Origin: Gemmatimonadota bacterium
GTDB taxonomy: Bacteria; Gemmatimonadota; Gemmatimonadetes; Longimicrobiales; Gaopeijiaceae
DNA length: 64,000 bases
Direction of reading: 5' to 3'
Assembly: GCA_028873595.1 (NCBI GenBank)
Contig: JAPPOV010000044.1
Location: 1 to 64,000 of the forward strand
Of this stretch, positions 1-64,000 are shown in pieces. Made by a program: the position numbers and the translations under genes. Within the stretch, counting starts at the first letter, position 1. Each line of letters begins with the position of its first letter. The notes beneath the pieces are model-generated. The model ran no database searches and was not told the origin of the DNA. It worked only from the letters and a program-made list of their open reading frames with translations.

Positions 1-60
1 CGCTGCGTCAGCCCATTTCGGGCCATTCAGCCGGTACCGCGAGCGAAACTTACCACTCTT

Positions 61-105
61 CCCTCTCAATTGGAGGGGGTCAGTCTTTGACAGCCCAGAT
101 CGCCG
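61..105 (+). promoter_or_regulatory. Hairpin plus truncated promoter module (copy A)
   Basis: A short inverted repeat (CCCTCT, loop CAATT, GGAGGG, 61-77) is followed by TCTTTGACAGCCCAGATCG. The same hairpin-plus-TTTGACAG arrangement precedes the lipoprotein gene at 2383. Here the match stops after CCGT, exactly where the stop codon of the opposing hydrolase gene begins. The -35-like TTGACA (87-92) is kept but the -10-like part and leader are missing. It is probably a broken copy. Bases 1-60 hold nothing I recognise. Confidence 0.55.
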
Positions 106-1032
106 TTAGTTCTGCTGACTTAGTTCCTCGAAGACGATCGGAAGTAGATCCGCTGCTGTCCACGACTCGACTCGGCCCCACCGCTCGTCCAGATCTTCGG
201 TTACCCCAGCGTCCATGACCTCCTGCAATGACGCTCCCCGCTCGACCAGGCGCTGCACGCTCTCGCGAACGTCTAGCATCATCGCCAGCACCTCCAGCAT
301 TCCGCCGCGATCGGTCGTCCCGAATCCGTGCCCGGGGATCACGACCGTCTCGGGGCCTGCGATACCGATCGCGATCTCAAGCGCATCGATCATCCCCAAG
401 AAGCTGCCCCCATTATGGCGATCGATGATGGGATACATGTTGGTCCGGAAAACGTCACCCAAGTGGAGCACGTCGGCTTCGACGAAATGGATGAAGCTGT
501 CACCGTCGGTGTGAGCGGCCGGCGATAGGAAGACGCGCACCTCTTCGTCATTGAGGTAAAACGTGATTCCGTCCGAGTACGTCACGACGGGCAAGGCCCC
601 CTCGGGCGGCTGCGGGAACATGGTGCCCCCACGCCGAGGGATTCTGATCGGAGCCAGCATCCGCAGCCGTACGTTGTCGTGGGCGAAGATCGTGACGCCC
701 TCTTCCCCCAACTGCTCGTTGCCACCGATGTGATCAGGGTGCACATGCGTGTTGATGAGGAACCGGATCTCCGATGGCGAGATCTCCGCGACCGCATCCA
801 TGATGTAATCCGTGATAGGTCCCAGATGATCGTCGATCAGGAGAGCACCCTCGGGTCCGACCAGCACTCCCATGTTTCCCAGGCCACCAGGTGCCTGGAG
901 CATGTATACCGAACCCGACGCGTGGATGACCTCCAGTTGCGTATCTCCACCTTCTTGAGCGACAGCAGAGGAGGAGCCAAGCAACAGCCCGGCGACACAT
1001 GCAAGGATTACGATCCGGGAAACCAAGGACAT
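106..1032 (-). CDS. Exported MBL-fold metallo-hydrolase
   Basis: This is a 308-residue metallo-beta-lactamase-fold hydrolase. The zinc motif THVHPDH gives H96, H98, D100 and H101. Further ligands are probably H174 (AAHTDGD), D193 (HLGDVF) and H235 (IPGHGF). I start at the internal ATG because it gives a clean Sec signal peptide (hydrophobic to about residue 20, then AVAQ). An upstream GTG would add 13 residues before that peptide. Proteins of this type are periplasmic hydrolases of the class B/quinoprotein-relay-like group; the substrate cannot be told. Its 3' end abuts a broken copy of the recurrent promoter module, which suggests a recombination junction at its stop codon. Confidence 0.85.
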   Translation of the reverse strand: MSLVSRIVILACVAGLLLGSSSAVAQEGGDTQLEVIHASGSVYMLQAPGGLGNMGVLVGPEGALLIDDHLGPITDYIMDAVAEISPSEIRFLINTHVHPDHIGGNEQLGEEGVTIFAHDNVRLRMLAPIRIPRRGGTMFPQPPEGALPVVTYSDGITFYLNDEEVRVFLSPAAHTDGDSFIHFVEADVLHLGDVFRTNMYPIIDRHNGGSFLGMIDALEIAIGIAGPETVVIPGHGFGTTDRGGMLEVLAMMLDVRESVQRLVERGASLQEVMDAGVTEDLDERWGRVESWTAADLLPIVFEELSQQN

Positions 1033-1251
1033 CTCCAATCGAAGAGGAATGGGACCAATCAGCACTCGCACTACTTAACGGCTCGGAATTCTGCTGCCGC
1101 ACCTGTGAGTGCGCCAACGAGCGATAGCGAGCTGCCCACGCAGCTTACGCGGACAGCAGCAATTCCTTCAAGAACAGGTCGGTGCCGGCATGAGTGAGTG
1201 TCGGCGCACGAGTGCTGTGGTATTCCAAGCCGTGGGATGGATCTCGAGAGG

Positions 1252-2088
1252 TCAGGGGGTTCGATCGAGAACGGGCGCGCTGGTCGCGGGGTTGGCGTCG
1301 TCTCCGGGATCGTGGAACAGGCCGGCGGCGACGCTGATCTCGATGGCCGGGCTGGCGGCGTCGAGGCAGGCGTAGACGTAATTGTCGGGGTCGTCGTCGG
1401 CCAGTGCGATCGGCTGTACCGTCTTGCCGTCCGCAAGTCGGACTGAGACACCGAGGCGTTGGGGCTCTCCTAGAGTGGCGCCGGCCGGACCGGTGACCCC
1501 GCCTCCCCACACGAGTTGGACGACCTGCGCGGTTTCGGTCGGGCATTCGCCGTCGAGCCCAGGGTTTGTGGGAAGGTAGCGCTCGGCCAGCACGAGGCTG
1601 GGGCCGTCTTCCAGAGGGGTGACATCTTCGGACCGTAGGCCGGTGATCTCGTTGCCGTCGAGGTCGTCGAGCATGCCGACGCCTTCCACCGCACGGAGCT
1701 GGGCGCCGGCGGTGCCGAAGGTGCCCGTAAGCAATACGGTCCGGAGCTCGAGGGGTTCGGTGGCCGGGGCCAGCGTGGCGCAGTCCGGGGTCACGCGGGC
1801 GCCCGTGGCGGTCTCCACCACGAAGTCCTCGGGGGCGACGGTCGCCCCGTCGAGTTGTGCGGAGAAAGTCACGGGGACACCGTCCTGGCCAGCGACGACG
1901 GTCCCGCACAAGAGGCTCGCGGCCATAGGCAGCTCGTCCAGCCCATAGTAGACCGCCAGGATGCGTGGCATCGTGTCGGAGCCTGCATCGGGCAGGCCGA
2001 CGTCGTGCTCAACGGTAACGCCGTCGCACCCCACCGAGGCGGTGATGATTCCAGCCAGCATAAGGCCCAATGTGTATTTCGGGTTCAT
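1252..2088 (-). CDS. Hypothetical lipoprotein
   Basis: A 278-residue protein with a lipoprotein signal peptide (hydrophobic residues 6-18, then SVGC, so Cys21 would be lipidated). The mature part is rich in Thr, Val and Asp, with two evident beta-rich segments and cysteines near residues 61, 103, 181 and 242, and no motif I recognise. It resembles the many Ig-like exported lipoproteins of this phylum. The start is supported by GGGAGGTGG a few bases upstream. A minus-strand TTGACA/TCATTG promoter copy lies about 115 bases upstream, so it seems to belong to the same regulatory family as its neighbours. Confidence 0.7.
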   Translation of the reverse strand: MNPKYTLGLMLAGIITASVGCDGVTVEHDVGLPDAGSDTMPRILAVYYGLDELPMAASLLCGTVVAGQDGVPVTFSAQLDGATVAPEDFVVETATGARVTPDCATLAPATEPLELRTVLLTGTFGTAGAQLRAVEGVGMLDDLDGNEITGLRSEDVTPLEDGPSLVLAERYLPTNPGLDGECPTETAQVVQLVWGGGVTGPAGATLGEPQRLGVSVRLADGKTVQPIALADDDPDNYVYACLDAASPAIEISVAAGLFHDPGDDANPATSAPVLDRTP

Positions 2089-2201
2089 CCTTCCACCTCC
2101 CGCGTGCCACGGAAAAGATCAAGGCTGAGGCCGGCTCGACCGACCATCACGAGTGTGCGTAATGGAGTCGGATCACTGCCCATTCGTTAAAGTGGCACGG
2201 C

Positions 2202-2270
2202 CAATGACCAACCCCTAGAAGTCCTGTCAAAAAAAGAACCTGTCTCCCCACAATCTGCGAAACACAGGTT
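2202..2270 (-). promoter_or_regulatory. Promoter module copy G (minus strand) with upstream hairpin
   Basis: Read on the minus strand, AACCTGT and ACAGGTT (2237-2270) form a 7-bp hairpin followed by CTTTTTTT. Then comes TTTGACAG (2224-2231), and 17 bases after TTGACA comes TCATTG (2202-2207). This is the same order and the same 17-bp spacing as the plus-strand copies, although the spacer sequence differs. It would drive the minus-strand lipoprotein gene ending at 1252. The hairpin plus T-run also looks like an intrinsic terminator, with no obvious minus-strand gene upstream to terminate. Confidence 0.5.
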
Positions 2271-2293
2271 TTCTCTTTGGGGTCGCCTCAGCT

Positions 2294-2348
2294 CCCTCTC
2301 AATTGGAGGGGGTCTTTCTTTGACAGCCTAGATCCCCGTCTGTCATTT
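2294..2348 (+). promoter_or_regulatory. Hairpin plus promoter module copy B
   Basis: CCCTCT/GGAGGG hairpin (2294-2310), a TCTTTCT tract, TTGACA (2320-2325), a 17-bp spacer and TCATTT (2343-2348). TGACAG and CTGTCA in the spacer region form a 6-bp inverted repeat that could be an operator. The following leader contains ACGCTGACCGAG and ends at the ATG of the Ig-like lipoprotein gene. It is the best-preserved copy of the module. Confidence 0.6.
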
Positions 2349-2382
2349 ACTGGCAGGTTACACGCTGACCGAGAGGGCTGAG

Positions 2383-3975
2383 ATGAACGTCCGCCGCCTG
2401 ATTCCGATTCTGATGCTAGGGGTTCTCGCATGCGGGGATAGTGGTTCGGCCCCCAGCGGAGGGAGCACGCCAACGAGTCCAACTCCGGATCCCACTCCCG
2501 TAGCGACCGCGATCACGCTTTCCGCGACAAATCTCACGTTTACGTCGATGGGTGAGACAGTACAACTCTCCGCGACAGTACTGGACCAAAGTGGCAGAGC
2601 GATGCCAGGTGCGACTGTGTCTTGGTCGACATCGGATGGATCTGTCGCTGACGTCTCGTCCACAGGTCTGGTAACTGCGATTGGTATCGGAACGGCGACG
2701 GTTACCGCTACCAGTGGGGCGGCGAACGCGACAGCGTCGGTTCTCGTTGAACAGATGACCGGTGAGTTAGCCGATACTGAGATCGATAGTGGCCCAGCTG
2801 AAGGATCAACGCAGAGAGACACCGAGGCAGCCTTCTCGTTTTTTGCTGATCAGCCAGAGACTTCCTTCGAGTGCCGCCTGGATGGCGGTGCTTGGGCGGA
2901 CTGCGGTGAGACCTCAGAAGGGAGTTTTATTCCCACAGTGTTGTACACGGACCTTGGGGAAGGACAGCACACTTTCGAGGTAAGAGCAGTGAACCCTGGC
3001 GGGCCAGATCCAACACCGGCCATCCGCTCATGGTCAGTCGATTCCACGGGAGGCAGTGGGATCCTGGAACTGGTCACCTCAACCACTGTGGCTGGAGCCG
3101 ATATCTGGTCGGGTCTCTCCTTCCACGGCTCGCACATCCTTCTGACGACGATGATTGGTGGGCAAATCAATCTGGTGAAGTACACCACTGACTTAGTTCA
3201 GGTGGGTGACCCGGTGGCCCTTACCACTGCATCTGACATACCGGCCGGAAAGAATATTGCTGATCACAAACACCTATTGATGGGGGACTTCTTGTTTGTG
3301 GCTTGGTCACCGTCGGGGGATGAGGATCTCTACTTGTTTAAGACGGACGTTGACGGAAACCGTTTAGGGTCACAGGTAGCTGTGGTAGAGGGGTCCTCTG
3401 TGATGACCAACGATATGCATCTTTTTACGGATGGGGTGTCGATTATCGTGATGTATGCCGAGGCCGGTGAAGATCGGTGGGTGAGAGAGTACGACACTTC
3501 TTTAGCGGATTCGGGGCCGCCACGCTTAGTCACGGCACCTGTTCCGCACGACCCGTTGGGAGCGACTGTTTTCCAGAATGAGGGCTATCGGATGTTTGGC
3601 GGAGACGGGAGGAATCGCCACTTGATAGTGGCGAATTGGTCCTCAATGTGGATACCGGAAGAACCATACGAACGTGTGATTGTGCCCTCAACTACAGACG
3701 ACTGGAACTGGTTTGCTACAGGTGTAGCCTGGGATGCCACAGCGAAACGTTGGTTCGTCGGGTATAAACATATGGAGTCTGAAGATGACGCAGAAACCGA
3801 GGGAAAAGTGAGGTTAGCTGTCTTTGACGAGAACTACGGCTTACTCGACCGTCTGGAAGTTCCGGGTTTCCCATGGTTCCGTCCGCACTTCCTACTCGAA
3901 GGAGGGCACCTCTATGTGTCTTACGACAACCAGAGCGATGTGGTCAACCTAGCTAAATACAAGGTTTCCTCCTGA
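2383..3975 (+). CDS. Ig-like (Big_2) lipoprotein with C-terminal propeller-like region
   Basis: A 530-residue exported lipoprotein. The signal peptide ends in VLAC (Cys17). A Pro/Thr-rich linker is followed by a Big_2-type Ig domain at roughly residues 40-125 (WSTSDGSVADVSSTGLVTA). A second Ig-like module at about 130-220 has the pattern FECRLDGGAWADC...GQHTFEVRA. The C-terminal 300 residues have repeated beta-strand blocks (for example LYLFKTDVDGN and VRLAVFDENYG) suggestive of a beta-propeller or lectin-like fold, with no catalytic motif seen. It shares leader, signal peptide and first Ig domain with the BspA-like gene at 9936 but not the C-terminal part, so the proteins are modular. Confidence 0.75.
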   Translation: MNVRRLIPILMLGVLACGDSGSAPSGGSTPTSPTPDPTPVATAITLSATNLTFTSMGETVQLSATVLDQSGRAMPGATVSWSTSDGSVADVSSTGLVTAIGIGTATVTATSGAANATASVLVEQMTGELADTEIDSGPAEGSTQRDTEAAFSFFADQPETSFECRLDGGAWADCGETSEGSFIPTVLYTDLGEGQHTFEVRAVNPGGPDPTPAIRSWSVDSTGGSGILELVTSTTVAGADIWSGLSFHGSHILLTTMIGGQINLVKYTTDLVQVGDPVALTTASDIPAGKNIADHKHLLMGDFLFVAWSPSGDEDLYLFKTDVDGNRLGSQVAVVEGSSVMTNDMHLFTDGVSIIVMYAEAGEDRWVREYDTSLADSGPPRLVTAPVPHDPLGATVFQNEGYRMFGGDGRNRHLIVANWSSMWIPEEPYERVIVPSTTDDWNWFATGVAWDATAKRWFVGYKHMESEDDAETEGKVRLAVFDENYGLLDRLEVPGFPWFRPHFLLEGGHLYVSYDNQSDVVNLAKYKVSS

Positions 3976-3984
3976 CGCCGGATA

Positions 3985-5307
3985 CTAATGGTGGCTATCG
4001 CCGCGCTGAAATTCGAACCAATTGGCTAGGCTCCCGCTACTCGAGAATGCTTCCCCATCACAAGTGAGAGGATCGGCGTCACGCTCGGTCGCTGTGATGA
4101 TAAAATCAGTTCTCGAGGATGCTCCAAGAGCTTCATAGTTCTGGAAAATGCTGTCGGCCATTACGTCGAAATAAGACGACAGCCTGTATGCGTGCCCACC
4201 TGTATTCTCGAGGTTCGGCACGACGATCCCGACTGCTATGTCGCTGTTAGTTCCAGATCCAAAGTGAGTGCCTAGGGCATCACCTGCGTTCACCTCGTCG
4301 CCTAACGAGGGGGGCGAACTCGGAGACATGTGGAATATCGTTACAGAAACTCCGGGGAAGGCACGGGATCCGATGGTTATCGCAGTCCCTGAATCTCCTT
4401 CATGAGACCAGCCGAGGATTGTCCCGTCTATCGGTGAGTAGACCGGGATCGAAGACCAATCTACGGTGGACACCGGGTGGAAGTAGTGCTTCATGCTTCG
4501 GCATACTTCAAAATCGTCGCTAAAGTCATGTCCTGAACTCGAACGGAATAGGCTCACACGATCTATGACGCCGAGATCGATATAGTCCTTCTCGATTATC
4601 ACGGGCAGGCCGTTGGCGGTCACATCATAGGTGGGGTAAGGGTTTCTGGAGCCCGTGAAGGTTCCACTCGCTGTTTCCTCAGAGCTCGTAAAGTCATACA
4701 AGCCGTCGAAAGAAGTCGACCCGGGCGAAAACTCCAGAGCGAGGGTCAGGCTAACCGGACCTGCCTCAGTTGCTAGGGTGACACTTCGTTCATTGAGAGT
4801 TCCCGACCCGGTCAGGGTAGTGCCGGCATGTTCTAGTTGGAATGTGACTGAGGACCCCGTTTGGGTTAAGGAAAGCAGTGATCTTCGCACCCCACCTATA
4901 GATGCGAAGTAATTGCCGGTCACATCCTCAGGCTTAGCTGTCACTTTGACGTTCGATGTACCGCTTTTCCCCCCTGAGAGGGCCGTAATCACGGCCGACC
5001 CCTCCTTCTCAGCAACGATTAGGATGGTCAGTCCTGTGCTGGGTGAGGACACACGAGCGACCATGGGATCGCTAGATGTCCACGTGACGTTCGCATTGCC
5101 CAAGGCACTGCCCGATACGCTTGTTACGCTTGCGGTTAGTTGGATCGTGTCGCCCTCCTCGAGACTAGCCGTCGCTTGACTGACCGAGACGGAACCAACG
5201 GAGTCTACCTCGGGGCTGGTCGCACCACTTCTATCATCACCGCAGCTAAGCAAGCCAATCGATAGGATTAGACAAAATTTCGCCTTTAAAGGGTTTTGAA
5301 TACGCAT
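3985..5307 (-). CDS. Ig-like lipoprotein with M23-like C-terminal domain
   Basis: A 440-residue lipoprotein (LLSC, Cys22) with a Big_2 Ig domain at about 38-125, a beta-rich middle region, and a C-terminal lysostaphin/M23-like fold (YSPIDGTILGW, then GDEVNAGDALGTHFG). The conserved block HDFSDDFEVCRSMKHYFHP lies at about 260-278. In active M23 peptidases the fold carries HxxxD and HxH zinc ligands. Here only H277/D283 and H326 are candidates, and the usual HLHF position reads SDIAVGI. I infer a binding or inactive domain rather than a peptidase. It converges on the preceding lipoprotein with only 9 bases between the stops. Confidence 0.7.
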   Translation of the reverse strand: MRIQNPLKAKFCLILSIGLLSCGDDRSGATSPEVDSVGSVSVSQATASLEEGDTIQLTASVTSVSGSALGNANVTWTSSDPMVARVSSPSTGLTILIVAEKEGSAVITALSGGKSGTSNVKVTAKPEDVTGNYFASIGGVRRSLLSLTQTGSSVTFQLEHAGTTLTGSGTLNERSVTLATEAGPVSLTLALEFSPGSTSFDGLYDFTSSEETASGTFTGSRNPYPTYDVTANGLPVIIEKDYIDLGVIDRVSLFRSSSGHDFSDDFEVCRSMKHYFHPVSTVDWSSIPVYSPIDGTILGWSHEGDSGTAITIGSRAFPGVSVTIFHMSPSSPPSLGDEVNAGDALGTHFGSGTNSDIAVGIVVPNLENTGGHAYRLSSYFDVMADSIFQNYEALGASSRTDFIITATERDADPLTCDGEAFSSSGSLANWFEFQRGDSHH

Positions 5308-5390
5308 GTTGGCCCCGGCGTCGTTGTTCGCACGAATTGTATTCTGCCTGCAGGATGTTCAGAAACTCTACGGTCTCGGTTAGCCAAGGT

Positions 5391-5468
5391 ACGCGCTGAT
5401 GGAGGCCTGACATGAAGAACGCACTACTGCTGTCGCTCGCGTTGATGGTCACTCTTCCACAACCCTGA
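5391..5468 (+). pseudogene. Remnant: module leader plus signal-peptide start, prematurely ended
   Basis: The sequence CGCTGATGGAGGCCTGACATG matches the leader and ribosome-binding region that precedes the lipoprotein genes at 9510 and 9936. It opens an 18-codon frame (ATG at 5412) encoding a hydrophobic signal-like peptide MKNALLLSLALMVTLPQP, followed at once by TGA. The promoter half is not recognisable and no body follows, since an opposing gene ends 2 bases later. This looks like a truncated gene whose 3' part was replaced. Confidence 0.55.
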
Positions 5469-5469
5469 C

Positions 5470-5934
5470 CTATTCCAGATTTGGATTCTCTTGCTCTAGC
5501 GCAGCGACGAAAGTGGGATGATACCGATACCGTTCGTTGGACCAGAACGCCGCGAAGTTCTCGGATGAAAACACAGGTGATCCGGAAAAGTGGTACAGGC
5601 CACTCAACGCGTCAGGAAGAAGCCCCATTTCGCGTTGGAGAAAAGCGTTTTCCATGTTGATGACCAAGGCCTGTTGTAGCCCAGACAAGCGAGTTCGGTC
5701 CCTAGCGTTGAACGAATCTAAGGCTACGCCGTTCCGCAAATAATCTGCCCAAACGCTAGATAGCTCTCCGTCGGTCACAATACTGAGCAGGAGATCCCTC
5801 TGGTTGGACGCGAGCTCGTTTATCGCTGAAGCGCGCGCGATTGTGTTGTTCTGGCGCATCTCCAAGCCGACGAATACGAGACTGAGGACCACAGCAAGTA
5901 GTCCCACAGATTCACGTAGCTGTTTCTTACCCAT
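5470..5934 (-). CDS. Small membrane-anchored protein of unknown function
   Basis: A 154-residue protein with one N-terminal transmembrane helix (about residues 9-25, VGLLAVVLSLVFVGLEMRQN) and a mainly helical remainder. It belongs by eye to a large family of uncharacterised proteins that begin with this helix followed by (E/Q)xRQN and end in an F..FW....Y...F segment (here FAAFWSNERYRYHPTF). AGGAGG lies six bases before the chosen ATG; a GTG one codon upstream is too close to it. Function is unknown. Base composition is lower in GC than the later genes. Confidence 0.65.
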   Translation of the reverse strand: MGKKQLRESVGLLAVVLSLVFVGLEMRQNNTIARASAINELASNQRDLLLSIVTDGELSSVWADYLRNGVALDSFNARDRTRLSGLQQALVINMENAFLQREMGLLPDALSGLYHFSGSPVFSSENFAAFWSNERYRYHPTFVAALEQENPNLE

Positions 5935-6238
5935 CACGAACCTCCTGCATTGAAGTCATTCGGAAGGCTGCAGGGGAGCGGTCTAGTCGCGCAATGTCTG
6001 GTGCTGCTTTCTAAGTCGCTTTGGCTTACGTGACCCCGCAAGGCTCCAGGGCGTGCCAAAATGCCTTTGCCGTCGACGCCGCGAGATAGGAAATGGAGCC
6101 GGTAGTACCCGCGTCAGGATCATGCCGCTCTTCCTCACCGGTCATGACCTCACCGTCGCGTAGGATTTCCATGCGCTTGAGCAAGTCAGTGGTAATCCCC
6201 AAAGAAGCGGGACAATTCACACCTGCTGCCGCGCCAGC
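5935..6238. other. Intergenic stretch without a supported gene
   Basis: About 300 bases between the small membrane protein and the next promoter copy. A 64-codon minus-strand frame (6026-6220) is present, but I see no ribosome-binding site, motif or recognisable family in it. It may be a decayed remnant. A weak GCTG/CAGC hairpin lies just before the promoter copy. Confidence 0.4.
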
Positions 6239-6317
6239 TTTGACAACCCAGATAGCCGTCTGTCACTTACGCTGCGGCATAAGCGCCTCTCATGCCCGCA
6301 GAGCAATCGAGAATCCG
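6239..6317 (+). promoter_or_regulatory. Promoter module copy C (Tat-leader subtype)
   Basis: TTGACA (6240-6245), 17 bp, TCACTT (6263-6268), with the conserved spacer core CCAGATAGCCGTCTGTCA. The leader down to the ATG at 6318 and the first dozen codons align with the copy before the PLP-enzyme gene at 11061, which encodes an unrelated product. The shared stretch covers about 110 bases and I count roughly 80 percent identity by eye. Confidence 0.6.
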
Positions 6318-6905
6318 ATGAACGACTACGATCGACGCACCTTCCTGAAGCATGCGGGTGCGGCCGTCTCGGCGGGTGCGATAGCCGGGCCGGACGCCCT
6401 AACCGAGCCGCTCAAGGACGCCGCACGCACCCTCGATCCGGTACTACTCCGGTCGCTCGGAGACGCGGTGCTGCCTGAGTCCCTGACCGAGGAGGGGCGG
6501 GAGGCCGCAGTTGTCGCGTTCGAGGTATGGCTGGCCGGGTTCCAGCCTGTCGCCGAGTTACGTCACCCCTACGGTGGAGACGTCGTTCCGTACGGGCCAC
6601 CCGACCCCGAACCGGGGTGGTCGGCTCAGTTGGACGCGCTCAATCTTGCAGCGGGGGCCCGACATGGTTCGTCCTTCGCCGGGCTCGATCGGTCCCAACG
6701 ACGTGCCATTCTGGACCAGCAGGTGGAGGATGAAGGACAGGATTTTCCCCTTCCGGCGCGGGCTCGCCATGTAGCTGTGGGCCTCATGGCACATTACTTC
6801 GGCTCGCCGGCCGCGAATGATCTCTGTTACGGTCGGCGCATCGATAGAGAGACCTGCAGGTCGACTGACGGTGTGAGCCAAGTACCACCACCTCTCGGGG
6901 CCTGA
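6318..6905 (+). CDS. Gluconate 2-dehydrogenase subunit 3 family protein (Tat-exported)
   Basis: A 195-residue protein with a Tat signal (MNDYDRRTFLKHAG, then an alanine-rich h-region). The rest has the all-helical look of the gluconate 2-dehydrogenase subunit 3 family (LRSLGDAVLPESLTEEGRE, then HYFGSPAANDLCYG). In characterised FAD-dependent sugar dehydrogenases this small subunit is the hitch-hiker that carries the cofactor-loaded catalytic subunit through the Tat pore. The catalytic subunit gene starts 5 bases after this stop. A longer frame opens upstream, but the shared leader and Tat motif fix this ATG. Confidence 0.82.
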   Translation: MNDYDRRTFLKHAGAAVSAGAIAGPDALTEPLKDAARTLDPVLLRSLGDAVLPESLTEEGREAAVVAFEVWLAGFQPVAELRHPYGGDVVPYGPPDPEPGWSAQLDALNLAAGARHGSSFAGLDRSQRRAILDQQVEDEGQDFPLPARARHVAVGLMAHYFGSPAANDLCYGRRIDRETCRSTDGVSQVPPPLGA

Positions 6906-6910
6906 GGACC

Positions 6911-8488
6911 ATGCCCCGTCGTATCGAATCGGATGTCTGCGTCATTGGATCGGGCATCACGGGCATTCTGGCCGCCGAGCGGCTGTCCGAGCTCACGGAC
7001 GACTCGATCGTCATGGTTGAGGCGGGCGGGCGTACAACGCCTCCGCGGGATCGCGTACGTCGGAGGCGTCGGATGCTCGACTACGGGGAGAACCCCTGGA
7101 TTGCTGACCACATCCGCGATCAGGACGGCACCGGCCTCATGTACCGTACGATGGTCGTCGGTGGGTGCGCGATGCACTGGGACGGGGCTACGCCGCGCTT
7201 CTCACCCGAGGATTTCCGCCAACGTTCAACCTATGGCGTCGGAACGGACTGGCCGATCGACTATGACGAGATCGAGCCATACTACCACGAATTCGAGGAG
7301 CGTGTCGGCGTGGCGGGTGAACAGGGGCCGCCAGAGTACGATCCGCGGTCGAAACCGTACCCGATGCCCCCTCTACCGCTGTCCTATAATCTCGAGGTCC
7401 TCAAAGACTGGGCCGCGAACGCAGGAATTCCATTCTGGACGCAGCCTTGGGCTAAAGCGACAACCACAGCGCACGGCCGCGCCGTGTGCCGACGCTGCGA
7501 TACGTGTCACGTCTGCCCCACAGGCGCGAAGTTCACGCCCGACCTTGTACTGGACCGCCTCATTGATTCCGGACGTGTCCGGCTCGTCACGGAGACACTA
7601 GTCCGTCGCCTGGAGCTGGAAGCGACGTCCGATCGAATCGAGTACGCGGTCGCGGTCGATCGCAACGAGCCTGGCGAGCCGGTCGAGTTCCACGCCCGAA
7701 CGTTTGTGCTCGCTGCCGGTTACTGCTGGAGTCCTCACCTGCTCCTGCTCTCCGCGAACTCGCGCTTCCCCAACGGCTTGGCCAACTCCTCGGGGCTCGT
7801 GGGTGCGTACATGACCGGGCACCCTTTCATGAGCGCGCAGATAGAGCTCCCGCTCGAGCTATATCCGGGGATGTTTCAGACTAATTCGCTCCTCTCTCGC
7901 GCGTTCGCCCGCCCGGGCCCGCTCGAGCGCTACGTCCGGCATGACCTGAGGATCTGGGATTCGACCTCGGGTCGTACGCCCCGCCTCCGGGACCGGGATG
8001 GCCACATCCAGTACGGTGACACCGTCATGGACGATTGGCGCACGCGGACGCGCATGTCGTCCGCGAGAGTGCGTGGCTACTACGACGTGATCCCCGATCG
8101 AAGTAGCCGTCTGACGCTCGACGGCACGAAACGAAATCGCTGGGGCGATCCGCTTCCCAAGATCGAGTTCCGTGACGCACCCGAATCGGTCGAACTCAGG
8201 CAGTATACGCACGACACGATGATCGCTCTGTTCGAGCGGATGGCGCGCGCGGGGGGCGGATCCGTCATGTCGACCACGTTCTCACCCAAGATGGAGCATC
8301 CGGGCGGCGGGTGCCGCATGGGTGACGCCCCGGGTACGAGCGTGACCGACTCTTATGGTCGAACCCACGATCACGAAAATCTCTTCGTCATCGGTGCGCC
8401 CACACTGGTGTCGGGAGGCTGTGCCAACGGCACCCCGACCTTCTCGGCACTGGCGCTGCGATCGGCGGAGGAGTTGGCACGGGGCTAG
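6911..8488 (+). CDS. GMC-family FAD oxidoreductase, large subunit
   Basis: A 525-residue glucose-methanol-choline-type flavoprotein. The N-terminal Rossmann motif reads VIGSGITGILAAERL, and the GMC C-terminal signature includes HPGGGCRMG and SGGCANGTPTFSALALRS. A cysteine motif CxxCxxCxxCP (Cys193, 196, 199, 202) sits where related FAD-glucose dehydrogenase alpha subunits ligate an Fe-S cluster. It has no signal peptide, which fits export with its Tat-tagged partner encoded just upstream. The substrate is probably a sugar or polyol. The multihaem cytochrome c subunit normally found in such three-part enzymes is not encoded next to it. Confidence 0.85.
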   Translation: MPRRIESDVCVIGSGITGILAAERLSELTDDSIVMVEAGGRTTPPRDRVRRRRRMLDYGENPWIADHIRDQDGTGLMYRTMVVGGCAMHWDGATPRFSPEDFRQRSTYGVGTDWPIDYDEIEPYYHEFEERVGVAGEQGPPEYDPRSKPYPMPPLPLSYNLEVLKDWAANAGIPFWTQPWAKATTTAHGRAVCRRCDTCHVCPTGAKFTPDLVLDRLIDSGRVRLVTETLVRRLELEATSDRIEYAVAVDRNEPGEPVEFHARTFVLAAGYCWSPHLLLLSANSRFPNGLANSSGLVGAYMTGHPFMSAQIELPLELYPGMFQTNSLLSRAFARPGPLERYVRHDLRIWDSTSGRTPRLRDRDGHIQYGDTVMDDWRTRTRMSSARVRGYYDVIPDRSSRLTLDGTKRNRWGDPLPKIEFRDAPESVELRQYTHDTMIALFERMARAGGGSVMSTTFSPKMEHPGGGCRMGDAPGTSVTDSYGRTHDHENLFVIGAPTLVSGGCANGTPTFSALALRSAEELARG

Positions 8489-8640
8489 CCCCGCTGTCAC
8501 GTCGACCCCACGCGCAACTGACGGCCAAGTGCACCGAGATAGATCCAGCGCGAAGCCGACGAACTGCATGCTGAACTGAGTTTTCGAAGAAGAAGAACAA
8601 GCCGTTACGCGCCCACTGGACCTGTCTCAAGGGAGCCGAG

Positions 8641-9396
8641 ATGTCCGAACGTGAATTATTGAGGAAGCCGTTGGCTAGGTCGAATGGATCTCGTGTGAAG
8701 GATGGCGCGATGATTGTCGCGAGCATCTTGGTTGCTTTCGGACTCGAGGCCTCCTGGGGGGTGCTTCAGGAGCGGCAAGTGGAAAGGACACTCAGAGCTG
8801 AACTCGCTGCCGAGTTTGTTGACGCTCGAGAGCGTATCGAGGGAAATGCTGAATTCCTCAAGCGTGCAGGGGAAGCGATTCAAGACATTCTGGTCCTGAT
8901 GGGGCCCGATCCTGAGCTCGTTCCAGCGGACTCAGTCGTTTTTCTGCTCATGGAAAGTGCGCGCACCTACACCCTCGACATGCCCTCGAGTGTTGTCGAA
9001 TCGGTCGTTACCACCGATCAACTCTCGATCATCCAAGATCCGAACTTGCGGCGCGCATTATTGCGGTGGCCTGTCCTACTGGATGACGTGCTAGAAAATC
9101 ATGAATGGATTGTCGATCAGTATCGAAACCAGTTTGTGCCCACCACGGCTCCCTGGGTTTCCGTGCGGGACATCTATGCGATGGACTACAGCCTTGGAAG
9201 GGTCCGTGAGATTGCCCCTTTCCGGTCTCCAGGACGGTCCCGATTTGGTGTAGACGTTGACGCCTTGCTTGCGGACCGGAGCCTTGAGCAGGTCCTCTCG
9301 TTTCGGTTGCAGTTTCTATATATCACCGTTTTAGAGACTGAGGCCTTACTCAGTGCGGCGGACGAAATTCTTTCAATGCTTGGTGCCAATCCGTGA
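8641..9396 (+). CDS. DUF6090-like single-helix membrane protein
   Basis: A 251-residue protein with a basic N-terminus, one transmembrane helix at about residues 22-40 (AMIVASILVAFGLEASW) and an E/R-rich helical segment after it (LQERQVERTLRAELAAEF). The remainder is soluble and mostly helical. The layout matches the DUF6090-type family, whose function is unknown. It stands alone: the 152-base gap upstream has AAGGGAG before the ATG but no copy of the TTTGACAG module. Confidence 0.6.
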   Translation: MSERELLRKPLARSNGSRVKDGAMIVASILVAFGLEASWGVLQERQVERTLRAELAAEFVDARERIEGNAEFLKRAGEAIQDILVLMGPDPELVPADSVVFLLMESARTYTLDMPSSVVESVVTTDQLSIIQDPNLRRALLRWPVLLDDVLENHEWIVDQYRNQFVPTTAPWVSVRDIYAMDYSLGRVREIAPFRSPGRSRFGVDVDALLADRSLEQVLSFRLQFLYITVLETEALLSAADEILSMLGANP

Positions 9397-9404
9397 GGAA
9401 CTTT

Positions 9405-9477
9405 GCCCGTGCACGCAGATATCTGCCGCGGGGAGACGGGCTCTTTCTTTGACAGCCCAGATTGCCGTCCGTCAGTT
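9405..9477 (+). promoter_or_regulatory. Hairpin plus promoter module copy D
   Basis: GCCCGT/ACGGGC (9405-9410 with 9436-9441) encloses the perfect palindrome GCAGATATCTGC and is followed by TCTTTCTTTG, a plausible intrinsic terminator for the preceding gene. Directly after come TTGACA (9449-9454), 17 bp, and TCAGTT (9472-9477). The leader GGTTAAACGCTGACGGAG leads to the ATG at 9510. Confidence 0.58.
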
Positions 9478-9509
9478 ACTGGTAGGTTAAACGCTGACGG
9501 AGACCTGAC

Positions 9510-9878
9510 ATGAAAACCTTGAAACGATCCATAGCGATTATCGCAATCAGCCTGTCTGGCTGCGTTACGATCGACAAGTCAATCCTGTTAGACAGGTCGG
9601 CTTATCCCGTGCCGATGAATACCGTTCAAGCTCTGATCGAGACGGACACTGTGCCCGAAGATTGTCAGCGGGTGGCGATGCTCCATGCTGAGGGGCCAGA
9701 GATCTGGACGAACGAAGCAGACATGTGGGATAAACTGCGCGAAGAAACGGGACTGCTTGGGGGCAACGCAGTTCAGCTCTTGTTTATGGGAGGCCCGAAC
9801 TGGGCTGAGCGGCTCGTCAGTGACGATCCAGACTTTGATGCTTCCGCGATCGCACTTTGGTGCCCGAGCCTTCTTTAA
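9510..9878 (+). CDS. Small lipoprotein (possibly DUF4156/RcsF-like)
   Basis: A 122-residue lipoprotein: the signal peptide ends LSGC (Cys18). The mature region has DTVPEDCQRVAMLHAEG, a short spacer and a LREETGLLGGNAVQLL segment. That layout recalls small outer-membrane lipoproteins of the DUF4156/RcsF type (cysteine-containing strand, then a helix ending in GAN-V). The assignment is tentative. Its stop codon lies inside the degenerate TTTAACAG of the next promoter module, so the C-terminus is set by the module boundary. Confidence 0.6.
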   Translation: MKTLKRSIAIIAISLSGCVTIDKSILLDRSAYPVPMNTVQALIETDTVPEDCQRVAMLHAEGPEIWTNEADMWDKLREETGLLGGNAVQLLFMGGPNWAERLVSDDPDFDASAIALWCPSLL

Positions 9879-9903
9879 CAGCCTGAATTACCATCTGTCT
9901 TTT
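9874..9903 (+). promoter_or_regulatory. Promoter module copy E (degenerate)
   Basis: TTTAACAGCCTGAATTACC followed by ATCTGTCTTTTAC: TTAACA (9875-9880), 17 bp, TCTTTT (9898-9903). The leader CACACGCTGACCAAGATCTG precedes the ATG at 9936. It overlaps the TAA stop (9876-9878) of the upstream lipoprotein gene. No convincing hairpin precedes this copy, unlike copies A, B, D and F. Confidence 0.5.
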
Positions 9904-9935
9904 ACCGGCAAATCACACGCTGACCAAGATCTGAC

Positions 9936-10910
9936 ATGAAGTTCCGACGCCTGATTCCAGTCTTGCTGCTAGGTGCAGCCTCGTGTGGAGGTGATAAGTC
10001 CGGGGGAGGCACGACGCCGACTCAACCGGTTGTTCCAGTCGCGACTTCGATCATTCTGTCGACTTCGTCGCTAACCCTTAATTCTCTGGGGGACACCGCA
10101 TCGCTCACAGCAACCGTGGAAGATCAGACGGGTGCGGTCATGTCGGGTCAGACAGTGACGTGGAGTTCGTCCGATGATGCCGTGGTTACGGTCAGCACAG
10201 CCGGTCTTGTGACAAGCGTGGCCACAGGAACCGCTACCGTTACGGCGATAAGTGGTTCGTTAAGTGCGACGGTTTCGGTGATATCTGCTCCGTTGTTCTA
10301 CCTCCACAGCAACGGAGTGACGGTGGTGTGTTCAACTGCTTCGGTTGGCGATACCGCAACCGTGAGTGGGACCCTCTATACCAAGCGGACAAAAGCTCAG
10401 ATTACGACAGAAAACGCCGCGACAAGCTGCACCAGTGATGTGACCGATATGTCCCGGTTGTTCGAGAACGCCTCTTCGTTCAATGAGGATATCGGCTCAT
10501 GGGACGTCAGCAGCGTCACGAATATGCGCACCATGTTCCACGGCGCCGACGCGTTCAATCAAGACATTGGGTCGTGGGACGTTAGCAGCGTCTCCGACAT
10601 GAGAACCATGTTCACCAATGCCACGGCGTTCAATCAGGACATCGGGTCATGGGACGTCAGCAGTGTCTCGAACATGTCCTACATGTTCTCCAATGCCACG
10701 ACGTTCAATCAGGACATCGGGTCATGGGACGTCAGCAGTGTCTCGCTGAGCATCTACATAGATCACATGTTCGAAGATGCCGTGGCATTCAATCAGGACC
10801 TGAGCAGCTGGTGCGTATCGAACATCCCAGTCGCACCCGTTTTCTTTGACAGAAGGGCGACGGCATGGACCCTCCCACGCCCAGTCTGGGGCACTTGTCC
10901 GGGCGGCTGA
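9936..10910 (+). CDS. BspA-type (DUF285) surface lipoprotein with Ig-like domain
   Basis: A 324-residue lipoprotein (signal ending AASC, Cys17). It has a Big_2 Ig domain at about 35-115 ([18 protein letters not shown]) and then a series of 25-residue DUF285/BspA-like repeats with the core [13 protein letters not shown] and the cap MF..A. It ends in the usual WCVSNI...PVWGTCP C-terminal cap. Proteins of this class are surface-exposed and often bind host or matrix ligands. The signal peptide and Ig domain match the gene at 2383, but the C-terminal module is quite different, which points to domain shuffling. Confidence 0.85.
10479..10862 (+). repeat. Tandem 75-bp coding repeats (DUF285 units)
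   Basis: The word TTCAAT recurs at 10479, 10554, 10629, 10704 and 10788, giving three 75-bp periods and one of 84 bp (three extra codons). Units starting at 10629 and 10704 are nearly identical at DNA level, which suggests recent duplication. Each unit encodes one 25-residue BspA-like repeat. Confidence 0.9.
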
Positions 10911-10932
10911 TTCTTTGTCTCCGATTGCTAAT

Positions 10933-11014
10933 CCTCCAGAATGGTGACCGTGATCGTGTCTCCATACCGGAGGTTCGGGTTCTATTTGACGGCCTAGATC
11001 ACCGTCTGCCATTT
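10933..11014 (+). promoter_or_regulatory. Hairpin plus promoter module copy F (Tat-leader subtype)
   Basis: CCTCC...ATGG pairs imperfectly with CCAT...GGAGG (10933-10973). This is followed by TTCTATTTGACGG. TTGACG (10986-10991), 17 bp, CCATTT (11009-11014). The leader (CGGCATCAGC, then GCACAGCAATCAAGC) and the first Tat codons match those of copy C. Confidence 0.55.
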
Positions 11015-11060
11015 ACGCCGCGGCATCAGCACCCTTCGCCGCACAGCAATCAAGCATGCG

Positions 11061-12305
11061 ATGAACGACTACAGTCGACGTACCTTCCTGAGGAGAACCG
11101 CTGCGGCAGGGCTCGCGGCCTCAACAGGCAGCCTGTCCCTTCCCTTACCTACAGCCGCTGCCGCACGCTCGGCTCAGGAAGACTTCAACGACCCTCTCGG
11201 AGTCCGAGCACAGTTCCCAGTGACTGACGAGCTGGCCTATCTCAATACGGCCTCCCAGGGTCCCATGCCACGTCCAGTCCACGAAGCGGTGGCCGCATAC
11301 GCTGAAGAGAGGATGACGTTTCGGAACCCCGGTCGTCAGCGAGCGACATTCGATCGAGCTCGAGAGCGGTTCGCCTCCCTCTTCGGTGCCGAGCGAGATG
11401 AGATTGCCTTTCTTTATTCAACTAGTGACGCGGAGAACCTTGTCGCCAACGCGATAGACTGGAAGCCTGGTGACAACATCGTGGTGGACGAGTTGCACTT
11501 TGTGACAGCTTTCGTCGTTTTTCGAGAGCTTGAGCGAAGGTCCGGGGTGGAGCTCCGCATTGTGCCTGCCATAAATGGAGAAGCGAGGCCAGAGGACTAC
11601 GCCGCTCGCACGGATGCGCGTACTCGCCTGATTAGCGTGGCGTGGGTATCGAACCGAAATGGCTTTCGGCATCACCTACCGACCCTAGCCGAGATCGTCC
11701 ACGACCGCGGTGGCTACCTGTACGCGGACGGCATTCAAGCTTTCGGAACCTTTCCCACGGATCTGCACGCGGAGGGCGTGGACTTCGCCTGTGGAAACGG
11801 GTACAAATGGCTGTTTGCTGACTTTGGCTGTGCGCCACTGTACGTGCGTAGTGAGCACCTGGATTGGATGCGCCCAGACCGCTTCGGCCATGGTCAGGTA
11901 ATGGAGACGCTCCCCGACAATCGATACGAGCTTACAAGGACCGCGGGAAAGTTCGAGTACGCTAACCCTTCTCACGCATCGATCGCCGCAATGGATGCCG
12001 CGCTAGGGTTCGTGTCGGATGTTGGCCTCGACCGCATCGCACGGCACACCCACACACTCGCTGGTGAGTTGCGTAGTGAGCTGTTCAGGCTAGGGCGCGA
12101 TCTCTTTACGCCGGCCGGCAACCCCTCCGCGATCGTAAGCTGCTACCACAACCTAGATCCTGATGGGCTCGGGAGAGCGCTTGAGCAGGAGGGTGTCCGG
12201 TTCACCTTTCAGGAAGAGGGCAAACTTCTCCGTCTAGCAGTGGCTATGTTCAATAACCGCGATGACGTAGACCGCCTGATCCGAGTGATTGCGCGAATGG
12301 TTTAA
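11061..12305 (+). CDS. Tat-exported class V aminotransferase-fold PLP enzyme
   Basis: A 414-residue fold-type I PLP protein of the class V (isopenicillin N epimerase/cysteine desulfurase-like) family. Visible features are the Tat signal (SRRTFLRR, residues 5-12), a LNTASQGPMP entry segment, YADGIQAFGTFP with the cofactor-binding Asp, and the Schiff-base lysine K249 in NGYKWLF. The lid segment is FEYANPSHASIAA. Cytosolic homologues are usual; a Tat signal means this enzyme is folded with its cofactor before export, so it likely acts on a periplasmic amino acid or amino sugar. The reaction is unknown. Promoter, leader and signal are shared with the gene at 6318. Confidence 0.82.
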   Translation: MNDYSRRTFLRRTAAAGLAASTGSLSLPLPTAAAARSAQEDFNDPLGVRAQFPVTDELAYLNTASQGPMPRPVHEAVAAYAEERMTFRNPGRQRATFDRARERFASLFGAERDEIAFLYSTSDAENLVANAIDWKPGDNIVVDELHFVTAFVVFRELERRSGVELRIVPAINGEARPEDYAARTDARTRLISVAWVSNRNGFRHHLPTLAEIVHDRGGYLYADGIQAFGTFPTDLHAEGVDFACGNGYKWLFADFGCAPLYVRSEHLDWMRPDRFGHGQVMETLPDNRYELTRTAGKFEYANPSHASIAAMDAALGFVSDVGLDRIARHTHTLAGELRSELFRLGRDLFTPAGNPSAIVSCYHNLDPDGLGRALEQEGVRFTFQEEGKLLRLAVAMFNNRDDVDRLIRVIARMV

Positions 12306-12396
12306 GTTGGAAAACGAGGCTCTCGGAGCCCACGGAACAACGACAATCGACGATTCAGCCGGGCGACAACGAAACGATTACGGAAACGTCAGCATC

Positions 12397-12876
12397 ATGT
12401 CTTTGTTGGGGAACATCATTTGGTTTTTCCTTGGGGGTTGGTTACTCGGAGCGGGCTACTTTTTAGCGGCTGTGGTCTTTTTTCCACTGTTCCCCTTCTT
12501 GTTGCCTCTCGTGGGGTACTCATTTTTCCCTTTTGGAAAATCACCCGTCCGGCGTTCTGATATAAACGCGTGGAAAGAAAGTAGAGGAGAAGAGTTAGAT
12601 CTTTCGGGGACGAAGCTTGCCAGTGGCTGGCTTCGATTTCTCTCGAATGTTGTGTGGGTTTTTACTTTTGGCTGGGTTCTAGCGCTCGGACACTTGTTTG
12701 CTGCGATGATGAATTTATTTGCATGCGCAGCGGTGGTGACCATTCCCATCTGCGTGGCTCACATGATGGCACATTTCAAACTCATCCCCGTGGCCTTTCG
12801 ACCCTTCGGCGTGAGGATCGTGCCCACTGCGCTCGCGGATGAAATCAAGATGGCGAGTATCGCTAAGTCTTTTTGA
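12397..12876 (+). CDS. YccF domain inner-membrane protein
   Basis: A 159-residue membrane protein with two YccF-type halves. Each has the NI(I/V)WFFLGGW-like opening (here SLLGNIIWFFLGGWLLG and LSNVVWVFTFGWVLALGH) followed by hydrophobic helices and a FxPFG segment. The family is widespread and uncharacterised. A longer frame starts 108 bases earlier, but the chosen ATG begins exactly at the conserved domain start. The gene is low in GC compared with the following ones and marks the end of the AT-rich accessory stretch. Confidence 0.8.
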   Translation: MSLLGNIIWFFLGGWLLGAGYFLAAVVFFPLFPFLLPLVGYSFFPFGKSPVRRSDINAWKESRGEELDLSGTKLASGWLRFLSNVVWVFTFGWVLALGHLFAAMMNLFACAAVVTIPICVAHMMAHFKLIPVAFRPFGVRIVPTALADEIKMASIAKSF

Positions 12877-12955
12877 GCGTCCACCTCAACGCATTCATGA
12901 GTTTATGTGCGTCGAGCCAACCGTCTTTGCGGCCTGATGAATGCAGTGCGTCTGT

Positions 12956-13429
12956 TCAAGACCATCGTCGATCGCTCGGACGGCGGGCACCACGCGCTCG
13001 AGGGTATTCCGCGTAGTAGCGTTCAACGGTCTCCTTGCAGGCCTCTTCATCGCGTATGTCTACCCGCACGCCACGGCCCTCCAGAAGCGATTTCGTGTCA
13101 GCCGCGTTATAGGAGCTGACTTCGGCAACCACGACCGTAGACAGCCCGAACCGTATGATCGCTCCCGAACACATTTCGCACGGCATCATCGTGGTGTAGC
13201 AGGTCGCGTCGGCAAGGAGGTCGAGCAACTCGTGGTCCCCTGCCCGGCTCGCTGCATCACGGATGGCCTCCATTTCCGCGTGGGTTGTGGGGTCGCCGGT
13301 CTGAGTGTAGCGATTAAACCCCGCCCCGATGACGTGGCCGTCCTTGACGATGACCGCGCCAACGGGAAAGCCCCCCTCTTCGAGCGAGGCCACGGCCTGC
13401 CTGTGCGCCGCGGCAAGATGTGGCTCCAT
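12956..13429 (-). CDS. Cytosine deaminase, yeast FCY1-type
   Basis: A 157-residue zinc deaminase of the cytidine/deoxycytidylate deaminase superfamily. Zinc and proton-shuttle residues are H50 and E52 (THAEME) and C84/C87 (MPCEMCSGAI). Length and C-terminal half (IRFGLSTVVVAEVSSYN, LEGRGVRVDI, then ERY) resemble fungal cytosine deaminase far more than the amidohydrolase-type bacterial CodA. It should convert cytosine to uracil, though guanine or another base is possible. GAGGAGGTG upstream of the ATG fixes the start; a longer frame extends a further 41 codons without support. Confidence 0.85.
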   Translation of the reverse strand: MEPHLAAAHRQAVASLEEGGFPVGAVIVKDGHVIGAGFNRYTQTGDPTTHAEMEAIRDAASRAGDHELLDLLADATCYTTMMPCEMCSGAIIRFGLSTVVVAEVSSYNAADTKSLLEGRGVRVDIRDEEACKETVERYYAEYPRARGARRPSDRRWS

Positions 13430-13701
13430 GGTTACACCTCCTCGGATATCGCCTGACTCAAATCTCCGGGGACGTCCTTCGGAGCATGGGCATTTCCGCC
13501 GTCGGTCCCAGGAGATCGCTGTGGATTCGGTCGACAAAGCACGAGTGGCCAATGAAATGCCCGCGCATGATGTCGATATCCGTGATCATGTGTACTGCCT
13601 TCAGGATTGTCGAGCGGCGAACGTTGAGCGTCGTAGATTTCCTGCACCTAACGACCGACCCATACCGCGTAGGGCTCTGTCCCTGCACTCGTGGAGAGAA
13701 G

Positions 13702-14643
13702 GTGCCCACATCGGCGAATGACATACGACGGCGAGGACTACAGCCCCGCGAGCCAGGTGACACGCACGCCCCATCGTTGACCACCAACGAATGGCGAACT
13801 CGCGCGGAAGCCCACCGCACACGTGTGCAGCGTTGGACGCTTCCGTACAAGGAGCGGCGCTCAAGGCAGGAAGCCCACCCGGTTCACGACTTCCTCTTCC
13901 AGTACTACATGTACTCGCCGAGTAAGCTCGAAGCCTGGCACCCAGGCCCTCTGGAATCGCTGGTGGACTCACCCCACGCACGCGAGGAGTTCAAGCCACC
14001 CGTGTATCGCGCCGATCGTGGCTCGATAACGCGTGACCTCACCGCAATTCCCCACCGGAGACAGGTGGACTTGGGGTCTGCGTTGAAGGTCCTGATCGCA
14101 ACGCAAGACCAGCCTGCCAACTTTGGCTGCTACGGCATGCACGAATGGGCGATGGTCTACCGGAGCCACGACGTACGCCACGCCGGGATCGCCCCCCTTC
14201 GCTTACCTCAAGACGAGGTGGACGCCTTCGTCAGACGTCGACCACTCGCGTGCAGCCATTTCGATGCCTACCGCTTTTTCGCCCCAGAGGCGCAACCGCT
14301 GAACCGAATCGAAGTGGACTGGTCGACCCGACACGAGACGGAGCAGCCTGGATGTATCCATGCGAACATGGACCTCTATCGGTGGGCGTACACCGGCATG
14401 CCCTGGATCGGCAGTGACCTTCTCTGGTCCTGCTTCGAGCTCGCGGCGGATCTCAGGGTGCTCGACATGCAAGCTAGTCCTTATGACCTCCGCGACCTCG
14501 GATTCCAACCGATTCGAATCGAGACGCCGGACGGGCGTCGTGAGTATCAAGCCGTGCAGAGACAGCTAAGCGAGAAAGCCGCGGCGCTGAGGATAGAACT
14601 GATCGACGAGATAAGGGGTCTCCTGAGAGATCGTCAGCCCTAG
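13702..14643 (+). CDS. Protein of the family labelled 3-methyladenine DNA glycosylase
   Basis: About 313 residues. Conserved blocks are HPVHDFLFQYYMYSPSKLE, FGCYGMHEWAMVYR, CSHFDAYRFF, QPGCIHANMDLYRWAY and LDMQASPYDLRDLG. They match a family, common in actinobacteria, that databases often label 3-methyladenine DNA glycosylase. I see no helix-hairpin-helix or AAG signature, so I treat that name as doubtful and the function as unknown. The start is uncertain: a GTG preceded by GGAGAGAAG is used, and a TTG at 13777 is nearer the family's usual beginning. The long frame opening at 13420 covers the deaminase leader and is not credible upstream. Confidence 0.7.
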   Translation: MPTSANDIRRRGLQPREPGDTHAPSLTTNEWRTRAEAHRTRVQRWTLPYKERRSRQEAHPVHDFLFQYYMYSPSKLEAWHPGPLESLVDSPHAREEFKPPVYRADRGSITRDLTAIPHRRQVDLGSALKVLIATQDQPANFGCYGMHEWAMVYRSHDVRHAGIAPLRLPQDEVDAFVRRRPLACSHFDAYRFFAPEAQPLNRIEVDWSTRHETEQPGCIHANMDLYRWAYTGMPWIGSDLLWSCFELAADLRVLDMQASPYDLRDLGFQPIRIETPDGRREYQAVQRQLSEKAAALRIELIDEIRGLLRDRQP

Positions 14644-14700
14644 CCTGTCTGATATCGGCTCGTGAGCCTCCCCGAATTCCGGACCTCCGTCGACTCTCTC

Positions 14701-15717
14701 TCAGTGCTCTGCGCGCACCCCCGATCCGACGAGCTCGTCATCGGAATCCCGGATCGTGAACGACACCGCCTCACCCGACTCGTCGAACACGAATTCGACG
14801 ATCTGAGCGAACTGTGGGTCGACCGCAGATACCTCCCCGCCGAAGGTCAGGGCGAGCGCGAAGAAGCCAGGGCCCCGCGGGAGGAGCGCCTGTCCGTAGA
14901 TGACGACGGGATCCGCACCCTCTTCGGAATAGAAGGCCGCCTCCGCTTCCACGATCAACGGATCGACAAAGTGGACAAGCCCTGACTCCCCGTCATATTC
15001 GATTCGAATCGGGCGTGGGCGTGGCGCGGAGACCAGAACCTCGAAGTATCGTCTCGTCGGGTCATCCGGATTGCCGGCGGTGAAACGGCGGACTTGCTCT
15101 CGCGTAGGCACAGAAGGGCTGTCGTCATAGTGCCACTCGCCGACGACAGGCATCGCATCTTCATCGGGCGTGGCCAACGCGATCCCCGGATCGACCTCGA
15201 GCGGGATCACCACACGATCCCGCCCCCAATGCATAACGAGTTCAGCCCCATCGAGTCGGATTCGGTCCAGGTCCCATTCGAGGGATTCCTGCACGTCCTC
15301 GGTCCGTCCCCGCTCCACACCGACGTGCACGACCGCAGACGCGATCGGCGGGTGAGCGCTGTGCGGAAGTTCCGGATCAGCGTGCAGCGCGAGTCGCCAA
15401 GGCTCCGACTCCAGAACCTGCAACCACACACTGTAGTGGCCGGCTGGCACCTCCGTACCGGAAAGAAGGACATCCTTCGAAAACCGGATGGTCGTCGCCA
15501 TGTTCGCACCTGGGGTCCACACTTCGCCCCACGGAATCTGTTGTCCGAAGATCACCTCGCGACCGCGAAGCGATGGCCGCGAGAACACGATCTCGATCTC
15601 CGTACCGGAGATCACCTGCGTGAAGGTGGCGAGTTCACTGGCGGCCTGAGCAACCCCGGCACGCGGCAGGCTCGAGAGCACCACGCCAGCGGCCAGGGCG
15701 AGTCGTAGACGGTGCAT
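14701..15717 (-). CDS. Exported DUF2911 domain protein
   Basis: A 338-residue exported protein. The start chosen gives a Sec signal peptide (MHRLRLALAAGVVLSSLP, cleaved near GVAQA). Residues about 40-190 carry the DUF2911 pattern: VFSRPSLRGREVIFG, IPWGEVWTPGANMATTIRFS, VPAGHYSVWLQ. DUF2911 proteins are abundant in Bacteroidota and Gemmatimonadota, and none is well characterised. The C-terminal half is beta-rich and resembles the accessory domain seen in longer family members. It converges with the preceding gene. Confidence 0.8.
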   Translation of the reverse strand: MHRLRLALAAGVVLSSLPRAGVAQAASELATFTQVISGTEIEIVFSRPSLRGREVIFGQQIPWGEVWTPGANMATTIRFSKDVLLSGTEVPAGHYSVWLQVLESEPWRLALHADPELPHSAHPPIASAVVHVGVERGRTEDVQESLEWDLDRIRLDGAELVMHWGRDRVVIPLEVDPGIALATPDEDAMPVVGEWHYDDSPSVPTREQVRRFTAGNPDDPTRRYFEVLVSAPRPRPIRIEYDGESGLVHFVDPLIVEAEAAFYSEEGADPVVIYGQALLPRGPGFFALALTFGGEVSAVDPQFAQIVEFVFDESGEAVSFTIRDSDDELVGSGVRAEH

Positions 15718-16002
15718 GAGGTAGATGGGGAGTCTTGCGGTACAAAGTCGCCGGAAGCTGTTGGCCTTGGCCCCGTCGGGCAACGCGTGCAGTGTCGGTC
15801 GGCTTCCCGGGCGTATCGGTCGTGTCCCCTCGACGTGCCCACCGCACGGGCGATATCGTGCCGACACGATGACTGAGAGTCACGAAAGAATGATCACGGC
15901 TCGATGGACGCCCAGGCGCTGGCGACGTCGAGAACCCTGTAGAGCGAACCCTTCCTCCATGATGGACAAAGGGCACCCCATATCCGTGGGCACGACAGCA
16001 CG

Positions 16003-17034
16003 ATGAATGCATCGAAGAGGAACAGCTCCGAAGACTTCGGTCGTCAACGAGCGGAAGAGCTCGCTCGCGAGGCAGCCTCATGGGACGCATCGAGCCTTGA
16101 GCAGGCGACCGAGGCCGACATCCCCGTGGTCGATGTCGCCCGCTACTTCGAGACCGGTGATCGCGATGAACTCCAGCGGTTGGGCGAGCAGGTGCGATTC
16201 ATCGGGGAGAACATCGGGTTCCACTGTCTGGTCGGGCACGGGATCGCAGGGAGCGACTTCGCATCGATCTTCGATGCCGCGGCTCAGTTCCTTACCATGC
16301 CGGACGAAGAGAAAGCCCAGATCACGATTGATGACCCTGCGGCGGCGGCCCGCGGAATCGGTTGGCTACCCCGCGGTGAACGACGCCTTCCCGAGCGCGC
16401 CAAAGGCAACCTCAACGAGGCAGTCCTCTTCAAACAGGACCGGGCGCTGAAACTCGAGCACAACCCATGGCTTCCCGAGTCGGTTGTCCCCGGATTTCGG
16501 GCTGCCGTCGAAGCGTATGCAGAGAAAATCGAACGCGTAGCGATGGGGCTCCTTCCCATCTACGCGGTGGCGCTCGAGCTCGACCCGGACTGGTTCGAAC
16601 CCGCGTTTCAGTCGCCCTTCTACCGGCTACGCATGACGCGGTACGCAGACACATCGGATGCGGATATCGATGAGTATGGGATCGCGCCGCACGTCGACAC
16701 CACGTTCTTCACGCTGCTGGCTCAGTCGGCGCCCGGGCTGACCATCTTCGGCGAGCAGCGGGGTGTCTGGCTCAAAGCCCCTGTCATCCCGGATGCGTTG
16801 GTGGTGAACACCGGCGAACTCCTGAAACAGTGGTCGAACGATCGCTTCATCAGCGTGAAGCACTTCGTGCCACCCCATCAGGGTGAGGAGGATCGGTATT
16901 CCGTGCCGTTCTTCTTCAACGCGACGGCAGACTACCCGATGGAATGTCTACCGACGTGTCACGGGCCAGGTAACCCCGCACGATATCCCTCGGTATCCTA
17001 CCTCGAGAGCCAGGCCGCTGCGCAGCGAGAGTAG
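16003..17034 (+). CDS. 2-oxoglutarate/Fe(II) oxygenase, isopenicillin N synthase family
   Basis: A 343-residue non-haem iron dioxygenase. The N-terminal DIOX_N part (IPVVDVARYF, then GFHCLVGHGI) is followed by the double-stranded beta-helix. The iron triad is H230, D232 (HVDTTFFTLL) and H287 (ISVKHFV), and R298 of the RYSVPFF motif binds 2-oxoglutarate. It should hydroxylate or desaturate a small molecule; the substrate cannot be read from sequence. It is a stand-alone gene, divergent from the DUF2911 gene across a 285-base gap with no site I recognise. Confidence 0.85.
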   Translation: MNASKRNSSEDFGRQRAEELAREAASWDASSLEQATEADIPVVDVARYFETGDRDELQRLGEQVRFIGENIGFHCLVGHGIAGSDFASIFDAAAQFLTMPDEEKAQITIDDPAAAARGIGWLPRGERRLPERAKGNLNEAVLFKQDRALKLEHNPWLPESVVPGFRAAVEAYAEKIERVAMGLLPIYAVALELDPDWFEPAFQSPFYRLRMTRYADTSDADIDEYGIAPHVDTTFFTLLAQSAPGLTIFGEQRGVWLKAPVIPDALVVNTGELLKQWSNDRFISVKHFVPPHQGEEDRYSVPFFFNATADYPMECLPTCHGPGNPARYPSVSYLESQAAAQRE

Positions 17035-17090
17035 AGCCACGCACACGGGGGCGTTACGCGAGGCGGGTCGAGCAGGACGGAGCATCCCGC

Positions 17091-18605
17091 TCAGCGGAAG
17101 ACCATCAGTCCGTCCACACGCGGCATCCATTCGACGCCCTCTGCTACGCCCCAGTACAGGGTCGGGTTGTACAGGAAGATCCACGGCGCATCGTCCCGCA
17201 CGATTTGGTAGATCCGACGATAGATCGCCTGCCGGTCAGAGACGGAAACCATTCCCTGTGCCTCCTCGATGAGCGCATCGACCTCCGGATTTTCGTACCC
17301 CTCCCACCACGGCCCCTGCAGCTCCGAATGGATCTTCTCTCGCAGGACCCGATAGGTGCTCCAGGGGCTTGAATCGAATCCGGCTCCATTCGCGATCTCT
17401 TTGCGGCGTACCATTTGCGAGTAGCCGGACCGGTCCTCGTGCTCCACGATCTCGAGCGTGATTCCGACATCGCGATATTGATCTACCATCCGGCGAGAGA
17501 GCTCCGGCATCTCGTCCGGCATGACCTGCGGGATGTCGAAGCTGAGCGTGAGCCCTTCAGGGTAGCCAGCTTCGGCCAGAAGGGCTCGTGCCCGATCCGG
17601 ATCGTACGGGTAGGGCAAGGTCTGTGGATTGTAGCCGAAGTGACCGGGCGTCAGGTAACCGCTCAGGGGCTGCGCTGCACCCTCGACGATGTCCGCGATG
17701 ATCGCGTTTCTGTCCAGGGCAAGGTTCAGCGCCTGTCGCACTCGGGCATCCGCAGTCGGTCCTTCGAAGGCGTTCAGCATGAAGATGATCGCGAGCGCAC
17801 TGTTCATCTCGTAGGCACTCGCGCCACCGTCCGCCTCGATCCGATCGCGGCCCGAGATGCCGATGCCGGCCGCGAGGTGGGCCCGGCCATTCAGTACAGC
17901 CGAGACCCGTGCCTCGGCATCAGCCTCGGCGCCCCAGTAGATGTCCGCGTAGGTCGGCGTCCCTCGCCAGTGTCCGTCGTGAGCAGCGGTGACGAGTCGG
18001 GCCTCGCTGTGCTCCACGATGCGGTAGGGGCCGCTACCGACGTACGAATCCGGAAGGGCCATCAGTTCGCTTTCCGGGCTGATCGGCATATCGACGACCA
18101 GGTCCAGCAGGTCTGCCATCGGATCTTCGGTCACGATCCGCACCGTCCGGTCATCGACGGCCGAAATCTGGGCCGTGCCCAGGTAGCTGGCGTACACGCC
18201 TTCGGTTCCGAACGCGCCTCCGATCGAAGGATCGAGCACGCGGCCCATGGTGGCCACGACGTCGGAAGCCCTCAGCACCTCACCATTGTGAAAGGTTACC
18301 CCGTCTCGAAGGTAGAACGTCCAGGTACGGGCGTCGTCGCTCACCTCCCATCGCTCAGCCAGGGCTGGCTGATAGTTGCCGTCCGCGTCCCACTCGACCA
18401 GCGCATCGTAGATCGTTTTGATGATACTCCGTGCCGCGAGTCCATCGCTGACGATGTGCGGATCACCGATGACCACTGTGGATTGCGTGACGGTGAGAAT
18501 ACCTGACTCCCCGGTTGAGGATGAAGGAGCGCACCCGACGACTGCAGAGCTCATCAGTGCTGCGAAGAGCAGTCGGCCTGCGAAGGCTGATCTCCATGCA
18601 TTCAT
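17091..18605 (-). CDS. ABC transporter substrate-binding lipoprotein, family 5 (peptide type)
   Basis: A 504-residue SBP_bac_5 protein (DppA/OppA class). The lipoprotein signal ends VVGC (Cys25). The family signature near residue 85 reads YQPALAERWEVSDDARTWTFYLRDGVTFHNGE, with the hinge motif RQALNLALDRNAII further on. It would bind peptides or similar solutes in the periplasm. No permease or ATPase genes lie beside it; instead a sodium:amino-acid symporter gene is 31 bases upstream on the same strand. The two together suggest uptake of amino-acid-derived compounds. Confidence 0.88.
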   Translation of the reverse strand: MNAWRSAFAGRLLFAALMSSAVVGCAPSSSTGESGILTVTQSTVVIGDPHIVSDGLAARSIIKTIYDALVEWDADGNYQPALAERWEVSDDARTWTFYLRDGVTFHNGEVLRASDVVATMGRVLDPSIGGAFGTEGVYASYLGTAQISAVDDRTVRIVTEDPMADLLDLVVDMPISPESELMALPDSYVGSGPYRIVEHSEARLVTAAHDGHWRGTPTYADIYWGAEADAEARVSAVLNGRAHLAAGIGISGRDRIEADGGASAYEMNSALAIIFMLNAFEGPTADARVRQALNLALDRNAIIADIVEGAAQPLSGYLTPGHFGYNPQTLPYPYDPDRARALLAEAGYPEGLTLSFDIPQVMPDEMPELSRRMVDQYRDVGITLEIVEHEDRSGYSQMVRRKEIANGAGFDSSPWSTYRVLREKIHSELQGPWWEGYENPEVDALIEEAQGMVSVSDRQAIYRRIYQIVRDDAPWIFLYNPTLYWGVAEGVEWMPRVDGLMVFR

Positions 18606-18636
18606 CTCACGCGACTCGCTACGGTAGGTGGACGCT

Positions 18637-20070
18637 TCATGGCATTGTCGATCGGGATGTCGCTCCGAACCCTCGCATCGTCGGACCGGTCTGCTCGATG
18701 ACCGCCGTCGTAAAGGCCCGTTCCCCGCTCACCTCGTCGCGCATGAGTCGAGCGAACACGCCACCAAGCGAGAGCGTGGCAATCAGATTGGGGATGGCCG
18801 TCACCGCGACGGCGATATTCGCGACAAGCCACATGCGATCGACATCGGCTACGCCCGCCATCACGACACCCGGAAGAAAATAGATCCAGCGCAGGTATCG
18901 AAACGGCGCATCGCCCACGAGTGCCACGAAGCTGGTTTCGAAGTAGACGAAGAAGCCGATCTGTGAAGAGAGACAGAAGGTCGCGATCGCCCCGGAAACG
19001 ATCAGCGAGGCCAGCGACGGATCGAAGACTTCGGTGAAGGCGACCAGGAGCAGCTCGATCCCTGACGCGCCACTCGACATGGCCCCGGTTGAGAGGATCG
19101 CGAGGGCCGTCAGAGAGCAGATCACAATGGTATCGAAGAAGACCTCGAACGCACCCCAGACACCCTGCTGGAAGGGGTGTTCGCTCTCCGCCGTCGCGTG
19201 CACCATAGGAGCGGTACCCATCCCGGCTTCGTTTGAAAGCATGCCGCGCGCCATGCCTTGCTTGATCGCCTCGCTCACCGCGACTCCGGCGACGCCACCC
19301 GCACCGGCCACGGGAGAAAAGGCATGCGTGAGGATCGCCTGAAACACGCCCGGTAACTCCGCGGCGTTCGACACGATCACGACGAGCGCCCCGAGGATGT
19401 AGGCAACAGACATGAAGGGGACGAGCGCCTCTGAAACCCGACCGATGCGTCGAACGCCGCCGAGCACCACGAGCGCGGTGATCACCGCCATGGCACCGGT
19501 CACGAGATAGGGGTTCATGCCATAGCTGGCCAACAATGCTCGGCCGACCGTATGAGATTGCAGCATCGACGCGGCGAAGACGGCGTTGATCAGCATGCCG
19601 ACGCTGAAGAGCATCGCAAGCGGCGTCCAACCCAGTCCCCGGCGAATGGTCGCCTGAGGGCCACCCCGGTACTGACCGTCCGGGCCTCGTTCGCGATAGT
19701 ACACGCCGAGTGTGATCTCCACCGTCTTCGACATCATGCCGAAGAACGCCAGCACCCACATCCAGAAGATCGCACCCGCCCCGCCCACGGAGAGTGCGGT
19801 CGCCACGCCTGCCATGTTCCCCATGCCGACGGTTCCGGCAAGCGATGTCGCCGCCGCCTGGAACGGGCTCATGCGCTGTCCACCCACGGTCTCCCGTCCC
19901 ACCGCCAGACGCCCCACCGTCCCGGAGAGGATGAAGCGTAAACCGGTGACTTGAAAAAAGCCGGACCGCACCGAGAAATAGACGGCGACCCCAGCCAGGA
20001 ACGCCATGGTCCACGGGCCCCAGAGCAAGGCATCCACGCGCGCCAGTACGTCGAAGAGGGCATCGATCAT
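18637..20070 (-). CDS. Sodium:alanine symporter family (AGCS) transporter
   Basis: A 477-residue integral membrane protein with about ten hydrophobic segments. Diagnostic AGCS blocks are TGLRFILSGTVGRL, SLAGTVGMGNMAGVATAL (the family signature GxGN region), GAIFWMWVLAFFGM and MLSNEAGMGTAPMVHATA. Members import alanine, glycine or other small amino acids with sodium. The ATG used begins just before the first helix; a longer frame adds 33 residues without a ribosome-binding site. It is cotranscribed with the downstream binding-protein gene and divergent from the AroM-like gene across about 150 bases. Confidence 0.88.
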   Translation of the reverse strand: MIDALFDVLARVDALLWGPWTMAFLAGVAVYFSVRSGFFQVTGLRFILSGTVGRLAVGRETVGGQRMSPFQAAATSLAGTVGMGNMAGVATALSVGGAGAIFWMWVLAFFGMMSKTVEITLGVYYRERGPDGQYRGGPQATIRRGLGWTPLAMLFSVGMLINAVFAASMLQSHTVGRALLASYGMNPYLVTGAMAVITALVVLGGVRRIGRVSEALVPFMSVAYILGALVVIVSNAAELPGVFQAILTHAFSPVAGAGGVAGVAVSEAIKQGMARGMLSNEAGMGTAPMVHATAESEHPFQQGVWGAFEVFFDTIVICSLTALAILSTGAMSSGASGIELLLVAFTEVFDPSLASLIVSGAIATFCLSSQIGFFVYFETSFVALVGDAPFRYLRWIYFLPGVVMAGVADVDRMWLVANIAVAVTAIPNLIATLSLGGVFARLMRDEVSGERAFTTAVIEQTGPTMRGFGATSRSTMP

Positions 20071-20220
20071 GAGCGTAAGGCGAGGTTGGCGTGTCAGTGG
20101 CGACCGCATCGTGGGCCAATCGGGCGCCGAAGGCCAGAGGGGGACTCGCGTGACGGCCGCGACGTTCATAGCCTCATTCGGTCAGCCCCCCACTCGTTCG
20201 AGCACGCACATCCCAACGAT

Positions 20221-20919
20221 ATGACCGCCCCTCTCGTCAGAGCGTACGTGATCGGGCAGACCCCGCGCCCTGACCTCACCGCGGATCTCGAGCATCGTTT
20301 CCCCTCCACCACGTTCGAGGTGGTCGGAGCGCTCGATGAGGTTTCGCCGCCGGAACTCCGGGAGATCGCGAGCTGTGCCTACCCCCTCGAGACCCGGCTC
20401 AGAGATGGCTCGCGCACCGTCGTCGACGCATCGTACGCGGCACGCCGCATTCAGGCCCTCCTCGATGCGTACCGCGGCGAAGCCGTCGCACATGTCGTGC
20501 TCTGCGCCGGTCCCTTCCCGGATCTCACTGTGGCGACGGAGAGAGATCGCCCGAGAGCGCGCCTGATCCGGCCCTTCGAGGTCGCGGTCGACGTCTTCCT
20601 TGTTCAGAACGTACGTCGACTCGAGATCGTCGTTCCGTTTCAAGCCCAGGCGCCTCCTGCCGTGGCCAAGTGGGTGAGCAAGGGCTTCGAGGTCCGCCCT
20701 CACGTACTCGCCGATCGCATCCCCGAGGCACCGCTGGAGGCGTGGCTCGCCGGACGCGTCTCCGAGGCGGACGCAGATGCGATTGTCTTCGACTACGTTG
20801 GGTTCCCGTCGGATGCCCTGTCGAAGACCGCCGAGGCTGCCGCTCTCCCTGTCTTCGACCTAGGCCATATGGCGCTGGACGCCCTGCACGACGCTCTATC
20901 CCATCACCCGGATACATGA
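20221..20919 (+). CDS. AroM family protein
   Basis: A 232-residue protein of the AroM family. It opens with YVIGQTPRPDL, has EVVGALDEVS and a DGSRTVVDASYA segment, and ends near DYVGFPSDALSKTAEAAALPVFDLG. AroM proteins look related to the Asp/Glu/hydantoin racemase superfamily, and their reaction is not established. The stop overlaps the ATG of the amidohydrolase gene (ATGA), so the two are translationally coupled. That pairing, with a DapA-family protein next, argues for a racemase- or lyase-like step in a catabolic pathway. Confidence 0.82.
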   Translation: MTAPLVRAYVIGQTPRPDLTADLEHRFPSTTFEVVGALDEVSPPELREIASCAYPLETRLRDGSRTVVDASYAARRIQALLDAYRGEAVAHVVLCAGPFPDLTVATERDRPRARLIRPFEVAVDVFLVQNVRRLEIVVPFQAQAPPAVAKWVSKGFEVRPHVLADRIPEAPLEAWLAGRVSEADADAIVFDYVGFPSDALSKTAEAAALPVFDLGHMALDALHDALSHHPDT

Positions 20920-22274
20920 ACGACCCCGACACGCACGACCTCGTCGTCCACGGAGACATTGCCCTGCCTGATGGCACGATCCTCCGGGCGGGATGGATCG
21001 GGATATCGGGTGGCACGATCTCGACCGTCGGAGATGCACCTCTGACTGGTTCTCAGACGGTGGACGCTCCGGATCGCCTGATCCTGCCGGGATTCGTGGA
21101 TGCGCACGTTCACACTCGGTCGTGCGTGGACGAGGGGATCACCGCGACCACCCGTGCCGCGGCCGCCGGCGGCACCACGACGATCGTCGACATGCCGTTC
21201 GACAAGCCAGATCGGCCCGTGAACTCCGTGGAGCGACTCCAGGCCAAGGTCCAGGACGTGAATGCCGAAGCGGTCGTAGACGTCGCCCTTTACGCCACGT
21301 TCGCCCCCACGACCGGTCTCGATGTTCTGCCCGAACTTGCCAGGGCCGGCGCGGCAGGCTTCAAGGTCTCGACGATCGAAGTCGATCCAGTCCGCTTTCC
21401 GCGCATCCCCGACGGTCGACTCTACGAGGCCTTCGAGGTCATCGCCGAGACCGGTCGCCCGGTCGCCGCACATCAGGAGAACCAGGAGATCATCTTTGCG
21501 CAGGAACACGCCTTTCAGGCGCGGGGTGACACCTCACCGATCGCACACGCGCTCAGTCGCCCACCAGTCGCGGAGGCCGAAGCGGCCGGTCGGCTTCTGG
21601 AGCTTGCCTACTGGACCGGGGTGCACCTGCACATGGTCCACGGTACGATCCCGCGCACCTTCGACCTGATCGAGTGGAATCGCAGCCAAGGGGTCGAGGC
21701 AACGGGCGAAACGTGCCTGCAGTACCTGCTTCTCACCATGGACGCCCTCGACAAGCTGGGTGGGCGAGCCAAGTGTAATCCTCCGCTCCGGAGCGCGGAG
21801 GCGGTCGAACAGCTCTGGACTCAGCTGCGGAACGGAGCGATCGATATCGTCACATCCGATCACTCTCCCTATCCCATCCATCGGAAGGAGACGGACGATA
21901 TTTTTGATGCCTTCGCCGGACTTCCAGGCACCGAAACCCTCGGCCCCCTCCTCTACAGCGAAGGCGTCACGACCGGTCGCATCGACTTGCCCCGATTCCT
22001 CGAGCTCGTTGCCTCGGGTCCAGCTACGATCTTCGGTCTCACTAGGAAGGGAAGGCTCGAGCCGGGAGCCGACGCGGACTTCGTCGTCTTCGACCCCAGC
22101 CATGCATGGACCGTTGACGATGCGCGCTCACACTATGCAGTCGGGTGGAGCCCATACCACGGCCGTGAGGTCCGGGGACGTGTCGACTCCACCTGGGTAC
22201 GAGGTCGGTGCGTATTCCGGGATCATGCCGTGATCGGGACGCCAGGCGACGGCGCCTTCGTTCGACCCATTTGA
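20916..22274 (+). CDS. Dihydropyrimidinase/allantoinase-like amidohydrolase
   Basis: A 452-residue cyclic-amidohydrolase (dihydroorotase/allantoinase/hydantoinase group). Metal ligands are H64 and H66 (DAHVHTR), the probable carboxylated lysine K150 (GFKVST), a later His (HLHMVHG) and D315 (TSDHSPY). The ARAAAAGGTTTIVDMP-like block is typical. It hydrolyses a ring amide; hydantoins, dihydropyrimidines or allantoin are all possible. The four-base overlap with the AroM-like gene and 25 bases to the DapA-like gene indicate an operon. Confidence 0.87.
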   Translation: MNDPDTHDLVVHGDIALPDGTILRAGWIGISGGTISTVGDAPLTGSQTVDAPDRLILPGFVDAHVHTRSCVDEGITATTRAAAAGGTTTIVDMPFDKPDRPVNSVERLQAKVQDVNAEAVVDVALYATFAPTTGLDVLPELARAGAAGFKVSTIEVDPVRFPRIPDGRLYEAFEVIAETGRPVAAHQENQEIIFAQEHAFQARGDTSPIAHALSRPPVAEAEAAGRLLELAYWTGVHLHMVHGTIPRTFDLIEWNRSQGVEATGETCLQYLLLTMDALDKLGGRAKCNPPLRSAEAVEQLWTQLRNGAIDIVTSDHSPYPIHRKETDDIFDAFAGLPGTETLGPLLYSEGVTTGRIDLPRFLELVASGPATIFGLTRKGRLEPGADADFVVFDPSHAWTVDDARSHYAVGWSPYHGREVRGRVDSTWVRGRCVFRDHAVIGTPGDGAFVRPI

Positions 22275-22299
22275 ACCAGAACCTCAACTCGACCATGCC

Positions 22300-23220
22300 A
22301 TGACGCTGCACGGCGTACTCCCGATCCTGCCCACTCCCTTCACCTCAGACGGGGCCGTTGACGAGACCAGCATGCGGCGCCTCATCGACTTCGAACTCGA
22401 CGTTGGCGCCCACGGCGTGAGCGTCCTCGGGTTCATGGGCGAAGCCCATCGCCTGGCCGGGTTCGAGCGAGCCAGGGTCGTGTCGTCGTCGGTGGATCAG
22501 GCGGCCGGTGCCTTCCCCGTCTGGGTCGGCGTACTCGCATTCGGCGCAGCAGGTGCAATCGAGCAGGCTCGGGAGGCACAGGAGCTGGGAGCTGCCGGAG
22601 CCTTCGTCGCTCCGCCACCGATTCAGAACGACCAGGCCATCTTCGACTACTACGCCTCGGTCGCGGGAGCCGTGGACATCCCGATCGCAATCCATGACTT
22701 CCCCGAATCGTTCAAGACCACCCTTTCAGCCTCTCTTATTGCACGGATGGGCAAGGAGATCGACGGGCTCGACTACATCAAGGCCGAGGACTACCCAGCG
22801 CTCGAAAAGATGACGCGCATTCTCGACGAGGCTCCCGACGCTATCGGAGTCTTCGGCGGACTCGGTGGGATGTATTTCCTCGAGGAGTTGCAGCGGGGCT
22901 CGAGAGGGATCATGACGGGGTTTTCCTGGCCCGAGGTCCTCGTCGGTGTGTACAACACCTTTCGCTCGGGGGACGTAGAGGGCGCGACAGCCCTCTTCGA
23001 CCATTACGTGCCGCTGATCCGCTACGAATTCCAGCCGAAGATCGGGCTCGCGTACAGGAAGCACGTCTACCGTGAGCGCGGCATCATCACCACGACGTTC
23101 ATTCGAGCACCCGGGTTGCAGATCGGCGACTACACGCGGCGCGAGCTTACGGCGGCGATCGAGCGCGTCGGGTTCACGCTGGACCGCGATGGAGTTCAGC
23201 CTCTCACGATAGGCCGGTAG
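22300..23220 (+). CDS. Dihydrodipicolinate synthase family protein (atypical)
   Basis: A 306-residue TIM-barrel aldolase of the DHDPS/N-acetylneuraminate lyase family. The Schiff-base lysine is K161 (YIKAEDYPAL). Two key family motifs are altered. The pyruvate-carboxylate motif GTTGE reads GFMGE, and the catalytic tyrosine of the YNxP motif is replaced by His132 (AIHDFPESF). I infer a lyase with a changed substrate or mechanism rather than lysine-biosynthetic DapA. It is the last gene of the AroM-like/amidohydrolase operon. Confidence 0.85.
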   Translation: MTLHGVLPILPTPFTSDGAVDETSMRRLIDFELDVGAHGVSVLGFMGEAHRLAGFERARVVSSSVDQAAGAFPVWVGVLAFGAAGAIEQAREAQELGAAGAFVAPPPIQNDQAIFDYYASVAGAVDIPIAIHDFPESFKTTLSASLIARMGKEIDGLDYIKAEDYPALEKMTRILDEAPDAIGVFGGLGGMYFLEELQRGSRGIMTGFSWPEVLVGVYNTFRSGDVEGATALFDHYVPLIRYEFQPKIGLAYRKHVYRERGIITTTFIRAPGLQIGDYTRRELTAAIERVGFTLDRDGVQPLTIGR

Positions 23221-23227
23221 GTCTCGG

Positions 23228-24457
23228 ATGCCGAAGAGTGCGAAGATATCGGGGATGCGCGTAAAGCTCGGAGTAGCGGTGGGGCTGTTTGCCGCTGTTT
23301 CTGCGTGCGATGTCGAGGACACAGTCGGGCCGCTGAACGAACTCGTTCCGCCATTCACGACCATCGCTGCAGGATCCCGTCACACATGTGCGCTCGACCG
23401 CGAAGGAGTCGCGTACTGCTGGGGAAGTGGCTTCGATGGCCAGACCGGTCTGGCACGGACGGAACTGCCCTTCAGACCAAGGCCTCTGACCACGTCATTG
23501 CGGTTCTCTGCACTTTCGGCGGGAGCCAGATCCACGTGCGCGATCGAAGCCGACGGCGCCGGCGCCTACTGCTGGGGCACGCTCGGCGGAGGAAGCATAC
23601 CGTCGCTGATCGATGGGTCTGAAGGTGCACAAGCCATCGCACTCACCGTTGATCACGCATGCCTGCGATTCGGGGACGGCTCCGTGGGCTGCTTCGGTGC
23701 GAACGACTACGGCCAGCTCGGTCCAGGTGCGCCCCCCACCCCGGATCCCGTCACCTCCGTCGTCCTCGTGCCGGGTGTAACGGCCATCGGTGCGCCCGCC
23801 GTCGGTGAACGTCACTCCTGTGCTCTCGACCCGTTCGGCACCGTGTCGTGCTGGGGGATGCATGAGGGGGGACAGCTGGGGATCGGTGCCACGACCGAAG
23901 AGTGCGCCATCGGCCCTGCTGGCGAGCCGCGCCCCTGCTCCGCGGCGCCATCCGCAGTAGCGTCCGGGCCGTTCGAAAAGGTGGTCGCGGGCGTCTACCA
24001 CACCTGCGCCCTGCGAACGGACGGACGCACCGAGTGCTGGGGAGACGACGACACCGGCCAACTGGGCCTGATGGCTGGAGGGCCGGATCTGTGCGAATGG
24101 CTGGTCGCCGGATCAGTCGTGCCGCGAGGGTGCGCGCGCAGTCCTGAACTGCTCGATACCGAGTTCGTCGCATCGGACCTAGGAGCTGGCTATTTCCTCA
24201 CGTGCGGACTCGAACCGGACGGCAACGCCCAATGCTGGGGAACCGACGACTTCAGCCAGACCGGAGGGCTCGGCAGTCCGGGTCAACCGGGGCTGGTGGC
24301 CGGGGGGATGAGCTGGGCAACGATAGGGGGTGGTCAACTCCATACATGTGGCGTGACGGCCTCCGGTGCGGCCTATTGCTGGGGTGATGGTCAGTATGGA
24401 CAGCTGGGATCGACCTCGGAGTTCGCCGGCGAGCCCCTCCGCGTGACCGGCTTCTAG
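23228..24457 (+). CDS. RCC1-repeat lipoprotein
   Basis: A 409-residue secreted lipoprotein (signal ending VSAC, Cys26) made of RCC1-type propeller blades. The repeated pattern is AAGSRHTCALDREGVAYCWG...GQTG, with seven or so copies containing HTC/HSC and CWG. Each blade carries two cysteines, unusual for eukaryotic RCC1 but common in bacterial secreted forms, probably disulfide-linked. It likely binds something at the surface. An ATG nine codons downstream is an alternative start just before the hydrophobic core. Confidence 0.83.
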   Translation: MPKSAKISGMRVKLGVAVGLFAAVSACDVEDTVGPLNELVPPFTTIAAGSRHTCALDREGVAYCWGSGFDGQTGLARTELPFRPRPLTTSLRFSALSAGARSTCAIEADGAGAYCWGTLGGGSIPSLIDGSEGAQAIALTVDHACLRFGDGSVGCFGANDYGQLGPGAPPTPDPVTSVVLVPGVTAIGAPAVGERHSCALDPFGTVSCWGMHEGGQLGIGATTEECAIGPAGEPRPCSAAPSAVASGPFEKVVAGVYHTCALRTDGRTECWGDDDTGQLGLMAGGPDLCEWLVAGSVVPRGCARSPELLDTEFVASDLGAGYFLTCGLEPDGNAQCWGTDDFSQTGGLGSPGQPGLVAGGMSWATIGGGQLHTCGVTASGAAYCWGDGQYGQLGSTSEFAGEPLRVTGF

Positions 24458-24516
24458 CTCTCGCCGGCATCGCTTCCGTCGAGTCCCGACGTACCGTTCC
24501 CTCCTCGAGGTTCTCT

Positions 24517-26124
24517 ATGAATGTCACGCTCCCTCGATCGCTCTTCCCTCTAGTTGCCTTCGCGGTGTCGATCAGCGGGTGCTCGGACGGTGCGATCCCT
24601 GTCCCCCGGACGTCCACGACGATGGTGGAAGAGATCTCACTCCATCAGCTCTCCGAGGATCTGGCTGCAGGCAGAACGACCTCGATGACGATCACCGCAG
24701 CGTACATCGCGCGGATCGACGCGATGGACGGTGACCTCAACTCGGTGATCGCCATCGCACCGGATGCTCTCGAGCAAGCTGCTGCCTCGGACGGGCGCCG
24801 TGCACAGGGAGAGGAATTCGGACCGCTCGACGGCATACCGATCCTTCTGAAGGACAACGTCGACGCGCTCGGGATGCCGACCACAGCCGGGTCATGGGCC
24901 CTCGAACGCAATCTCCCGAGCCGTGACTCGGAGGTCACTCGACGTCTGCGCCAGGCTGGGGTAATCATCCTCGGGAAGGCAAACCTCTCTCAATTCGCAG
25001 GCTTTCGAAACACAGCCTCGTTCAATGGAAGCACTGTGGGCGGGAGCCCGAAGAATCCCTACGACATCACGCGAAGTCCGGCTGGATCGAGCAGCGGCTC
25101 CGGCGTCGCCACGGCAATGAGCTTCGCGGCCGCAACGATCGGGACGGAGACGGCTGGATCAATCGTCGGTCCTTCCTCCGTCAACGGCATCGTCGGGATG
25201 AAGCCGACCATCGCACTCGTGTCGCGGCGCGGGATCGTGCCCATCAGTCTCAATCAGGACTCATCAGGACCGATGACGCGCTCGGTGCGCGACGCCGCGA
25301 TGATCCTCGATGTGATCGCCGGAACAGACCCGGAAGACCCCTGGTCCGAGAATGCCGACGAACACCTCTCTGCCTACACCGACGCACTCGACACCGAGGC
25401 GCTCCAGGGAGCTCGCGTGGGGGTCATCCGTCCAACAGGACAGAGCACCGTACAGGTCTCGCCGCTCTTCGACGCTGCGCTGGAGGTCCTGGAAGCGGAG
25501 GGAGCGGAACTCGTCGAACTTCCGGCGAATGCGCTTCTCGACCCTGGACCCGAGATGCGCGTAATCCTGCTGCACGACTTCAAGGTCGACTTGAACGCCT
25601 ACCTCGCCACAACCCCCGACCAGGTGCCTGTGCGTACGCTCGACGACCTCATCGCGTTCAGCCTCACGGACGACCGTGAACGTATGCACACGATGGACTA
25701 CTGGGACGATGCGCAGGCAACAGAAGACGGGCGGTCCCATCCGGATTATGTGGCGGCTCTGGCGAACGGGCACCGACTCACGCGGAGCGAAGGAATCGAC
25801 GCCCTCCTGCGCGACTTCGATCTGGACGTTCTGGTCACGCCGACCAGCTCCCCTGCCTCGCGGATAGAGCCGGACGGCACCCCTCGTACAGGCCCGATCC
25901 CTCCCGGCCCGCGCAGGACCGGACCTCCCGGCCTCACAGTCGTCGCGGCGGTCGCAGGCTACCCCTTGATCACCGTGCCCATGGGTCTCGTGGACGGGCT
26001 GCCCGTCGGCATCACATTTGCCGGCACGGCATGGACCGAAGCCCAGCTTCTCGGTTGGGCATACGACTATGAGCAGGCGTCGCAGGCTCGGGTTCCACCG
26101 GAACGGACGCTGACCAACCGCTAG
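24517..26124 (+). CDS. Amidase-signature lipoprotein
   Basis: A 535-residue amidase of the amidase signature family with a lipoprotein signal (SISGC, Cys22). The Ser-cisSer-Lys machinery is visible: the lysine in ILLKDNVDALGMPTTAGS and the serines in RSPAGSSSGSGVATAM and TETAGSIVGPSS. The C-terminal PLITVPMG segment is also typical. Secreted members cleave amides or peptide-like substrates outside the cytoplasm. The gene ends at a perfect 11-bp hairpin shared with the convergent deacetylase gene. Confidence 0.88.
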   Translation: MNVTLPRSLFPLVAFAVSISGCSDGAIPVPRTSTTMVEEISLHQLSEDLAAGRTTSMTITAAYIARIDAMDGDLNSVIAIAPDALEQAAASDGRRAQGEEFGPLDGIPILLKDNVDALGMPTTAGSWALERNLPSRDSEVTRRLRQAGVIILGKANLSQFAGFRNTASFNGSTVGGSPKNPYDITRSPAGSSSGSGVATAMSFAAATIGTETAGSIVGPSSVNGIVGMKPTIALVSRRGIVPISLNQDSSGPMTRSVRDAAMILDVIAGTDPEDPWSENADEHLSAYTDALDTEALQGARVGVIRPTGQSTVQVSPLFDAALEVLEAEGAELVELPANALLDPGPEMRVILLHDFKVDLNAYLATTPDQVPVRTLDDLIAFSLTDDRERMHTMDYWDDAQATEDGRSHPDYVAALANGHRLTRSEGIDALLRDFDLDVLVTPTSSPASRIEPDGTPRTGPIPPGPRRTGPPGLTVVAAVAGYPLITVPMGLVDGLPVGITFAGTAWTEAQLLGWAYDYEQASQARVPPERTLTNR

Positions 26125-26139
26125 GGCTCATGGTGGACT

Positions 26140-26167
26140 GATGTGAGGCCGCGCCCGGCCTCACATC
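26140..26167. terminator. Bidirectional terminator-like hairpin
   Basis: GATGTGAGGCC and GGCCTCACATC form a perfect 11-bp stem with a 6-base loop, between two convergent genes. Its right arm overlaps the stop codon of the deacetylase gene. There is no long T-run, so Rho-independent action is likely but not certain. Confidence 0.75.
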
Positions 26168-27200
26168 ACGATCCGTCGATCATCGTCTCCAGATGGGCGG
26201 CCGCGGCGAGCGCGTTGCCCTCTACGTTGTATCCGCCCTCGAGCAAGGATACGAGTCGACCCTCCGTGTACTCGTCGGCAAGGTCCATGGCGATCCGCGT
26301 CATACGTCGGAAGGCGTCGTCCGTCACGTCGAAGCAGCCGAGCAGGTCGTCACGCCGGCTGTCGAAACCGGCGGAAATGAGAATGAAGTCTGGCTCGAAC
26401 CGACTGACGGCCGGGAGGAGTGCCTCGTCCCAGAGTCGAAGCATGTCGATGTCGCGTGCGCCACAGTCGAGGTGGCGATTGATGTTGTAACCACGGCCGT
26501 CCGCCTCACCCACGAGCGCCGGATCTCCCGTACCCGGATACGCCTGCCAGTCGTGGGTCGAGAAGAACAGGACGCTCGGATCGTCGTAGAAGGCGTTCTG
26601 AGTCGCGTTTCCGTGGTGATAGTCCCAATCGATGATCAGCACGCGTTCGAATCCATGCACTCGCTGTGCGTACCGGGCAGCGATGGCAGCATTGCTGTAG
26701 AAGCAGAAACCCTCCTCGACCCCCGTGTTGTTCGCGTGATGACCTGGCGGACGGGACGCGCAGAACGCGTTCTTCACCGACCCTCTGGCGACGGCGTCGA
26801 CCGCCCCCAGCGCACCCGACACGGCGAGTTCCGCGATCCGACCCGACACCTCGATCTGGCGTACTGAATCGATGTGCTCTTCAGTGTGAGCGTAGCCGAC
26901 ATAGGAGAGCGGATCGTCGAGGAGCGAAAGCGGAACCACGTGCTGATCGAGCCCACGCTCGGCGAAGACCTCCATCATCCGAATCAGCCGCAGCGGTCGC
27001 TCCGGATGAACTTCACCGCGTCGATCTGGCAGCACGTGCTCCAGGTAGCGTCCGTCATAGACGAGGCCTGTACCGTTGGCCCTCGGCGTCGTGCGCGATC
27101 GATACGATTCGAGAGTTGGACGTAGACCGATCGCCGGGAGCATACTCACCCCCATGAGGCCTTTCGAGGCTGTGGTGATGAAGTCGCGTCGGGTCTTCAT
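26166..27200 (-). CDS. Tat-exported histone deacetylase-fold protein
   Basis: A 344-residue arginase/deacetylase-fold protein of the HDAC (class II/AcuC/acetylpolyamine amidohydrolase) family. Motifs are CASRPPGHHA, the zinc-site DWDYHHGN, STHDWQAYPGTG and SAGFDSRRDD. The N-terminus MKTRRDFITTASKGLM is a Tat signal, which is unusual for this family. I infer deacetylation or deacylation of a small molecule in the periplasm. GGAAGCTC before this ATG supports the start; upstream codons to 27509 lack protein character. It is divergent from another Tat-signal gene. Confidence 0.85.
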   Translation of the reverse strand: MKTRRDFITTASKGLMGVSMLPAIGLRPTLESYRSRTTPRANGTGLVYDGRYLEHVLPDRRGEVHPERPLRLIRMMEVFAERGLDQHVVPLSLLDDPLSYVGYAHTEEHIDSVRQIEVSGRIAELAVSGALGAVDAVARGSVKNAFCASRPPGHHANNTGVEEGFCFYSNAAIAARYAQRVHGFERVLIIDWDYHHGNATQNAFYDDPSVLFFSTHDWQAYPGTGDPALVGEADGRGYNINRHLDCGARDIDMLRLWDEALLPAVSRFEPDFILISAGFDSRRDDLLGCFDVTDDAFRRMTRIAMDLADEYTEGRLVSLLEGGYNVEGNALAAAAHLETMIDGS

Positions 27201-27417
27201 GAGCTTCCGTCCCTCGGGCATGCTGTGGCTCAAGCCTGCGTCAACCCAAGTGTCGGTGCCGGAGACGAGGGCAGCAAGCCAATACCGGGTGTGCATCAAC
27301 ACTCGAAGAGCCCCGAGTACGGGTGGAGGTGCCCATGGTCCCCAGGCGATCCCTCGTTTCGCGCTCCCGCCTACGTACGTATCCTTGTTCGAGCGCGCCC
27401 CAGATCCGGTAGAGCCC

Positions 27418-27822
27418 ATGACAACCCGCAGAGACTTCGTTCGGACGATTCCGATGGGCGCAGTCGCCGCCTTGAGCCTGGGCTCCTCCAGAACACCTGC
27501 GGCACTCACTCACCCGGATCCGCGACCCGGGATCGACTCGAGCGGAGTGCTGACCTCGGACCAGCTGGCCGCCTTCCCCGAGGAGATTACCGCGATCTAC
27601 GACATGGTGCGGGAAATCCCGCACATCGCGGACGGTATCGGGTGTGGTTGTGCGTGTCCGGTCCTCCCGAACTATCGCTCTCTGCTCACCTGCTATCACG
27701 CGGGCGGAATGGCGATGGGTTGCCCAATCTGCCAGAGCGAAGCGCGCCTGATGTACCGGCGGCATAAGGAAGGGCAGAGCCTCGCTCAGATCCGGCGCGC
27801 GATCGATGCCCGATATGGTTAG
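27418..27822 (+). CDS. Tat-exported PCYCG-like cysteine-rich protein
   Basis: A 134-residue protein with a Tat signal (TTRRDFVRTIPMGA). The C-terminal 60 residues match the layout of the PCYCG-motif family: a CGCACP cluster, YRSLLTCYH, then MGCPICQSEARLMY and a closing SLAQIRRAIDARYG. The six cysteines suggest metal binding or disulfide chemistry. Family function is unknown. It is divergent from the Tat-exported deacetylase gene across 217 bases, so the two may share regulation. Confidence 0.72.
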   Translation: MTTRRDFVRTIPMGAVAALSLGSSRTPAALTHPDPRPGIDSSGVLTSDQLAAFPEEITAIYDMVREIPHIADGIGCGCACPVLPNYRSLLTCYHAGGMAMGCPICQSEARLMYRRHKEGQSLAQIRRAIDARYG

Positions 27823-27836
27823 AGGCGCAGTGACGC

Positions 27837-28688
27837 CTACTCCACTCGTTCTTCGTCCAGCTCTCCCCTGATCGGGTATGCGCCCGTTTCACCTCGAAGA
27901 GGCTGAACCAGCATTCGATCGATCCAGAGATCGCGACGGGTCCGGAACTGGTCGACCCCGACGATCATTCCCTCGTGTGTGTCTCGGGGTTGGGGCATGT
28001 AGGTGCCGAGGAGCCGGTCCCACCACGGCAGGTTGAAGCCGAAGTTGCTGTTTGCCTCATGCTCGTGGATGGAGTGGTGGACCCGATGCATGTCGGGTGT
28101 GACCACGATCCATCGGAGTATTCGGTCGACCCGGAGCGGAATCCGGATATTGCTGTGATTGAACATCGAGGTGCCGTTGAGCAGCACCTCGAAGACCAGC
28201 ACGGCGATCGCCGGTGGCCCGAGCGCAATCACTACGCCCAGCTTGATCCCCATCGAAAGGAGAATCTCGACCGGGTGAAAACGGAGGCCGGTCGTAACGT
28301 CGAACTCCAGGTCCGCGTGATGAACTCGATGGACGCGCCACAGGGCGGGCACGGCGTGAAACATCACGTGCTGCAGGTAGATCGCCAGATCGAGTACGAG
28401 GAACGAGACAACGAGCGCTGGCAAGAAAGACGCGCCCATCACATTCAACAGTCCCCATCCCTGTTCGGCAGCGAGTAGCGCCAAGCCAACCGCGACGATC
28501 GGGAAGGCCACACGCACAAGTGCCGCGTCCAGTACGACGAGGGCGACGTTGTTCGTCCAACGAAGCAGCCTGGGGATCTCGCGGCAACGGCGTGGGGCGG
28601 CCACTTCCCAGACCGCCATCAGCACCAGAATGCCAAGGAAGAACCCCAGACGAACGAGGGGTTCGTTCGCGAGCAAGCGATCCGTCAT
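27837..28688 (-). CDS. Sterol desaturase/fatty acid hydroxylase family protein
   Basis: A 283-residue membrane di-iron oxygenase with four or so hydrophobic segments. The histidine clusters that bind the two irons are visible: QHVMFH, HRVHHADLEF, RFHP and HRVHHSIHEHE, followed by the family's NFGFNLPWWDRLLGTY block. It probably hydroxylates a lipid such as a fatty acid, hopanoid or sterol-like compound. The ATG used sits before the first membrane segment; a longer frame adds 31 residues without support. Confidence 0.87.
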   Translation of the reverse strand: MTDRLLANEPLVRLGFFLGILVLMAVWEVAAPRRCREIPRLLRWTNNVALVVLDAALVRVAFPIVAVGLALLAAEQGWGLLNVMGASFLPALVVSFLVLDLAIYLQHVMFHAVPALWRVHRVHHADLEFDVTTGLRFHPVEILLSMGIKLGVVIALGPPAIAVLVFEVLLNGTSMFNHSNIRIPLRVDRILRWIVVTPDMHRVHHSIHEHEANSNFGFNLPWWDRLLGTYMPQPRDTHEGMIVGVDQFRTRRDLWIDRMLVQPLRGETGAYPIRGELDEERVE

Positions 28689-28968
28689 CGCGTCACCACT
28701 TGGCGCATTCGGAGCCCGGGGCGTTCGCGACGCTCCTGATCGGGCACGTGGGCCGTCACCATGCCGCCCTCCCGAGCTCACGCTCGATCTGGTCGCGACC
28801 CGAGAGCGCGGTGCACAGGCGATCGATGTACGCCGAGGCTTCGTTCATGGCGAGAAGATGCGAGTCATGAGCACCTTTTGCGAGCCGATCAACGGGAGCG
28901 GGTTGGCTCAACTCGCGTGCACCGCGCATGTTCCGCCAGCACGCCGCCCATTGCCCGAGGGAGATTTC

Positions 28969-30327
28969 ATGCCAGCGCTCGTCACCCCAGCCGTGGCCCG
29001 GACACTCGCCACCGTGGGCTTCGCTGCTCTCATGGCCACCGGACTCGCCACCCACGCGTACGCCCAGAGCTGGAGTTCGCTCCAACGCGGCAGCGAGAGT
29101 ATCGAAGTCGTCGGCCACCTACCCATGGGATCACGCCTCACCGTGACGGACATGGACATCGAGCAGGAACTCGACCGGCCGTACGCCTTCGTCAGCCGAG
29201 CGAACATCGTGGGTGGTGGTGGGAGAGGGGTCGATATCGTGGACTTTTCGGACCCCGAAAACCCGCAAATCCTCTACGAATGGCGAATCGAGGACGACGA
29301 CCTGCATCTAGGTCCCGGCGCCATGGACGTGAAGCACTTCAAGTGGAACGAGCGCTACTACGTCGTGCAATCGTTGCAGTTCGGACAGGGAGGGCCGGAT
29401 GCGGATGTAGGGGCCGTCGTCCTGGACGTGACGGGACTCCCCGACCCCGAGGCAGTCCGGGAGGTCGGGCGCATTCGTGATGCCGAGCATCTCGGTGGCT
29501 TCCACAACATCTTCATCTACAAGCACACCGATGGACGTGTGTTGTTGTTCACGACGGTATCTGGACCGTACGCGCACGTGTACGACCTCGGGAGGTTCGT
29601 CGGCGGGGATCACGAGGGCGCGCTCGTCGGCCGAATTCCCGTGCCCACGGACGGATCCGGATTCGGCGGTTACCACGACATGTACGTCGGCTATCATCCC
29701 GACACAGACCAGGACCGCTTCTACGGCGGAGGGACCGGCGGCTATTACGTGTATGACGTGTCTGACGTGGAGGACCCGTCTCTGGTCGCCTCGATGACGG
29801 GTGTCCAGGGCGTACGCTTCGGACATACCGTCACCCCATCACCCGACGGTCGATACGTCGTTGCCGAAACCGAGTATCGGCACGCTCCGCTCCGAATCTT
29901 CGACCTCCAACCCGTGTTGGACGGCGAAGCCCAAAACGTTCGAAACCCGATTTCTGGCTGGACCGCCGACTGGCAACATCTCGTTCACAACCACGAGGTG
30001 CGGTGGCCGTACGTCTTCGTTTCGGGCTACGTCGACGGCTTACAGATCTTCTCTCTCGCCGACCCGTCGAACCCTGTAACTGTAGGCTACTACGACACAT
30101 ACCTCGGCCCGCTCAACGATGACTTCAACCCTGTTTTCAACGGCACCTTCGGCGTCGATGTGCGAAACGAGGACGGGTTGATCTTCGTATCGGACTCCTC
30201 CAGCGGCCTCTGGATCTTTCGCCTGGAAGGCTTCCGCGGCTGGAGCGGTGAGCAGTGGGGCTACGCCGACATTTCGAGCGTACAGAATTGGGACCGAGGC
30301 CCCGTGCAGAGGCTTATCGGGGAGTGA
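28969..30327 (+). CDS. Secreted LVIVD-repeat beta-propeller protein
   Basis: A 452-residue exported protein with a Sec signal (VGFAALMATGLATHAYAQ). Repeated strands of the LVIVD type are seen (VDIVDFSDPENPQ, AVVLDVTGLPDPE, VYDVSDVEDPS, LQIFSLADPSNP), giving a seven-bladed-like propeller. A His-rich patch (GPGAMDVKHFKW, HLGGFHN) lies near the middle. Such proteins are secreted in Gemmatimonadota and Bacteroidota with unknown ligands. GAGGGAGAT just upstream supports the start. It is divergent from the desaturase gene across 280 bases. Confidence 0.78.
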   Translation: MPALVTPAVARTLATVGFAALMATGLATHAYAQSWSSLQRGSESIEVVGHLPMGSRLTVTDMDIEQELDRPYAFVSRANIVGGGGRGVDIVDFSDPENPQILYEWRIEDDDLHLGPGAMDVKHFKWNERYYVVQSLQFGQGGPDADVGAVVLDVTGLPDPEAVREVGRIRDAEHLGGFHNIFIYKHTDGRVLLFTTVSGPYAHVYDLGRFVGGDHEGALVGRIPVPTDGSGFGGYHDMYVGYHPDTDQDRFYGGGTGGYYVYDVSDVEDPSLVASMTGVQGVRFGHTVTPSPDGRYVVAETEYRHAPLRIFDLQPVLDGEAQNVRNPISGWTADWQHLVHNHEVRWPYVFVSGYVDGLQIFSLADPSNPVTVGYYDTYLGPLNDDFNPVFNGTFGVDVRNEDGLIFVSDSSSGLWIFRLEGFRGWSGEQWGYADISSVQNWDRGPVQRLIGE

Positions 30328-30588
30328 TCGGGCGAAACTGTAGCTTCGTCTACCTGTGCCTGGGGCCCGTCGCTCCGGTCACCGATCCGACGACCGAGGC
30401 GACGCCCTCATAGGCATCTCGAGGCAACCGAGGACCCAACCCACACTCAGCCCCCGTGGCGTCGGAGCATCTCCCGCTGCATCTCTTCGCTCGCGAAGAT
30501 GGCCACTTCGACCCGTCGATTGGCTTGCCAGCCCCATCGCCCCGTCGAATCTTCGAGCCAAGCTCGCCCACCAGCACGGAAGGATCTC

Positions 30589-32664
30589 ATGCGTCGCCTG
30601 GCCTCGTCCCTGATCGCCCTGACCGCCTCCGCAGCCCTCGCCCACCCCGCCCACGCACAGGCAGGACGCGCCCTTCAGCTCGAAGACTACTACGCGCTGA
30701 AGTCGGTTAGTCCGCCACGCCTGTCCCCCGACGGCCAATGGGTCGCCTATACCGTTTCGACCCGTGTGGAGGACGACAACTCGACGGACGAGGGAACGTG
30801 GCTCGTCCGAGCCGACGGCAACGGCGAGCCCATGCCGGTCCAGCCAGGCGGCAAGAACGTCAGCTCCCCAGCCTGGGCGGGCGACCTCCTGCAGATCGAG
30901 GACGGAGACGGTGGCCAATGGCTGGTGAATCCGGACCGGCTCGGCGATCCGCCGGCACAAGCACCGAACCAGGAACCGGAAGGTGTGTTGAGCCCCGACG
31001 GTCAATGGAGGGCTGTAGTTCGCGACATCCAGCGCCCTGCGCCAGCCCCCCCGAACCTCACGGATTTCGAGCAAAGGCACGCCGATCGATTTGAGGGTGT
31101 GCAGTTCGACTGGTACCCCTTTGTTCGGGATGGCCAGGAATTTCCGCTTCCGGACCGCAGCGCGGCGAATACGGCTGAGATCTTCCTCGAGCCCGCCGAC
31201 GGTTCCGGTGAAGCGATCCAGCTCACGAATCTCGGGCTGCGACCCGGAAGTGTGTCGTGGAGTCCGGACGGTGGCACGATCCTCTTCGCAGCAGACCCGA
31301 ACGCCTTCAGTGAGCTGCTGTATGCACGCACCGACCTGTTCACGGTCAGCGTAACCGGTGAGCTCACCCGGCTGACGGACGACGGCTTCACGTACTCGGG
31401 GTTTGGCTTCTCTCCGGACGGCAACTGGATCTCGTACGTCCGATCGTTCGGAACCGACTACATCATCGAGCGAAAGCTCGACCATGGCGGCCCACGAGAT
31501 CTCTACATCCGCCCGGTCAACGGCGGGCCTCAGGTCAACCTTACCGCTGATTTCGACCTGGATGCGGGCACCCCGTTATGGGCCCCTGATAGCGAGCACA
31601 TGTACTTCACGACGGGGATCGGCGGAGCGACTCACCTGTTTCGCATTTCTCCTGACGGTGCAGGCGTGGAGCAGGTCACGACGGGACTGCGACGGATCCG
31701 GGGGCTCAGCATCGACGACGACTTTGAGCGGATGGCCTACACCGTGGGTCACTTCGATCGCCCCTCCGAGATATGGACCGCCAATATCGACGGTACCGAC
31801 GAACGACAGCTCACGTCCGTGCACGCGGAGTTCCTAGCCGAGATCTCACCCAGCGGCTGGGAGCGCGTTCTCTACGAGAGCTACGACGGCACCCCGATCG
31901 AGGGGTTCCTCCTTTACCCGCACGGGTACGAGGAAGGCTCCATTGAGCAGTACCCTCTGATCGTCGTGAACCATGGTGGCCCGCACTCCGCGTCCGGATA
32001 CGGCTTCAACTTCAAGAACCAATTCTTCGCCGCGAATGGCTACTTCGTCTTCCTCCCGAACTTCCGTAGCTCGACCGGCTACGGAGACGAATTCAAGTGG
32101 GGCACCTGGGGCGCCTGGGGTACAAACGACGGTGAAGACGCTCTGGCCGGTGTCGACCACCTGATCGAAGAGTACCCCATAGATATCAACCGTGTGGGCT
32201 CCACGGGGCATTCATACGGCGGGATCCTGACGAACTGGCTCATTACCCGATATCCCGACCGTTTCCGCGCGGCAGTAAGTGGGGCCGGCGCCTCGAACTG
32301 GACGAGTAACTACGCCCACTCGGACGTGGCGCGCACGAAGGAGCTCGAATTCTTCGGCCGTCCGTGGGAGCCACGGGCGAGAGAGATCATGATCCGCCAG
32401 TCGGCGTACCTCAACTCCGGAGGAGTTCGGGCGGCAACCCTCTTCGTTCACGGCGAGGTGGATTATCGAGTACCCCTGGAGGGCGCGATCCAGCTATACA
32501 CCTCCCTCAAGAAGCAGGGCGTTCCCGCCGAGTTGCTCATCTACGACGGTCAGGCACATGGGATCAGGGGACACTGGAATAACGTGCACCGGATGATGAA
32601 CGAACTGCGCTGGTGGGAAACGTATCTGAAGCCCGTACAGCCGAGACTGACAAGCGACGGATAA
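30589..32664 (+). CDS. S9 family prolyl oligopeptidase-like serine peptidase
   Basis: A 691-residue exported peptidase. After a Sec signal (LASSLIALTASAALAHPAHA) comes an N-terminal propeller with WD40-like SPDG blades, then the alpha/beta-hydrolase domain. The catalytic triad is S542 (TGHSYGG), D625 (HGEVDYRVP) and H657 (GQAHGIRG). It should cleave short peptides, perhaps dipeptides or acylpeptides, in the periplasm. GGAAGGAT upstream of the ATG supports the start. Confidence 0.9.
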   Translation: MRRLASSLIALTASAALAHPAHAQAGRALQLEDYYALKSVSPPRLSPDGQWVAYTVSTRVEDDNSTDEGTWLVRADGNGEPMPVQPGGKNVSSPAWAGDLLQIEDGDGGQWLVNPDRLGDPPAQAPNQEPEGVLSPDGQWRAVVRDIQRPAPAPPNLTDFEQRHADRFEGVQFDWYPFVRDGQEFPLPDRSAANTAEIFLEPADGSGEAIQLTNLGLRPGSVSWSPDGGTILFAADPNAFSELLYARTDLFTVSVTGELTRLTDDGFTYSGFGFSPDGNWISYVRSFGTDYIIERKLDHGGPRDLYIRPVNGGPQVNLTADFDLDAGTPLWAPDSEHMYFTTGIGGATHLFRISPDGAGVEQVTTGLRRIRGLSIDDDFERMAYTVGHFDRPSEIWTANIDGTDERQLTSVHAEFLAEISPSGWERVLYESYDGTPIEGFLLYPHGYEEGSIEQYPLIVVNHGGPHSASGYGFNFKNQFFAANGYFVFLPNFRSSTGYGDEFKWGTWGAWGTNDGEDALAGVDHLIEEYPIDINRVGSTGHSYGGILTNWLITRYPDRFRAAVSGAGASNWTSNYAHSDVARTKELEFFGRPWEPRAREIMIRQSAYLNSGGVRAATLFVHGEVDYRVPLEGAIQLYTSLKKQGVPAELLIYDGQAHGIRGHWNNVHRMMNELRWWETYLKPVQPRLTSDG

Positions 32665-32672
32665 GACACAGG

Positions 32673-32699
32673 GGGGCGACCTTCCTGGAAGGCGGCCCC
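32673..32699. terminator. Hairpin downstream of the S9 peptidase gene
   Basis: GGGGC...CCTT and AAGG...GCCCC pair with a 2x2 internal loop around a 5-base loop, nine bases after the stop codon. It has no clear T-tract. It could terminate both the peptidase transcript and the converging minus-strand transcript. Confidence 0.5.
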
Positions 32700-32706
32700 G
32701 CGCTCG

Positions 32707-32870
32707 TCACGGTGCCTGGATGTGATTCCCGAAGAAGATCACGTTCAGGAGAAGCCGGTTCATCCCCCGCCAGTAGCCGCGAAAGTTGGAGTTGTCGATA
32801 AGCAAGACGAGGCTGGCCGCACCGTACTCCTCCTGGACAGGCTTGTCGAAGACGCGATGGGCCCATTCTA
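32707..32870 (-). pseudogene. C-terminal remnant of an exported peptidase-like gene (M14-like)
   Basis: An open frame of about 54 codons begins within the last bases of the AEC transporter gene, with no start codon of its own. It reads EWAHRVFDKPVQEEYGAASL and then NSNFRGYWRGMNRLLLNV followed by IFFGNH before a TGA stop. This closing pattern (N-NFRxxWRGxxRLxLNxxFFG) resembles the C-terminus of secreted M14 zinc carboxypeptidases. I infer that the transporter gene, or a deletion, replaced the rest of such a gene. The family call is tentative. Confidence 0.45.
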
Positions 32871-33854
32871 GGCCCCCATGAGGGCCAACAATACCGACAG
32901 GGTCACGATCGAAGCCGAGGAGGAAAGTACGACAACACTCGCCGCCACCTCGGACCCTGTCTCGTATCGAGCGCCGAACAGGTAGACCATCGCCCCACTG
33001 GGCAGGCCCGCCATCACGATGGCTACCGGAGCCCACGGCGCTCCGACCCCCAGAATCGGGACCACAATGATCCACGCAATGACCGGCTGAACGACCAATT
33101 TGATCGCGGCCAGCACCGACGCAGCAGCGACCTGCCCCTGCAGCCGAAAACCAGCGAGGGACGCACCGAGTGCGAGAAGCGCACATGGGATAGCCAACGT
33201 AGACATGAGGCTGGCCAAAGCATCGATTGGTTCCGGCAGGTAGAGTCCTAGGAGATTTACGCCGAGTCCAAGCAGAATTCCGACGATAATGGGGTTCGCC
33301 AGCACCTCTAGAATGAGCCGGATTACACGCAGCTCGGTACCCTGCCCCGCTTTTCGGCGCCCCGCCTCGAGGAACAGGATCGAGACGGGAAGCAGCGTGG
33401 CGGAATGAAAGCAGATGATAAGGAAGACCGGCACAGTCGCCTCGTCTCCGAAGGCGCTGACCAGGAGCGGGATACCGAGCAGTACGGTGTTGGAGAAGCC
33501 CGCTCCAAGGCCGTGGATCGACTGTTCGCCGATAGGCCGATCAAACAGAACGCGCGCAGAGAGCATGCCGAGGCCATACGCCAGAAACGCGCTCGCATAG
33601 TAGCCGAGCAGAAAACGCCACGCGATCTGATCCGGGAAATCGATTGTCCCGATCCGATAGAAGAGCAGAGTCGGGACCGCAGCGTTGAACACGAACACGA
33701 CGAGTCGACGCACGCCGACCTCGCCAAGCAGCCCGATTCGCACGGCAGCAAACCCGACAGCTATGACCCCGAAGACGGGGGCGATGATGGATAAGAGTTG
33801 AGTCAGGAGGCTAGCCTGCCAGCCTCGCGAGTCCGGCTCGTGCCGCTGCCCCAA
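32868..33854 (-). CDS. AEC family transporter (auxin efflux carrier type)
   Basis: Up to 328 residues with about ten transmembrane helices in two inverted halves, characteristic of AEC/BART carriers. Blocks include IIAPVFGVIAVGFAAVRIGLL, NPIIVGILLGLGVNLLGLYL, ALASLMSTLAIPCALLALGASL and GLPSGAMVYLFG. It may export small carboxylates or amino acids. The start is uncertain: the only common-type codon is a TTG at 33854, while homologues begin about 16 residues later, where the in-frame codons are CTC and CTG. Confidence 0.8.
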   Translation of the reverse strand: MGQRHEPDSRGWQASLLTQLLSIIAPVFGVIAVGFAAVRIGLLGEVGVRRLVVFVFNAAVPTLLFYRIGTIDFPDQIAWRFLLGYYASAFLAYGLGMLSARVLFDRPIGEQSIHGLGAGFSNTVLLGIPLLVSAFGDEATVPVFLIICFHSATLLPVSILFLEAGRRKAGQGTELRVIRLILEVLANPIIVGILLGLGVNLLGLYLPEPIDALASLMSTLAIPCALLALGASLAGFRLQGQVAAASVLAAIKLVVQPVIAWIIVVPILGVGAPWAPVAIVMAGLPSGAMVYLFGARYETGSEVAASVVVLSSSASIVTLSVLLALMGA

Positions 33855-33897
33855 TGCGACTCCACTGGATGCTGGCTCCTGTCACCGCAGGAAACGG

Positions 33898-35313
33898 TCA
33901 GTTCACCAGTCCGTTCAATGCGGATCGATCCAACAGCTGACCTTTCGTCACGACCGCCTCGATGGCTCGTGTATTCGTAATGTCGTCGAGCGGGTTCGCG
34001 GTCAGGAGCACGAGATCGGCGACGCGACCCGTCTCGATCGTTCCCATCTCCGCGTCGAGTCCGAAAAACTCGGCCGGATTGATGGTCGCCGCCTCGAGAG
34101 CCTCGAGCGGCGAAAGGCCGGCACGCACCAGTAGCTCCAGCTCACTGTGGAGGCTGTATCCAGGGGCAGCAAAGCCGATCGGGGTATCAGTACCTGCACC
34201 GAATGGAACGCCCGCTTCATGCATGAGCCCGACCAGGAAGAGGCTCCACTCCCCATACGTGAGGTCACGCATCGGACCACCTTGCCGATTCGACTCGGTC
34301 GCAGCGCTCCACTCTGCTTCTACCTCCGCCGGAAGCTTCTCCAGAAGGGTGTCCCAATCATCGCGCCCGAAAGGAGGCATGACACCCAACGCATTGAGGC
34401 GCAACGTGGGCACCTGAATCGTGTTGGCCATCGCGGAAAGCACCTCTGCACAGCTAGACTCATCGTACGCCTCGACGGCCGGAAGCCGCTGCAGGGAGTG
34501 CAGGCTCGAGCGCAGATCACCACCCGAAATCCCATCGGGATTCTCCAGACGGCTTCGGCGCTCAGCCAACCACCCTTCTCCATCAGCCACACAATCCATC
34601 TCCAGATTGCGCAGGTGCTCGAGCGACTGGACGTGGGGCCCGACATCACGTGCACGCATCGAGAGCGGTACATGACCATCCATCGGGAGCCCGCGGGCAT
34701 TGGCCTCCTGAACGAGCGCCTCGAACACCTCCGGCGTCACCATCTCGTAGATCTTGAGGAAATCGACTCCTGCCTCGGCCAGGCGGGCCACGTTCGCACG
34801 TGCCGTCTCGACGTCCGGGTTGCCGATCCCGAGGGGCGGACGGTCGGTCCCGTCATAGACGACGTACTCGCCATCGAGGAGCGGCCCGGCATAAAAGACG
34901 CGGGGCGCGATCGCGCCCGCCGCCCTCAAGGGCGCGACAGCGGCCAGGACAGGCTCCAGGGGTCCCCCGGTGTCCCGGATGCTCGTGATACCGTGGCTTA
35001 GGAAGAGCCCCGCCATAGCATCCGTAAAGCGGGCATCGTACGTGAGGTGAACATGGAAGTCCCAGAGGCCGGGGATCAGATAGCGACCCGATCCATCGAC
35101 GATCTCGGCCGCATCCGCTGCGTCACCCGCAGCCATCACACCGGTGATCATTCCGTCCTCGACGAGAACGGTCTGACCCTCCCGAGCCCCGTTGAGCGCA
35201 TCGATAATCGTCACGTTTTCAATGGCGAGATCGGCTGAAGAGCCAGTGCCACCGCACGCAGCGGCAAGGGCCAGACAGACGGCCAGAGAGGTGCGAGCGA
35301 AATATTTCATCAT
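33898..35313 (-). CDS. Amidohydrolase-family lipoprotein
   Basis: A 471-residue amidohydrolase (imidazolonepropionase/prolidase-like branch) carrying a lipoprotein signal (LAAACGG, Cys20). Metal-site motifs: DFHVHLTYD, the lysine in VDFLKIYEMV, GHVPLSM, EHLRN and GAGTDTP with the catalytic Asp. Secreted homologues hydrolyse dipeptides or cyclic amides. It may be cotranscribed with the AEC gene 43 bases downstream. The start begins with two ATG codons; ribosome-binding sequence is weak. Confidence 0.87.
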   Translation of the reverse strand: MMKYFARTSLAVCLALAAACGGTGSSADLAIENVTIIDALNGAREGQTVLVEDGMITGVMAAGDAADAAEIVDGSGRYLIPGLWDFHVHLTYDARFTDAMAGLFLSHGITSIRDTGGPLEPVLAAVAPLRAAGAIAPRVFYAGPLLDGEYVVYDGTDRPPLGIGNPDVETARANVARLAEAGVDFLKIYEMVTPEVFEALVQEANARGLPMDGHVPLSMRARDVGPHVQSLEHLRNLEMDCVADGEGWLAERRSRLENPDGISGGDLRSSLHSLQRLPAVEAYDESSCAEVLSAMANTIQVPTLRLNALGVMPPFGRDDWDTLLEKLPAEVEAEWSAATESNRQGGPMRDLTYGEWSLFLVGLMHEAGVPFGAGTDTPIGFAAPGYSLHSELELLVRAGLSPLEALEAATINPAEFFGLDAEMGTIETGRVADLVLLTANPLDDITNTRAIEAVVTKGQLLDRSALNGLVN

Positions 35314-35407
35314 GAACGAAGAACCGTTGAAGTCGGGCTCAGGACCGCGAGGGAATTAAAGTACTCCACAGGCCCGCACTCAGGCTACGGTCTCGACGCC
35401 CGCAGTG

Positions 35408-36997
35408 TCACGCCTCGCGATCTCCCAGAATCTGCTTCGCTGCAAGCCATCCCGGCCCACCGGTTACACACCCGCCCGGGTGCGTGCCCGAACCACATTG
35501 GTAATAGCCGGAAATCGGCGTCCGATACTGGTTCCATCCCGGTGCTGGCCGGTTCAGAAAGAGCTGATCCTCGAGGAGTTCCCCGGCAAAGATGTTGCCT
35601 TCACTGAGGCCGATGAGTTGCTCTATGTCCATGGGTGTCACGACTTCCCGATGCAGGACCAGCTCGCCGAACCCGGGGAAGAACTCCTCGATCGTCTCCT
35701 GCACGGTAATTCCGAGGTTGTCTCGCTCCGTCTCCCAGTCGCTGTCTGCCAGGTGGTACGGTGCGTACATGACAAAACACGACATCACGTGCTGCCCGGC
35801 CGGTGCCATATCCGGATCTATGGTCGATTGCACACAGCAGTCCACGAATGGGCGCCGGCTCACACGACCCGCTTCACAATCCGCCCAGGCCTCCATGAGG
35901 TAGTCGATCGATGGGCCCAGATTAGTGAAGCCCCTGAAGATGTCCTCCCTGCCCTCGAGCCCCGGGAAGGTCGGAACGTCCGACAGAGCGAAGTTCACCT
36001 TCGCCGCCGTCCCCTGGAACTTGAAGTCGCGGATACGACCGACGAGGTCCTCCGGAAGATCCTCCGGATCGACGAGCCTGAGAAACGTCTGACGTGGATC
36101 CAGCGCACTGACGACAAGGTCGGACTCGATCACGGTCCCATCCTCGAGTTCGACACCCGTGCTCCGACCCTCCTCGTACCGTAGCCCGGCGACACTCGCG
36201 TTGAGTCGGACGGTTCCGCCGAAGCTCTCGAAGGCTCGAGCCAGAACCTGAGTGAATCCGCCATTTCCACCCTTGTGAAAGCCCCAGTGCCCCGGATCGC
36301 CGTCGAACTCACCCAGCTTGTGGAAAAGCCAGACGATCCCCGATGCACGATCTCGGACGCTACACCGACTCCCGATGATGCCACTCGAGGCATAGAGCGC
36401 CTTCACCAGGTCGCTCTCGAAATACTCGTCCAGGATCTCGGCAGCACTCTTCGTCCGGAACCTCTCGAGCATGGCCCGCACATCAGGATCAAGCGCCTCG
36501 TACCAGCCTTCCAGCTCGGCCAATGCAGCCATGTCGGCCGGGTCGCTGCTGCGGCTGTTCGGTGGGATCCGGTCCATCCAAGGCTTCAAGGCGCGAACCA
36601 GCCGCGCGATAAGGTGGTCGAGGTCGCGGGCCGCCTCCGCATCGGCAGCCGAGTGTCGCGCAATCTCGTGGTAGTTGGCGTCGGAATCCGCACCGAGTAG
36701 TAGATACTCGCCATCGAGTCCGGGTTGGAAGGTGTTCACCAGTGGAAGGACCATCATCCCGTGCTTCACAAGTTCGAGATCCTTGACGATCTCGGGGCGC
36801 ATCAGGCTGATCGCATAGGAGAACGTCGTGAAGTGGAATCCGGGCACAACCTCCTCGGTGATCGTGGCTCCGCCCACCAGGTGTCGACGCTCGAGGAGGA
36901 GTGTATTGAGTCCCGCCTTGGCCAGATAACAGGCGTTCACCAATCCGTTGTGCCCAGCCCCGACGACGATCGCATCGTACCGATCTACACCGCTCAT
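35408..36997 (-). CDS. FAD-dependent oxidoreductase, PYROXD2/phytoene desaturase-like
   Basis: A 529-residue flavoprotein. The Rossmann motif is IVVGAGHNGLVNACYLAKAG with the downstream ERR...GGAT block. The C-terminal FAD signature includes QCGSGTHPGGCVTGGPGWLA. The overall layout matches the phytoene-desaturase/carotenoid-isomerase-like group that includes human PYROXD2. Its ATG overlaps the stop of the GcvT-like gene by four bases (ATGA), so the two are coupled. That partner suggests amine or methyl-group chemistry rather than carotenoid synthesis, but this is inference. Confidence 0.85.
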   Translation of the reverse strand: MSGVDRYDAIVVGAGHNGLVNACYLAKAGLNTLLLERRHLVGGATITEEVVPGFHFTTFSYAISLMRPEIVKDLELVKHGMMVLPLVNTFQPGLDGEYLLLGADSDANYHEIARHSAADAEAARDLDHLIARLVRALKPWMDRIPPNSRSSDPADMAALAELEGWYEALDPDVRAMLERFRTKSAAEILDEYFESDLVKALYASSGIIGSRCSVRDRASGIVWLFHKLGEFDGDPGHWGFHKGGNGGFTQVLARAFESFGGTVRLNASVAGLRYEEGRSTGVELEDGTVIESDLVVSALDPRQTFLRLVDPEDLPEDLVGRIRDFKFQGTAAKVNFALSDVPTFPGLEGREDIFRGFTNLGPSIDYLMEAWADCEAGRVSRRPFVDCCVQSTIDPDMAPAGQHVMSCFVMYAPYHLADSDWETERDNLGITVQETIEEFFPGFGELVLHREVVTPMDIEQLIGLSEGNIFAGELLEDQLFLNRPAPGWNQYRTPISGYYQCGSGTHPGGCVTGGPGWLAAKQILGDREA

Positions 36998-38232
36998 ACC
37001 GCGGCCCCCTCGTCCATGGCGGCTGTCTTCCTGGTCGGGTTGAAGAAGGGCATGCGCTCAACCCGGGCCAGGACATTTTCGGGGCGACGAATTACCGTCA
37101 CCTCGAGGTCGACCTCCGTACCCGGCTTCGCCAGGTCCAATGGGAGCTTCGCGATGGCCAGAGGGGTTCGCAGGAGTGAGGATGAGGTAAAGCTGCTCGC
37201 GTACCCTGCGTAGTCCCATTCCTTGGTCCCGCGGCGATAAATGCTCATCGTGGACTCCGAGTAGACCTCATGCCTCGGCGGCAAGACCCCCGCCGCCGAG
37301 TAGACTCGCTCGTACTCGTGCCAGTCGACTGCCAGACCCACCGTCGTCCAGCGGCTGCTCTTGTCCCGAAGCTCGGCTTCGATCGCCGCACGGCCAATGA
37401 ACGCCCTGTCGTCGTCTTCCAGTGTACGGAACATCCACGACCAACCGAGCTCGAGGGGTGTCTCACACTGAGCGTCGACCCACGCGAAGCGGGCCGAATG
37501 GAAGTCAGCCCCCATGAGGAGCAAGCCGGCCTCTATCCGAGCCATCTTCAGAGCGGTAGTGCCGATGGGCACGATGTTGTGGCCCTGGCCTGCCTGCATC
37601 AGCGCGTCCCAGATCTCGCAGGCGTCCTCGGAGTGAATCCACAGTTCGTACCCGAGGTCTCCCGTGTACCCCGTCCGCGACACGATCACCGATCGCCCAC
37701 GGATCTCGGTCTTCGTAGCCCCAAAGTATGTGAGCGAAGTCACGTCGTCGGTCAGTTGGCGGATCACGTCGTATGCGTGTGGGCCCTGAAGAGCAAGAAT
37801 GCCGAATGCCCTTGAGACGTCCTCGATGTCGACCTCCGCACCCATATCCCGTGCCACCACCCGAAAATACCGCAGCGTAGGGTCAGCCGCCGTCAACCAG
37901 TACTCCCCCTCCGTCACCTGCAGGATGACTCCGTCCTGGAGCACAAAGCCCCCTTCATTGCACCAGCACGTGTACTGGGCGCGTCCGGGAGGACACCCGT
38001 CGATGTCCCGAGCGAGGACTCTCGCGAGGAAGCGCGCGGCATCACGTCCCGTGATGCGATACTTGAAGAGCGGCGTCGTATCGAGCAGCGATACGGAATT
38101 CCGGATACCATAGTACTCGGCCGTGAGCGAGTACTGATACTGGGGTGGAATCAGATATCCAGCCCAGTGCTTCCAGAGTCCTACCCGATTGGCGGACGCC
38201 ACCCGAGGGTGGAAGGGAGTGGTGAGAGGCAT
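36994..38232 (-). CDS. Aminomethyltransferase (GcvT/DmdA-like) family protein
   Basis: A 412-residue folate-binding GcvT-fold protein. Evidence: the opening EYYGIRNSVSLLDTTPLFKY block, LALQGPHAYDVIRQL, VSRTGYTGDLGYELW (the GcvT signature), ARIEAGLLLMG and the C-terminal beta-barrel. Family members transfer one-carbon units from glycine-derived or methylated substrates to tetrahydrofolate, and DmdA demethylates DMSP. No GcvH or GcvP genes are nearby, so it is not the standard glycine cleavage T protein. It is coupled to a FAD oxidoreductase gene. The ATG chosen precedes the domain; an upstream frame overlaps the divergent peroxidase leader. Confidence 0.82.
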   Translation of the reverse strand: MPLTTPFHPRVASANRVGLWKHWAGYLIPPQYQYSLTAEYYGIRNSVSLLDTTPLFKYRITGRDAARFLARVLARDIDGCPPGRAQYTCWCNEGGFVLQDGVILQVTEGEYWLTAADPTLRYFRVVARDMGAEVDIEDVSRAFGILALQGPHAYDVIRQLTDDVTSLTYFGATKTEIRGRSVIVSRTGYTGDLGYELWIHSEDACEIWDALMQAGQGHNIVPIGTTALKMARIEAGLLLMGADFHSARFAWVDAQCETPLELGWSWMFRTLEDDDRAFIGRAAIEAELRDKSSRWTTVGLAVDWHEYERVYSAAGVLPPRHEVYSESTMSIYRRGTKEWDYAGYASSFTSSSLLRTPLAIAKLPLDLAKPGTEVDLEVTVIRRPENVLARVERMPFFNPTRKTAAMDEGAAV

Positions 38233-38407
38233 GTCTGCCGACGAGTGCGGGAGCGGTCCCGGAGGGCGATGGCAAGGTACGCTTGAAGAGGGCCACGCCA
38301 TAGGTCTAGCTGAACGAAATCGCTTGATCCGACAGTCCTCGGAACCTAGTGTGCAACGGTACGTACACGCGCCCCACATCGGGGTGCTCGAACGGTCCGC
38401 CCGCAGG

Positions 38408-39880
38408 ATGCTCCGCACGCTCGCAGTCCCTCCGCAAAGAGCCCGTCAGGGTCTGCGCCTCACCCTGGCGTTCGCGATCGCTGGTAGCGGGCTCGCCGCG
38501 TGCTCCGACCAGCCCGTAGTACCAACTACGCAGCAGATCGACGACGGGTCAGGCCTCGAGCTCGATCTCGAGCTCCAGCTCCAGCTCTCCTTGATGGGGA
38601 TCGATGGCCGGATCGAGGAACGCTTTACCGAGAAGCTCGGAAGGGACATCGACCAAGTGCTCGCAGAAACAGGGCGGCTCCTATTTTTCGACCCAATTCT
38701 GTCCCTGACGCAGGACAACAGCTGCTCGGGGTGCCACGGACCCAACGTCAGCTTCAACGATTCGAAGTCCATATCCGTGGGGATCGGCAACAACGGCGTG
38801 GTTGGACCCGATCGTAACGGGCCCTTCAACCTTCGTCGTGCCCCGACCATCATCAACGCAGCGTTCTATCCGAACCTCATGTGGGACGGCCGCTTCGCCT
38901 CGGAGAACAAGGACGGCTTCGACAACTCGCAAGGCTTCCGGTTTCCGGAGCCTGAAGGCACCAGTTTGTCGCATCTCGAACACCTCTTGATGGCCCAGGC
39001 GTTCACGCCTGTATCAGACCGGATCGAGATGGCGGGGTTCGACTTCGTGGGCGACAACGACGCCATCCGAGCGGAGATCGCCCGACGAGTCGATGCAATC
39101 GAGGAATATCGGACACGTTTTTCCGCCAGCTTCCCGGCGATCGCAGCCGGTGACCCCCTCCGTTACGAACACATCGCGCGAGCGCTGGCCGAATTCGAGT
39201 TCACGTTGATCCGGGCGGACGCCCCCCTTGATCAGTACGCCCGTGGGGACACGGCAGCCATGAGCGCACCCGAAAAGCGCGGCGCGTTGCTTTTCTTCCG
39301 CAATCCAGCCGCGTGCTTCGAGTGTCACATCACGCTCGGGTATGCGAATCAGATGTTCAGTGATTTCGAGTCTCATGTGATCGGTGTGCCTCAGGTCGCC
39401 CCGTCTGAAACCAATGCGATCTTCGACGGACCTGGGCACGACGAGGACTTCGGCCGAGAGCGCAGTACCGGGGATCCCGCAGACCGTTACAAGTTTCGGT
39501 CGACGCCGCTCAGAAACGTGGCGTACCAACCCAACTTCATGCACAACGGGGCATTTGTCTGTCTCGACAATTCGATCCGGCATCACCTCGAGATGCAGCA
39601 GACGCTCGAGACCTTCAACCCGGAACACCTCGAATACAGGCTTCACGCCCGGCGTGGACCGGACGAGCCGATGATTCAGCGGGCGCATCATCTTTCAAAG
39701 AATCCGCGGGGGCGACTGACCGATGAGCAGTTCACCGACCTCGTCGCCTTCGTAGAGATCTCCCTGTCGGATCCTGACGCACATCCCGACGCTCTGCGGC
39801 ATCTCATTCCGGCAACGGTCCCGAGTGGGCTCCCCGTCCACGACTTCGACTTCGGTGCACCGGAGCCGGAGTGCCGCTGA
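38408..39880 (+). CDS. Di-haem cytochrome c peroxidase family lipoprotein
   Basis: A 490-residue member of the CcpA/MauG family. Haem-binding sites are CSGCH (Cys106-His110) and CFECH (Cys303-His307), with the family blocks FNLRRAPTIINAAF, MWDGRF and STPLRNVAYQPNFMHNGAF. The N-terminus has a lipobox (GLAAC, Cys30), so it is tethered in the periplasm or outer membrane. It would reduce peroxide or oxidise a periplasmic partner. Frame extends 73 codons further upstream, across the divergent GcvT-like start, without support. Confidence 0.87.
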   Translation: MLRTLAVPPQRARQGLRLTLAFAIAGSGLAACSDQPVVPTTQQIDDGSGLELDLELQLQLSLMGIDGRIEERFTEKLGRDIDQVLAETGRLLFFDPILSLTQDNSCSGCHGPNVSFNDSKSISVGIGNNGVVGPDRNGPFNLRRAPTIINAAFYPNLMWDGRFASENKDGFDNSQGFRFPEPEGTSLSHLEHLLMAQAFTPVSDRIEMAGFDFVGDNDAIRAEIARRVDAIEEYRTRFSASFPAIAAGDPLRYEHIARALAEFEFTLIRADAPLDQYARGDTAAMSAPEKRGALLFFRNPAACFECHITLGYANQMFSDFESHVIGVPQVAPSETNAIFDGPGHDEDFGRERSTGDPADRYKFRSTPLRNVAYQPNFMHNGAFVCLDNSIRHHLEMQQTLETFNPEHLEYRLHARRGPDEPMIQRAHHLSKNPRGRLTDEQFTDLVAFVEISLSDPDAHPDALRHLIPATVPSGLPVHDFDFGAPEPECR

Positions 39881-39923
39881 AGTCTGCCCTTCAGGAGCGT
39901 TCATAAGCGGAGGCTGGATTCCG

Positions 39924-40250
39924 CTAGGTCGACCCGTCCTCTCGATCCCACAGCCCGCGCAGATACTCGAACGTGTAAAAACCGGTGGAGTGTCCATCAC
40001 TCCAAACGAGTTGCAGCGCGTAACGTCCCACGTAGTGGATCGCCGTCGGGTACACGTCGTCCCGAACGTCCTCGGGTCTGAGGGTGCGGACTCCAGTCAT
40101 CTCGTCCACACACCCCGCACACGGACACATGAGGCGAAGGTCCTGGGGGACGTACTCGGACGCCACACCGTCTTCCCAGACGATGCGGAGTCTGGATTCG
40201 TCCTCGGACGGACCGATTTCCGAAGGATGCGTGCGTGGATCTCGAGCCAT
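39924..40250 (-). CDS. DUF971 domain protein
   Basis: A 108-residue protein with the DUF971 (gamma-butyrobetaine hydroxylase N-terminal-like) fold: LRIVWEDGVASEYVP, LRLMCPCAGCVDEMTG and a closing YALQLVWSDGHSTGFYTFEYLRGL. The conserved cysteines CPCAGC and the His of DGH are likely zinc ligands. Members are linked to Fe-S or Mrp/ApbC systems, though the role is not settled. Its ATG overlaps the rdgB stop, so it is the last gene of that series. Confidence 0.85.
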   Translation of the reverse strand: MARDPRTHPSEIGPSEDESRLRIVWEDGVASEYVPQDLRLMCPCAGCVDEMTGVRTLRPEDVRDDVYPTAIHYVGRYALQLVWSDGHSTGFYTFEYLRGLWDREDGST

Positions 40251-40891
40251 CAGCGCGACTCCTGACCGAGGTGGGTGGCCAAGGCCTGAAAGGCGGCACC
40301 CCGGTGGCTACGGGCGTCCTTTTCGCCCGGTGTCATCTGAGCGTAGGTGCGACCGAGCTCCTCATGGAACACGTGGGGGTCGTAGCCGAAGCCGCCTGCC
40401 CCCACAGGCTCATCGACGATCCTTCCGTGCGCCTCACCCCGGAAATAGGTCGGCATCGACGCGTCATTCATCACGAGCGCAGCAACACACACATATCGGG
40501 CCGTTCGCTCTTGTTCTGGAACATCTCGCAGGCGTGCCACCAGATGGCGGTTGTTCGCGTCGTCGAGTGACTGGCCATCCAGGTCCGGCGGCGCTACTCC
40601 ACCATCGCAGGCGAACCGCTTCGAGCGCACACCGGGCGCGCCCCCCAAGGCATCTACGGCGATCCCCGAGTCGTCAGCAACGGTCGGGAGACCCGAGCGT
40701 GCGGCAAAGTAGCGGGCCTTCGAAAGTGCATTCTCCTCGAACGTGTCATACGGCTCCAGCCCCTCTTCCTCGGGCCGATAGTCGATGCCGGCGTCATCCA
40801 GTCCGAGCACGTCCAGATCCGGCACCTCGCCGAGGATTCTTCGAATCTCTCGCATCTTCCCGGCGCTTCTCGTTGCAATGAGGAGCTGCAC
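40250..40891 (-). CDS. rdgB: XTP/dITP diphosphatase
   Basis: A 213-residue RdgB/HAM1 protein that hydrolyses non-canonical purine triphosphates (ITP, XTP) to monophosphates in the cytosol. Signatures: LLIATRSAGKMREI, TFEENALSKARYFA, LPTVADDSGIAVDALGGAPGV and GFGYDPHVF. Translation starts at GTG, supported by GGAGGA eleven bases upstream, two bases beyond the rph stop. It sits in the rph-rdgB order found in many bacteria. Confidence 0.93.
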   Translation of the reverse strand: MQLLIATRSAGKMREIRRILGEVPDLDVLGLDDAGIDYRPEEEGLEPYDTFEENALSKARYFAARSGLPTVADDSGIAVDALGGAPGVRSKRFACDGGVAPPDLDGQSLDDANNRHLVARLRDVPEQERTARYVCVAALVMNDASMPTYFRGEAHGRIVDEPVGAGGFGYDPHVFHEELGRTYAQMTPGEKDARSHRGAAFQALATHLGQESR

Positions 40892-40893
40892 GC

Positions 40894-41613
40894 TCAGTCC
40901 TCCGCAAGCGCCCGCCCCTGGGCTGCCAGGAGCATCTCGATACCCGCCATCCCGAGATCCATCATCTGATCGAGACCTTCGCGTGGAAAGGGATCTCCCT
41001 CGGCAGTCCCCTGCACCTCGACCAGACCGCCACTTTCGGTGGCAACGAGGTTCATGTCGACCTGTGCACTCGAGTCCTCACGGTAGTCGAGATCGAGACA
41101 CGCGACACGATCCACGATCCCCACACTGACCGCCGCCACCTTCTCGCGGACCGGAGAGCGGACCACCAACCCTTCATTCAGCATCCATCGGGCCGCCAGT
41201 TCGAGTGCGACACACGCGCCCGTGATCGATGCCGTACGAGTTCCTCCATCGGCCTGAAGCACGTCGCAGTCAATAGTGATCGTGTGCGGCCCCAGAGCGT
41301 GCATGTCTGTGACGGAACGAAGGGAACGACCAATGAGACGCTGGATCTCCTGGGTCCTACCCTTCGTGCCGTTGCGCTCTCTTCGACTCCGCGTGTGCGT
41401 GGCACGCGGGAGCATGGCGTATTCAGCGGTCACCCAACCGGCACCGCTGCGTTCTCTCCACGAGGGTACTCCCTCGGCCACGCTCGCCGTACACAGGACG
41501 CGAGTGTTACCGGTGGCGATGAGGCAGGAGCCCTCAGCGTAGGGTGCGGGATCAATCTCGATGTTAATGGGTCGTCCCTGATCGGGGCGGCGTCCATCGT
41601 GTCGCTCGGACAT
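40894..41613 (-). CDS. rph: Ribonuclease PH
   Basis: A 239-residue phosphorolytic 3'-5' exoribonuclease that trims tRNA 3' ends. Signatures: [64 protein letters not shown] and the C-terminal [11 protein letters not shown]. Length is normal for the family. It lies between rfaE2 and rdgB with short gaps in one transcript. Confidence 0.95.
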
Positions 41614-41625
41614 GGCGGGCAGGGC

Positions 41626-42129
41626 TCAGGTGGAAGGCTTATCCGCGTGAGCGCGGATACGCCGAAGCAGATCGGTCGTGGAGTACCCATCGACGAAAGG
41701 AATGAGTTCCACACGGCCACCATTTCTCTCGACGATATCGCGACCGACCACCCCAGAGATTTCGTAATCCCCACCCTTCACGAGCACATCGGGGACCAAC
41801 GCGTCGACGAGATCAGTCGGGGTATCCTCATCGAAGAGGCACACGTAGTCCACACACTCCAGCGAGGCCAGCACGAAGGCACGGTCCGACTCCCCGACCA
41901 GCGGACGGCCCTTCCCCTTCCCGAGGCTGCGCGCCGACTCATCCGTATTGAGTCCGACCACCAGTACATCACCGAGTGCACGGGCCGCGGCGAGATATGT
42001 GGCGTGCCCCCGGTGCATGAGATCGAAGACACCATTCGTGAACACGACCACCTCCGAGCGTGGCCTGGAGAAGCGCCGAACGAGCTCATCGCGCGAGACG
42101 ACCTTGTCCGAGGCCGTACGATGGGTCAC
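41626..42129 (-). CDS. rfaE2: D-glycero-beta-D-manno-heptose 1-phosphate adenylyltransferase
   Basis: A 167-residue nucleotidyltransferase matching the C-terminal half of HldE. Motifs: VVFTNGVFDLMHRGHATYL (GxFDxxHxGH), VVGLNTDESARSLGKG and VKGGDY, with the closing STTDLLRRIR. It makes ADP-heptose for the LPS inner core, so the organism is a diderm. The GTG start overlaps the stop of the HemC-like gene by four bases. The kinase domain (RfaE1) is not in the window. Confidence 0.92.
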   Translation of the reverse strand: MTHRTASDKVVSRDELVRRFSRPRSEVVVFTNGVFDLMHRGHATYLAAARALGDVLVVGLNTDESARSLGKGKGRPLVGESDRAFVLASLECVDYVCLFDEDTPTDLVDALVPDVLVKGGDYEISGVVGRDIVERNGGRVELIPFVDGYSTTDLLRRIRAHADKPST

Positions 42130-42992
42130 GACGCCTCCACACCTTCGAGAAGGCGGTACCCTCGCGCCACGAGCTCAGCAGCCACCGACGCACCCAGGCT
42201 CTCGGGTTCGTCCAATGGACCGGTGAGATCCGAGCGGACCAGCTGGTCACCCGACGGACTGGCGGCAGCAGCCCAAAGACGGATCCATCGACCGGACGGT
42301 TGAGCCAGGCAGCCCAGGGTCTCCGTACCGTGCTCTGAAATCGCGTCGAGCAGAGCGAGCTCCGTGCGGAGCGCCGTTCGAGTCGGGAGGTGGTCCAGAG
42401 CCGTCGCTTCCGCAATAGGATGCCGGGCAATCAGAGCGAGGGCTCCCTGCCCTGGCTCGGGCAGCCATGCCTTGGGGTCGAGCACCTCCACGGCCGTGTC
42501 GAGAAGACCCGTTTCTCGAGCGTCGAGCGCGCTCATGATGAGCACATCGGGGGCGGGCTCACCACCTTTCGTTCCCTGGCCTCGGGTGTTGCCGGCCACG
42601 GCTCGCACCCGCGCGTTATCCATCTCGATGGCTCTGAGGTCGGATCGGTGCGCTGCGAGGAACGCCCCACGGCGGGCGCCCGCAAAGCCAACCGTTGAGC
42701 CGGCGGGCAACTCAGACAGGGGCGTAGCGCGGCCCTGGAGGGCGACCAGAACGTCCCGAGTCTCCATCCTCGGCAGGACCGCAACGGTCGTGAATTCATG
42801 CGCGGCGCTACCCCGCATCACGGAAACACCCACCAGTGCGAGATCGATCTGATGATCGGTCAGGGCCGCGAGCGGATCGTCGCGTTCCAGCTCTCCGACG
42901 AACTCGACGTCGACGCCCGCGTGGTGAAGCCGCTCGAGTACGTGATTGGTGCGACCCGCTATCTCGGAGTGTGTCGCCAGCCTGGCCGTCAC
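42126..42992 (-). CDS. Degenerate HemC (porphobilinogen deaminase) homologue
   Basis: A 288-residue protein that aligns with hydroxymethylbilane synthase along most of its length (LPAGSTVGFAGARRGAFLA, WLPEPGQGALALIAR, SLGASVAAELVARG). Several catalytic parts are lost. The VHSxKDxP motif with the essential Asp reads VGVSVMRGS. The GKGLFxKE block is absent. RGN reads MDNAR. The region of the dipyrromethane-binding cysteine (GGCxxPxG) reads HGTETLGC. It is therefore unlikely to make hydroxymethylbilane by the usual mechanism. It starts with GTG and is coupled to rfaE2. Confidence 0.78.
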   Translation of the reverse strand: MTARLATHSEIAGRTNHVLERLHHAGVDVEFVGELERDDPLAALTDHQIDLALVGVSVMRGSAAHEFTTVAVLPRMETRDVLVALQGRATPLSELPAGSTVGFAGARRGAFLAAHRSDLRAIEMDNARVRAVAGNTRGQGTKGGEPAPDVLIMSALDARETGLLDTAVEVLDPKAWLPEPGQGALALIARHPIAEATALDHLPTRTALRTELALLDAISEHGTETLGCLAQPSGRWIRLWAAAASPSGDQLVRSDLTGPLDEPESLGASVAAELVARGYRLLEGVEAS

Positions 42993-43043
42993 GTCGTCAT
43001 GCCCCTTCCAGGACGCCCGTCAGCGGGCACCCGGGGATCACGA

Positions 43044-44879
43044 TCAGAAGAGGTAGAACAGGAGGTAGACCGCCAAAGACAGAGCGACCCACAGGACCAT
43101 GCTACCCGAAGCCCACGATCGCGCCAGCGGACCCATGCTTCCGTGAGTCCGATCGAGTCCACCCAGGACCGTTTGGACGAGCCTCATCACCGTAGCCCGG
43201 ACATACGCGTCGAGTCGGCCGACCGCACCACCCACGGCCTGCATCACCCACGGACCGAGCTTCCGATAGAGGATTTCGGCATCGATATGGACCGCTCTCT
43301 TCTCGTCCGGATATACGCCAGTCTTCATCAGCATGATGAAGCCGAGGGCTCCGAAGCAAAGAAGTTGGAGCTGCGTCAACACATGCCGCGTGTCGTACGG
43401 ATGGTAGTCCATCTCGAACGGCAAGAGCGCATAGAACGTGTTTGGAAAGACTCCGAGCAGGACGCAGAGCACGCCGCCGATCGTCATCGCGACCAGCATG
43501 TTCTTCGGCGGCTCCTTGGTACGGATGCCCGAATCGTGTGCGAAGAAGGCGAAGAACGGAATCTTGATCCCGGCGTGCTCAAGAACGCCCGCCGAGGCGA
43601 AGAGCATGAAGAGCCACACGATGTAGTGGTGCTCATCGATGGCAGCGACCATGATCATCGACTTCGTCACGAAGGCGCTGAACAGCGGGAAGGCCGAGAT
43701 CGCCGAAGCACCCACGATGCAAAGGGTCGCCGTCAACGGCATCGTCTTGTAGAGCCCACCCAGATCGGTGCCCTTCGTGCGCCCGGTCATGGTCATGACG
43801 GCGCCCATGGACATGAAAAGAAGGCCTTTGAAGATCACATCGGCGAACGCGTGTGCGACTGCTCCGTTCACCGCCATCGCCGTTCCGATCCCGATCCCGG
43901 CGACCATGAAGCCGATCTGGTTGATCATCGAGTAGCCGAGGACCCTCCGCAGGTCGTTCTCCAGGACGGCGAAGAAGATCGGGAAGAAGGTCATCGCCGT
44001 TCCAATCCAGATGAGCTCGTCGAGCCCTCCGAAGCTTCGTGCCAGCGCGTAGACGGCCACCTTCGTCGTGAATGCGCTGAGGAACACCGTCCCGGTAGGC
44101 GTGCTCTCCGGGTAGGCCTCCGTGATCCAGTTGTGCGCGAGTGGGAACCCAGCCTTGATCCCGAATGCGATGAGCAGCAGGAGCGCCGGGAGTCCCGCTC
44201 CGGCAAGCCCTCCGGCTTCGTCGCCGTGCAGTTCGCCCGCCACATGTCCGAATTCGATCGACCCCGTCTGATGCGCCAGCATCAGAGCACCCGACAGCAA
44301 CAGCACGCCCGACACGACGTGGATGATCAGGTAGCGGAAGCCCGTCGCGTATGCTCTGTCGGAGTCCCTTGCCCACACCAGGAAGACCGATGTGATCGCC
44401 AAGAGCTCCCAGAAGACGAAGAGGGTGATGAAGTCACCCGCGAATACCGCGCCCAGAGCGCTTCCCGCATACAGCATTGCAGATACGTGCTGTACCGTCG
44501 CCTTCGAATCCCCAGAGACGTCGTCCTCACCCACCTCACTCGCCACCGAACCGTCCGGCGTGCCGTCACCGAGGTGCAACGCATAGATGAAGCCAAGGAA
44601 AGCCGCGATGTGGAACAGATAGCCGAAGAGCAGACTGAGCTTATCAGCCCGGTAAGGCTGCAGTTCGTACCCGAAAAGGTCGAACGTCAGGTACACTTGT
44701 CCGACCGATGCTCCGATGGCGGACGGCGCACCGACGTCCGCGCCCGCGGTCATGAACAGGTTGACCAGGCCCATGAGCGGGACTGCGAGCACTACTCCTT
44801 TGCGGACCGTGCCCTTCGTAAACGCGACAACGATCGCACCGACGAAGAACAGGACGAACGGAGGCATACTACCGAGCAT
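43044..44879 (-). CDS. Mrp-type antiporter subunit, NuoL/MrpA-D-like (largest)
   Basis: A 611-residue polytopic protein of the proton-translocating antiporter-like family (NuoL/M/N, MrpA/D). The conserved core is visible: FWELLAITSVFLVW, YLIIHVVSGVLLL, AGFPLAHNWITEAYPESTPTGTVFLSAFTTKVAVYAL and a later LGYSMINQIGFMVAG. It has a longer C-terminal extension than the other two paralogues in the operon and may stand in for the missing N-terminal part of MrpA. It is the last Mrp-type gene, 51 bases before the HemC-like gene. Confidence 0.85.
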   Translation of the reverse strand: MLGSMPPFVLFFVGAIVVAFTKGTVRKGVVLAVPLMGLVNLFMTAGADVGAPSAIGASVGQVYLTFDLFGYELQPYRADKLSLLFGYLFHIAAFLGFIYALHLGDGTPDGSVASEVGEDDVSGDSKATVQHVSAMLYAGSALGAVFAGDFITLFVFWELLAITSVFLVWARDSDRAYATGFRYLIIHVVSGVLLLSGALMLAHQTGSIEFGHVAGELHGDEAGGLAGAGLPALLLLIAFGIKAGFPLAHNWITEAYPESTPTGTVFLSAFTTKVAVYALARSFGGLDELIWIGTAMTFFPIFFAVLENDLRRVLGYSMINQIGFMVAGIGIGTAMAVNGAVAHAFADVIFKGLLFMSMGAVMTMTGRTKGTDLGGLYKTMPLTATLCIVGASAISAFPLFSAFVTKSMIMVAAIDEHHYIVWLFMLFASAGVLEHAGIKIPFFAFFAHDSGIRTKEPPKNMLVAMTIGGVLCVLLGVFPNTFYALLPFEMDYHPYDTRHVLTQLQLLCFGALGFIMLMKTGVYPDEKRAVHIDAEILYRKLGPWVMQAVGGAVGRLDAYVRATVMRLVQTVLGGLDRTHGSMGPLARSWASGSMVLWVALSLAVYLLFYLF

Positions 44880-45234
44880 CCGTCACCTCCTCGTCACTGT
44901 CGCCATGCGTGGATACGTGACCGGGGTCAGCCGACGGATCGTACGCACCTCCACCCTCGTAATAGTCCTCGGACCGGATCAGGAGCGTCCGCATGGGGCG
45001 CGCCAGGAGCACGAGAAACCAGAACGAGATGAAGCCATAGATCGGGTACACGAAGAAGCGCATCCGCTCTTCGAGCGGGTGAGGGTGCGCGTTCTCGGTG
45101 CCCATTAGGATGAATTCCGACAGGAAGAGCACCCCACAGATCACGTAGAAGATCATGAACAGGCGCTTTACCGTGTCCGGCTTATCCATCCAACCGACCG
45201 GCTCCTTCACCTCGTGATGCCCGTGACCACTCAT
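44869..45234 (-). CDS. Small two-helix membrane protein in the Mrp operon
   Basis: A 121-residue protein with two transmembrane helices (about residues 25-42, MIFYVICGVLFLSEFIL, and 62-80, FVYPIYGFISFWFLVLLA), a His-rich N-terminus (SGHGHHE) and an acidic tail. I do not recognise a named family. Its gene overlaps both neighbours (4 and 11 bases), so it is probably a structural or accessory part of this antiporter complex. Confidence 0.72.
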   Translation of the reverse strand: MSGHGHHEVKEPVGWMDKPDTVKRLFMIFYVICGVLFLSEFILMGTENAHPHPLEERMRFFVYPIYGFISFWFLVLLARPMRTLLIRSEDYYEGGGAYDPSADPGHVSTHGDSDEEVTDAR

Positions 45235-46712
45235 GGGGCACCTCCTGAAACGACCATCTGCATCAGCTCGTGGAACAGGTCCGGCCAGAGGAAGAAGCCC
45301 ATCGTTGCCGAGGCGGTGATGCAGATCGCAATCAGCGACGGCGTTGGCGACTCATGGATACCTTCGTGATGATGCGCGTCCTCGGGCGGCTTGAAGAAGA
45401 ACGCCTTCACCGGCACCTCGAGCAGGTAGTACAGACCCAGTAGCGAGCTCAGCATCAGGACGGCGAGGAGCCCGAGCTGGCTGGCCTCCAGCGTCCCCAT
45501 GCCCAGGAACCACTTCGACCAGGCACCTCCGGCAGGTGGCAGGCCGATAATCGACAGCGAGCCGATGAAGAACGCCCCGAAGGTGATCGGCATCGTACGA
45601 CCGAGGCCGTGCATCCGACTGATGTTCTTCTCGTGCGCGGCGACCATGATGCCGCCTGCCGCGAAGAAGAGCGTAATCTTGCCGAAGGCATGCATGGCGA
45701 TATGCATGCCGCCTCCAATGATCCCCATCTCGTTCGCGAGCATCGCACCGAGTACGATGTACGACAGCTGACTGATCGTGGAATAGGCCAGCCGGGCCTT
45801 CAGATTGTCTTTCTTGAAGGCAACCAGAGAGCCCAGGATGATGGTCACGGCCGCGGCCCAAGCCAGCCAGGTCGTCGTCGTGAGCGTCTGCAGTAGGTCG
45901 ATACCGAACACGTAGACGGCAATCTTGAGCACGGTGAACACACCGGCTTTCACGACCGCCACCGCATGCAGGAGTGCAGACACCGGTGTGGGCGCTACCA
46001 TTGCCGCCGGAAGCCAGCGGTGGAACGGCATGACCGCAGCCTTCCCGACCCCGTACACGTACAGGACGAGAATGGCGCTCAGGATCCCTGTCGACGCCGT
46101 ACCGGCCAGAATTCCACCCGTCTGGAAATCCAACGTCCCTGCGAGCACCCACGTCCAGATGATCGCGACGAGCTGCAGCCCCACCGAGGTCGTCAGCAGG
46201 ATGCCGAGGTAGATACGACCCGACTTCTTGGCTTCCTCGGTCTGGTGGTGCGTAACGAGCGGCACCGTGCAGAACGTCAGGAACTCGTAGAAGACAAACA
46301 GCGTGAACAGGTTGCCGCTGAAGGCCACGCCCATCGCGCCCGCAATGGCGATGGCAAAGAAGAAGAAGAATCGGGTCTGGTTCTCCTCGTGGTGGCCCCG
46401 CATGTAGCCGATGGCGTAGAGGGACGTGATCGGCCAGAGGAAGCCCGCCACCAGCGCGAAGACCATACCGAGCGGCTCGACTTCAAACGAGAGCCACACG
46501 TTCGGCACGACCTCGAGAATGTCGAGGCGCGGGACCTCCCCGGCGCGGACCAGCCGCAGGAGCGCCAGAACGTGCGCAAACGTCACGGCTCCGGTGATCA
46601 GCGTAGCCGCCTCACGGGCGTTCTCATTGTTGCGCAGCAGCAGGACCAGCCCCGCTCCGATCACCGGAAGCAGGACGGTGAAAAGCACGATCATCCCCGG
46701 GTCACCCATCAC
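45231..46712 (-). CDS. Mrp-type Na+/H+ antiporter subunit D-like
   Basis: A 493-residue, roughly 14-helix protein of the NuoL/M/MrpD family. Core blocks: FVFYEFLTFCTVPLVTHHQ, KAAVMPFHRWLPAAMVAPTPVSALLHAVAVVKAGVF and RLAYSTISQLSYIVLG. These contain the broken-helix lysines used in proton transfer. It would couple proton and cation movement. GGGGGTG precedes a GTG directly followed by ATG; either may start translation, and both overlap the upstream stop. Confidence 0.88.
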   Translation of the reverse strand: MMGDPGMIVLFTVLLPVIGAGLVLLLRNNENAREAATLITGAVTFAHVLALLRLVRAGEVPRLDILEVVPNVWLSFEVEPLGMVFALVAGFLWPITSLYAIGYMRGHHEENQTRFFFFFAIAIAGAMGVAFSGNLFTLFVFYEFLTFCTVPLVTHHQTEEAKKSGRIYLGILLTTSVGLQLVAIIWTWVLAGTLDFQTGGILAGTASTGILSAILVLYVYGVGKAAVMPFHRWLPAAMVAPTPVSALLHAVAVVKAGVFTVLKIAVYVFGIDLLQTLTTTTWLAWAAAVTIILGSLVAFKKDNLKARLAYSTISQLSYIVLGAMLANEMGIIGGGMHIAMHAFGKITLFFAAGGIMVAAHEKNISRMHGLGRTMPITFGAFFIGSLSIIGLPPAGGAWSKWFLGMGTLEASQLGLLAVLMLSSLLGLYYLLEVPVKAFFFKPPEDAHHHEGIHESPTPSLIAICITASATMGFFLWPDLFHELMQMVVSGGAP

Positions 46713-48196
46713 GGCATCACCCCCAGAAGCGTCTCGGCAGCCGAAATTGCGACGCTCGACGTCGTACCCGCGTCGATCCCGAACCAGAAGCTGGCGGCCA
46801 CGAGCGCATACGTCGGAATCAACAGACCGAGAGGGGCCTCCCGGATTTCCGCCTCGTCCTCACGCCGCTGGAAGTACGCTACCTCCACAACCTTCCAGAC
46901 GTAGATCAGTGCCATCAGCGATCCGACCATCACGATCGCCGCGACAAACCAGCGGCCCTCGGCCAGCGCGGCCTGGACCAGGTACCACTTGCTCACGAAG
47001 CCCACCGTGAGCGGAACGCCGATCATGCTGAGACCGCCACCCACGAACGCACCCATCGTCCAGGGCATTGCCTTGCCGAGCCCCTTCATGTCCTCGATCC
47101 GAACCGATCCGATCCGGTACATGACACAGCCCATCGCCATGAAGAGCGCGCCCTTCATCACAGCATGGTTGAAGAGGTGGATGATTCCTGCAGCAATGCC
47201 AAGCACCGAGCCGAAGCTGATGCCGAGCACCATGTACCCGACCTGAGCCACCGAGGAGAAGGCCAGCAGGCGCTTCACGTTGGTCTGATAGATCGCCACG
47301 AGCGACATGGCGAGGATCGCGACCAACGCAAGCGGCATCAGGACCATGTCCAGCTGCATCTGCTCGAATGAGAACTCCTTCCCGAAGACGGTGAAGAAGA
47401 ACCGCATCAGCAGGTAGACGCTGACCTTGGTCGAGGTTGCCGCCATGTACCCCGTGACAGCTGACGGCGAATACGTGTAGGCGTTGGGAAGCCAGAGGTG
47501 GAGCGGGAAGAGCGCCAGCTTGAGCGTCACACCGACCGTGAGGAACGTGAAGGCCACGGCGATCGTCCGATCACCCTGCCCTGACTCCCAGACCATCGGA
47601 ATCCGCTCCGCCAGATCCATCATGGCGAGTGACCCGGTCATCACCCACAGCAGGCCGATCCCGATCACGATGAACGTCGCTCCGACGGAGCCCATGATCA
47701 GATACTGGAAGGCAGACGTGAGTGCCCTCCGGTCCTGCCCCAGGGCGATCATCGAGTACGCCGAGAGAGATGAGATCTCGAGGAAGACGAACACGTTGAA
47801 CATGTCGCCCGTCACAGAAATCCCGAGCAGGCCGCAGACGTTCAGAAGGAGCGCAGCATAGAAGAGGGCGTGCCGATCTTCGGAGATCTCGGCGGCCACG
47901 CTGGTCCGCGCGTACAGCACCCCGATCGCCCCTATGCTCGAGACGATCACGACGACAAAGGCGCTGGCCAGGTCGATTCGCAGCTCGATACCGATCGGCG
48001 CGGCCCATCCTCCCATCGCGTAGGTGATGGCTCCCTCGGCCATCACCCGCTGAAGAAGCTGGATCGCGGTCACGAACGAGAACCATATGCCCGCCGTAGC
48101 CACGGCCCAGGCCGGGCCTGACCGGTTGAGAAGCGCCGCAAGCGGCGCAAGCAGCATGGGGACGACGACGAGGAGCGCCGGCAGATTCTGACTCAC
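46709..48196 (-). CDS. mrpD: Mrp-type Na+/H+ antiporter subunit D-like (second)
   Basis: A 495-residue MrpD/NuoN-like subunit. Features: FVFLEISSLSAYSMIALG, LKLALFPLHLWLPNAYTYSPSAVTGYMAATSTKVSVYLL and LLAFSSVAQVGYMVLG. This is the copy that directly follows the MrpC-like gene, as mrpD does in canonical operons. The GTG start overlaps the mrpC stop (GTGA), showing coupling. Confidence 0.88.
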   Translation of the reverse strand: MSQNLPALLVVVPMLLAPLAALLNRSGPAWAVATAGIWFSFVTAIQLLQRVMAEGAITYAMGGWAAPIGIELRIDLASAFVVVIVSSIGAIGVLYARTSVAAEISEDRHALFYAALLLNVCGLLGISVTGDMFNVFVFLEISSLSAYSMIALGQDRRALTSAFQYLIMGSVGATFIVIGIGLLWVMTGSLAMMDLAERIPMVWESGQGDRTIAVAFTFLTVGVTLKLALFPLHLWLPNAYTYSPSAVTGYMAATSTKVSVYLLMRFFFTVFGKEFSFEQMQLDMVLMPLALVAILAMSLVAIYQTNVKRLLAFSSVAQVGYMVLGISFGSVLGIAAGIIHLFNHAVMKGALFMAMGCVMYRIGSVRIEDMKGLGKAMPWTMGAFVGGGLSMIGVPLTVGFVSKWYLVQAALAEGRWFVAAIVMVGSLMALIYVWKVVEVAYFQRREDEAEIREAPLGLLIPTYALVAASFWFGIDAGTTSSVAISAAETLLGVMP

Positions 48197-48714
48197 CGGG
48201 CGTTGTCCTTTCTGGCGATCTCGTCCTCTTCGATGGTGCCGTACGCCTCATTGATCCGGACGATGAGACTCAGCCCCAGGGCGAGGGTCGCCACACCGAC
48301 CACGATCGCAGTCAGCATGAGTACGTGAGGAATCGGATTTGAGTAGAGGATCTCGGATGCCTGCGTCGCCGCGTGTACCACATCGTTCGCGACCTGGGCC
48401 GCACCATCCGCGGCACCCGTAGCCACCTCTCCAACGGCATCCGTCACGTCATGGCTGCCATCCGCAGTCGCTTCATGGCCCGCATCCGCGGCGGCATGAC
48501 CCTCTTCCACGCCGTGATCTCCGGAACCGATCAGGATCGGGGCCGTTCCTCCGGTGATCTTGCCGAAGGAGACGTACATCATGATGACGGACGTCTGGAA
48601 GATGTTCAGCCCGATGAGCTTCTTCACGAGGTTGTCCCGAGCGATCAGCGTGTAGAAGCCGACCATCATCAGGACGACCACCGCCCAGTAGTTGAAGAGT
48701 CCGAGCGCGATCAC
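48193..48714 (-). CDS. mrpC: Mrp-type antiporter subunit C (NuoK-like) with insert
   Basis: A 173-residue NuoK/MrpC protein: helix 1 YWAVVVLMMVGFYTLI, then NLVKKLIGLNIFQTSVIMMYV, and helix 3 HVLMLTAIVVGVATLALGLSLIVRI. Normal MrpC is about 110-120 residues. The extra length is a periplasm- or cytosol-facing insert of about 60 residues rich in Ala, His, Asp and Gly (GHAAADAGHEATADGSHD) between helices 2 and 3. It starts with GTG overlapping the downstream-coupled mrpB stop. Confidence 0.85.
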   Translation of the reverse strand: MIALGLFNYWAVVVLMMVGFYTLIARDNLVKKLIGLNIFQTSVIMMYVSFGKITGGTAPILIGSGDHGVEEGHAAADAGHEATADGSHDVTDAVGEVATGAADGAAQVANDVVHAATQASEILYSNPIPHVLMLTAIVVGVATLALGLSLIVRINEAYGTIEEDEIARKDNAR

Positions 48715-49154
48715 GGGTCGATCCTCCTTCGCCCTGCAAAGGCATAGAAGAGAGCGACCATGACACCGAATACGGTGATCAGCACGCCTAACTCGATCCC
48801 GATGATCCCAATGTGCTGACCGTGGGTCGGATCATGCTCATACCCGTAGACGCCGAAGAGGTAGCTGTAGTTCAGGAACTCGCCGCCCCGGAACATCGAG
48901 AGATACCCGACGGCGAGGTACAGGGCTACGCCTCCCGCTCCGCAGACATAGGCCACCTTGGGTGGCATGACCTTGACGGCGTTCCCGAGGCCGAAGACCA
49001 GCGCATGTAGCACGAACGCTGCCGCGAAGATCACGCCCGCCTGGAAACCACCACCCGGGCCGAAATCACCGTGGAACTGCACGTACAACGCGAAGAGCAG
49101 GATAAACGGACTCAAGATCTTCGTCCCCACCCGGAGAATGACGCGATCATCCAT
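48711..49154 (-). CDS. mrpB: Mrp-type antiporter subunit B (MnhB domain)
   Basis: A 147-residue MnhB-domain membrane protein: LRVGTKILSPFILLFALYVQFHGD, FGPGGGFQAGVIFAAAFVL and a closing LGVLITVFGVMVALFYAF. The GPGGGFQAG loop is the family hallmark. AGGAGG lies directly before a first ATG and six bases before a second; spacing decides for the second, and I start there. It overlaps the upstream DUF4040 gene by 8 bases. Confidence 0.9.
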   Translation of the reverse strand: MDDRVILRVGTKILSPFILLFALYVQFHGDFGPGGGFQAGVIFAAAFVLHALVFGLGNAVKVMPPKVAYVCGAGGVALYLAVGYLSMFRGGEFLNYSYLFGVYGYEHDPTHGQHIGIIGIELGVLITVFGVMVALFYAFAGRRRIDP

Positions 49155-49845
49155 GCGCATCCTCCTGCGTGGGGCCGGACTCCTTATCCGGCCCGGGATC
49201 ACCCATGGTTGGGTCGGGGGCTTCTTGAGCACCCAACTGCGCGATCATCTCGTCACGCGTCGTACCCGGCTTCACCGTGTACCAACGCCCGTCATGGAAA
49301 ACACGCTTTGGAAGCGGGCCTCTGGAGAGGAGCAACAGGACTCCGACCATGGCGGCGAAGATGACCGCCGTCTCACCCATGGTATCATAGCCGCGGTAGG
49401 AACCAAGGACCGAGGTAACGACATTCGGAATGTGCCCGACCTCCGACTCGGAGTCTTCGATATAGTGCCGGGCAACGTGCTGGTGAGCCGGATTGTCGAC
49501 CCCACCGAACGGCGGAATCTCCGCCGTTCCGTACACCAGAATCCCACCCGTGACCAGGACCACGAAGAGAGGCAGAATCGGTGTGTGCTGGGGTTCCGCC
49601 TCCTTGTACCCGACCAGTGCCAGCGTTCCGAGCAGGAGCACGGTGGAGATCCCGGCCCCAACTGCGGCCTCGGTGAAGGCGACGTCGACCGCATCCATGA
49701 CCACGAAGAGCCCGGCCGAAACCAGGCTGTAGATCCCCGTGAGCATCACGGCCGCGAACAGATTCCGAATGCGGATGACCGCAATCCCGGTCACCGCGAG
49801 CAGGATGAGCAAAACAACGTCGACGATCTGGGGCATCATAGCCAT
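49147..49845 (-). CDS. DUF4040/MbhE-type subunit (MrpA C-terminal counterpart)
   Basis: A 232-residue protein with the DUF4040 block (RIRNLFAAVMLTGIYSLVSA, VDVAFTEAAVGAGISTVLLL) and then a hydrophobic segment with YDTMGETAVIFAAMVGVLLL, typical of MbhE/the end of MrpA. In many bacteria these pieces are fused at the C-terminus of MrpA. Here they form a separate gene, as in MBH/MBX complexes. Coupled by overlap to mrpG upstream and mrpB downstream. Confidence 0.85.
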   Translation of the reverse strand: MAMMPQIVDVVLLILLAVTGIAVIRIRNLFAAVMLTGIYSLVSAGLFVVMDAVDVAFTEAAVGAGISTVLLLGTLALVGYKEAEPQHTPILPLFVVLVTGGILVYGTAEIPPFGGVDNPAHQHVARHYIEDSESEVGHIPNVVTSVLGSYRGYDTMGETAVIFAAMVGVLLLLSRGPLPKRVFHDGRWYTVKPGTTRDEMIAQLGAQEAPDPTMGDPGPDKESGPTQEDAHG

Positions 49846-50195
49846 CAGGCGTCACCATCCGTTGGCGCAGTCCATGGCTCGACACCGCCAGCCAACCCGG
49901 CCCGCGCCAGTGCGTGCGTCGCGATCGGGCTCGTGAACAGGATGAACAGGTAGATCAGAACAAGCCGGACGAGGACGAACCACCACGTGTCCTGGCCGTG
50001 CAGGATGCCCTCGATCGTCTGCAGCATCATGCCGAGGATGAGGAAGCCCGCACCCATCGTATCCGTCATTCCCGCTGCGTGGAGGCGTGTGTACACATCG
50101 GGGAGCCGAAGCACGCCGATGGTGCCTACCAGCATGAAGAAGAGCCCCGCCACGATCGAGATCCAGCTCGCCACCTCGAGCACCAAGTCGATCAT
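49845..50195 (-). CDS. mrpG: Mrp-type antiporter subunit G
   Basis: A 116-residue MrpG/PhaG protein with three helices. Blocks: ASWISIVAGLFFMLVGTIGVLRLPDVYTRLHAAG (the LRLPDxYxRxHAA hallmark) and LVLIYLFILFTSPIATHALARAG. It assembles in the Mrp membrane complex. The ATG overlaps the mrpF stop by four bases. Confidence 0.92.
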   Translation of the reverse strand: MIDLVLEVASWISIVAGLFFMLVGTIGVLRLPDVYTRLHAAGMTDTMGAGFLILGMMLQTIEGILHGQDTWWFVLVRLVLIYLFILFTSPIATHALARAGLAGGVEPWTAPTDGDA

Positions 50196-50476
50196 TCGGC
50201 CTCCCGGTGCACGCGACGCGTCAAGCCGAGATCTCCGAACTCGAAGAATTTCAGGACGGCGATCGTTCCGATGAAGTTGATCAGCGCATAGACCAGAGCG
50301 AGATCCAGGAACTCCGGACGGCCCGTCAGAAACCCGAGCGACGCGATCAAGAGCACGGTCTTCGTACCGAACGTATTCACCGCCAGCACTCGATCGTACA
50401 CCGTGGGGCCCAGCAGAGCTCGAAGCAGGGCCAGCGACATCGAGACCAGAATACCTGCAGCGGCAGCGACGAACAT
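50192..50476 (-). CDS. mrpF: Mrp-type antiporter subunit F
   Basis: A 94-residue three-helix protein of the MrpF/PhaF family: ALLRALLGPTVYDRVLAVNTFGTKTVLLI followed by LDLALVYALINFIGTIAVLKF. The GPTxYDRVxAxN motif is diagnostic. I use the ATG immediately before the first helix, with GGGGAAC upstream; a TTG 12 codons earlier lies inside mrpE. Confidence 0.92.
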   Translation of the reverse strand: MFVAAAAGILVSMSLALLRALLGPTVYDRVLAVNTFGTKTVLLIASLGFLTGRPEFLDLALVYALINFIGTIAVLKFFEFGDLGLTRRVHREAE

Positions 50477-50480
50477 AGGG

Positions 50481-50954
50481 TCAGTTCCCCTCGACCCTGG
50501 AGCAGCGAACATCCATCGCCTGCTCTTCGCCTGTCTCGAGGTCGGCCGCGCGGAGCGCGTGGATCTCGAAGTCGTTTCCGCTCACGCCGGTGGTGATGGT
50601 ACCGGGCGTCAGGGTGATCGAATTCGCGTAGATCGCCCGTCCCAAGTCACTTCGCTGAGAGCCGCGGAAGGACACCATCCTCGGACTGATCTGCATGTCG
50701 GGGCTCAGAATCACCTTCGCCACAACGATGTTCGCGACGAGGATCTCCTTCAGAAGCCACGGCAGATACGCCAGCATACGGAGCGTCGTATGCAGCGGTA
50801 CGCCCTCTTCATCGATCACACCCATCCTGTGGGACAGATAGACGACGAGAGCACACGAGCCGACGCCGAAACCAAGCAGCATGGGCGTGTAATGACCTGA
50901 CAATGCCAACCAGAAGGCAAACAGTGTCACACCCAGTCCGAACGCTCGGAGCAA
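50481..50954 (-). CDS. mrpE: Mrp-type antiporter subunit E
   Basis: A 157-residue MrpE/PhaE protein: two N-terminal helices (FGLGVTLFAFWLALSG and LLGFGVGSCALVVYL), then LPWLLKEILVANIVVAKVIL and the hallmark YANSITLTPGTIT. It is the first gene of the Mrp-type operon. The start is TTG, chosen because AGGAG stands five bases upstream and no ATG or GTG fits the conserved N-terminus. Confidence 0.9.
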   Translation of the reverse strand: MLRAFGLGVTLFAFWLALSGHYTPMLLGFGVGSCALVVYLSHRMGVIDEEGVPLHTTLRMLAYLPWLLKEILVANIVVAKVILSPDMQISPRMVSFRGSQRSDLGRAIYANSITLTPGTITTGVSGNDFEIHALRAADLETGEEQAMDVRCSRVEGN

Positions 50955-51027
50955 ACTGACTCCTAACCCTGATCTTGTTGGGAAGGTGGCGGGCGGCGGA
51001 CCCAGCCGGGAAAAGACGCGGGCGATA

Positions 51028-51612
51028 TTACCAGTTGGACTGGGCCCCGTCCACTATCTCCTGCACAAGAAGTTCGATCGCCCTCAGGCGGCCTCCCTCT
51101 TCCGGCGATCCCTCGGGGTATTCCCCCCGGGCCGTGACCCTGCTCGACTCCCAAAGAATGACGTTTTCGACCAGATCGACGATCTCCACACTGGCCGAGA
51201 GATTGACCTGCCGCTGCAGCACGGTCGCGGCCTGACCGGGCTGTCCGGCCCGGTAGTTCGGTGCAGCCACGTCGTATCGGGTGATCGATCCACGAACGAT
51301 CGCATCGGCGATATCCGCACCAGCGGTCCGAACGCCCAAAGCGCTGGGAAGTCGGCGCAGAAGTTGATCATACAGTTCACCCGTGAGCTCGAACCGGGTG
51401 GTTTCGTTCTCGAATGGTTCGATGGCGATCGATTGAACGTGAGGGGGCGGAAATGACCCGGCGACGAAGGAGTAGTTGCATGCTGCAGGAGCGAAAACCA
51501 GGACGCCTGCCACCGTTCTGAGGAAGGCCCGCCGATCCTTGGGTGGTGATGTGATCCCCATTTCACGGGTGTGTTCGCGTCGAGTCGCGGCCAGGAGTTC
51601 ATCGGTGTTCAT
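51028..51612 (-). CDS. LptE-like LPS-assembly lipoprotein
   Basis: A 194-residue lipoprotein with the LptE/RlpB pattern. The signal-anchor region RAFLRTVAGVLVFAPAAC ends in the lipidated Cys45, followed by NYSFVAGSFPPPHVQSIAI and PFENETTRFELTGELYDQLL. The family's ADIADAIVRGSI strand comes next. LptE plugs LptD in the outer membrane during LPS insertion. An ATG at residue 18 may be the true start, as it gives a normal-length signal peptide. It follows a LolB-like gene by 9 bases. Confidence 0.75.
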   Translation of the reverse strand: MNTDELLAATRREHTREMGITSPPKDRRAFLRTVAGVLVFAPAACNYSFVAGSFPPPHVQSIAIEPFENETTRFELTGELYDQLLRRLPSALGVRTAGADIADAIVRGSITRYDVAAPNYRAGQPGQAATVLQRQVNLSASVEIVDLVENVILWESSRVTARGEYPEGSPEEGGRLRAIELLVQEIVDGAQSNW

Positions 51613-51621
51613 CGGTGGAAT

Positions 51622-52326
51622 CTACTGCGCCCGGGGGTCCCAGATGGAGGGGTCGAATGATTCGGAGGGGATCACAGCCGTTCGTGTAATCTTCAGCTCC
51701 CGGAAATCGACGAGATTGCGGTACGTCGCGGCCGCGGGGTAGCCACCGTCGGCGGCTGCCGTGAGTCGGACCCACTGGACCACCGAAGAACCCTCGAGCA
51801 TCTCGAGCGCTCTGAGCCGTCCCTCCTCCACTTCGTAGTGGATCGCAAAGTCATCCTCACCGGCATATCTGAAACGATGTGCCGCCCCTTCCAGCTCCTC
51901 TCCTCCCGACAGCCGAGCCGTCGCGAGGGGGCGGAATACGCCGAGCGTCCCCCACATCAGTTCGACCGGTGGAAGCACGTCATCCGGTGCCCCATACGGG
52001 AGCCGGAGCTCGTCGTTCACCAGGGCAGCCGAAACCACCCCTTCGCCATTGTCGAGGAAGAGATCGAGTCGGGCTTGAAACGGGGGCTCCACCCGAGCGA
52101 TCCCTATGCCCTCGACGCGAGATCCGGCTTCGTTGAGCTCCCAGCGGAACTCGATCCGCGACGCGTTCGTGAGGCGCGTTTGTTCCGCAGCCGCTTGCGC
52201 CGCACCACTGGGGTCAGGGATCGGGCCAATCGCGACCGGACGCCTCGTGCCACACGCCAGGAGTGAGAGAACAAGGAAACCAATGGCTGAAGTTCGCCAT
52301 GAGTGGCGGATTCGCTGAGTGCGCAT
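51622..52326 (-). CDS. Outer-membrane lipoprotein, LolA/LolB-fold-like
   Basis: A 234-residue lipoprotein (LSLLACG, Cys25). The mature part has long amphipathic strands (SRIEFRWELNEAGSRVEGIG, PPFQARLDLFLDNGEGVVSA, DFAIHYEVEEGRLRALEML) that suggest the open half-barrel of LolA, LolB and DUF4292 proteins. This is a fold guess, not a family match. Its position between an LptE-like gene and lpxH supports a role in outer-membrane assembly. It is divergent from lpxH with 49 bases between them. Confidence 0.62.
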   Translation of the reverse strand: MRTQRIRHSWRTSAIGFLVLSLLACGTRRPVAIGPIPDPSGAAQAAAEQTRLTNASRIEFRWELNEAGSRVEGIGIARVEPPFQARLDLFLDNGEGVVSAALVNDELRLPYGAPDDVLPPVELMWGTLGVFRPLATARLSGGEELEGAAHRFRYAGEDDFAIHYEVEEGRLRALEMLEGSSVVQWVRLTAAADGGYPAAATYRNLVDFRELKITRTAVIPSESFDPSIWDPRAQ

Positions 52327-52375
52327 GAGTACACTACCCCTTTGAGGGGCCGGCGGTTCGCGTTCACTTTGTCCC

Positions 52376-53119
52376 GTGTCTACGTCGCAACCCATCTACG
52401 TCGCCTCCGATGTCCATTTCGGAGCAGGTCCTCCGGCTCACCAGGAGGCGTTTCTCGAGTGGCTCGACCACGCCGCGTCCTGCGCGTCGTCGATCCTGAT
52501 CAATGGAGATCTCTTCGATTTCTGGTTCGAATACCAGTGGGGGATCACCCGTGGGCACGAGGCGCTCCTGGAACGGCTTCGGATGGTCGTGGCCGCAGGT
52601 GTTCCAATCACCCTCATGGGCGGCAACCATGATTGGTGGGGTGGTCGGTACCTGAGGGACGAGATCGGTGTCGAATTCCTCCACGAGCCGGTGACGCGGT
52701 CCCTGGCCGGGCACACGACGCGCGTAGCGCATGGAGACGGGCTCGGAGTCGGAGAATACGGCTACCGGGTCCTCAAGACCGTCCTGCGCTCATCAGTCAC
52801 CACGCTTGCCTTCGGCATGCTCCCCATTAGCATCGGAGATCGAATCGCCGGACGTGTGTCAGACACCAAGGACCGTTGGGACCAGTGGGGCGATGGGCAG
52901 CAGGAACGGTCGAACGCGCTCGAAGCCTGGGCGATAGAAACGCTCGCCGAACATCGGGAACTCGACCTCGTGCTCCTGGGTCACACGCACCTGCCCCTTC
53001 TGCGCGAGCCGGAGGAGGGTCGCTGGTACGTAAATTCGGGAGATTGGGTGTTCCACCAGAGCTATGTGATACTGGACAACGGAAAGCCTCCGAGGCTCCT
53101 GGACTGGAGGGAGCGGTGA
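52376..53119 (+). CDS. lpxH: UDP-2,3-diacylglucosamine hydrolase
   Basis: A 247-residue calcineurin-fold metallophosphatase that cleaves UDP-2,3-diacylglucosamine to lipid X in lipid A synthesis. Metal-site motifs: ASDVHFG, LINGDLFDFWFEYQ, MGGNHDWW, VAHGDGLG and LGHTHLPLL. The first codon is GTG. A functional homologue such as LpxG is possible, but the ligand set and length fit LpxH-type. Its stop overlaps the GTG start of the next gene. Confidence 0.85.
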   Translation: MSTSQPIYVASDVHFGAGPPAHQEAFLEWLDHAASCASSILINGDLFDFWFEYQWGITRGHEALLERLRMVVAAGVPITLMGGNHDWWGGRYLRDEIGVEFLHEPVTRSLAGHTTRVAHGDGLGVGEYGYRVLKTVLRSSVTTLAFGMLPISIGDRIAGRVSDTKDRWDQWGDGQQERSNALEAWAIETLAEHRELDLVLLGHTHLPLLREPEEGRWYVNSGDWVFHQSYVILDNGKPPRLLDWRER

Positions 53120-53760
53120 ACCGCGCGATATCGAGATCACCGACCCGAGGGCGGATACCCTTGCGATGCGTCATGATCCTGCTGGTCGGAGCGTTCGCTG
53201 TGGGCCTCGGTGCGGCCGCGTCGCTCGAAGCGCAGGTCGCGCCCGCACTCTCGCCTCCGGGAGATTCCCTGCCCGGAACTCCGCCACCGATCGACGTTTC
53301 GCCCGGCGGCGCGTTCCTGCGCGCAGCGCTCTTTCCGGGCTGGGGGCACGCGGCGATCGGCTCGTACACTCGGGGCGGCTTTTACTTCGGAGCTCAGGCC
53401 GCCACGCTGTACACCCTGCTCCGGACCCGGACACGCATCGGGACAGTCCAGGATCGGGTGCGTTTGATGGAACAGGTCGTCCTGACCGAGCTCTCGTCCG
53501 CGGGCATCACCGATCCCGAGGCAGTACAAGAGGCGCTCGATGATGACGGACGCGTGAACCGGGTCCGCCGCCTTCTGGACTCACGAAAAGAACAGCAGGA
53601 AGATCTGATCGCGCTGAGCATCTTCCTCGTCCTTCTCAGCGCTGCAGATGCGTATGTGTCGGCCCATCTGGCACGCTTTCCGGACCCCCTGGAGCTGGAG
53701 ACGAACGTGACCGGAGCCGGGTTGGTCGAGATCGGCTTCAGAGTGCCCCTGCCGAACTGA
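53116..53760 (+). CDS. Exported DUF5683-type protein
   Basis: A 214-residue protein with a signal peptide (MILLVGAFAVGLGAAASLEAQ) and the DUF5683 hallmark ALFPGWGHAAIGSYTRGGFY near residue 75. A predicted helix pair and LSIFLVLLSAADAYVSAHLA follow. Family members are envelope proteins of unknown role. The GTG start overlaps the lpxH stop (GTGA). An ATG 19 codons later is an equally good signal-peptide start. Confidence 0.75.
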   Translation: MNRAISRSPTRGRIPLRCVMILLVGAFAVGLGAAASLEAQVAPALSPPGDSLPGTPPPIDVSPGGAFLRAALFPGWGHAAIGSYTRGGFYFGAQAATLYTLLRTRTRIGTVQDRVRLMEQVVLTELSSAGITDPEAVQEALDDDGRVNRVRRLLDSRKEQQEDLIALSIFLVLLSAADAYVSAHLARFPDPLELETNVTGAGLVEIGFRVPLPN

Positions 53761-53769
53761 GCTTCACGC

Positions 53770-53866
53770 TGGCGGGAACGTGTGGGAATCGAACCCACCC
53801 ACCCGGGTTCTAGCCGGGCTGCACGGTGTTGAAGACCGCCGAGGACACCAGTCCCCCTCCGCCCCC
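53770..53866 (-). tRNA. selC: tRNA-Sec (anticodon UCA)
   Basis: On the minus strand, a 97-base tRNA can be folded: acceptor GGGGGCGG with ACGTTCCC (seven pairs, two of them G-U, last position mismatched), then G and an encoded CCA. The D stem has six pairs (GGGGAC/GTCCTC) with a 4-base TGGT loop. The anticodon stem GCGGT/ACCGT encloses CTTCAAC, anticodon TCA. The long variable arm is CCCGG/CCGGG, and the T arm GTGGG TTCGATT CCCAC. Long D stem, extra arm and UCA anticodon identify selenocysteine tRNA. Confidence 0.9.
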
Positions 53867-53945
53867 TCTGTTCAGCGTGTGCCGCGCCGGATTGTAGCAG
53901 AGTCGATCAGGACCGTCGAGACATCCCGCCCGGCCAGAGATCACC

Positions 53946-55307
53946 TCAGGTTCCAGGGAGATCCCCACCCGACCAGCGAACAGCGACCTCCTCAAAGTCT
54001 CGTACCAGGCTCGCGCGAAGGTCACCGAGGCGATGCCGGGTCCCTGGACGTCGCCACGCCCGCAGGAAGACGCGGACGTCTTCTCGTACGGCCGCCTGCC
54101 GAACTCCCCATGCTACGGCCGCAAGCCCCAGCATTGGAGCCAGGATCGAGACCACAACCGCTGGCGTCAGGCCCATCGTGAAGAAGAGCCCCGCACAGAT
54201 CATTCCGAGCCACAGCGGGAACACAAGGAATCCTATCGCAAGCTTGTACGTCGCCAGCTGGTCGTCATTCGTCCGGAACCTCCCTACCCCGATGCGAATG
54301 AATAAGGACGGCACGGCCCAGAAAGCGGCCCCGAACATCGCTCCCGGGAGAACGAGTAGAAGCGTGGCCAGCTGATCGACTGCGTAGATCGCAACCGCAC
54401 CGGGTCGATATCGTCGTGGGACGTCGGCCTCTCGCACTCCCAGGGCCGTCACCATACGCCGATAGCGCCGCACATGCGCCCGTAATTCCTCCGCTTTCTC
54501 CGGATCCTCGGAGCGGAGTCGGGCATAGGCGCGGGCAAAGGTCCGCATGCGCGGAAGGCGCTCAGACAGCTTCTGGCGCTCCCTCGGACGGGCGCCCCCT
54601 TTCTCGCGGGCCCAGATGCGCTCGGCGAAGTCTACGAGCTCCCGATCCTCCGTCGTCTCCATCTGCAGGGTGACGGCAAACAGACCCTGTCGGATATCCT
54701 GGGTCAGAGCTCGGGCAGCTTCGCGGTCGTCTCTTGAATATCGCTCGCGATAGGGCGCCACAGCGATGGGCTCTCCATACGCCGCCACGGCCCGCCCCCG
54801 AAAGAACGGTTTGCGCTCGTAGGTGAGCCCCACGGGTTGCACCTTCAAGTCCAGAGTCCACCCCGAACGCTCTTCCGCCTGCAGGGCGATTCGCGCCGCC
54901 CCCGTCCTCAGTGGTGACATCCTCGGCGCTGAGTGGCTCTTCCCCTCTGGGTGGATTAGGACGGCATCACCGCTCATCAACGCCTCAATGGCAGCGTCGA
55001 ATGTTCCTTCGTTTAAGTGCATCCGATCCGGATAATCCTCCTTCCGGTACACCGGCAGTCCACCCAGCCCTCGAAAGAACGCGCCGACGAATGCCTGCTC
55101 GAAGAGCGGCGCCTTGCCCAGCCACCGAGTCTGCCGCCCACCTGTATGAAATACGACAAGAGCGTCGACCCCCATGTTCGGATGATTAGGGGTAACAAGT
55201 ACGGGTCCGGGCACGAGACCCGGACCCGTCCGTTCGACGTCATAGAAGAGCGCAACGGCCCACCCGAACAGCTTCGTGATTATCGAGGGAAGCATCGGAG
55301 CCATCAT
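53946..55307 (-). CDS. Lysophospholipid/1-acylglycerol-3-phosphate acyltransferase-like protein
   Basis: A 453-residue PlsC-type acyltransferase. Catalytic HxxxxD is seen in TPNHPNMGVDALV, with the substrate motif LIHPEGKSHS and VQPVGLTYERKPFFRG further on. Residues about 290-400 hold a coiled, charged segment and four hydrophobic helices (QLATLLLVLPGAMFGAAFWA and following), longer than plain PlsC. It probably acylates glycerol phosphates or another lipid at the membrane. It lies 7 bases upstream of the large BNR gene's end, on the same strand. Confidence 0.83.
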   Translation of the reverse strand: MMAPMLPSIITKLFGWAVALFYDVERTGPGLVPGPVLVTPNHPNMGVDALVVFHTGGRQTRWLGKAPLFEQAFVGAFFRGLGGLPVYRKEDYPDRMHLNEGTFDAAIEALMSGDAVLIHPEGKSHSAPRMSPLRTGAARIALQAEERSGWTLDLKVQPVGLTYERKPFFRGRAVAAYGEPIAVAPYRERYSRDDREAARALTQDIRQGLFAVTLQMETTEDRELVDFAERIWAREKGGARPRERQKLSERLPRMRTFARAYARLRSEDPEKAEELRAHVRRYRRMVTALGVREADVPRRYRPGAVAIYAVDQLATLLLVLPGAMFGAAFWAVPSLFIRIGVGRFRTNDDQLATYKLAIGFLVFPLWLGMICAGLFFTMGLTPAVVVSILAPMLGLAAVAWGVRQAAVREDVRVFLRAWRRPGTRHRLGDLRASLVRDFEEVAVRWSGGDLPGT

Positions 55308-55314
55308 GTCTTCT

Positions 55315-58300
55315 TCAGGTAATCAGCCTTTCCGCGTCAATCGGCTCCAGGCCAAGCTCACGAAGCAACTCGTTCAATCGCGCCAGGTCTTGCTGAATGA
55401 CCAGACTCATCTGTTCCAGCTCATCTCCCAGCTGCGCCGACAGCGTCTGGAAGACTTCATAAGACTGAGCCGTAGGACGCGTCTCCGCACCTTCGACGAG
55501 GTTCTGAAGCGCTGCAATCTTGTTATTGAGCTTGATCGGGTAGTTGAGAGGATCCTGGTTCGACTGATTCTGAACCTGGTACACTTCACCTTCCACCTCG
55601 CTGAGGCGGTCCGACACGGTTCCACCCAGCTGCGCCAACTCCGCATTGTCGTTCTGCTCGATCCGGTCCTCGATCTGTGCCTTGATCGAACGCATCCGCA
55701 GGACCGCTTCATTGGCATCGGTCACCCGATCCCGAATCTGGATCGCGAAGTCGAAGCGCTCCTGCAGGTCCACAACCGTGACCCCGTCCGCCACCGCACG
55801 AGGATTCATCCTGATCTCGAAGTCCTGCGTCATGCTCGCTCCGTCAACCGTCAGGCGAACCTGATAGCTACCCGGAAGCACTGCAGGGCCCTGGTTTCCG
55901 GCAGCCCAGAAGATCCGGCCTTCGAAATCCGTCCACCCCTCGAGGCGCATGTTCCAGCGGAATCGATTCGAACCCTCGGCGAGGCCCGGCGCCTGGTTTC
56001 CACCACCACCGAAGGGATTGAAACCCTGTGGCTCTTCGTCTTCTTCCTCTTCGTCGTCTGCAGACGCCTCGTAGCTCGCGAGAACGTTCCCCGAAGCATC
56101 CATGAACTCGAGCATCACGTGGCCGGCTTCATCCGCAAGGATGTAGTCGATACTCACCGCATTGTCGAAACGACGCACCGGATCCTCGGGGTCGAAGAGC
56201 CAGAAGTCGGCATTCGCGACCTCGTCGGTCAGCTGACGAAGCGGCCCGATGCTCCGCATGACCCAGAAGCCACGTCCATGCGTCCCGATCACCAGATCAT
56301 GGTCCTCGACGACGAGATCCGAGACCTGGGTAACGGGCAGATTCATCGTGAGCGCCTGCCACGAAGCGCCATCATTCCACGAGACGTACACCGTGCGCTC
56401 CGAAGCCGCGTACAGCAGACCCGGGCGCATGGGGTCCTCGCGAACGGCTCGAATGAAGTCGTCATCGGGGATGCCGTCGATGATCTTCGTCCACGTCTCA
56501 CCGTAGTCCTCGGTCTTCCAGATGTACGGGCTTCGGTCATTGTCGACGAGGTATCGTATTCCGGCCACGTACGCCTTGCCTGGCGTGTTGGGCGACGCCT
56601 CGATCGTGTTGATCCGCACGAAGTCCGGCGCATCGGAAGGCGTGACACGATCCCAGGCTGGCGCAGGTGCACGCGCGTTGCGCGTCACGTGCACGTACCC
56701 GTCGTCAGACCCGGCCCAGATGACGTTCGGATCGTGGGGAGACGGCGCGATCGCAAAGACCGTCGCATACGTCTCCACACCCGTCTGATCGAGCGTGATC
56801 GGTCCGCCCGACGGGCCCACAGTTGTCGGGTCGTTCCTCGTCAGATCCGGGGAGATCTGCTCCCAGCTCTGCCCCTCGGTCGTCGTCTTCCAGACCTTTT
56901 GCGTGCCCGTGTACAGAATGCTCGGATCATGCTTGTCGAAGACGATCGGAAAGGTCCACTGGACACGTTCGCGAAGGTCCTCGGCAGACTGACCCATAGG
57001 GTTCTCCGGCCAGACGTTGATGGCTCGCGAAAAGCCCGTCCCGTGGTCGTACCGCGACAGCGAGCCACCGTAGCATCCCGCATAGAACACATCGAGTTCT
57101 TCCGGGTGGGGTGCGATATAACCACTCTCACACCCGCCTACCGCGTAGTAGTAGGATCCTGCCCCGCCTCCACCAAAACCGCCGGCCGCCGACAAATGTC
57201 CCCAGCCCGTGGACGGCGTGCACGCCGTGGAGTTGTCCTGCTGAGCACCACAGATGTGGTACGGCTCGTGATTGGTCGTGGTCACACGGTAGAACTGCGC
57301 AGTTGAATACTCCTGATCAGTCCAGGTCTGCCCGCCATTGAAGGAAACGTTTCCACCCCCGTCGTTGGAGTTGATCATCCGGTCGGGGTCGGACGGCGCG
57401 ATCCACAGATCATGGTTGTCACCGTGTGGCACCCGAATGGACTGAGGGAACGTCACGCCGCCATCACGGGACCGGTAGAAGCCCGTGTTCAGGGCATAGA
57501 CGACGTCTTCGTCCTGCGGGTCCGCATAGATCCGCGTGTAGTAAAAGGCGCGCTGCCGAAGCTTCCGCTCGTCGTTGACGTACTCGAACGAGTCGCCCGC
57601 GTCGTCCGACCGGTAGACACCACCGGCGTCTCGATGCTCGACGATGACCCAGACGCGGTCGGAGTTCGCACCGGAGACGGCCACGCCGATCTTCCCGATT
57701 GGATCGGCTGGATCGAAGCCAAGGTTCGCCGTGATGTCCGTCCAGGCCTCACCTCCGTCTGTCGACCTCCAGAGACCGGAATCGAAACCTCCTGAACTCA
57801 TACCCCAGCTTTTCCGCCACGCCTCCCAGACCGCTGCATAGAGTACATCGGGATCGTTCGGGTCGACGACCAGATCCGTTGCACCTGCCCTGTCACTCTT
57901 GAAGAGCGTCAGGTCCCAGCTCTCACCCCCGTCTTCGGTCTTGTAGACCCCACGCTCCGGGTTCTCCGCCGAATGCTGGCCGAATGCGGCTACCCATGCT
58001 ACGTCGCAATTGTCCGGATGGACTCGGATACGTGAGATGTTCTGGCTTTCGACCAGCCCGAGGTGCTCCCAGGTTTCCCCCGCATCAGACGATCTGTAGA
58101 CGCCGTCGCCCTGCATGACGTTGCCGCGGAGCTGTGTCTCACCGGTACCGATGTACACAATGTCCGGGTCAGCCTCACAAACAGCCACCGCGCCAACGGA
58201 AGACGACGTAATCTGGCCGTCCGTCACAGGACGCCAGTTCGAACCGCCGTCGGTGGTCTTCCAGAGGCCACCTCCGACCGCCCCGAAATAATATTCCAGG

Positions 58301-58485
58301 GGACGGGTATCGCTCCCGGCGACACCCGTGGACCGGCCTCCCCGAGGAATCCCGGCGTTCTGCCACGAGAGCATGTCGAAAAGGGCCTCGTCGAACTGCT
58401 GCGCTGAAGCCGGAGCCGGGTTGGTGAGGAACATCGTACCCAGCGTGAAGACGCTGAACGTGAAAATCCGTATCTGATGTTGCAT
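55315..58485 (-). CDS. Large secreted VPS10/BNR-repeat propeller protein
   Basis: A 1056-residue exported protein. The signal peptide (IFTFSVFTLGTMFLTNPAPASA) leads into two multi-bladed propellers with Asp-box/BNR repeats: GLWKTTDGGSNWRPVTDGQ, VYRSSDAGETWEHLG, VYKTEDGGESWDL, VWKTTTEGQSWEQIS, IWKTEDYGETWTKII. A Ser/Gly-rich loop (GFGGGGAGSYYYAVGG) interrupts them, and the C-terminal 250 residues end in helical, coiled segments. Often annotated glycosyl hydrolase, but no sialidase active-site set is evident. It may bind or process a surface polymer near the SusCD system. Confidence 0.85.
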   Translation of the reverse strand: MQHQIRIFTFSVFTLGTMFLTNPAPASAQQFDEALFDMLSWQNAGIPRGGRSTGVAGSDTRPLEYYFGAVGGGLWKTTDGGSNWRPVTDGQITSSSVGAVAVCEADPDIVYIGTGETQLRGNVMQGDGVYRSSDAGETWEHLGLVESQNISRIRVHPDNCDVAWVAAFGQHSAENPERGVYKTEDGGESWDLTLFKSDRAGATDLVVDPNDPDVLYAAVWEAWRKSWGMSSGGFDSGLWRSTDGGEAWTDITANLGFDPADPIGKIGVAVSGANSDRVWVIVEHRDAGGVYRSDDAGDSFEYVNDERKLRQRAFYYTRIYADPQDEDVVYALNTGFYRSRDGGVTFPQSIRVPHGDNHDLWIAPSDPDRMINSNDGGGNVSFNGGQTWTDQEYSTAQFYRVTTTNHEPYHICGAQQDNSTACTPSTGWGHLSAAGGFGGGGAGSYYYAVGGCESGYIAPHPEELDVFYAGCYGGSLSRYDHGTGFSRAINVWPENPMGQSAEDLRERVQWTFPIVFDKHDPSILYTGTQKVWKTTTEGQSWEQISPDLTRNDPTTVGPSGGPITLDQTGVETYATVFAIAPSPHDPNVIWAGSDDGYVHVTRNARAPAPAWDRVTPSDAPDFVRINTIEASPNTPGKAYVAGIRYLVDNDRSPYIWKTEDYGETWTKIIDGIPDDDFIRAVREDPMRPGLLYAASERTVYVSWNDGASWQALTMNLPVTQVSDLVVEDHDLVIGTHGRGFWVMRSIGPLRQLTDEVANADFWLFDPEDPVRRFDNAVSIDYILADEAGHVMLEFMDASGNVLASYEASADDEEEEDEEPQGFNPFGGGGNQAPGLAEGSNRFRWNMRLEGWTDFEGRIFWAAGNQGPAVLPGSYQVRLTVDGASMTQDFEIRMNPRAVADGVTVVDLQERFDFAIQIRDRVTDANEAVLRMRSIKAQIEDRIEQNDNAELAQLGGTVSDRLSEVEGEVYQVQNQSNQDPLNYPIKLNNKIAALQNLVEGAETRPTAQSYEVFQTLSAQLGDELEQMSLVIQQDLARLNELLRELGLEPIDAERLIT

Positions 58486-58677
58486 GAGCTTCGGTGTTGG
58501 GATGTGGTTGCGCTCCGGGCGTGACTCTAGTGGCTGCACCGGAGGGTCGACGCAAAGACACGATCCGGCCCCGAAGGCTTGAAAGCAAGGCACGCTCACC
58601 CACTCTGTCCTGAGCGCACGCAGAGGTTTGCCGTCATCACGGACCCACCTGCTGGACCGCGAGAGCGCCGGGTGAGG

Positions 58678-59175
58678 TTACCTGCCGAAGAGCCCCAGGA
58701 TCATGGAGACCACCGATGGGGAGACCACGACCGCAGGCGTTGGCCCTGGCCCTGGGCCAGAGTCGTTGCCACCGCTCCCGGTCTTGCCGGAAAAGGCCGT
58801 GACGGCTGCCACGGTAGCGCCGGCCGCGATCACCGCGCCGAGCAAGACGCTCTTCTGTGGCGAAAACTCCCTTACCTCCAGGAGCGTCGGCCGGTCCATG
58901 CCCACCTTGAGCGTATCGTACTGAATCACCTCTCGATACGCGCCGTACTCCTGTCGTCGCTGCGTGGCGAGTGCCAGCGTGTCACCGACCGCCACGACCT
59001 CTCCCTCGACACTGGCCGTCTCGGGGGCCTCGTTTGCGTTGCGAAGTGCGTTGGCGATCGGCACTTGAACACGAACAGTCGACCCGACGACCGGAGTCTC
59101 GACCGACGTGTACGTGTGACACGCCGAAGTGGAAAGACCCAGCAGCACGATGAGGCCGATCCGTTGGATGCGCAT
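58678..59175 (-). CDS. Small lipoprotein, hypothetical
   Basis: A 165-residue lipoprotein (LSTSAC, Cys19). The mature part has a beta-rich region (VGSTVRVQVPIANAL, VEGEVVAVGDTLALAT), a DTLKVGMDRPTLLEV segment, a hydrophobic helix (SVLLGAVIAAGATVAAVTAF) and a Gly/Pro-rich tail. The combination resembles exported proteins that hold small RNA-like or barrel domains, but I cannot name it. The ATG overlaps the stop of the upstream lipoprotein gene. Confidence 0.65.
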   Translation of the reverse strand: MRIQRIGLIVLLGLSTSACHTYTSVETPVVGSTVRVQVPIANALRNANEAPETASVEGEVVAVGDTLALATQRRQEYGAYREVIQYDTLKVGMDRPTLLEVREFSPQKSVLLGAVIAAGATVAAVTAFSGKTGSGGNDSGPGPGPTPAVVVSPSVVSMILGLFGR

Positions 59176-59615
59176 CAGATCACCACCTCGATGTCGTCCG
59201 TGAACAGACTGTTGAACTGGTACAGGAATCGCCATGGGAGATCCGGAAAGAGATCTCCCGTACCATCGAAGAGCGAACGCCCGTCCACGTCGATCGCAAC
59301 ATCCACGAACAGCGTGTCAGAGGGCCCGACGTCACCCTGGATGAACAAACGCCGATCGATCCGTACGTCGATCACAGTGTCGATCGGAAGCGTATGCACC
59401 ACCGTGTCCGACTCGAAGATCTCGACACGAGTTATGCCGATCTCATTCACTCCGGCGACGAACGCCTTGGAATAGATGACCGAGACGGTGGCTCCCGCCG
59501 GACCGTCCATCGCAAACGTGATGAATTCAGGTGTCTGGTCTTCGAAGACCTCACATGCCGCAAGGGCTGTGGAGGTCAGGAGAACCAATCCGAAAAGAAT
59601 CTTGAATCGCTTCAT
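59175..59615 (-). CDS. Small lipoprotein, hypothetical
   Basis: A 146-residue lipoprotein (TALAAC, Cys21) with an all-beta mature part (FITFAMDGPAGATVSVIYSK, ITRVEIFESDTVVH, SDTLFVDVAIDVDGRSLF). An Ig-like or jelly-roll fold seems likely. It lies downstream of the SusD gene but beyond a strong terminator, and is coupled to the next lipoprotein gene, so the two form their own unit. Confidence 0.65.
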   Translation of the reverse strand: MKRFKILFGLVLLTSTALAACEVFEDQTPEFITFAMDGPAGATVSVIYSKAFVAGVNEIGITRVEIFESDTVVHTLPIDTVIDVRIDRRLFIQGDVGPSDTLFVDVAIDVDGRSLFDGTGDLFPDLPWRFLYQFNSLFTDDIEVVI

Positions 59616-59650
59616 ATCGCGGAATGTAACGCGTGATCCAGAACGCAGAA

Positions 59651-59694
59651 GAAGGCGAGGCGCATCCGCACTGAGTACGGATGCGCCCGCCTTC
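59651..59694 (-). terminator. Strong intrinsic terminator after susD
   Basis: GAAGGCG, a one-base bulge, then GGCGCATCCG pairs with CGGATGCGCC and GCCTTC, about 16 pairs around a 9-base loop. On the minus strand the stem is followed by TTCTGCGTTCT. It lies about 40 bases beyond the SusD stop and ends the SusCD transcript. Confidence 0.85.
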
Positions 59695-59735
59695 TATTAC
59701 AGCGCAAGCTTAACGCTGTTTCCTGCTAGCACCGA

Positions 59736-61058
59736 TCAGCAGTTCGCTTCACCGATCGTTGTGTTCGCCCGGCACTCCACGATCGTGATCGGGAGCATCG
59801 TGCCCGGAGCGGTCAGCGCTGCAGACTGGGGATCCCACTTTGCCAGCGTGATACCCCAGCGGTACATGTCCTGCATGCGCAGCCCCATGAACAGAGTGTT
59901 CACGCGGCGGTGGTGCGTGAGCGCCTCCACGTCGGAGACCGCCCCACCCTGCACGAAGTTGGACGCGTAACCATCGAGGTCGCGGATCGCATTGATCTGC
60001 GTCTCGAACTCGCCCGTGTCACCGCCGGCAAGCGCATCCTCGGCTACGATGAGCCGCATCAAACGCTCCGACGCAATGGTGACCGGTCCGTACTGGTTCG
60101 TGCCCCACTGTGTCAACGCCGTACCGACCGCAAGGTCAGGGGCGCCGGTCACCGGGTCGATCAGGTTCACGACACCCGTACGCCCGGAAGCACCGGGGCC
60201 GGTGTTCTCGACCAGCGATTCATCCCACTGGTTCTCACCGCGGTTGTTGACGTTCGATCCCATCGGGTTCGACGCCGATGCGGACGAGAACGTGAGGTTG
60301 TACTTCCAGTCGGATCCACCGACAGAAGCGAGGACCGTCTCGGCGTCCGTACGCGCGGCAGCCATCGCCAGCGCGGTACCAACCGTGGCGCTCGGGTTGA
60401 GCACGTCCCAAATCGCGCGGGACATTTTGGCTCGGGCCCGAATCGCGGTCGCCGTCAAGGCGAGGTCTGCCTCGCCGATTGACGAGAACGCGGCCGCCGC
60501 CGCATCAAGTTCGGCGATCGCCTGGTCCAGAATGCCGCCCATGGCACCCGGCCCGACCGGCGCTCCGTCCTCCTGCTTGTCAGAGAACGTCATGTCCTCT
60601 TGCGACTCTCCGACAACCATCAGCACCATGCCCCGGAACATCTGAGCACGAGCCAGATCACGGGCGAAATCAGCATCGCCCGGGTTGTTGGCGACGTGGC
60701 CCGACAAGACCTCTACGGCTTCACGAGCCATCCAGACGGCCTGCCCAAATCCAGGGAACGCGCCATCGGTGAACTCGTTATACGGATCGTCGATGAAGCC
60801 GGCGTCAAGCTGACCCCAGGCATCACGAGAACCGGTCCAATACAGCTCGTCAGAGACGACTGCAGGGCCTTCCCACACGTCCGCGATGGCCGTGCTGGCA
60901 AGCCGCAGCGCGCCATTGGCCACACCATTGGCGGCCGCCTCGCGCTGAATGTCCTCCTCAACCAGGCTGTTGGGGTTGTCCACGTCGAGCAGGTCGCAGC
61001 CCGTCAACGTGAACACCGCGGCAACCGCCAGGACGGGAGCTTTGATCTTCTTAATCAT
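59736..61058 (-). CDS. RagB/SusD family nutrient-binding lipoprotein
   Basis: A 440-residue SusD-like protein (lipobox LTGC, Cys21, then DLLDVDNPNSL). Helical TPR-like segments (FARDLARAQMFRGMVLMVVG, AIAELDAAAAAFS) match the family. It forms the lid over the SusC barrel and captures the substrate at the cell surface. Its start is 12 bases after the SusC stop. In this phylum the substrate is not necessarily a glycan; peptides and other polymers are possible. Confidence 0.88.
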   Translation of the reverse strand: MIKKIKAPVLAVAAVFTLTGCDLLDVDNPNSLVEEDIQREAAANGVANGALRLASTAIADVWEGPAVVSDELYWTGSRDAWGQLDAGFIDDPYNEFTDGAFPGFGQAVWMAREAVEVLSGHVANNPGDADFARDLARAQMFRGMVLMVVGESQEDMTFSDKQEDGAPVGPGAMGGILDQAIAELDAAAAAFSSIGEADLALTATAIRARAKMSRAIWDVLNPSATVGTALAMAAARTDAETVLASVGGSDWKYNLTFSSASASNPMGSNVNNRGENQWDESLVENTGPGASGRTGVVNLIDPVTGAPDLAVGTALTQWGTNQYGPVTIASERLMRLIVAEDALAGGDTGEFETQINAIRDLDGYASNFVQGGAVSDVEALTHHRRVNTLFMGLRMQDMYRWGITLAKWDPQSAALTAPGTMLPITIVECRANTTIGEANC

Positions 61059-61070
61059 CTCAAGTCTCCC

Positions 61071-64000
61071 TTAGAACGTGACACGCGTCGAAAGCGTGAA
61101 GCGACGCGGAATGGGGAGTGCCCAGCCTTCGGTTGCCTGCAGGAAGTTGCAGGACAGCCCGCCGTTGCAGCGGCCGATGACGTTCGTCTCCGGGTCCATT
61201 CCGGTGTAGTCACTGCCGGGCAACCAGAGCATCAGGTTGCGCGCGCCCAGGTTGAGCGTGGCAGTCGACAGGCCCCAGCCGTCAACGATATCCGACGGAA
61301 TCCGGTAAGTGAGCGAAAGCTCCCGGAAACGAATCATGTTCGTGTCGAAGATGCCGTTGAGGCCGGACATCGGGGACAGACCCTCGACCTCACGAGCCCA
61401 CGCGATGGCGGCGTCGAGACGCTCACCCGGCGTGGACGTCGGGCTTTGCATGATCGCGCCCAGCTCCGCCGCACGCGGCGTGTTACGCCCGATCACGGCG
61501 TTGGCCTTCCGGAACATGCCGGAGAGATCCTGGTTCTGACCGCCCCACTTGTAATCGAAGAGCGCTGACACTTCGAAGTTGTTCGCGAAGGCCAGATTGA
61601 AGCCAGCTGAACCGGCGAAGTCCGGCGTCGGCTTGCCGAGCAGCGTGCCCAGCAGACCAGAACCGCAGTTGTTCGATGCCAGACCAGACGGTGCATCGAA
61701 GCCCGGGTTCGGCACACTTGCGTCCGTCGAGTTACCGATTGCGAGCGGCTTGAAGGTGCTCGGCTTAATCGGGGCATCGAACGAACCCGTTGCGAGAGCC
61801 TGCTCACGCGTAAAGGCCGTGCAGGAACCATCGAGGTTCAGCGGCACGTCCACGTCCGCGATCCGCGCACCAAAGAATGACCCCGGAGCGTACCCCTCGA
61901 GGAGGTAGTTCCGGTAGCGCGGGTACGAGCCACCCGTCTTGAGCGGCGGCGCGCCACCCAAGCTGGTGATCTCCTCGTTCAGGTACGCCGTGTTGGCGAA
62001 CACGTTGAGCGAGAGGCCCTCCTGCTGGATCAGCGTACCGCGGAGGCTGGCTTCGAAACCATTTCCAACGAGCTCACCGATGTTGACGAGCTGCTGCTGC
62101 GTGAAACCACCCGTCGGTGAGAACTGACGCGAGACCATCGCGTCCGTGACCGTCCGGTCCCAGTACGTAACGTCGAGCGACCAGCGATCGTTGAACAACC
62201 CGATCTCCGCCCCGACTTCCCACTCCGTGGAAACCTCAGGCTTGAGCTCGTTGTTACCGAGGTTGGCGGGCGCTACGCCCGGGCCTTCCTCGGAGGGGGC
62301 CGGCTGATACGTCGTGAACTTCGCGAACGCGTCAGGCTGCAGTCCGGACTGCCCGAGGGCGGCCCGGATGCGGAAGGTCGAGAACGTTTCATTCTCCCAA
62401 CCGAGGCCCTGTGAGGGCACGATCGAGGCAGACGCCTTCGGGTAGAAGGCCGTCGAGAATTCTTCACCGAACGCCGAGTTGGCGTCCCAGCGACCACCGA
62501 CCGTCAGGAAGATCCAGTCGTTGATGCCGACCTGGTCCTGAAGGTACCCACCGAGCTGCGTGACTCGCGTCCACGACTCGCTCGCGCTCTGGTTGGCCAG
62601 CGCGGAGAGCGTTTCGAGGCCGGGGCCCGGGAAGGTGTTACCACCACCACCAGCGCTCTGGCGCTGACGGAGGAAGCCCTGACCACCGAACAGGAAGGTG
62701 TTCTCGATGTTGTCGCCGAACATGGCGACGTGCGAACCCTTCAAATCCGCCGTGATCTCACGGCTGCGATCCTCACGGACCGTGCGGTCACCATCGCGGT
62801 TCGCGTTGGTGAAGTTGTCTACAGCGTGGCCGTACGGCCGGCCGAAGACACGGTCATCCGACGTGAAGTCGAGACCAAAGGTACCGTCGAGGCGGAACGA
62901 CTCCGTCGGCGTGAACCCGATCGTCGTGCTTCCCGCGAAGTGCGAGGAGGCCGCCCTGTTGAACTGGTACGCAAACTCGCGCGTCGTCCCGAATGCGGGG
63001 GCACCGTAATAGTTCCCATCATCCATGGCGGTCGCACGGCGCGGCTGAGACATCAGCATCGAGCTGAAGAAGCCGTAGATGTTGTTGCCGTTGTCCGGCG
63101 TGCTCTGATCCATATCGGAGTAGAGCGTGCTCACGCCAATCCGAACCTTGGAGCTCGGAATGATCGTGAAGTTCGACGTAAAGCCGACACGACGGTTCGT
63201 GTCTTCCGAGAAGTCGATACCATCGGTCTCGGGGAAGACGTCCGTCGTGATGACGCCGTCCTCATCCGTGTAGCGACCGGAAACGAAGTACTGGAACGCG
63301 TCCGAACCACCGGAAACGGAGGCCGAGTACACCTGCCCGAAGCCTGGGCCAAGCACGTCCGTGACCAAGTCGTTCTCGAAGGTCTCAAAGTCAGCCGGAG
63401 ACACGCCGAAGCGATTCTGCATCCGCGTGCGATACTCATTCATCTTCGTGACGTCAGCAGCGCTGGCGCACCCAGCCGAAGAACAGTCGCGACCGATGTA
63501 GTCGGCGACCGGGAGGATCCGGTTGGTCGGCGTCCTGATATCGGTCCAATCCGCCTGTGCAGTAAACTGCGGCGCACCGGCCCGACCACGCTTCGTGAAG
63601 ATCTGGATCACGCCGTTAGACGCCTCGGTGCCATACAGCGTGGCCGCAGCAGCACCCTTAAGGATCTCGACGCGCTCGATCGACTCGGGCGGAATGTCGT
63701 CCAGGCGGCTCGGGTTACCCGTACCGGACAGGCTGACCGCCGAGCGGTCGACCCGGATGCCGTCTACGTAGATGATCGGCTCGTTGAGCTGCGAGAGCGA
63801 CGACGAACCACGGATACGAATCGCAGCACCCTCACCGGTCGAACCGGAGGAGGGGAGTGCGACCACTCCCGGCTCACGACCCGCAATCATCTGCGAGAAG
63901 TCAGCGATCGGAGCGTTCTCGAGCGTAGCGGCGTCGAGCGTGGCGATCGTGTTACCAAGCTTACGCTTCTCCGTCGCGATACCCGCTCCCGTCACCACGA
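61071..64000 (-). CDS. SusC/RagA family TonB-linked outer-membrane protein (5' end beyond window)
   Basis: At least 975 residues of a TonB-dependent SusC-type transporter; the signal peptide, carboxypeptidase-like domain and TonB box lie past the right edge. The visible plug has GAAIRIRGSSSLSQLNEPII, PPESIERVEILKGAAAATLYG and the closing NGVIQIFTKRG. The barrel carries many alternating strands and ends with the outer-membrane C-terminal motif FTLSTRVTF. It imports large substrates using TonB and pairs with the SusD gene immediately downstream. Confidence 0.9.
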   Translation of the reverse strand, partial: VVTGAGIATEKRKLGNTIATLDAATLENAPIADFSQMIAGREPGVVALPSSGSTGEGAAIRIRGSSSLSQLNEPIIYVDGIRVDRSAVSLSGTGNPSRLDDIPPESIERVEILKGAAAATLYGTEASNGVIQIFTKRGRAGAPQFTAQADWTDIRTPTNRILPVADYIGRDCSSAGCASAADVTKMNEYRTRMQNRFGVSPADFETFENDLVTDVLGPGFGQVYSASVSGGSDAFQYFVSGRYTDEDGVITTDVFPETDGIDFSEDTNRRVGFTSNFTIIPSSKVRIGVSTLYSDMDQSTPDNGNNIYGFFSSMLMSQPRRATAMDDGNYYGAPAFGTTREFAYQFNRAASSHFAGSTTIGFTPTESFRLDGTFGLDFTSDDRVFGRPYGHAVDNFTNANRDGDRTVREDRSREITADLKGSHVAMFGDNIENTFLFGGQGFLRQRQSAGGGGNTFPGPGLETLSALANQSASESWTRVTQLGGYLQDQVGINDWIFLTVGGRWDANSAFGEEFSTAFYPKASASIVPSQGLGWENETFSTFRIRAALGQSGLQPDAFAKFTTYQPAPSEEGPGVAPANLGNNELKPEVSTEWEVGAEIGLFNDRWSLDVTYWDRTVTDAMVSRQFSPTGGFTQQQLVNIGELVGNGFEASLRGTLIQQEGLSLNVFANTAYLNEEITSLGGAPPLKTGGSYPRYRNYLLEGYAPGSFFGARIADVDVPLNLDGSCTAFTREQALATGSFDAPIKPSTFKPLAIGNSTDASVPNPGFDAPSGLASNNCGSGLLGTLLGKPTPDFAGSAGFNLAFANNFEVSALFDYKWGGQNQDLSGMFRKANAVIGRNTPRAAELGAIMQSPTSTPGERLDAAIAWAREVEGLSPMSGLNGIFDTNMIRFRELSLTYRIPSDIVDGWGLSTATLNLGARNLMLWLPGSDYTGMDPETNVIGRCNGGLSCNFLQATEGWALPIPRRFTLSTRVTF

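Follow-up and report, generated by a model that had tools for sequence, protein, structure and literature searches.

In an uncultured bacterium and in its close relatives, some two dozen genes, most of them unrelated to one another, are preceded by a common 32-letter DNA signal, probably a promoter with an inbuilt switch. Its copies form a repeat family with a narrow distribution, constraint at both ends and flanks that vary independently of each other, and at one locus some relatives lack the cassette while another carries it inverted. The best reading, to which we assign a probability of roughly 0.6, is that these are clade-specific self-contained cassettes that share a promoter/operator and a leader and have been shuffled through recombination at these shared anchors. 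According to published abstracts, the phylum Gemmatimonadota has only six cultured species. The window referred to below is the whole stretch of 64,000 nucleotides that was analysed.

Copies of the core in the window

The first-pass annotation had listed seven copies of a promoter-like module in the window. Six were recovered, all on the plus strand and inside the first 11 kb, and are designated A (a half copy), B, C, D, E and F. The seventh, a minus-strand item at 2231-2202, is at best a decayed copy, because it retains TTTGACAG and GTCATT and has a profile score of -13, against 3 for A and 36 to 58 for B-F; it occupies 2201-2232, 5' of a minus-strand ORF at 1252-2088. A 31-letter pattern, allowing up to 3 mismatches, matched the window four times and each of 100 shuffles 0 times. 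The reported absence of copies at 12-64 kb also holds, because the matches of a 48-column sequence model in the window are A-F alone.

Copy A (86-106) consists of the core's left part only. Its 5' flank (1-85) is identical over 85/85 bases to the sequence of contig C4 that separates the C4 core from a tRNA-Ala gene (L021:1790-1863). A minus-strand ORF (106-1071) terminates at copy A. Copy B (2319-2350) has a consensus core, preceded by a terminator-like hairpin with a T-rich tail (2291-2313, plus strand) that was called by the terminator scan and has a folding z of only -1.2, and followed by an aligned leader (2351-2382) and a gene for a 530-aa Big_2 lipoprotein-like protein (2383-3975). A leader remnant without a core, recognized by eye, lies on the plus strand at 5388-5417 ahead of a short broken ORF, and its adjoining bases match contig C52. 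Copy C (6239-6270) has a different leader and precedes a 195-aa Gluconate_2-dh3 / TAT-signal gene (6318-6905). Copy D (9448-9479) precedes a gene for a 122-aa lipobox-bearing protein (9510-9878), the stop codon of which overlaps the degenerate core of copy E (9874-9905); behind E lies a 324-aa Big_2/DUF285 lipoprotein-like gene (9936-10910). Copy F (10985-11016), with a leader related to that of C, precedes a 414-aa class-V aminotransferase-like gene (11061-12305). All of these genes are on the plus strand.

By reading of their N-termini, the genes in the window agree with the earlier description of the cargo as exported proteins, but this does not extend to the cargo overall: a lipobox-like motif was present in 12 of the 46 ORFs downstream of all copies, one of the 12 being doubtful. 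Many copies do exist, as had been predicted, and their cargo is mixed; the prediction that they would precede exported genes was half right. Genome-wide the module does precede unrelated genes, the downstream proteins coming from different families. RmuC was present in 1 of 14 genus genomes.

Distribution in the genome and its relatives

Over the whole genome the 31-letter pattern gave 18 matches and its reversed control 0. The 48-column sequence model, built from 19 copies, found 25 sites with an E-value of 10 or less, and 24 of these reached E <= 2.1e-4. A chance origin of the repeat was rejected on the shuffle and reversed-pattern controls, both with 0 matches. Same-strand arrays occur, with five cores spaced 532-860 bp on contig C7 and four on C52.

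The core was found in 6 of 121 family genomes, and its pattern searched over GTDB matched only four named Gemmatimonadales MAGs. The bipartite pattern TTTGACA-N16-GTCATTTA (<=1 mismatch) was present in 8 of the 121 genomes, with 16 matches in G000, 15 in G095, 3, 3 and 2 in G096-G098 and one in each of three others; its reversed control gave 0 in each of the 121, and the nine other genomes of the genus had none. The match between G098 and G090, at 99.5% between genera, may reflect contamination. Carriage by viruses was rejected, since 0 stretches of viral contigs matched the exact pattern. Contig-end copies of the G034 type and breaks of MAGs at the repeat hide many junctions. A search in a limited collection of literature returned no published description of this repeat.

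Organization and constraint of the core

The TTGACA-N17-TCATTT module originally described does recur, but the conserved block is wider: the common unit is a 32-bp core, followed in many copies by a leader of about 30 nt with a Shine-Dalgarno sequence and ATG. The start codon lies 61-64 nt along in 20 of 49 copies. The left part of the core carries TTTGACA and the right part GTCA-TTTA. A dyad, TGACAG-N13-CTGTCA, has a nearly constant T at its centre; this dyad, already noticed in the window, is conserved among the copies. The left edge of the core is sharp, a C preceding TTTGACAG in 43 of 50 copies, and in half copies only one part, left or right, is retained.

Among homologous copies both ends are stable while the middle drifts: in eight homologous groups the variable columns numbered 1/64 in the left, 39/120 in the middle and 7/64 in the right block, the blocks having been chosen after the alignments had been viewed. 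Conservation at T15 and in some of the middle exceeds the needs of a bare promoter, which counts against the preferred reading. Letter counts were taken from 40 distinct cores hand-picked from 57 profile rows, with identical cores merged; conservation in this set looks higher than it really is, because half copies and the weakest rows were excluded. Most probably the core is a promoter whose operator is the dyad inside it, and the dyad suggests a regulator that would bind it.

Promoter class, hairpins and leader

A Sigma-70 (RpoD) promoter would have TTGACA followed, at 16-18 nt, by a TATAAT-like hexamer. The cores do not fit this, since the first hexamer is perfect in most copies and the second is not. 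A sigma-70 consensus scan recognized none of the seven window items as a promoter, and the cores show no good -10; these results count against the promoter reading. The first-pass annotation had suggested an unusual sigma factor, possibly linked to the spacer core. Along these lines the copies could be a vertically inherited regulon of an alternative (e.g. ECF-type) sigma factor, gene movement being incidental. The bipartite constraint, the 16-nt spacing and the GTC-containing start-side element, comparable to that of ECF-type promoters, fit such a regulon. However, when 84 Sigma70_r2 proteins from eight genomes were grouped at 45% identity, no group occurred in two or more core-bearing genomes and nowhere else, and the seven proteins of G095 and seven of G096 all fell in groups common to core-less relatives. 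No dedicated sigma factor was thus found among the eight genomes. The nine other genus genomes, three of which entered the sigma comparison, share all or most of these sigmas yet have no bipartite pattern, and the flank shuffling described below is too general for a regulon of this kind, which we regard as quite unlikely.

Hairpins upstream, described earlier for several copies, are present in some but are not general. Among eight folded stretches, two were far better than shuffles (C52:443, z -6.4; the copy on G095:C12, z -4.1); the minus-strand item (z -1.9), B (z -1.2) and A (z -0.6) were closer to their shuffles, and the stretches of D, E and C7:7207 folded no better than theirs. Of the seven window items, B alone had a site from the terminator scan ahead of it, and the six sites found overall were fewer than the shuffle mean of 8.3. 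That the core is a structured RNA leader with a UGACAG/CUGUCA hairpin is highly improbable: 94% of cells are able to pair, but both-sided pair changes numbered 0 in 17 distinct copies, with no excess over shuffles, and a comparison of window positions 1-13000 with Rfam gave nothing at E <= 0.5. The RNA hairpin was rejected on this absence of covariation.

Flanking sequences and tRNA loci

Flanks were compared for 48 of 51 copies, three having no flank, whereby 3 of 28 upstream pairs were lost. Among the pairs homologous upstream, the genes behind the core were unrelated in 21 of 25; among those homologous behind the core, the upstream DNA was unrelated in 14 of 18. The flanks therefore assort independently and switch at the core's 5' edge. 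These juxtapositions suggest recombination at the module, in line with the earlier idea of an expression unit that spreads in this way. The unit on C47 matches its homologues in G095 and G098 from the core through about +373. At a transporter gene, the core and a tRNA-Arg neighbour occur only in G095, G096 and G098.

Cores are frequent near tRNA genes (13 cores, 10 tRNA loci), in a count whose cores overlap and include orthologues and whose control is coding-rich. At one tRNA-Gly slot, the cassette is missing in some relatives and inverted in one, and a C-terminal integrase remnant adjoins the tRNA-Gly on C24 and in G097. An old tRNA island was rejected as a general explanation; it covers this one slot only, because nine integrase-like queries against the other core loci gave nothing better than E 0.009.

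Recombinases

The small unrelated genes in same-strand arrays, as on C7 and C52, resemble the cassettes of a chromosomal integron. An integron with attC sites is nevertheless very unlikely here. Phage_integrase matches numbered four in G000 and two in each of G095-G098, and in these genomes, 84-96% complete, none of the 12 tyrosine recombinases came near the 265-bit cut-off for an integron integrase (11 scored 29-139 and one had no such match); for ten of them XerC or XerD was the best fit, and the remaining two were phage-like. attC sites have R'' and R' boxes with a GTTRRRY-like run; the core is 32 bp long, such a run is not conserved among the copies, and no R''/R' boxes were seen at the junctions by eye on a 20-copy alignment. 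The integron was rejected as neither integrase nor attC was found.

The core might instead be mainly a site for XerC/XerD or another, unknown recombinase, its promoter role being secondary. A tyrosine-recombinase site would have inverted arms around a short centre and would recombine with others of its kind; the core has 11-bp imperfect arms around a 7-bp centre, together with apparently exchanged flanks, half copies, tRNA neighbours and the inverted cassette, and the sharp left edge common to the copies could be the trace of a site-specific event. Against this, both halves are conserved at the vertically inherited transporter locus, which needs no exchange, the tyrosine recombinases of the four genus relatives that carry cores are all XerC- or XerD-like, some half copies are mere contig ends, and the break points of half copies differ. 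We consider this explanation rather unlikely.

Proposed mechanism and implications

Under the preferred reading of shuffled cassettes, core and leader would be the shared 5' front end of each self-contained cassette. A gene would change its place in the chromosome together with the core at its 5' end, many of the slots used being next to tRNA genes, and the DNA formerly upstream would stay behind. Exchange would most likely proceed by homologous or short-homology recombination, for which the repeated core and leader serve as anchor, and selection would retain copies that express their gene. A bolder and doubtful version is a non-integron cassette system in which the 5' 32-bp dyad is both promoter/operator and exchange site and tRNA-side slots are landing places, so that capture and expression would occur in one step.

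The preferred reading, if true, would show how arrays of acquired and duplicated genes can arise in bacteria that lack an integron integrase. Promoter, leader and exchange homology would all come from a single repeated element, and the genes would therefore be expressed on arrival. The key question, cassette exchange at the core, is directly testable.

Comparison with known systems

Xer-based modules (dif / pdif) consist of small genes bounded by short dyad sites, and in this they are like the cassettes described here, although the core letters presumably do not resemble dif.

Excerpts of PMC11014356 and PMC6557892 deal with arrays of integron cassettes, among them cassettes that have promoters of their own. 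Such arrays resemble the present ones in being directional, in holding small genes of unrelated kinds and in having a repeated element wherever two units join; they differ in that our search found no integron integrase and no attC-like site, and the repeat here is 5' of each gene and promoter-like. Dispersed repeats of 90 and 150 bp occur in two strains of cultured Gemmatimonadota (PMC11237797, in excerpt); these are short repeats of the same phylum, compared by description only, and are not described as promoters in that excerpt.

The closest match is to mobile promoters (Matus-Garcia 2012; van Passel 2014), as summarized in excerpts of PMC8049555, PMC5017796 and PMC9208149, which are near-identical short promoter-like sequences ahead of unrelated genes in one genome. 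The 24 good matches before non-homologous genes in this genome correspond to that pattern. Unlike mobile promoters as outlined in those excerpts, the element here brings a leader up to the start codon and heads small-gene arrays, in many cases close to tRNA genes. The gene also seems to travel with the element. The set-up is best read as a variant of the mobile-promoter idea, for which it would provide a clear natural case.

Core repeat and its anatomy

Within its first 11 kb the window has six sites on the plus strand that share a 32-bp core, TTTGACAGCCTAGATCNCCGTCTGTCATTTAC, namely A (86-106), B (2319), C (6239), D (9448), E (9874) and F (10985); A holds only the left part of the core and E is degenerate. 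In many copies the core is followed by a leader similar to TGGCAGGTTACACGCTGACGGAGATCTGATATGAAG, with a Shine-Dalgarno sequence and a start codon at its end; C, F and the copies on contigs C15, C24 and C47 have a different leader. In 20 of the 49 copies a same-strand ORF begins 61-64 nt behind the core. Letters were counted over 40 distinct cores chosen from a larger set of profile matches: TTTGACA, T15, G24, T25, C26, A27 and T30 (letter and position within the core) are kept in at least 37. A dyad, TGACAG and CTGTCA, is centred on T15. Across eight groups of homologous copies, variable columns amounted to 1/64 in the left 8 positions, 39/120 in the middle 15 and 7/64 in the right 8 (Fisher p = 9e-8, the block limits being set after the alignments had been viewed). 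No compensatory change was found in the dyad stem read as RNA, and two of the eight upstream stretches folded gave hairpins far better than shuffles.

Distribution among genomes

The source genome (G000) comprises 3.2 Mb in 52 contigs, the window being the first 64 kb of C12. Searching it for a 31-letter pattern, with at most 3 mismatches allowed, yielded 18 matches (reversed control, 0), and a sequence model gave 24 matches at E <= 2.1e-4, the 25th lying at 0.77. Under the stricter filters of the 121-genome family search, six genomes had matches at E <= 0.001: G000 (24), G095 (11), G096 (3), G097 (4), G098 (6) and G090 (1), the last from another genus; the nine other genomes of the genus had none at that threshold. 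The genomes are without exception fragmented, with several of the cores at contig ends. A core-bearing segment of G098 (loci L090/L096) is 99.5% identical to G090 over 1239 bp across the genus boundary, reflecting either recent transfer or contamination.

In scans whose results may lack records near the window's own, the exact 31-letter pattern occurred in 8 stretches of GTDB species genomes, all within the MAGs Gemmatimonadales bacterium UBA2975, UBA7835, UBA2960 and UBA4456, and in none of the viral contigs. These MAGs are taken to be G095, G098, G096 and G097, respectively. In a ten-genome transporter tree the five core-bearing genus members fall in one group, split from G106, G102 and G103 at 100% bootstrap; also in this group are G107 and G100 (completeness 63-64%), in which no core copy was found.

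Flanks of the core, and cargo

The flanks of the core appear to move INDEPENDENTLY. Flank pairs were drawn from the 48 of 51 copies with both flanks present. Among 25 pairs homologous upstream to the core, the DNA behind was unrelated past the common leader in 21; among 18 pairs homologous for at least 100 nt behind it, the preceding DNA was unrelated in 14. Both flanks were homologous in four pairs, three of them representing one vertically kept transporter locus. This transporter lies with a core behind tRNA-Arg in G095, G096 and G098, and with other DNA upstream and no core in G107, G000, G100 and G097. The similarity of the C47 copy to G095:34 and G098:33 begins at the core and stops near +373, while the latter two are homologous to one another over 3.7 kb.

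Left half copies (A, C43:396, G098:121) and right half copies (C52:1616, C49:5648) would be either debris of recombination at the repeat or marks left by site-specific exchange. Upstream of A, all 85 bases (window:1-85, the start of C12) are identical to part of contig C4, which makes A a possible second copy or alternative allele, the latter perhaps at a tRNA-Ala slot.

Thirty downstream proteins were scanned, 12 of which had no Pfam family at E <= 0.01 and none of which was a recombinase or sigma factor. The families among the others included Ig-like lipoproteins, DUF285, class-V aminotransferase, Gluconate_2-dh3, ABM, SnoaL/DUF4440, DUF3192, MORN_2, RmuC (present in 1 of 14 genus genomes), DUF3303, beta-lactamase-fold serine hydrolase, Tricorn-type peptidase and M20 peptidase. 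A lipobox-like motif occurred in 12 of 46 downstream ORFs. Similar-looking membrane-anchored proteins of about 250 aa recur in arrays (window:8641-9396, L019:9242-10009, L019:8408-9151, L020:5532-6284); the three sitting behind cores have no Pfam family.

tRNA slots

Of the 53 cores, 13 have a tRNA gene no more than 1 kb away, and these tRNA genes represent 10 loci; the array copies (C7, C52, window) have none within that distance. For comparison, the 192 kb surrounding 84 sigma genes held no tRNAs, the window from 13 to 64 kb one, and the 75 kb surrounding 22 recombinase loci five. The tRNA-Gly slot spans 210 bp in G096 and 312 bp in G098, versus about 670 bp including a cassette in G000; G097 has the same cassette, inverted relative to its neighbours, plus other DNA. 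A tyrosine integrase C-terminal remnant adjoins tRNA-Gly(ccc) on C24 (L025:7911-8123) and in G097 (L279:1468-1608), and would mark an old island at that tRNA. ARAGORN called a selenocysteine tRNA at window:53770-53866 (minus strand).

Recombinases, sigma factors and interpretation

G095-G098 each encode two tyrosine recombinases, best fitting XerD and XerC, and G000 encodes four, two of them phage-like. The core-less relative G101 (L183-L190) has nine tyrosine-recombinase matches versus two per core-bearing genus relative. On C43 (L030), which also bears a decayed core at 396, a phage-type integrase is followed by a terminase-like ORF, likely a prophage.

No tyrosine recombinase of G000 or G095-G098 reached the integron-integrase cut-off, and none of the groups formed by the 84 sigma proteins was shared by core-bearing genomes alone (singletons: one unique to G000, one to G097); a promoter/operator working with a common sigma factor is therefore favoured. 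On this favoured reading, for which we infer promoter activity, regulator and route, the core would be a promoter that includes its own operator, is read by a common sigma factor and is perhaps also acted on by a clade-specific dyad-binding protein; it would have spread at the head of gene cassettes via recombination at the repeat itself.
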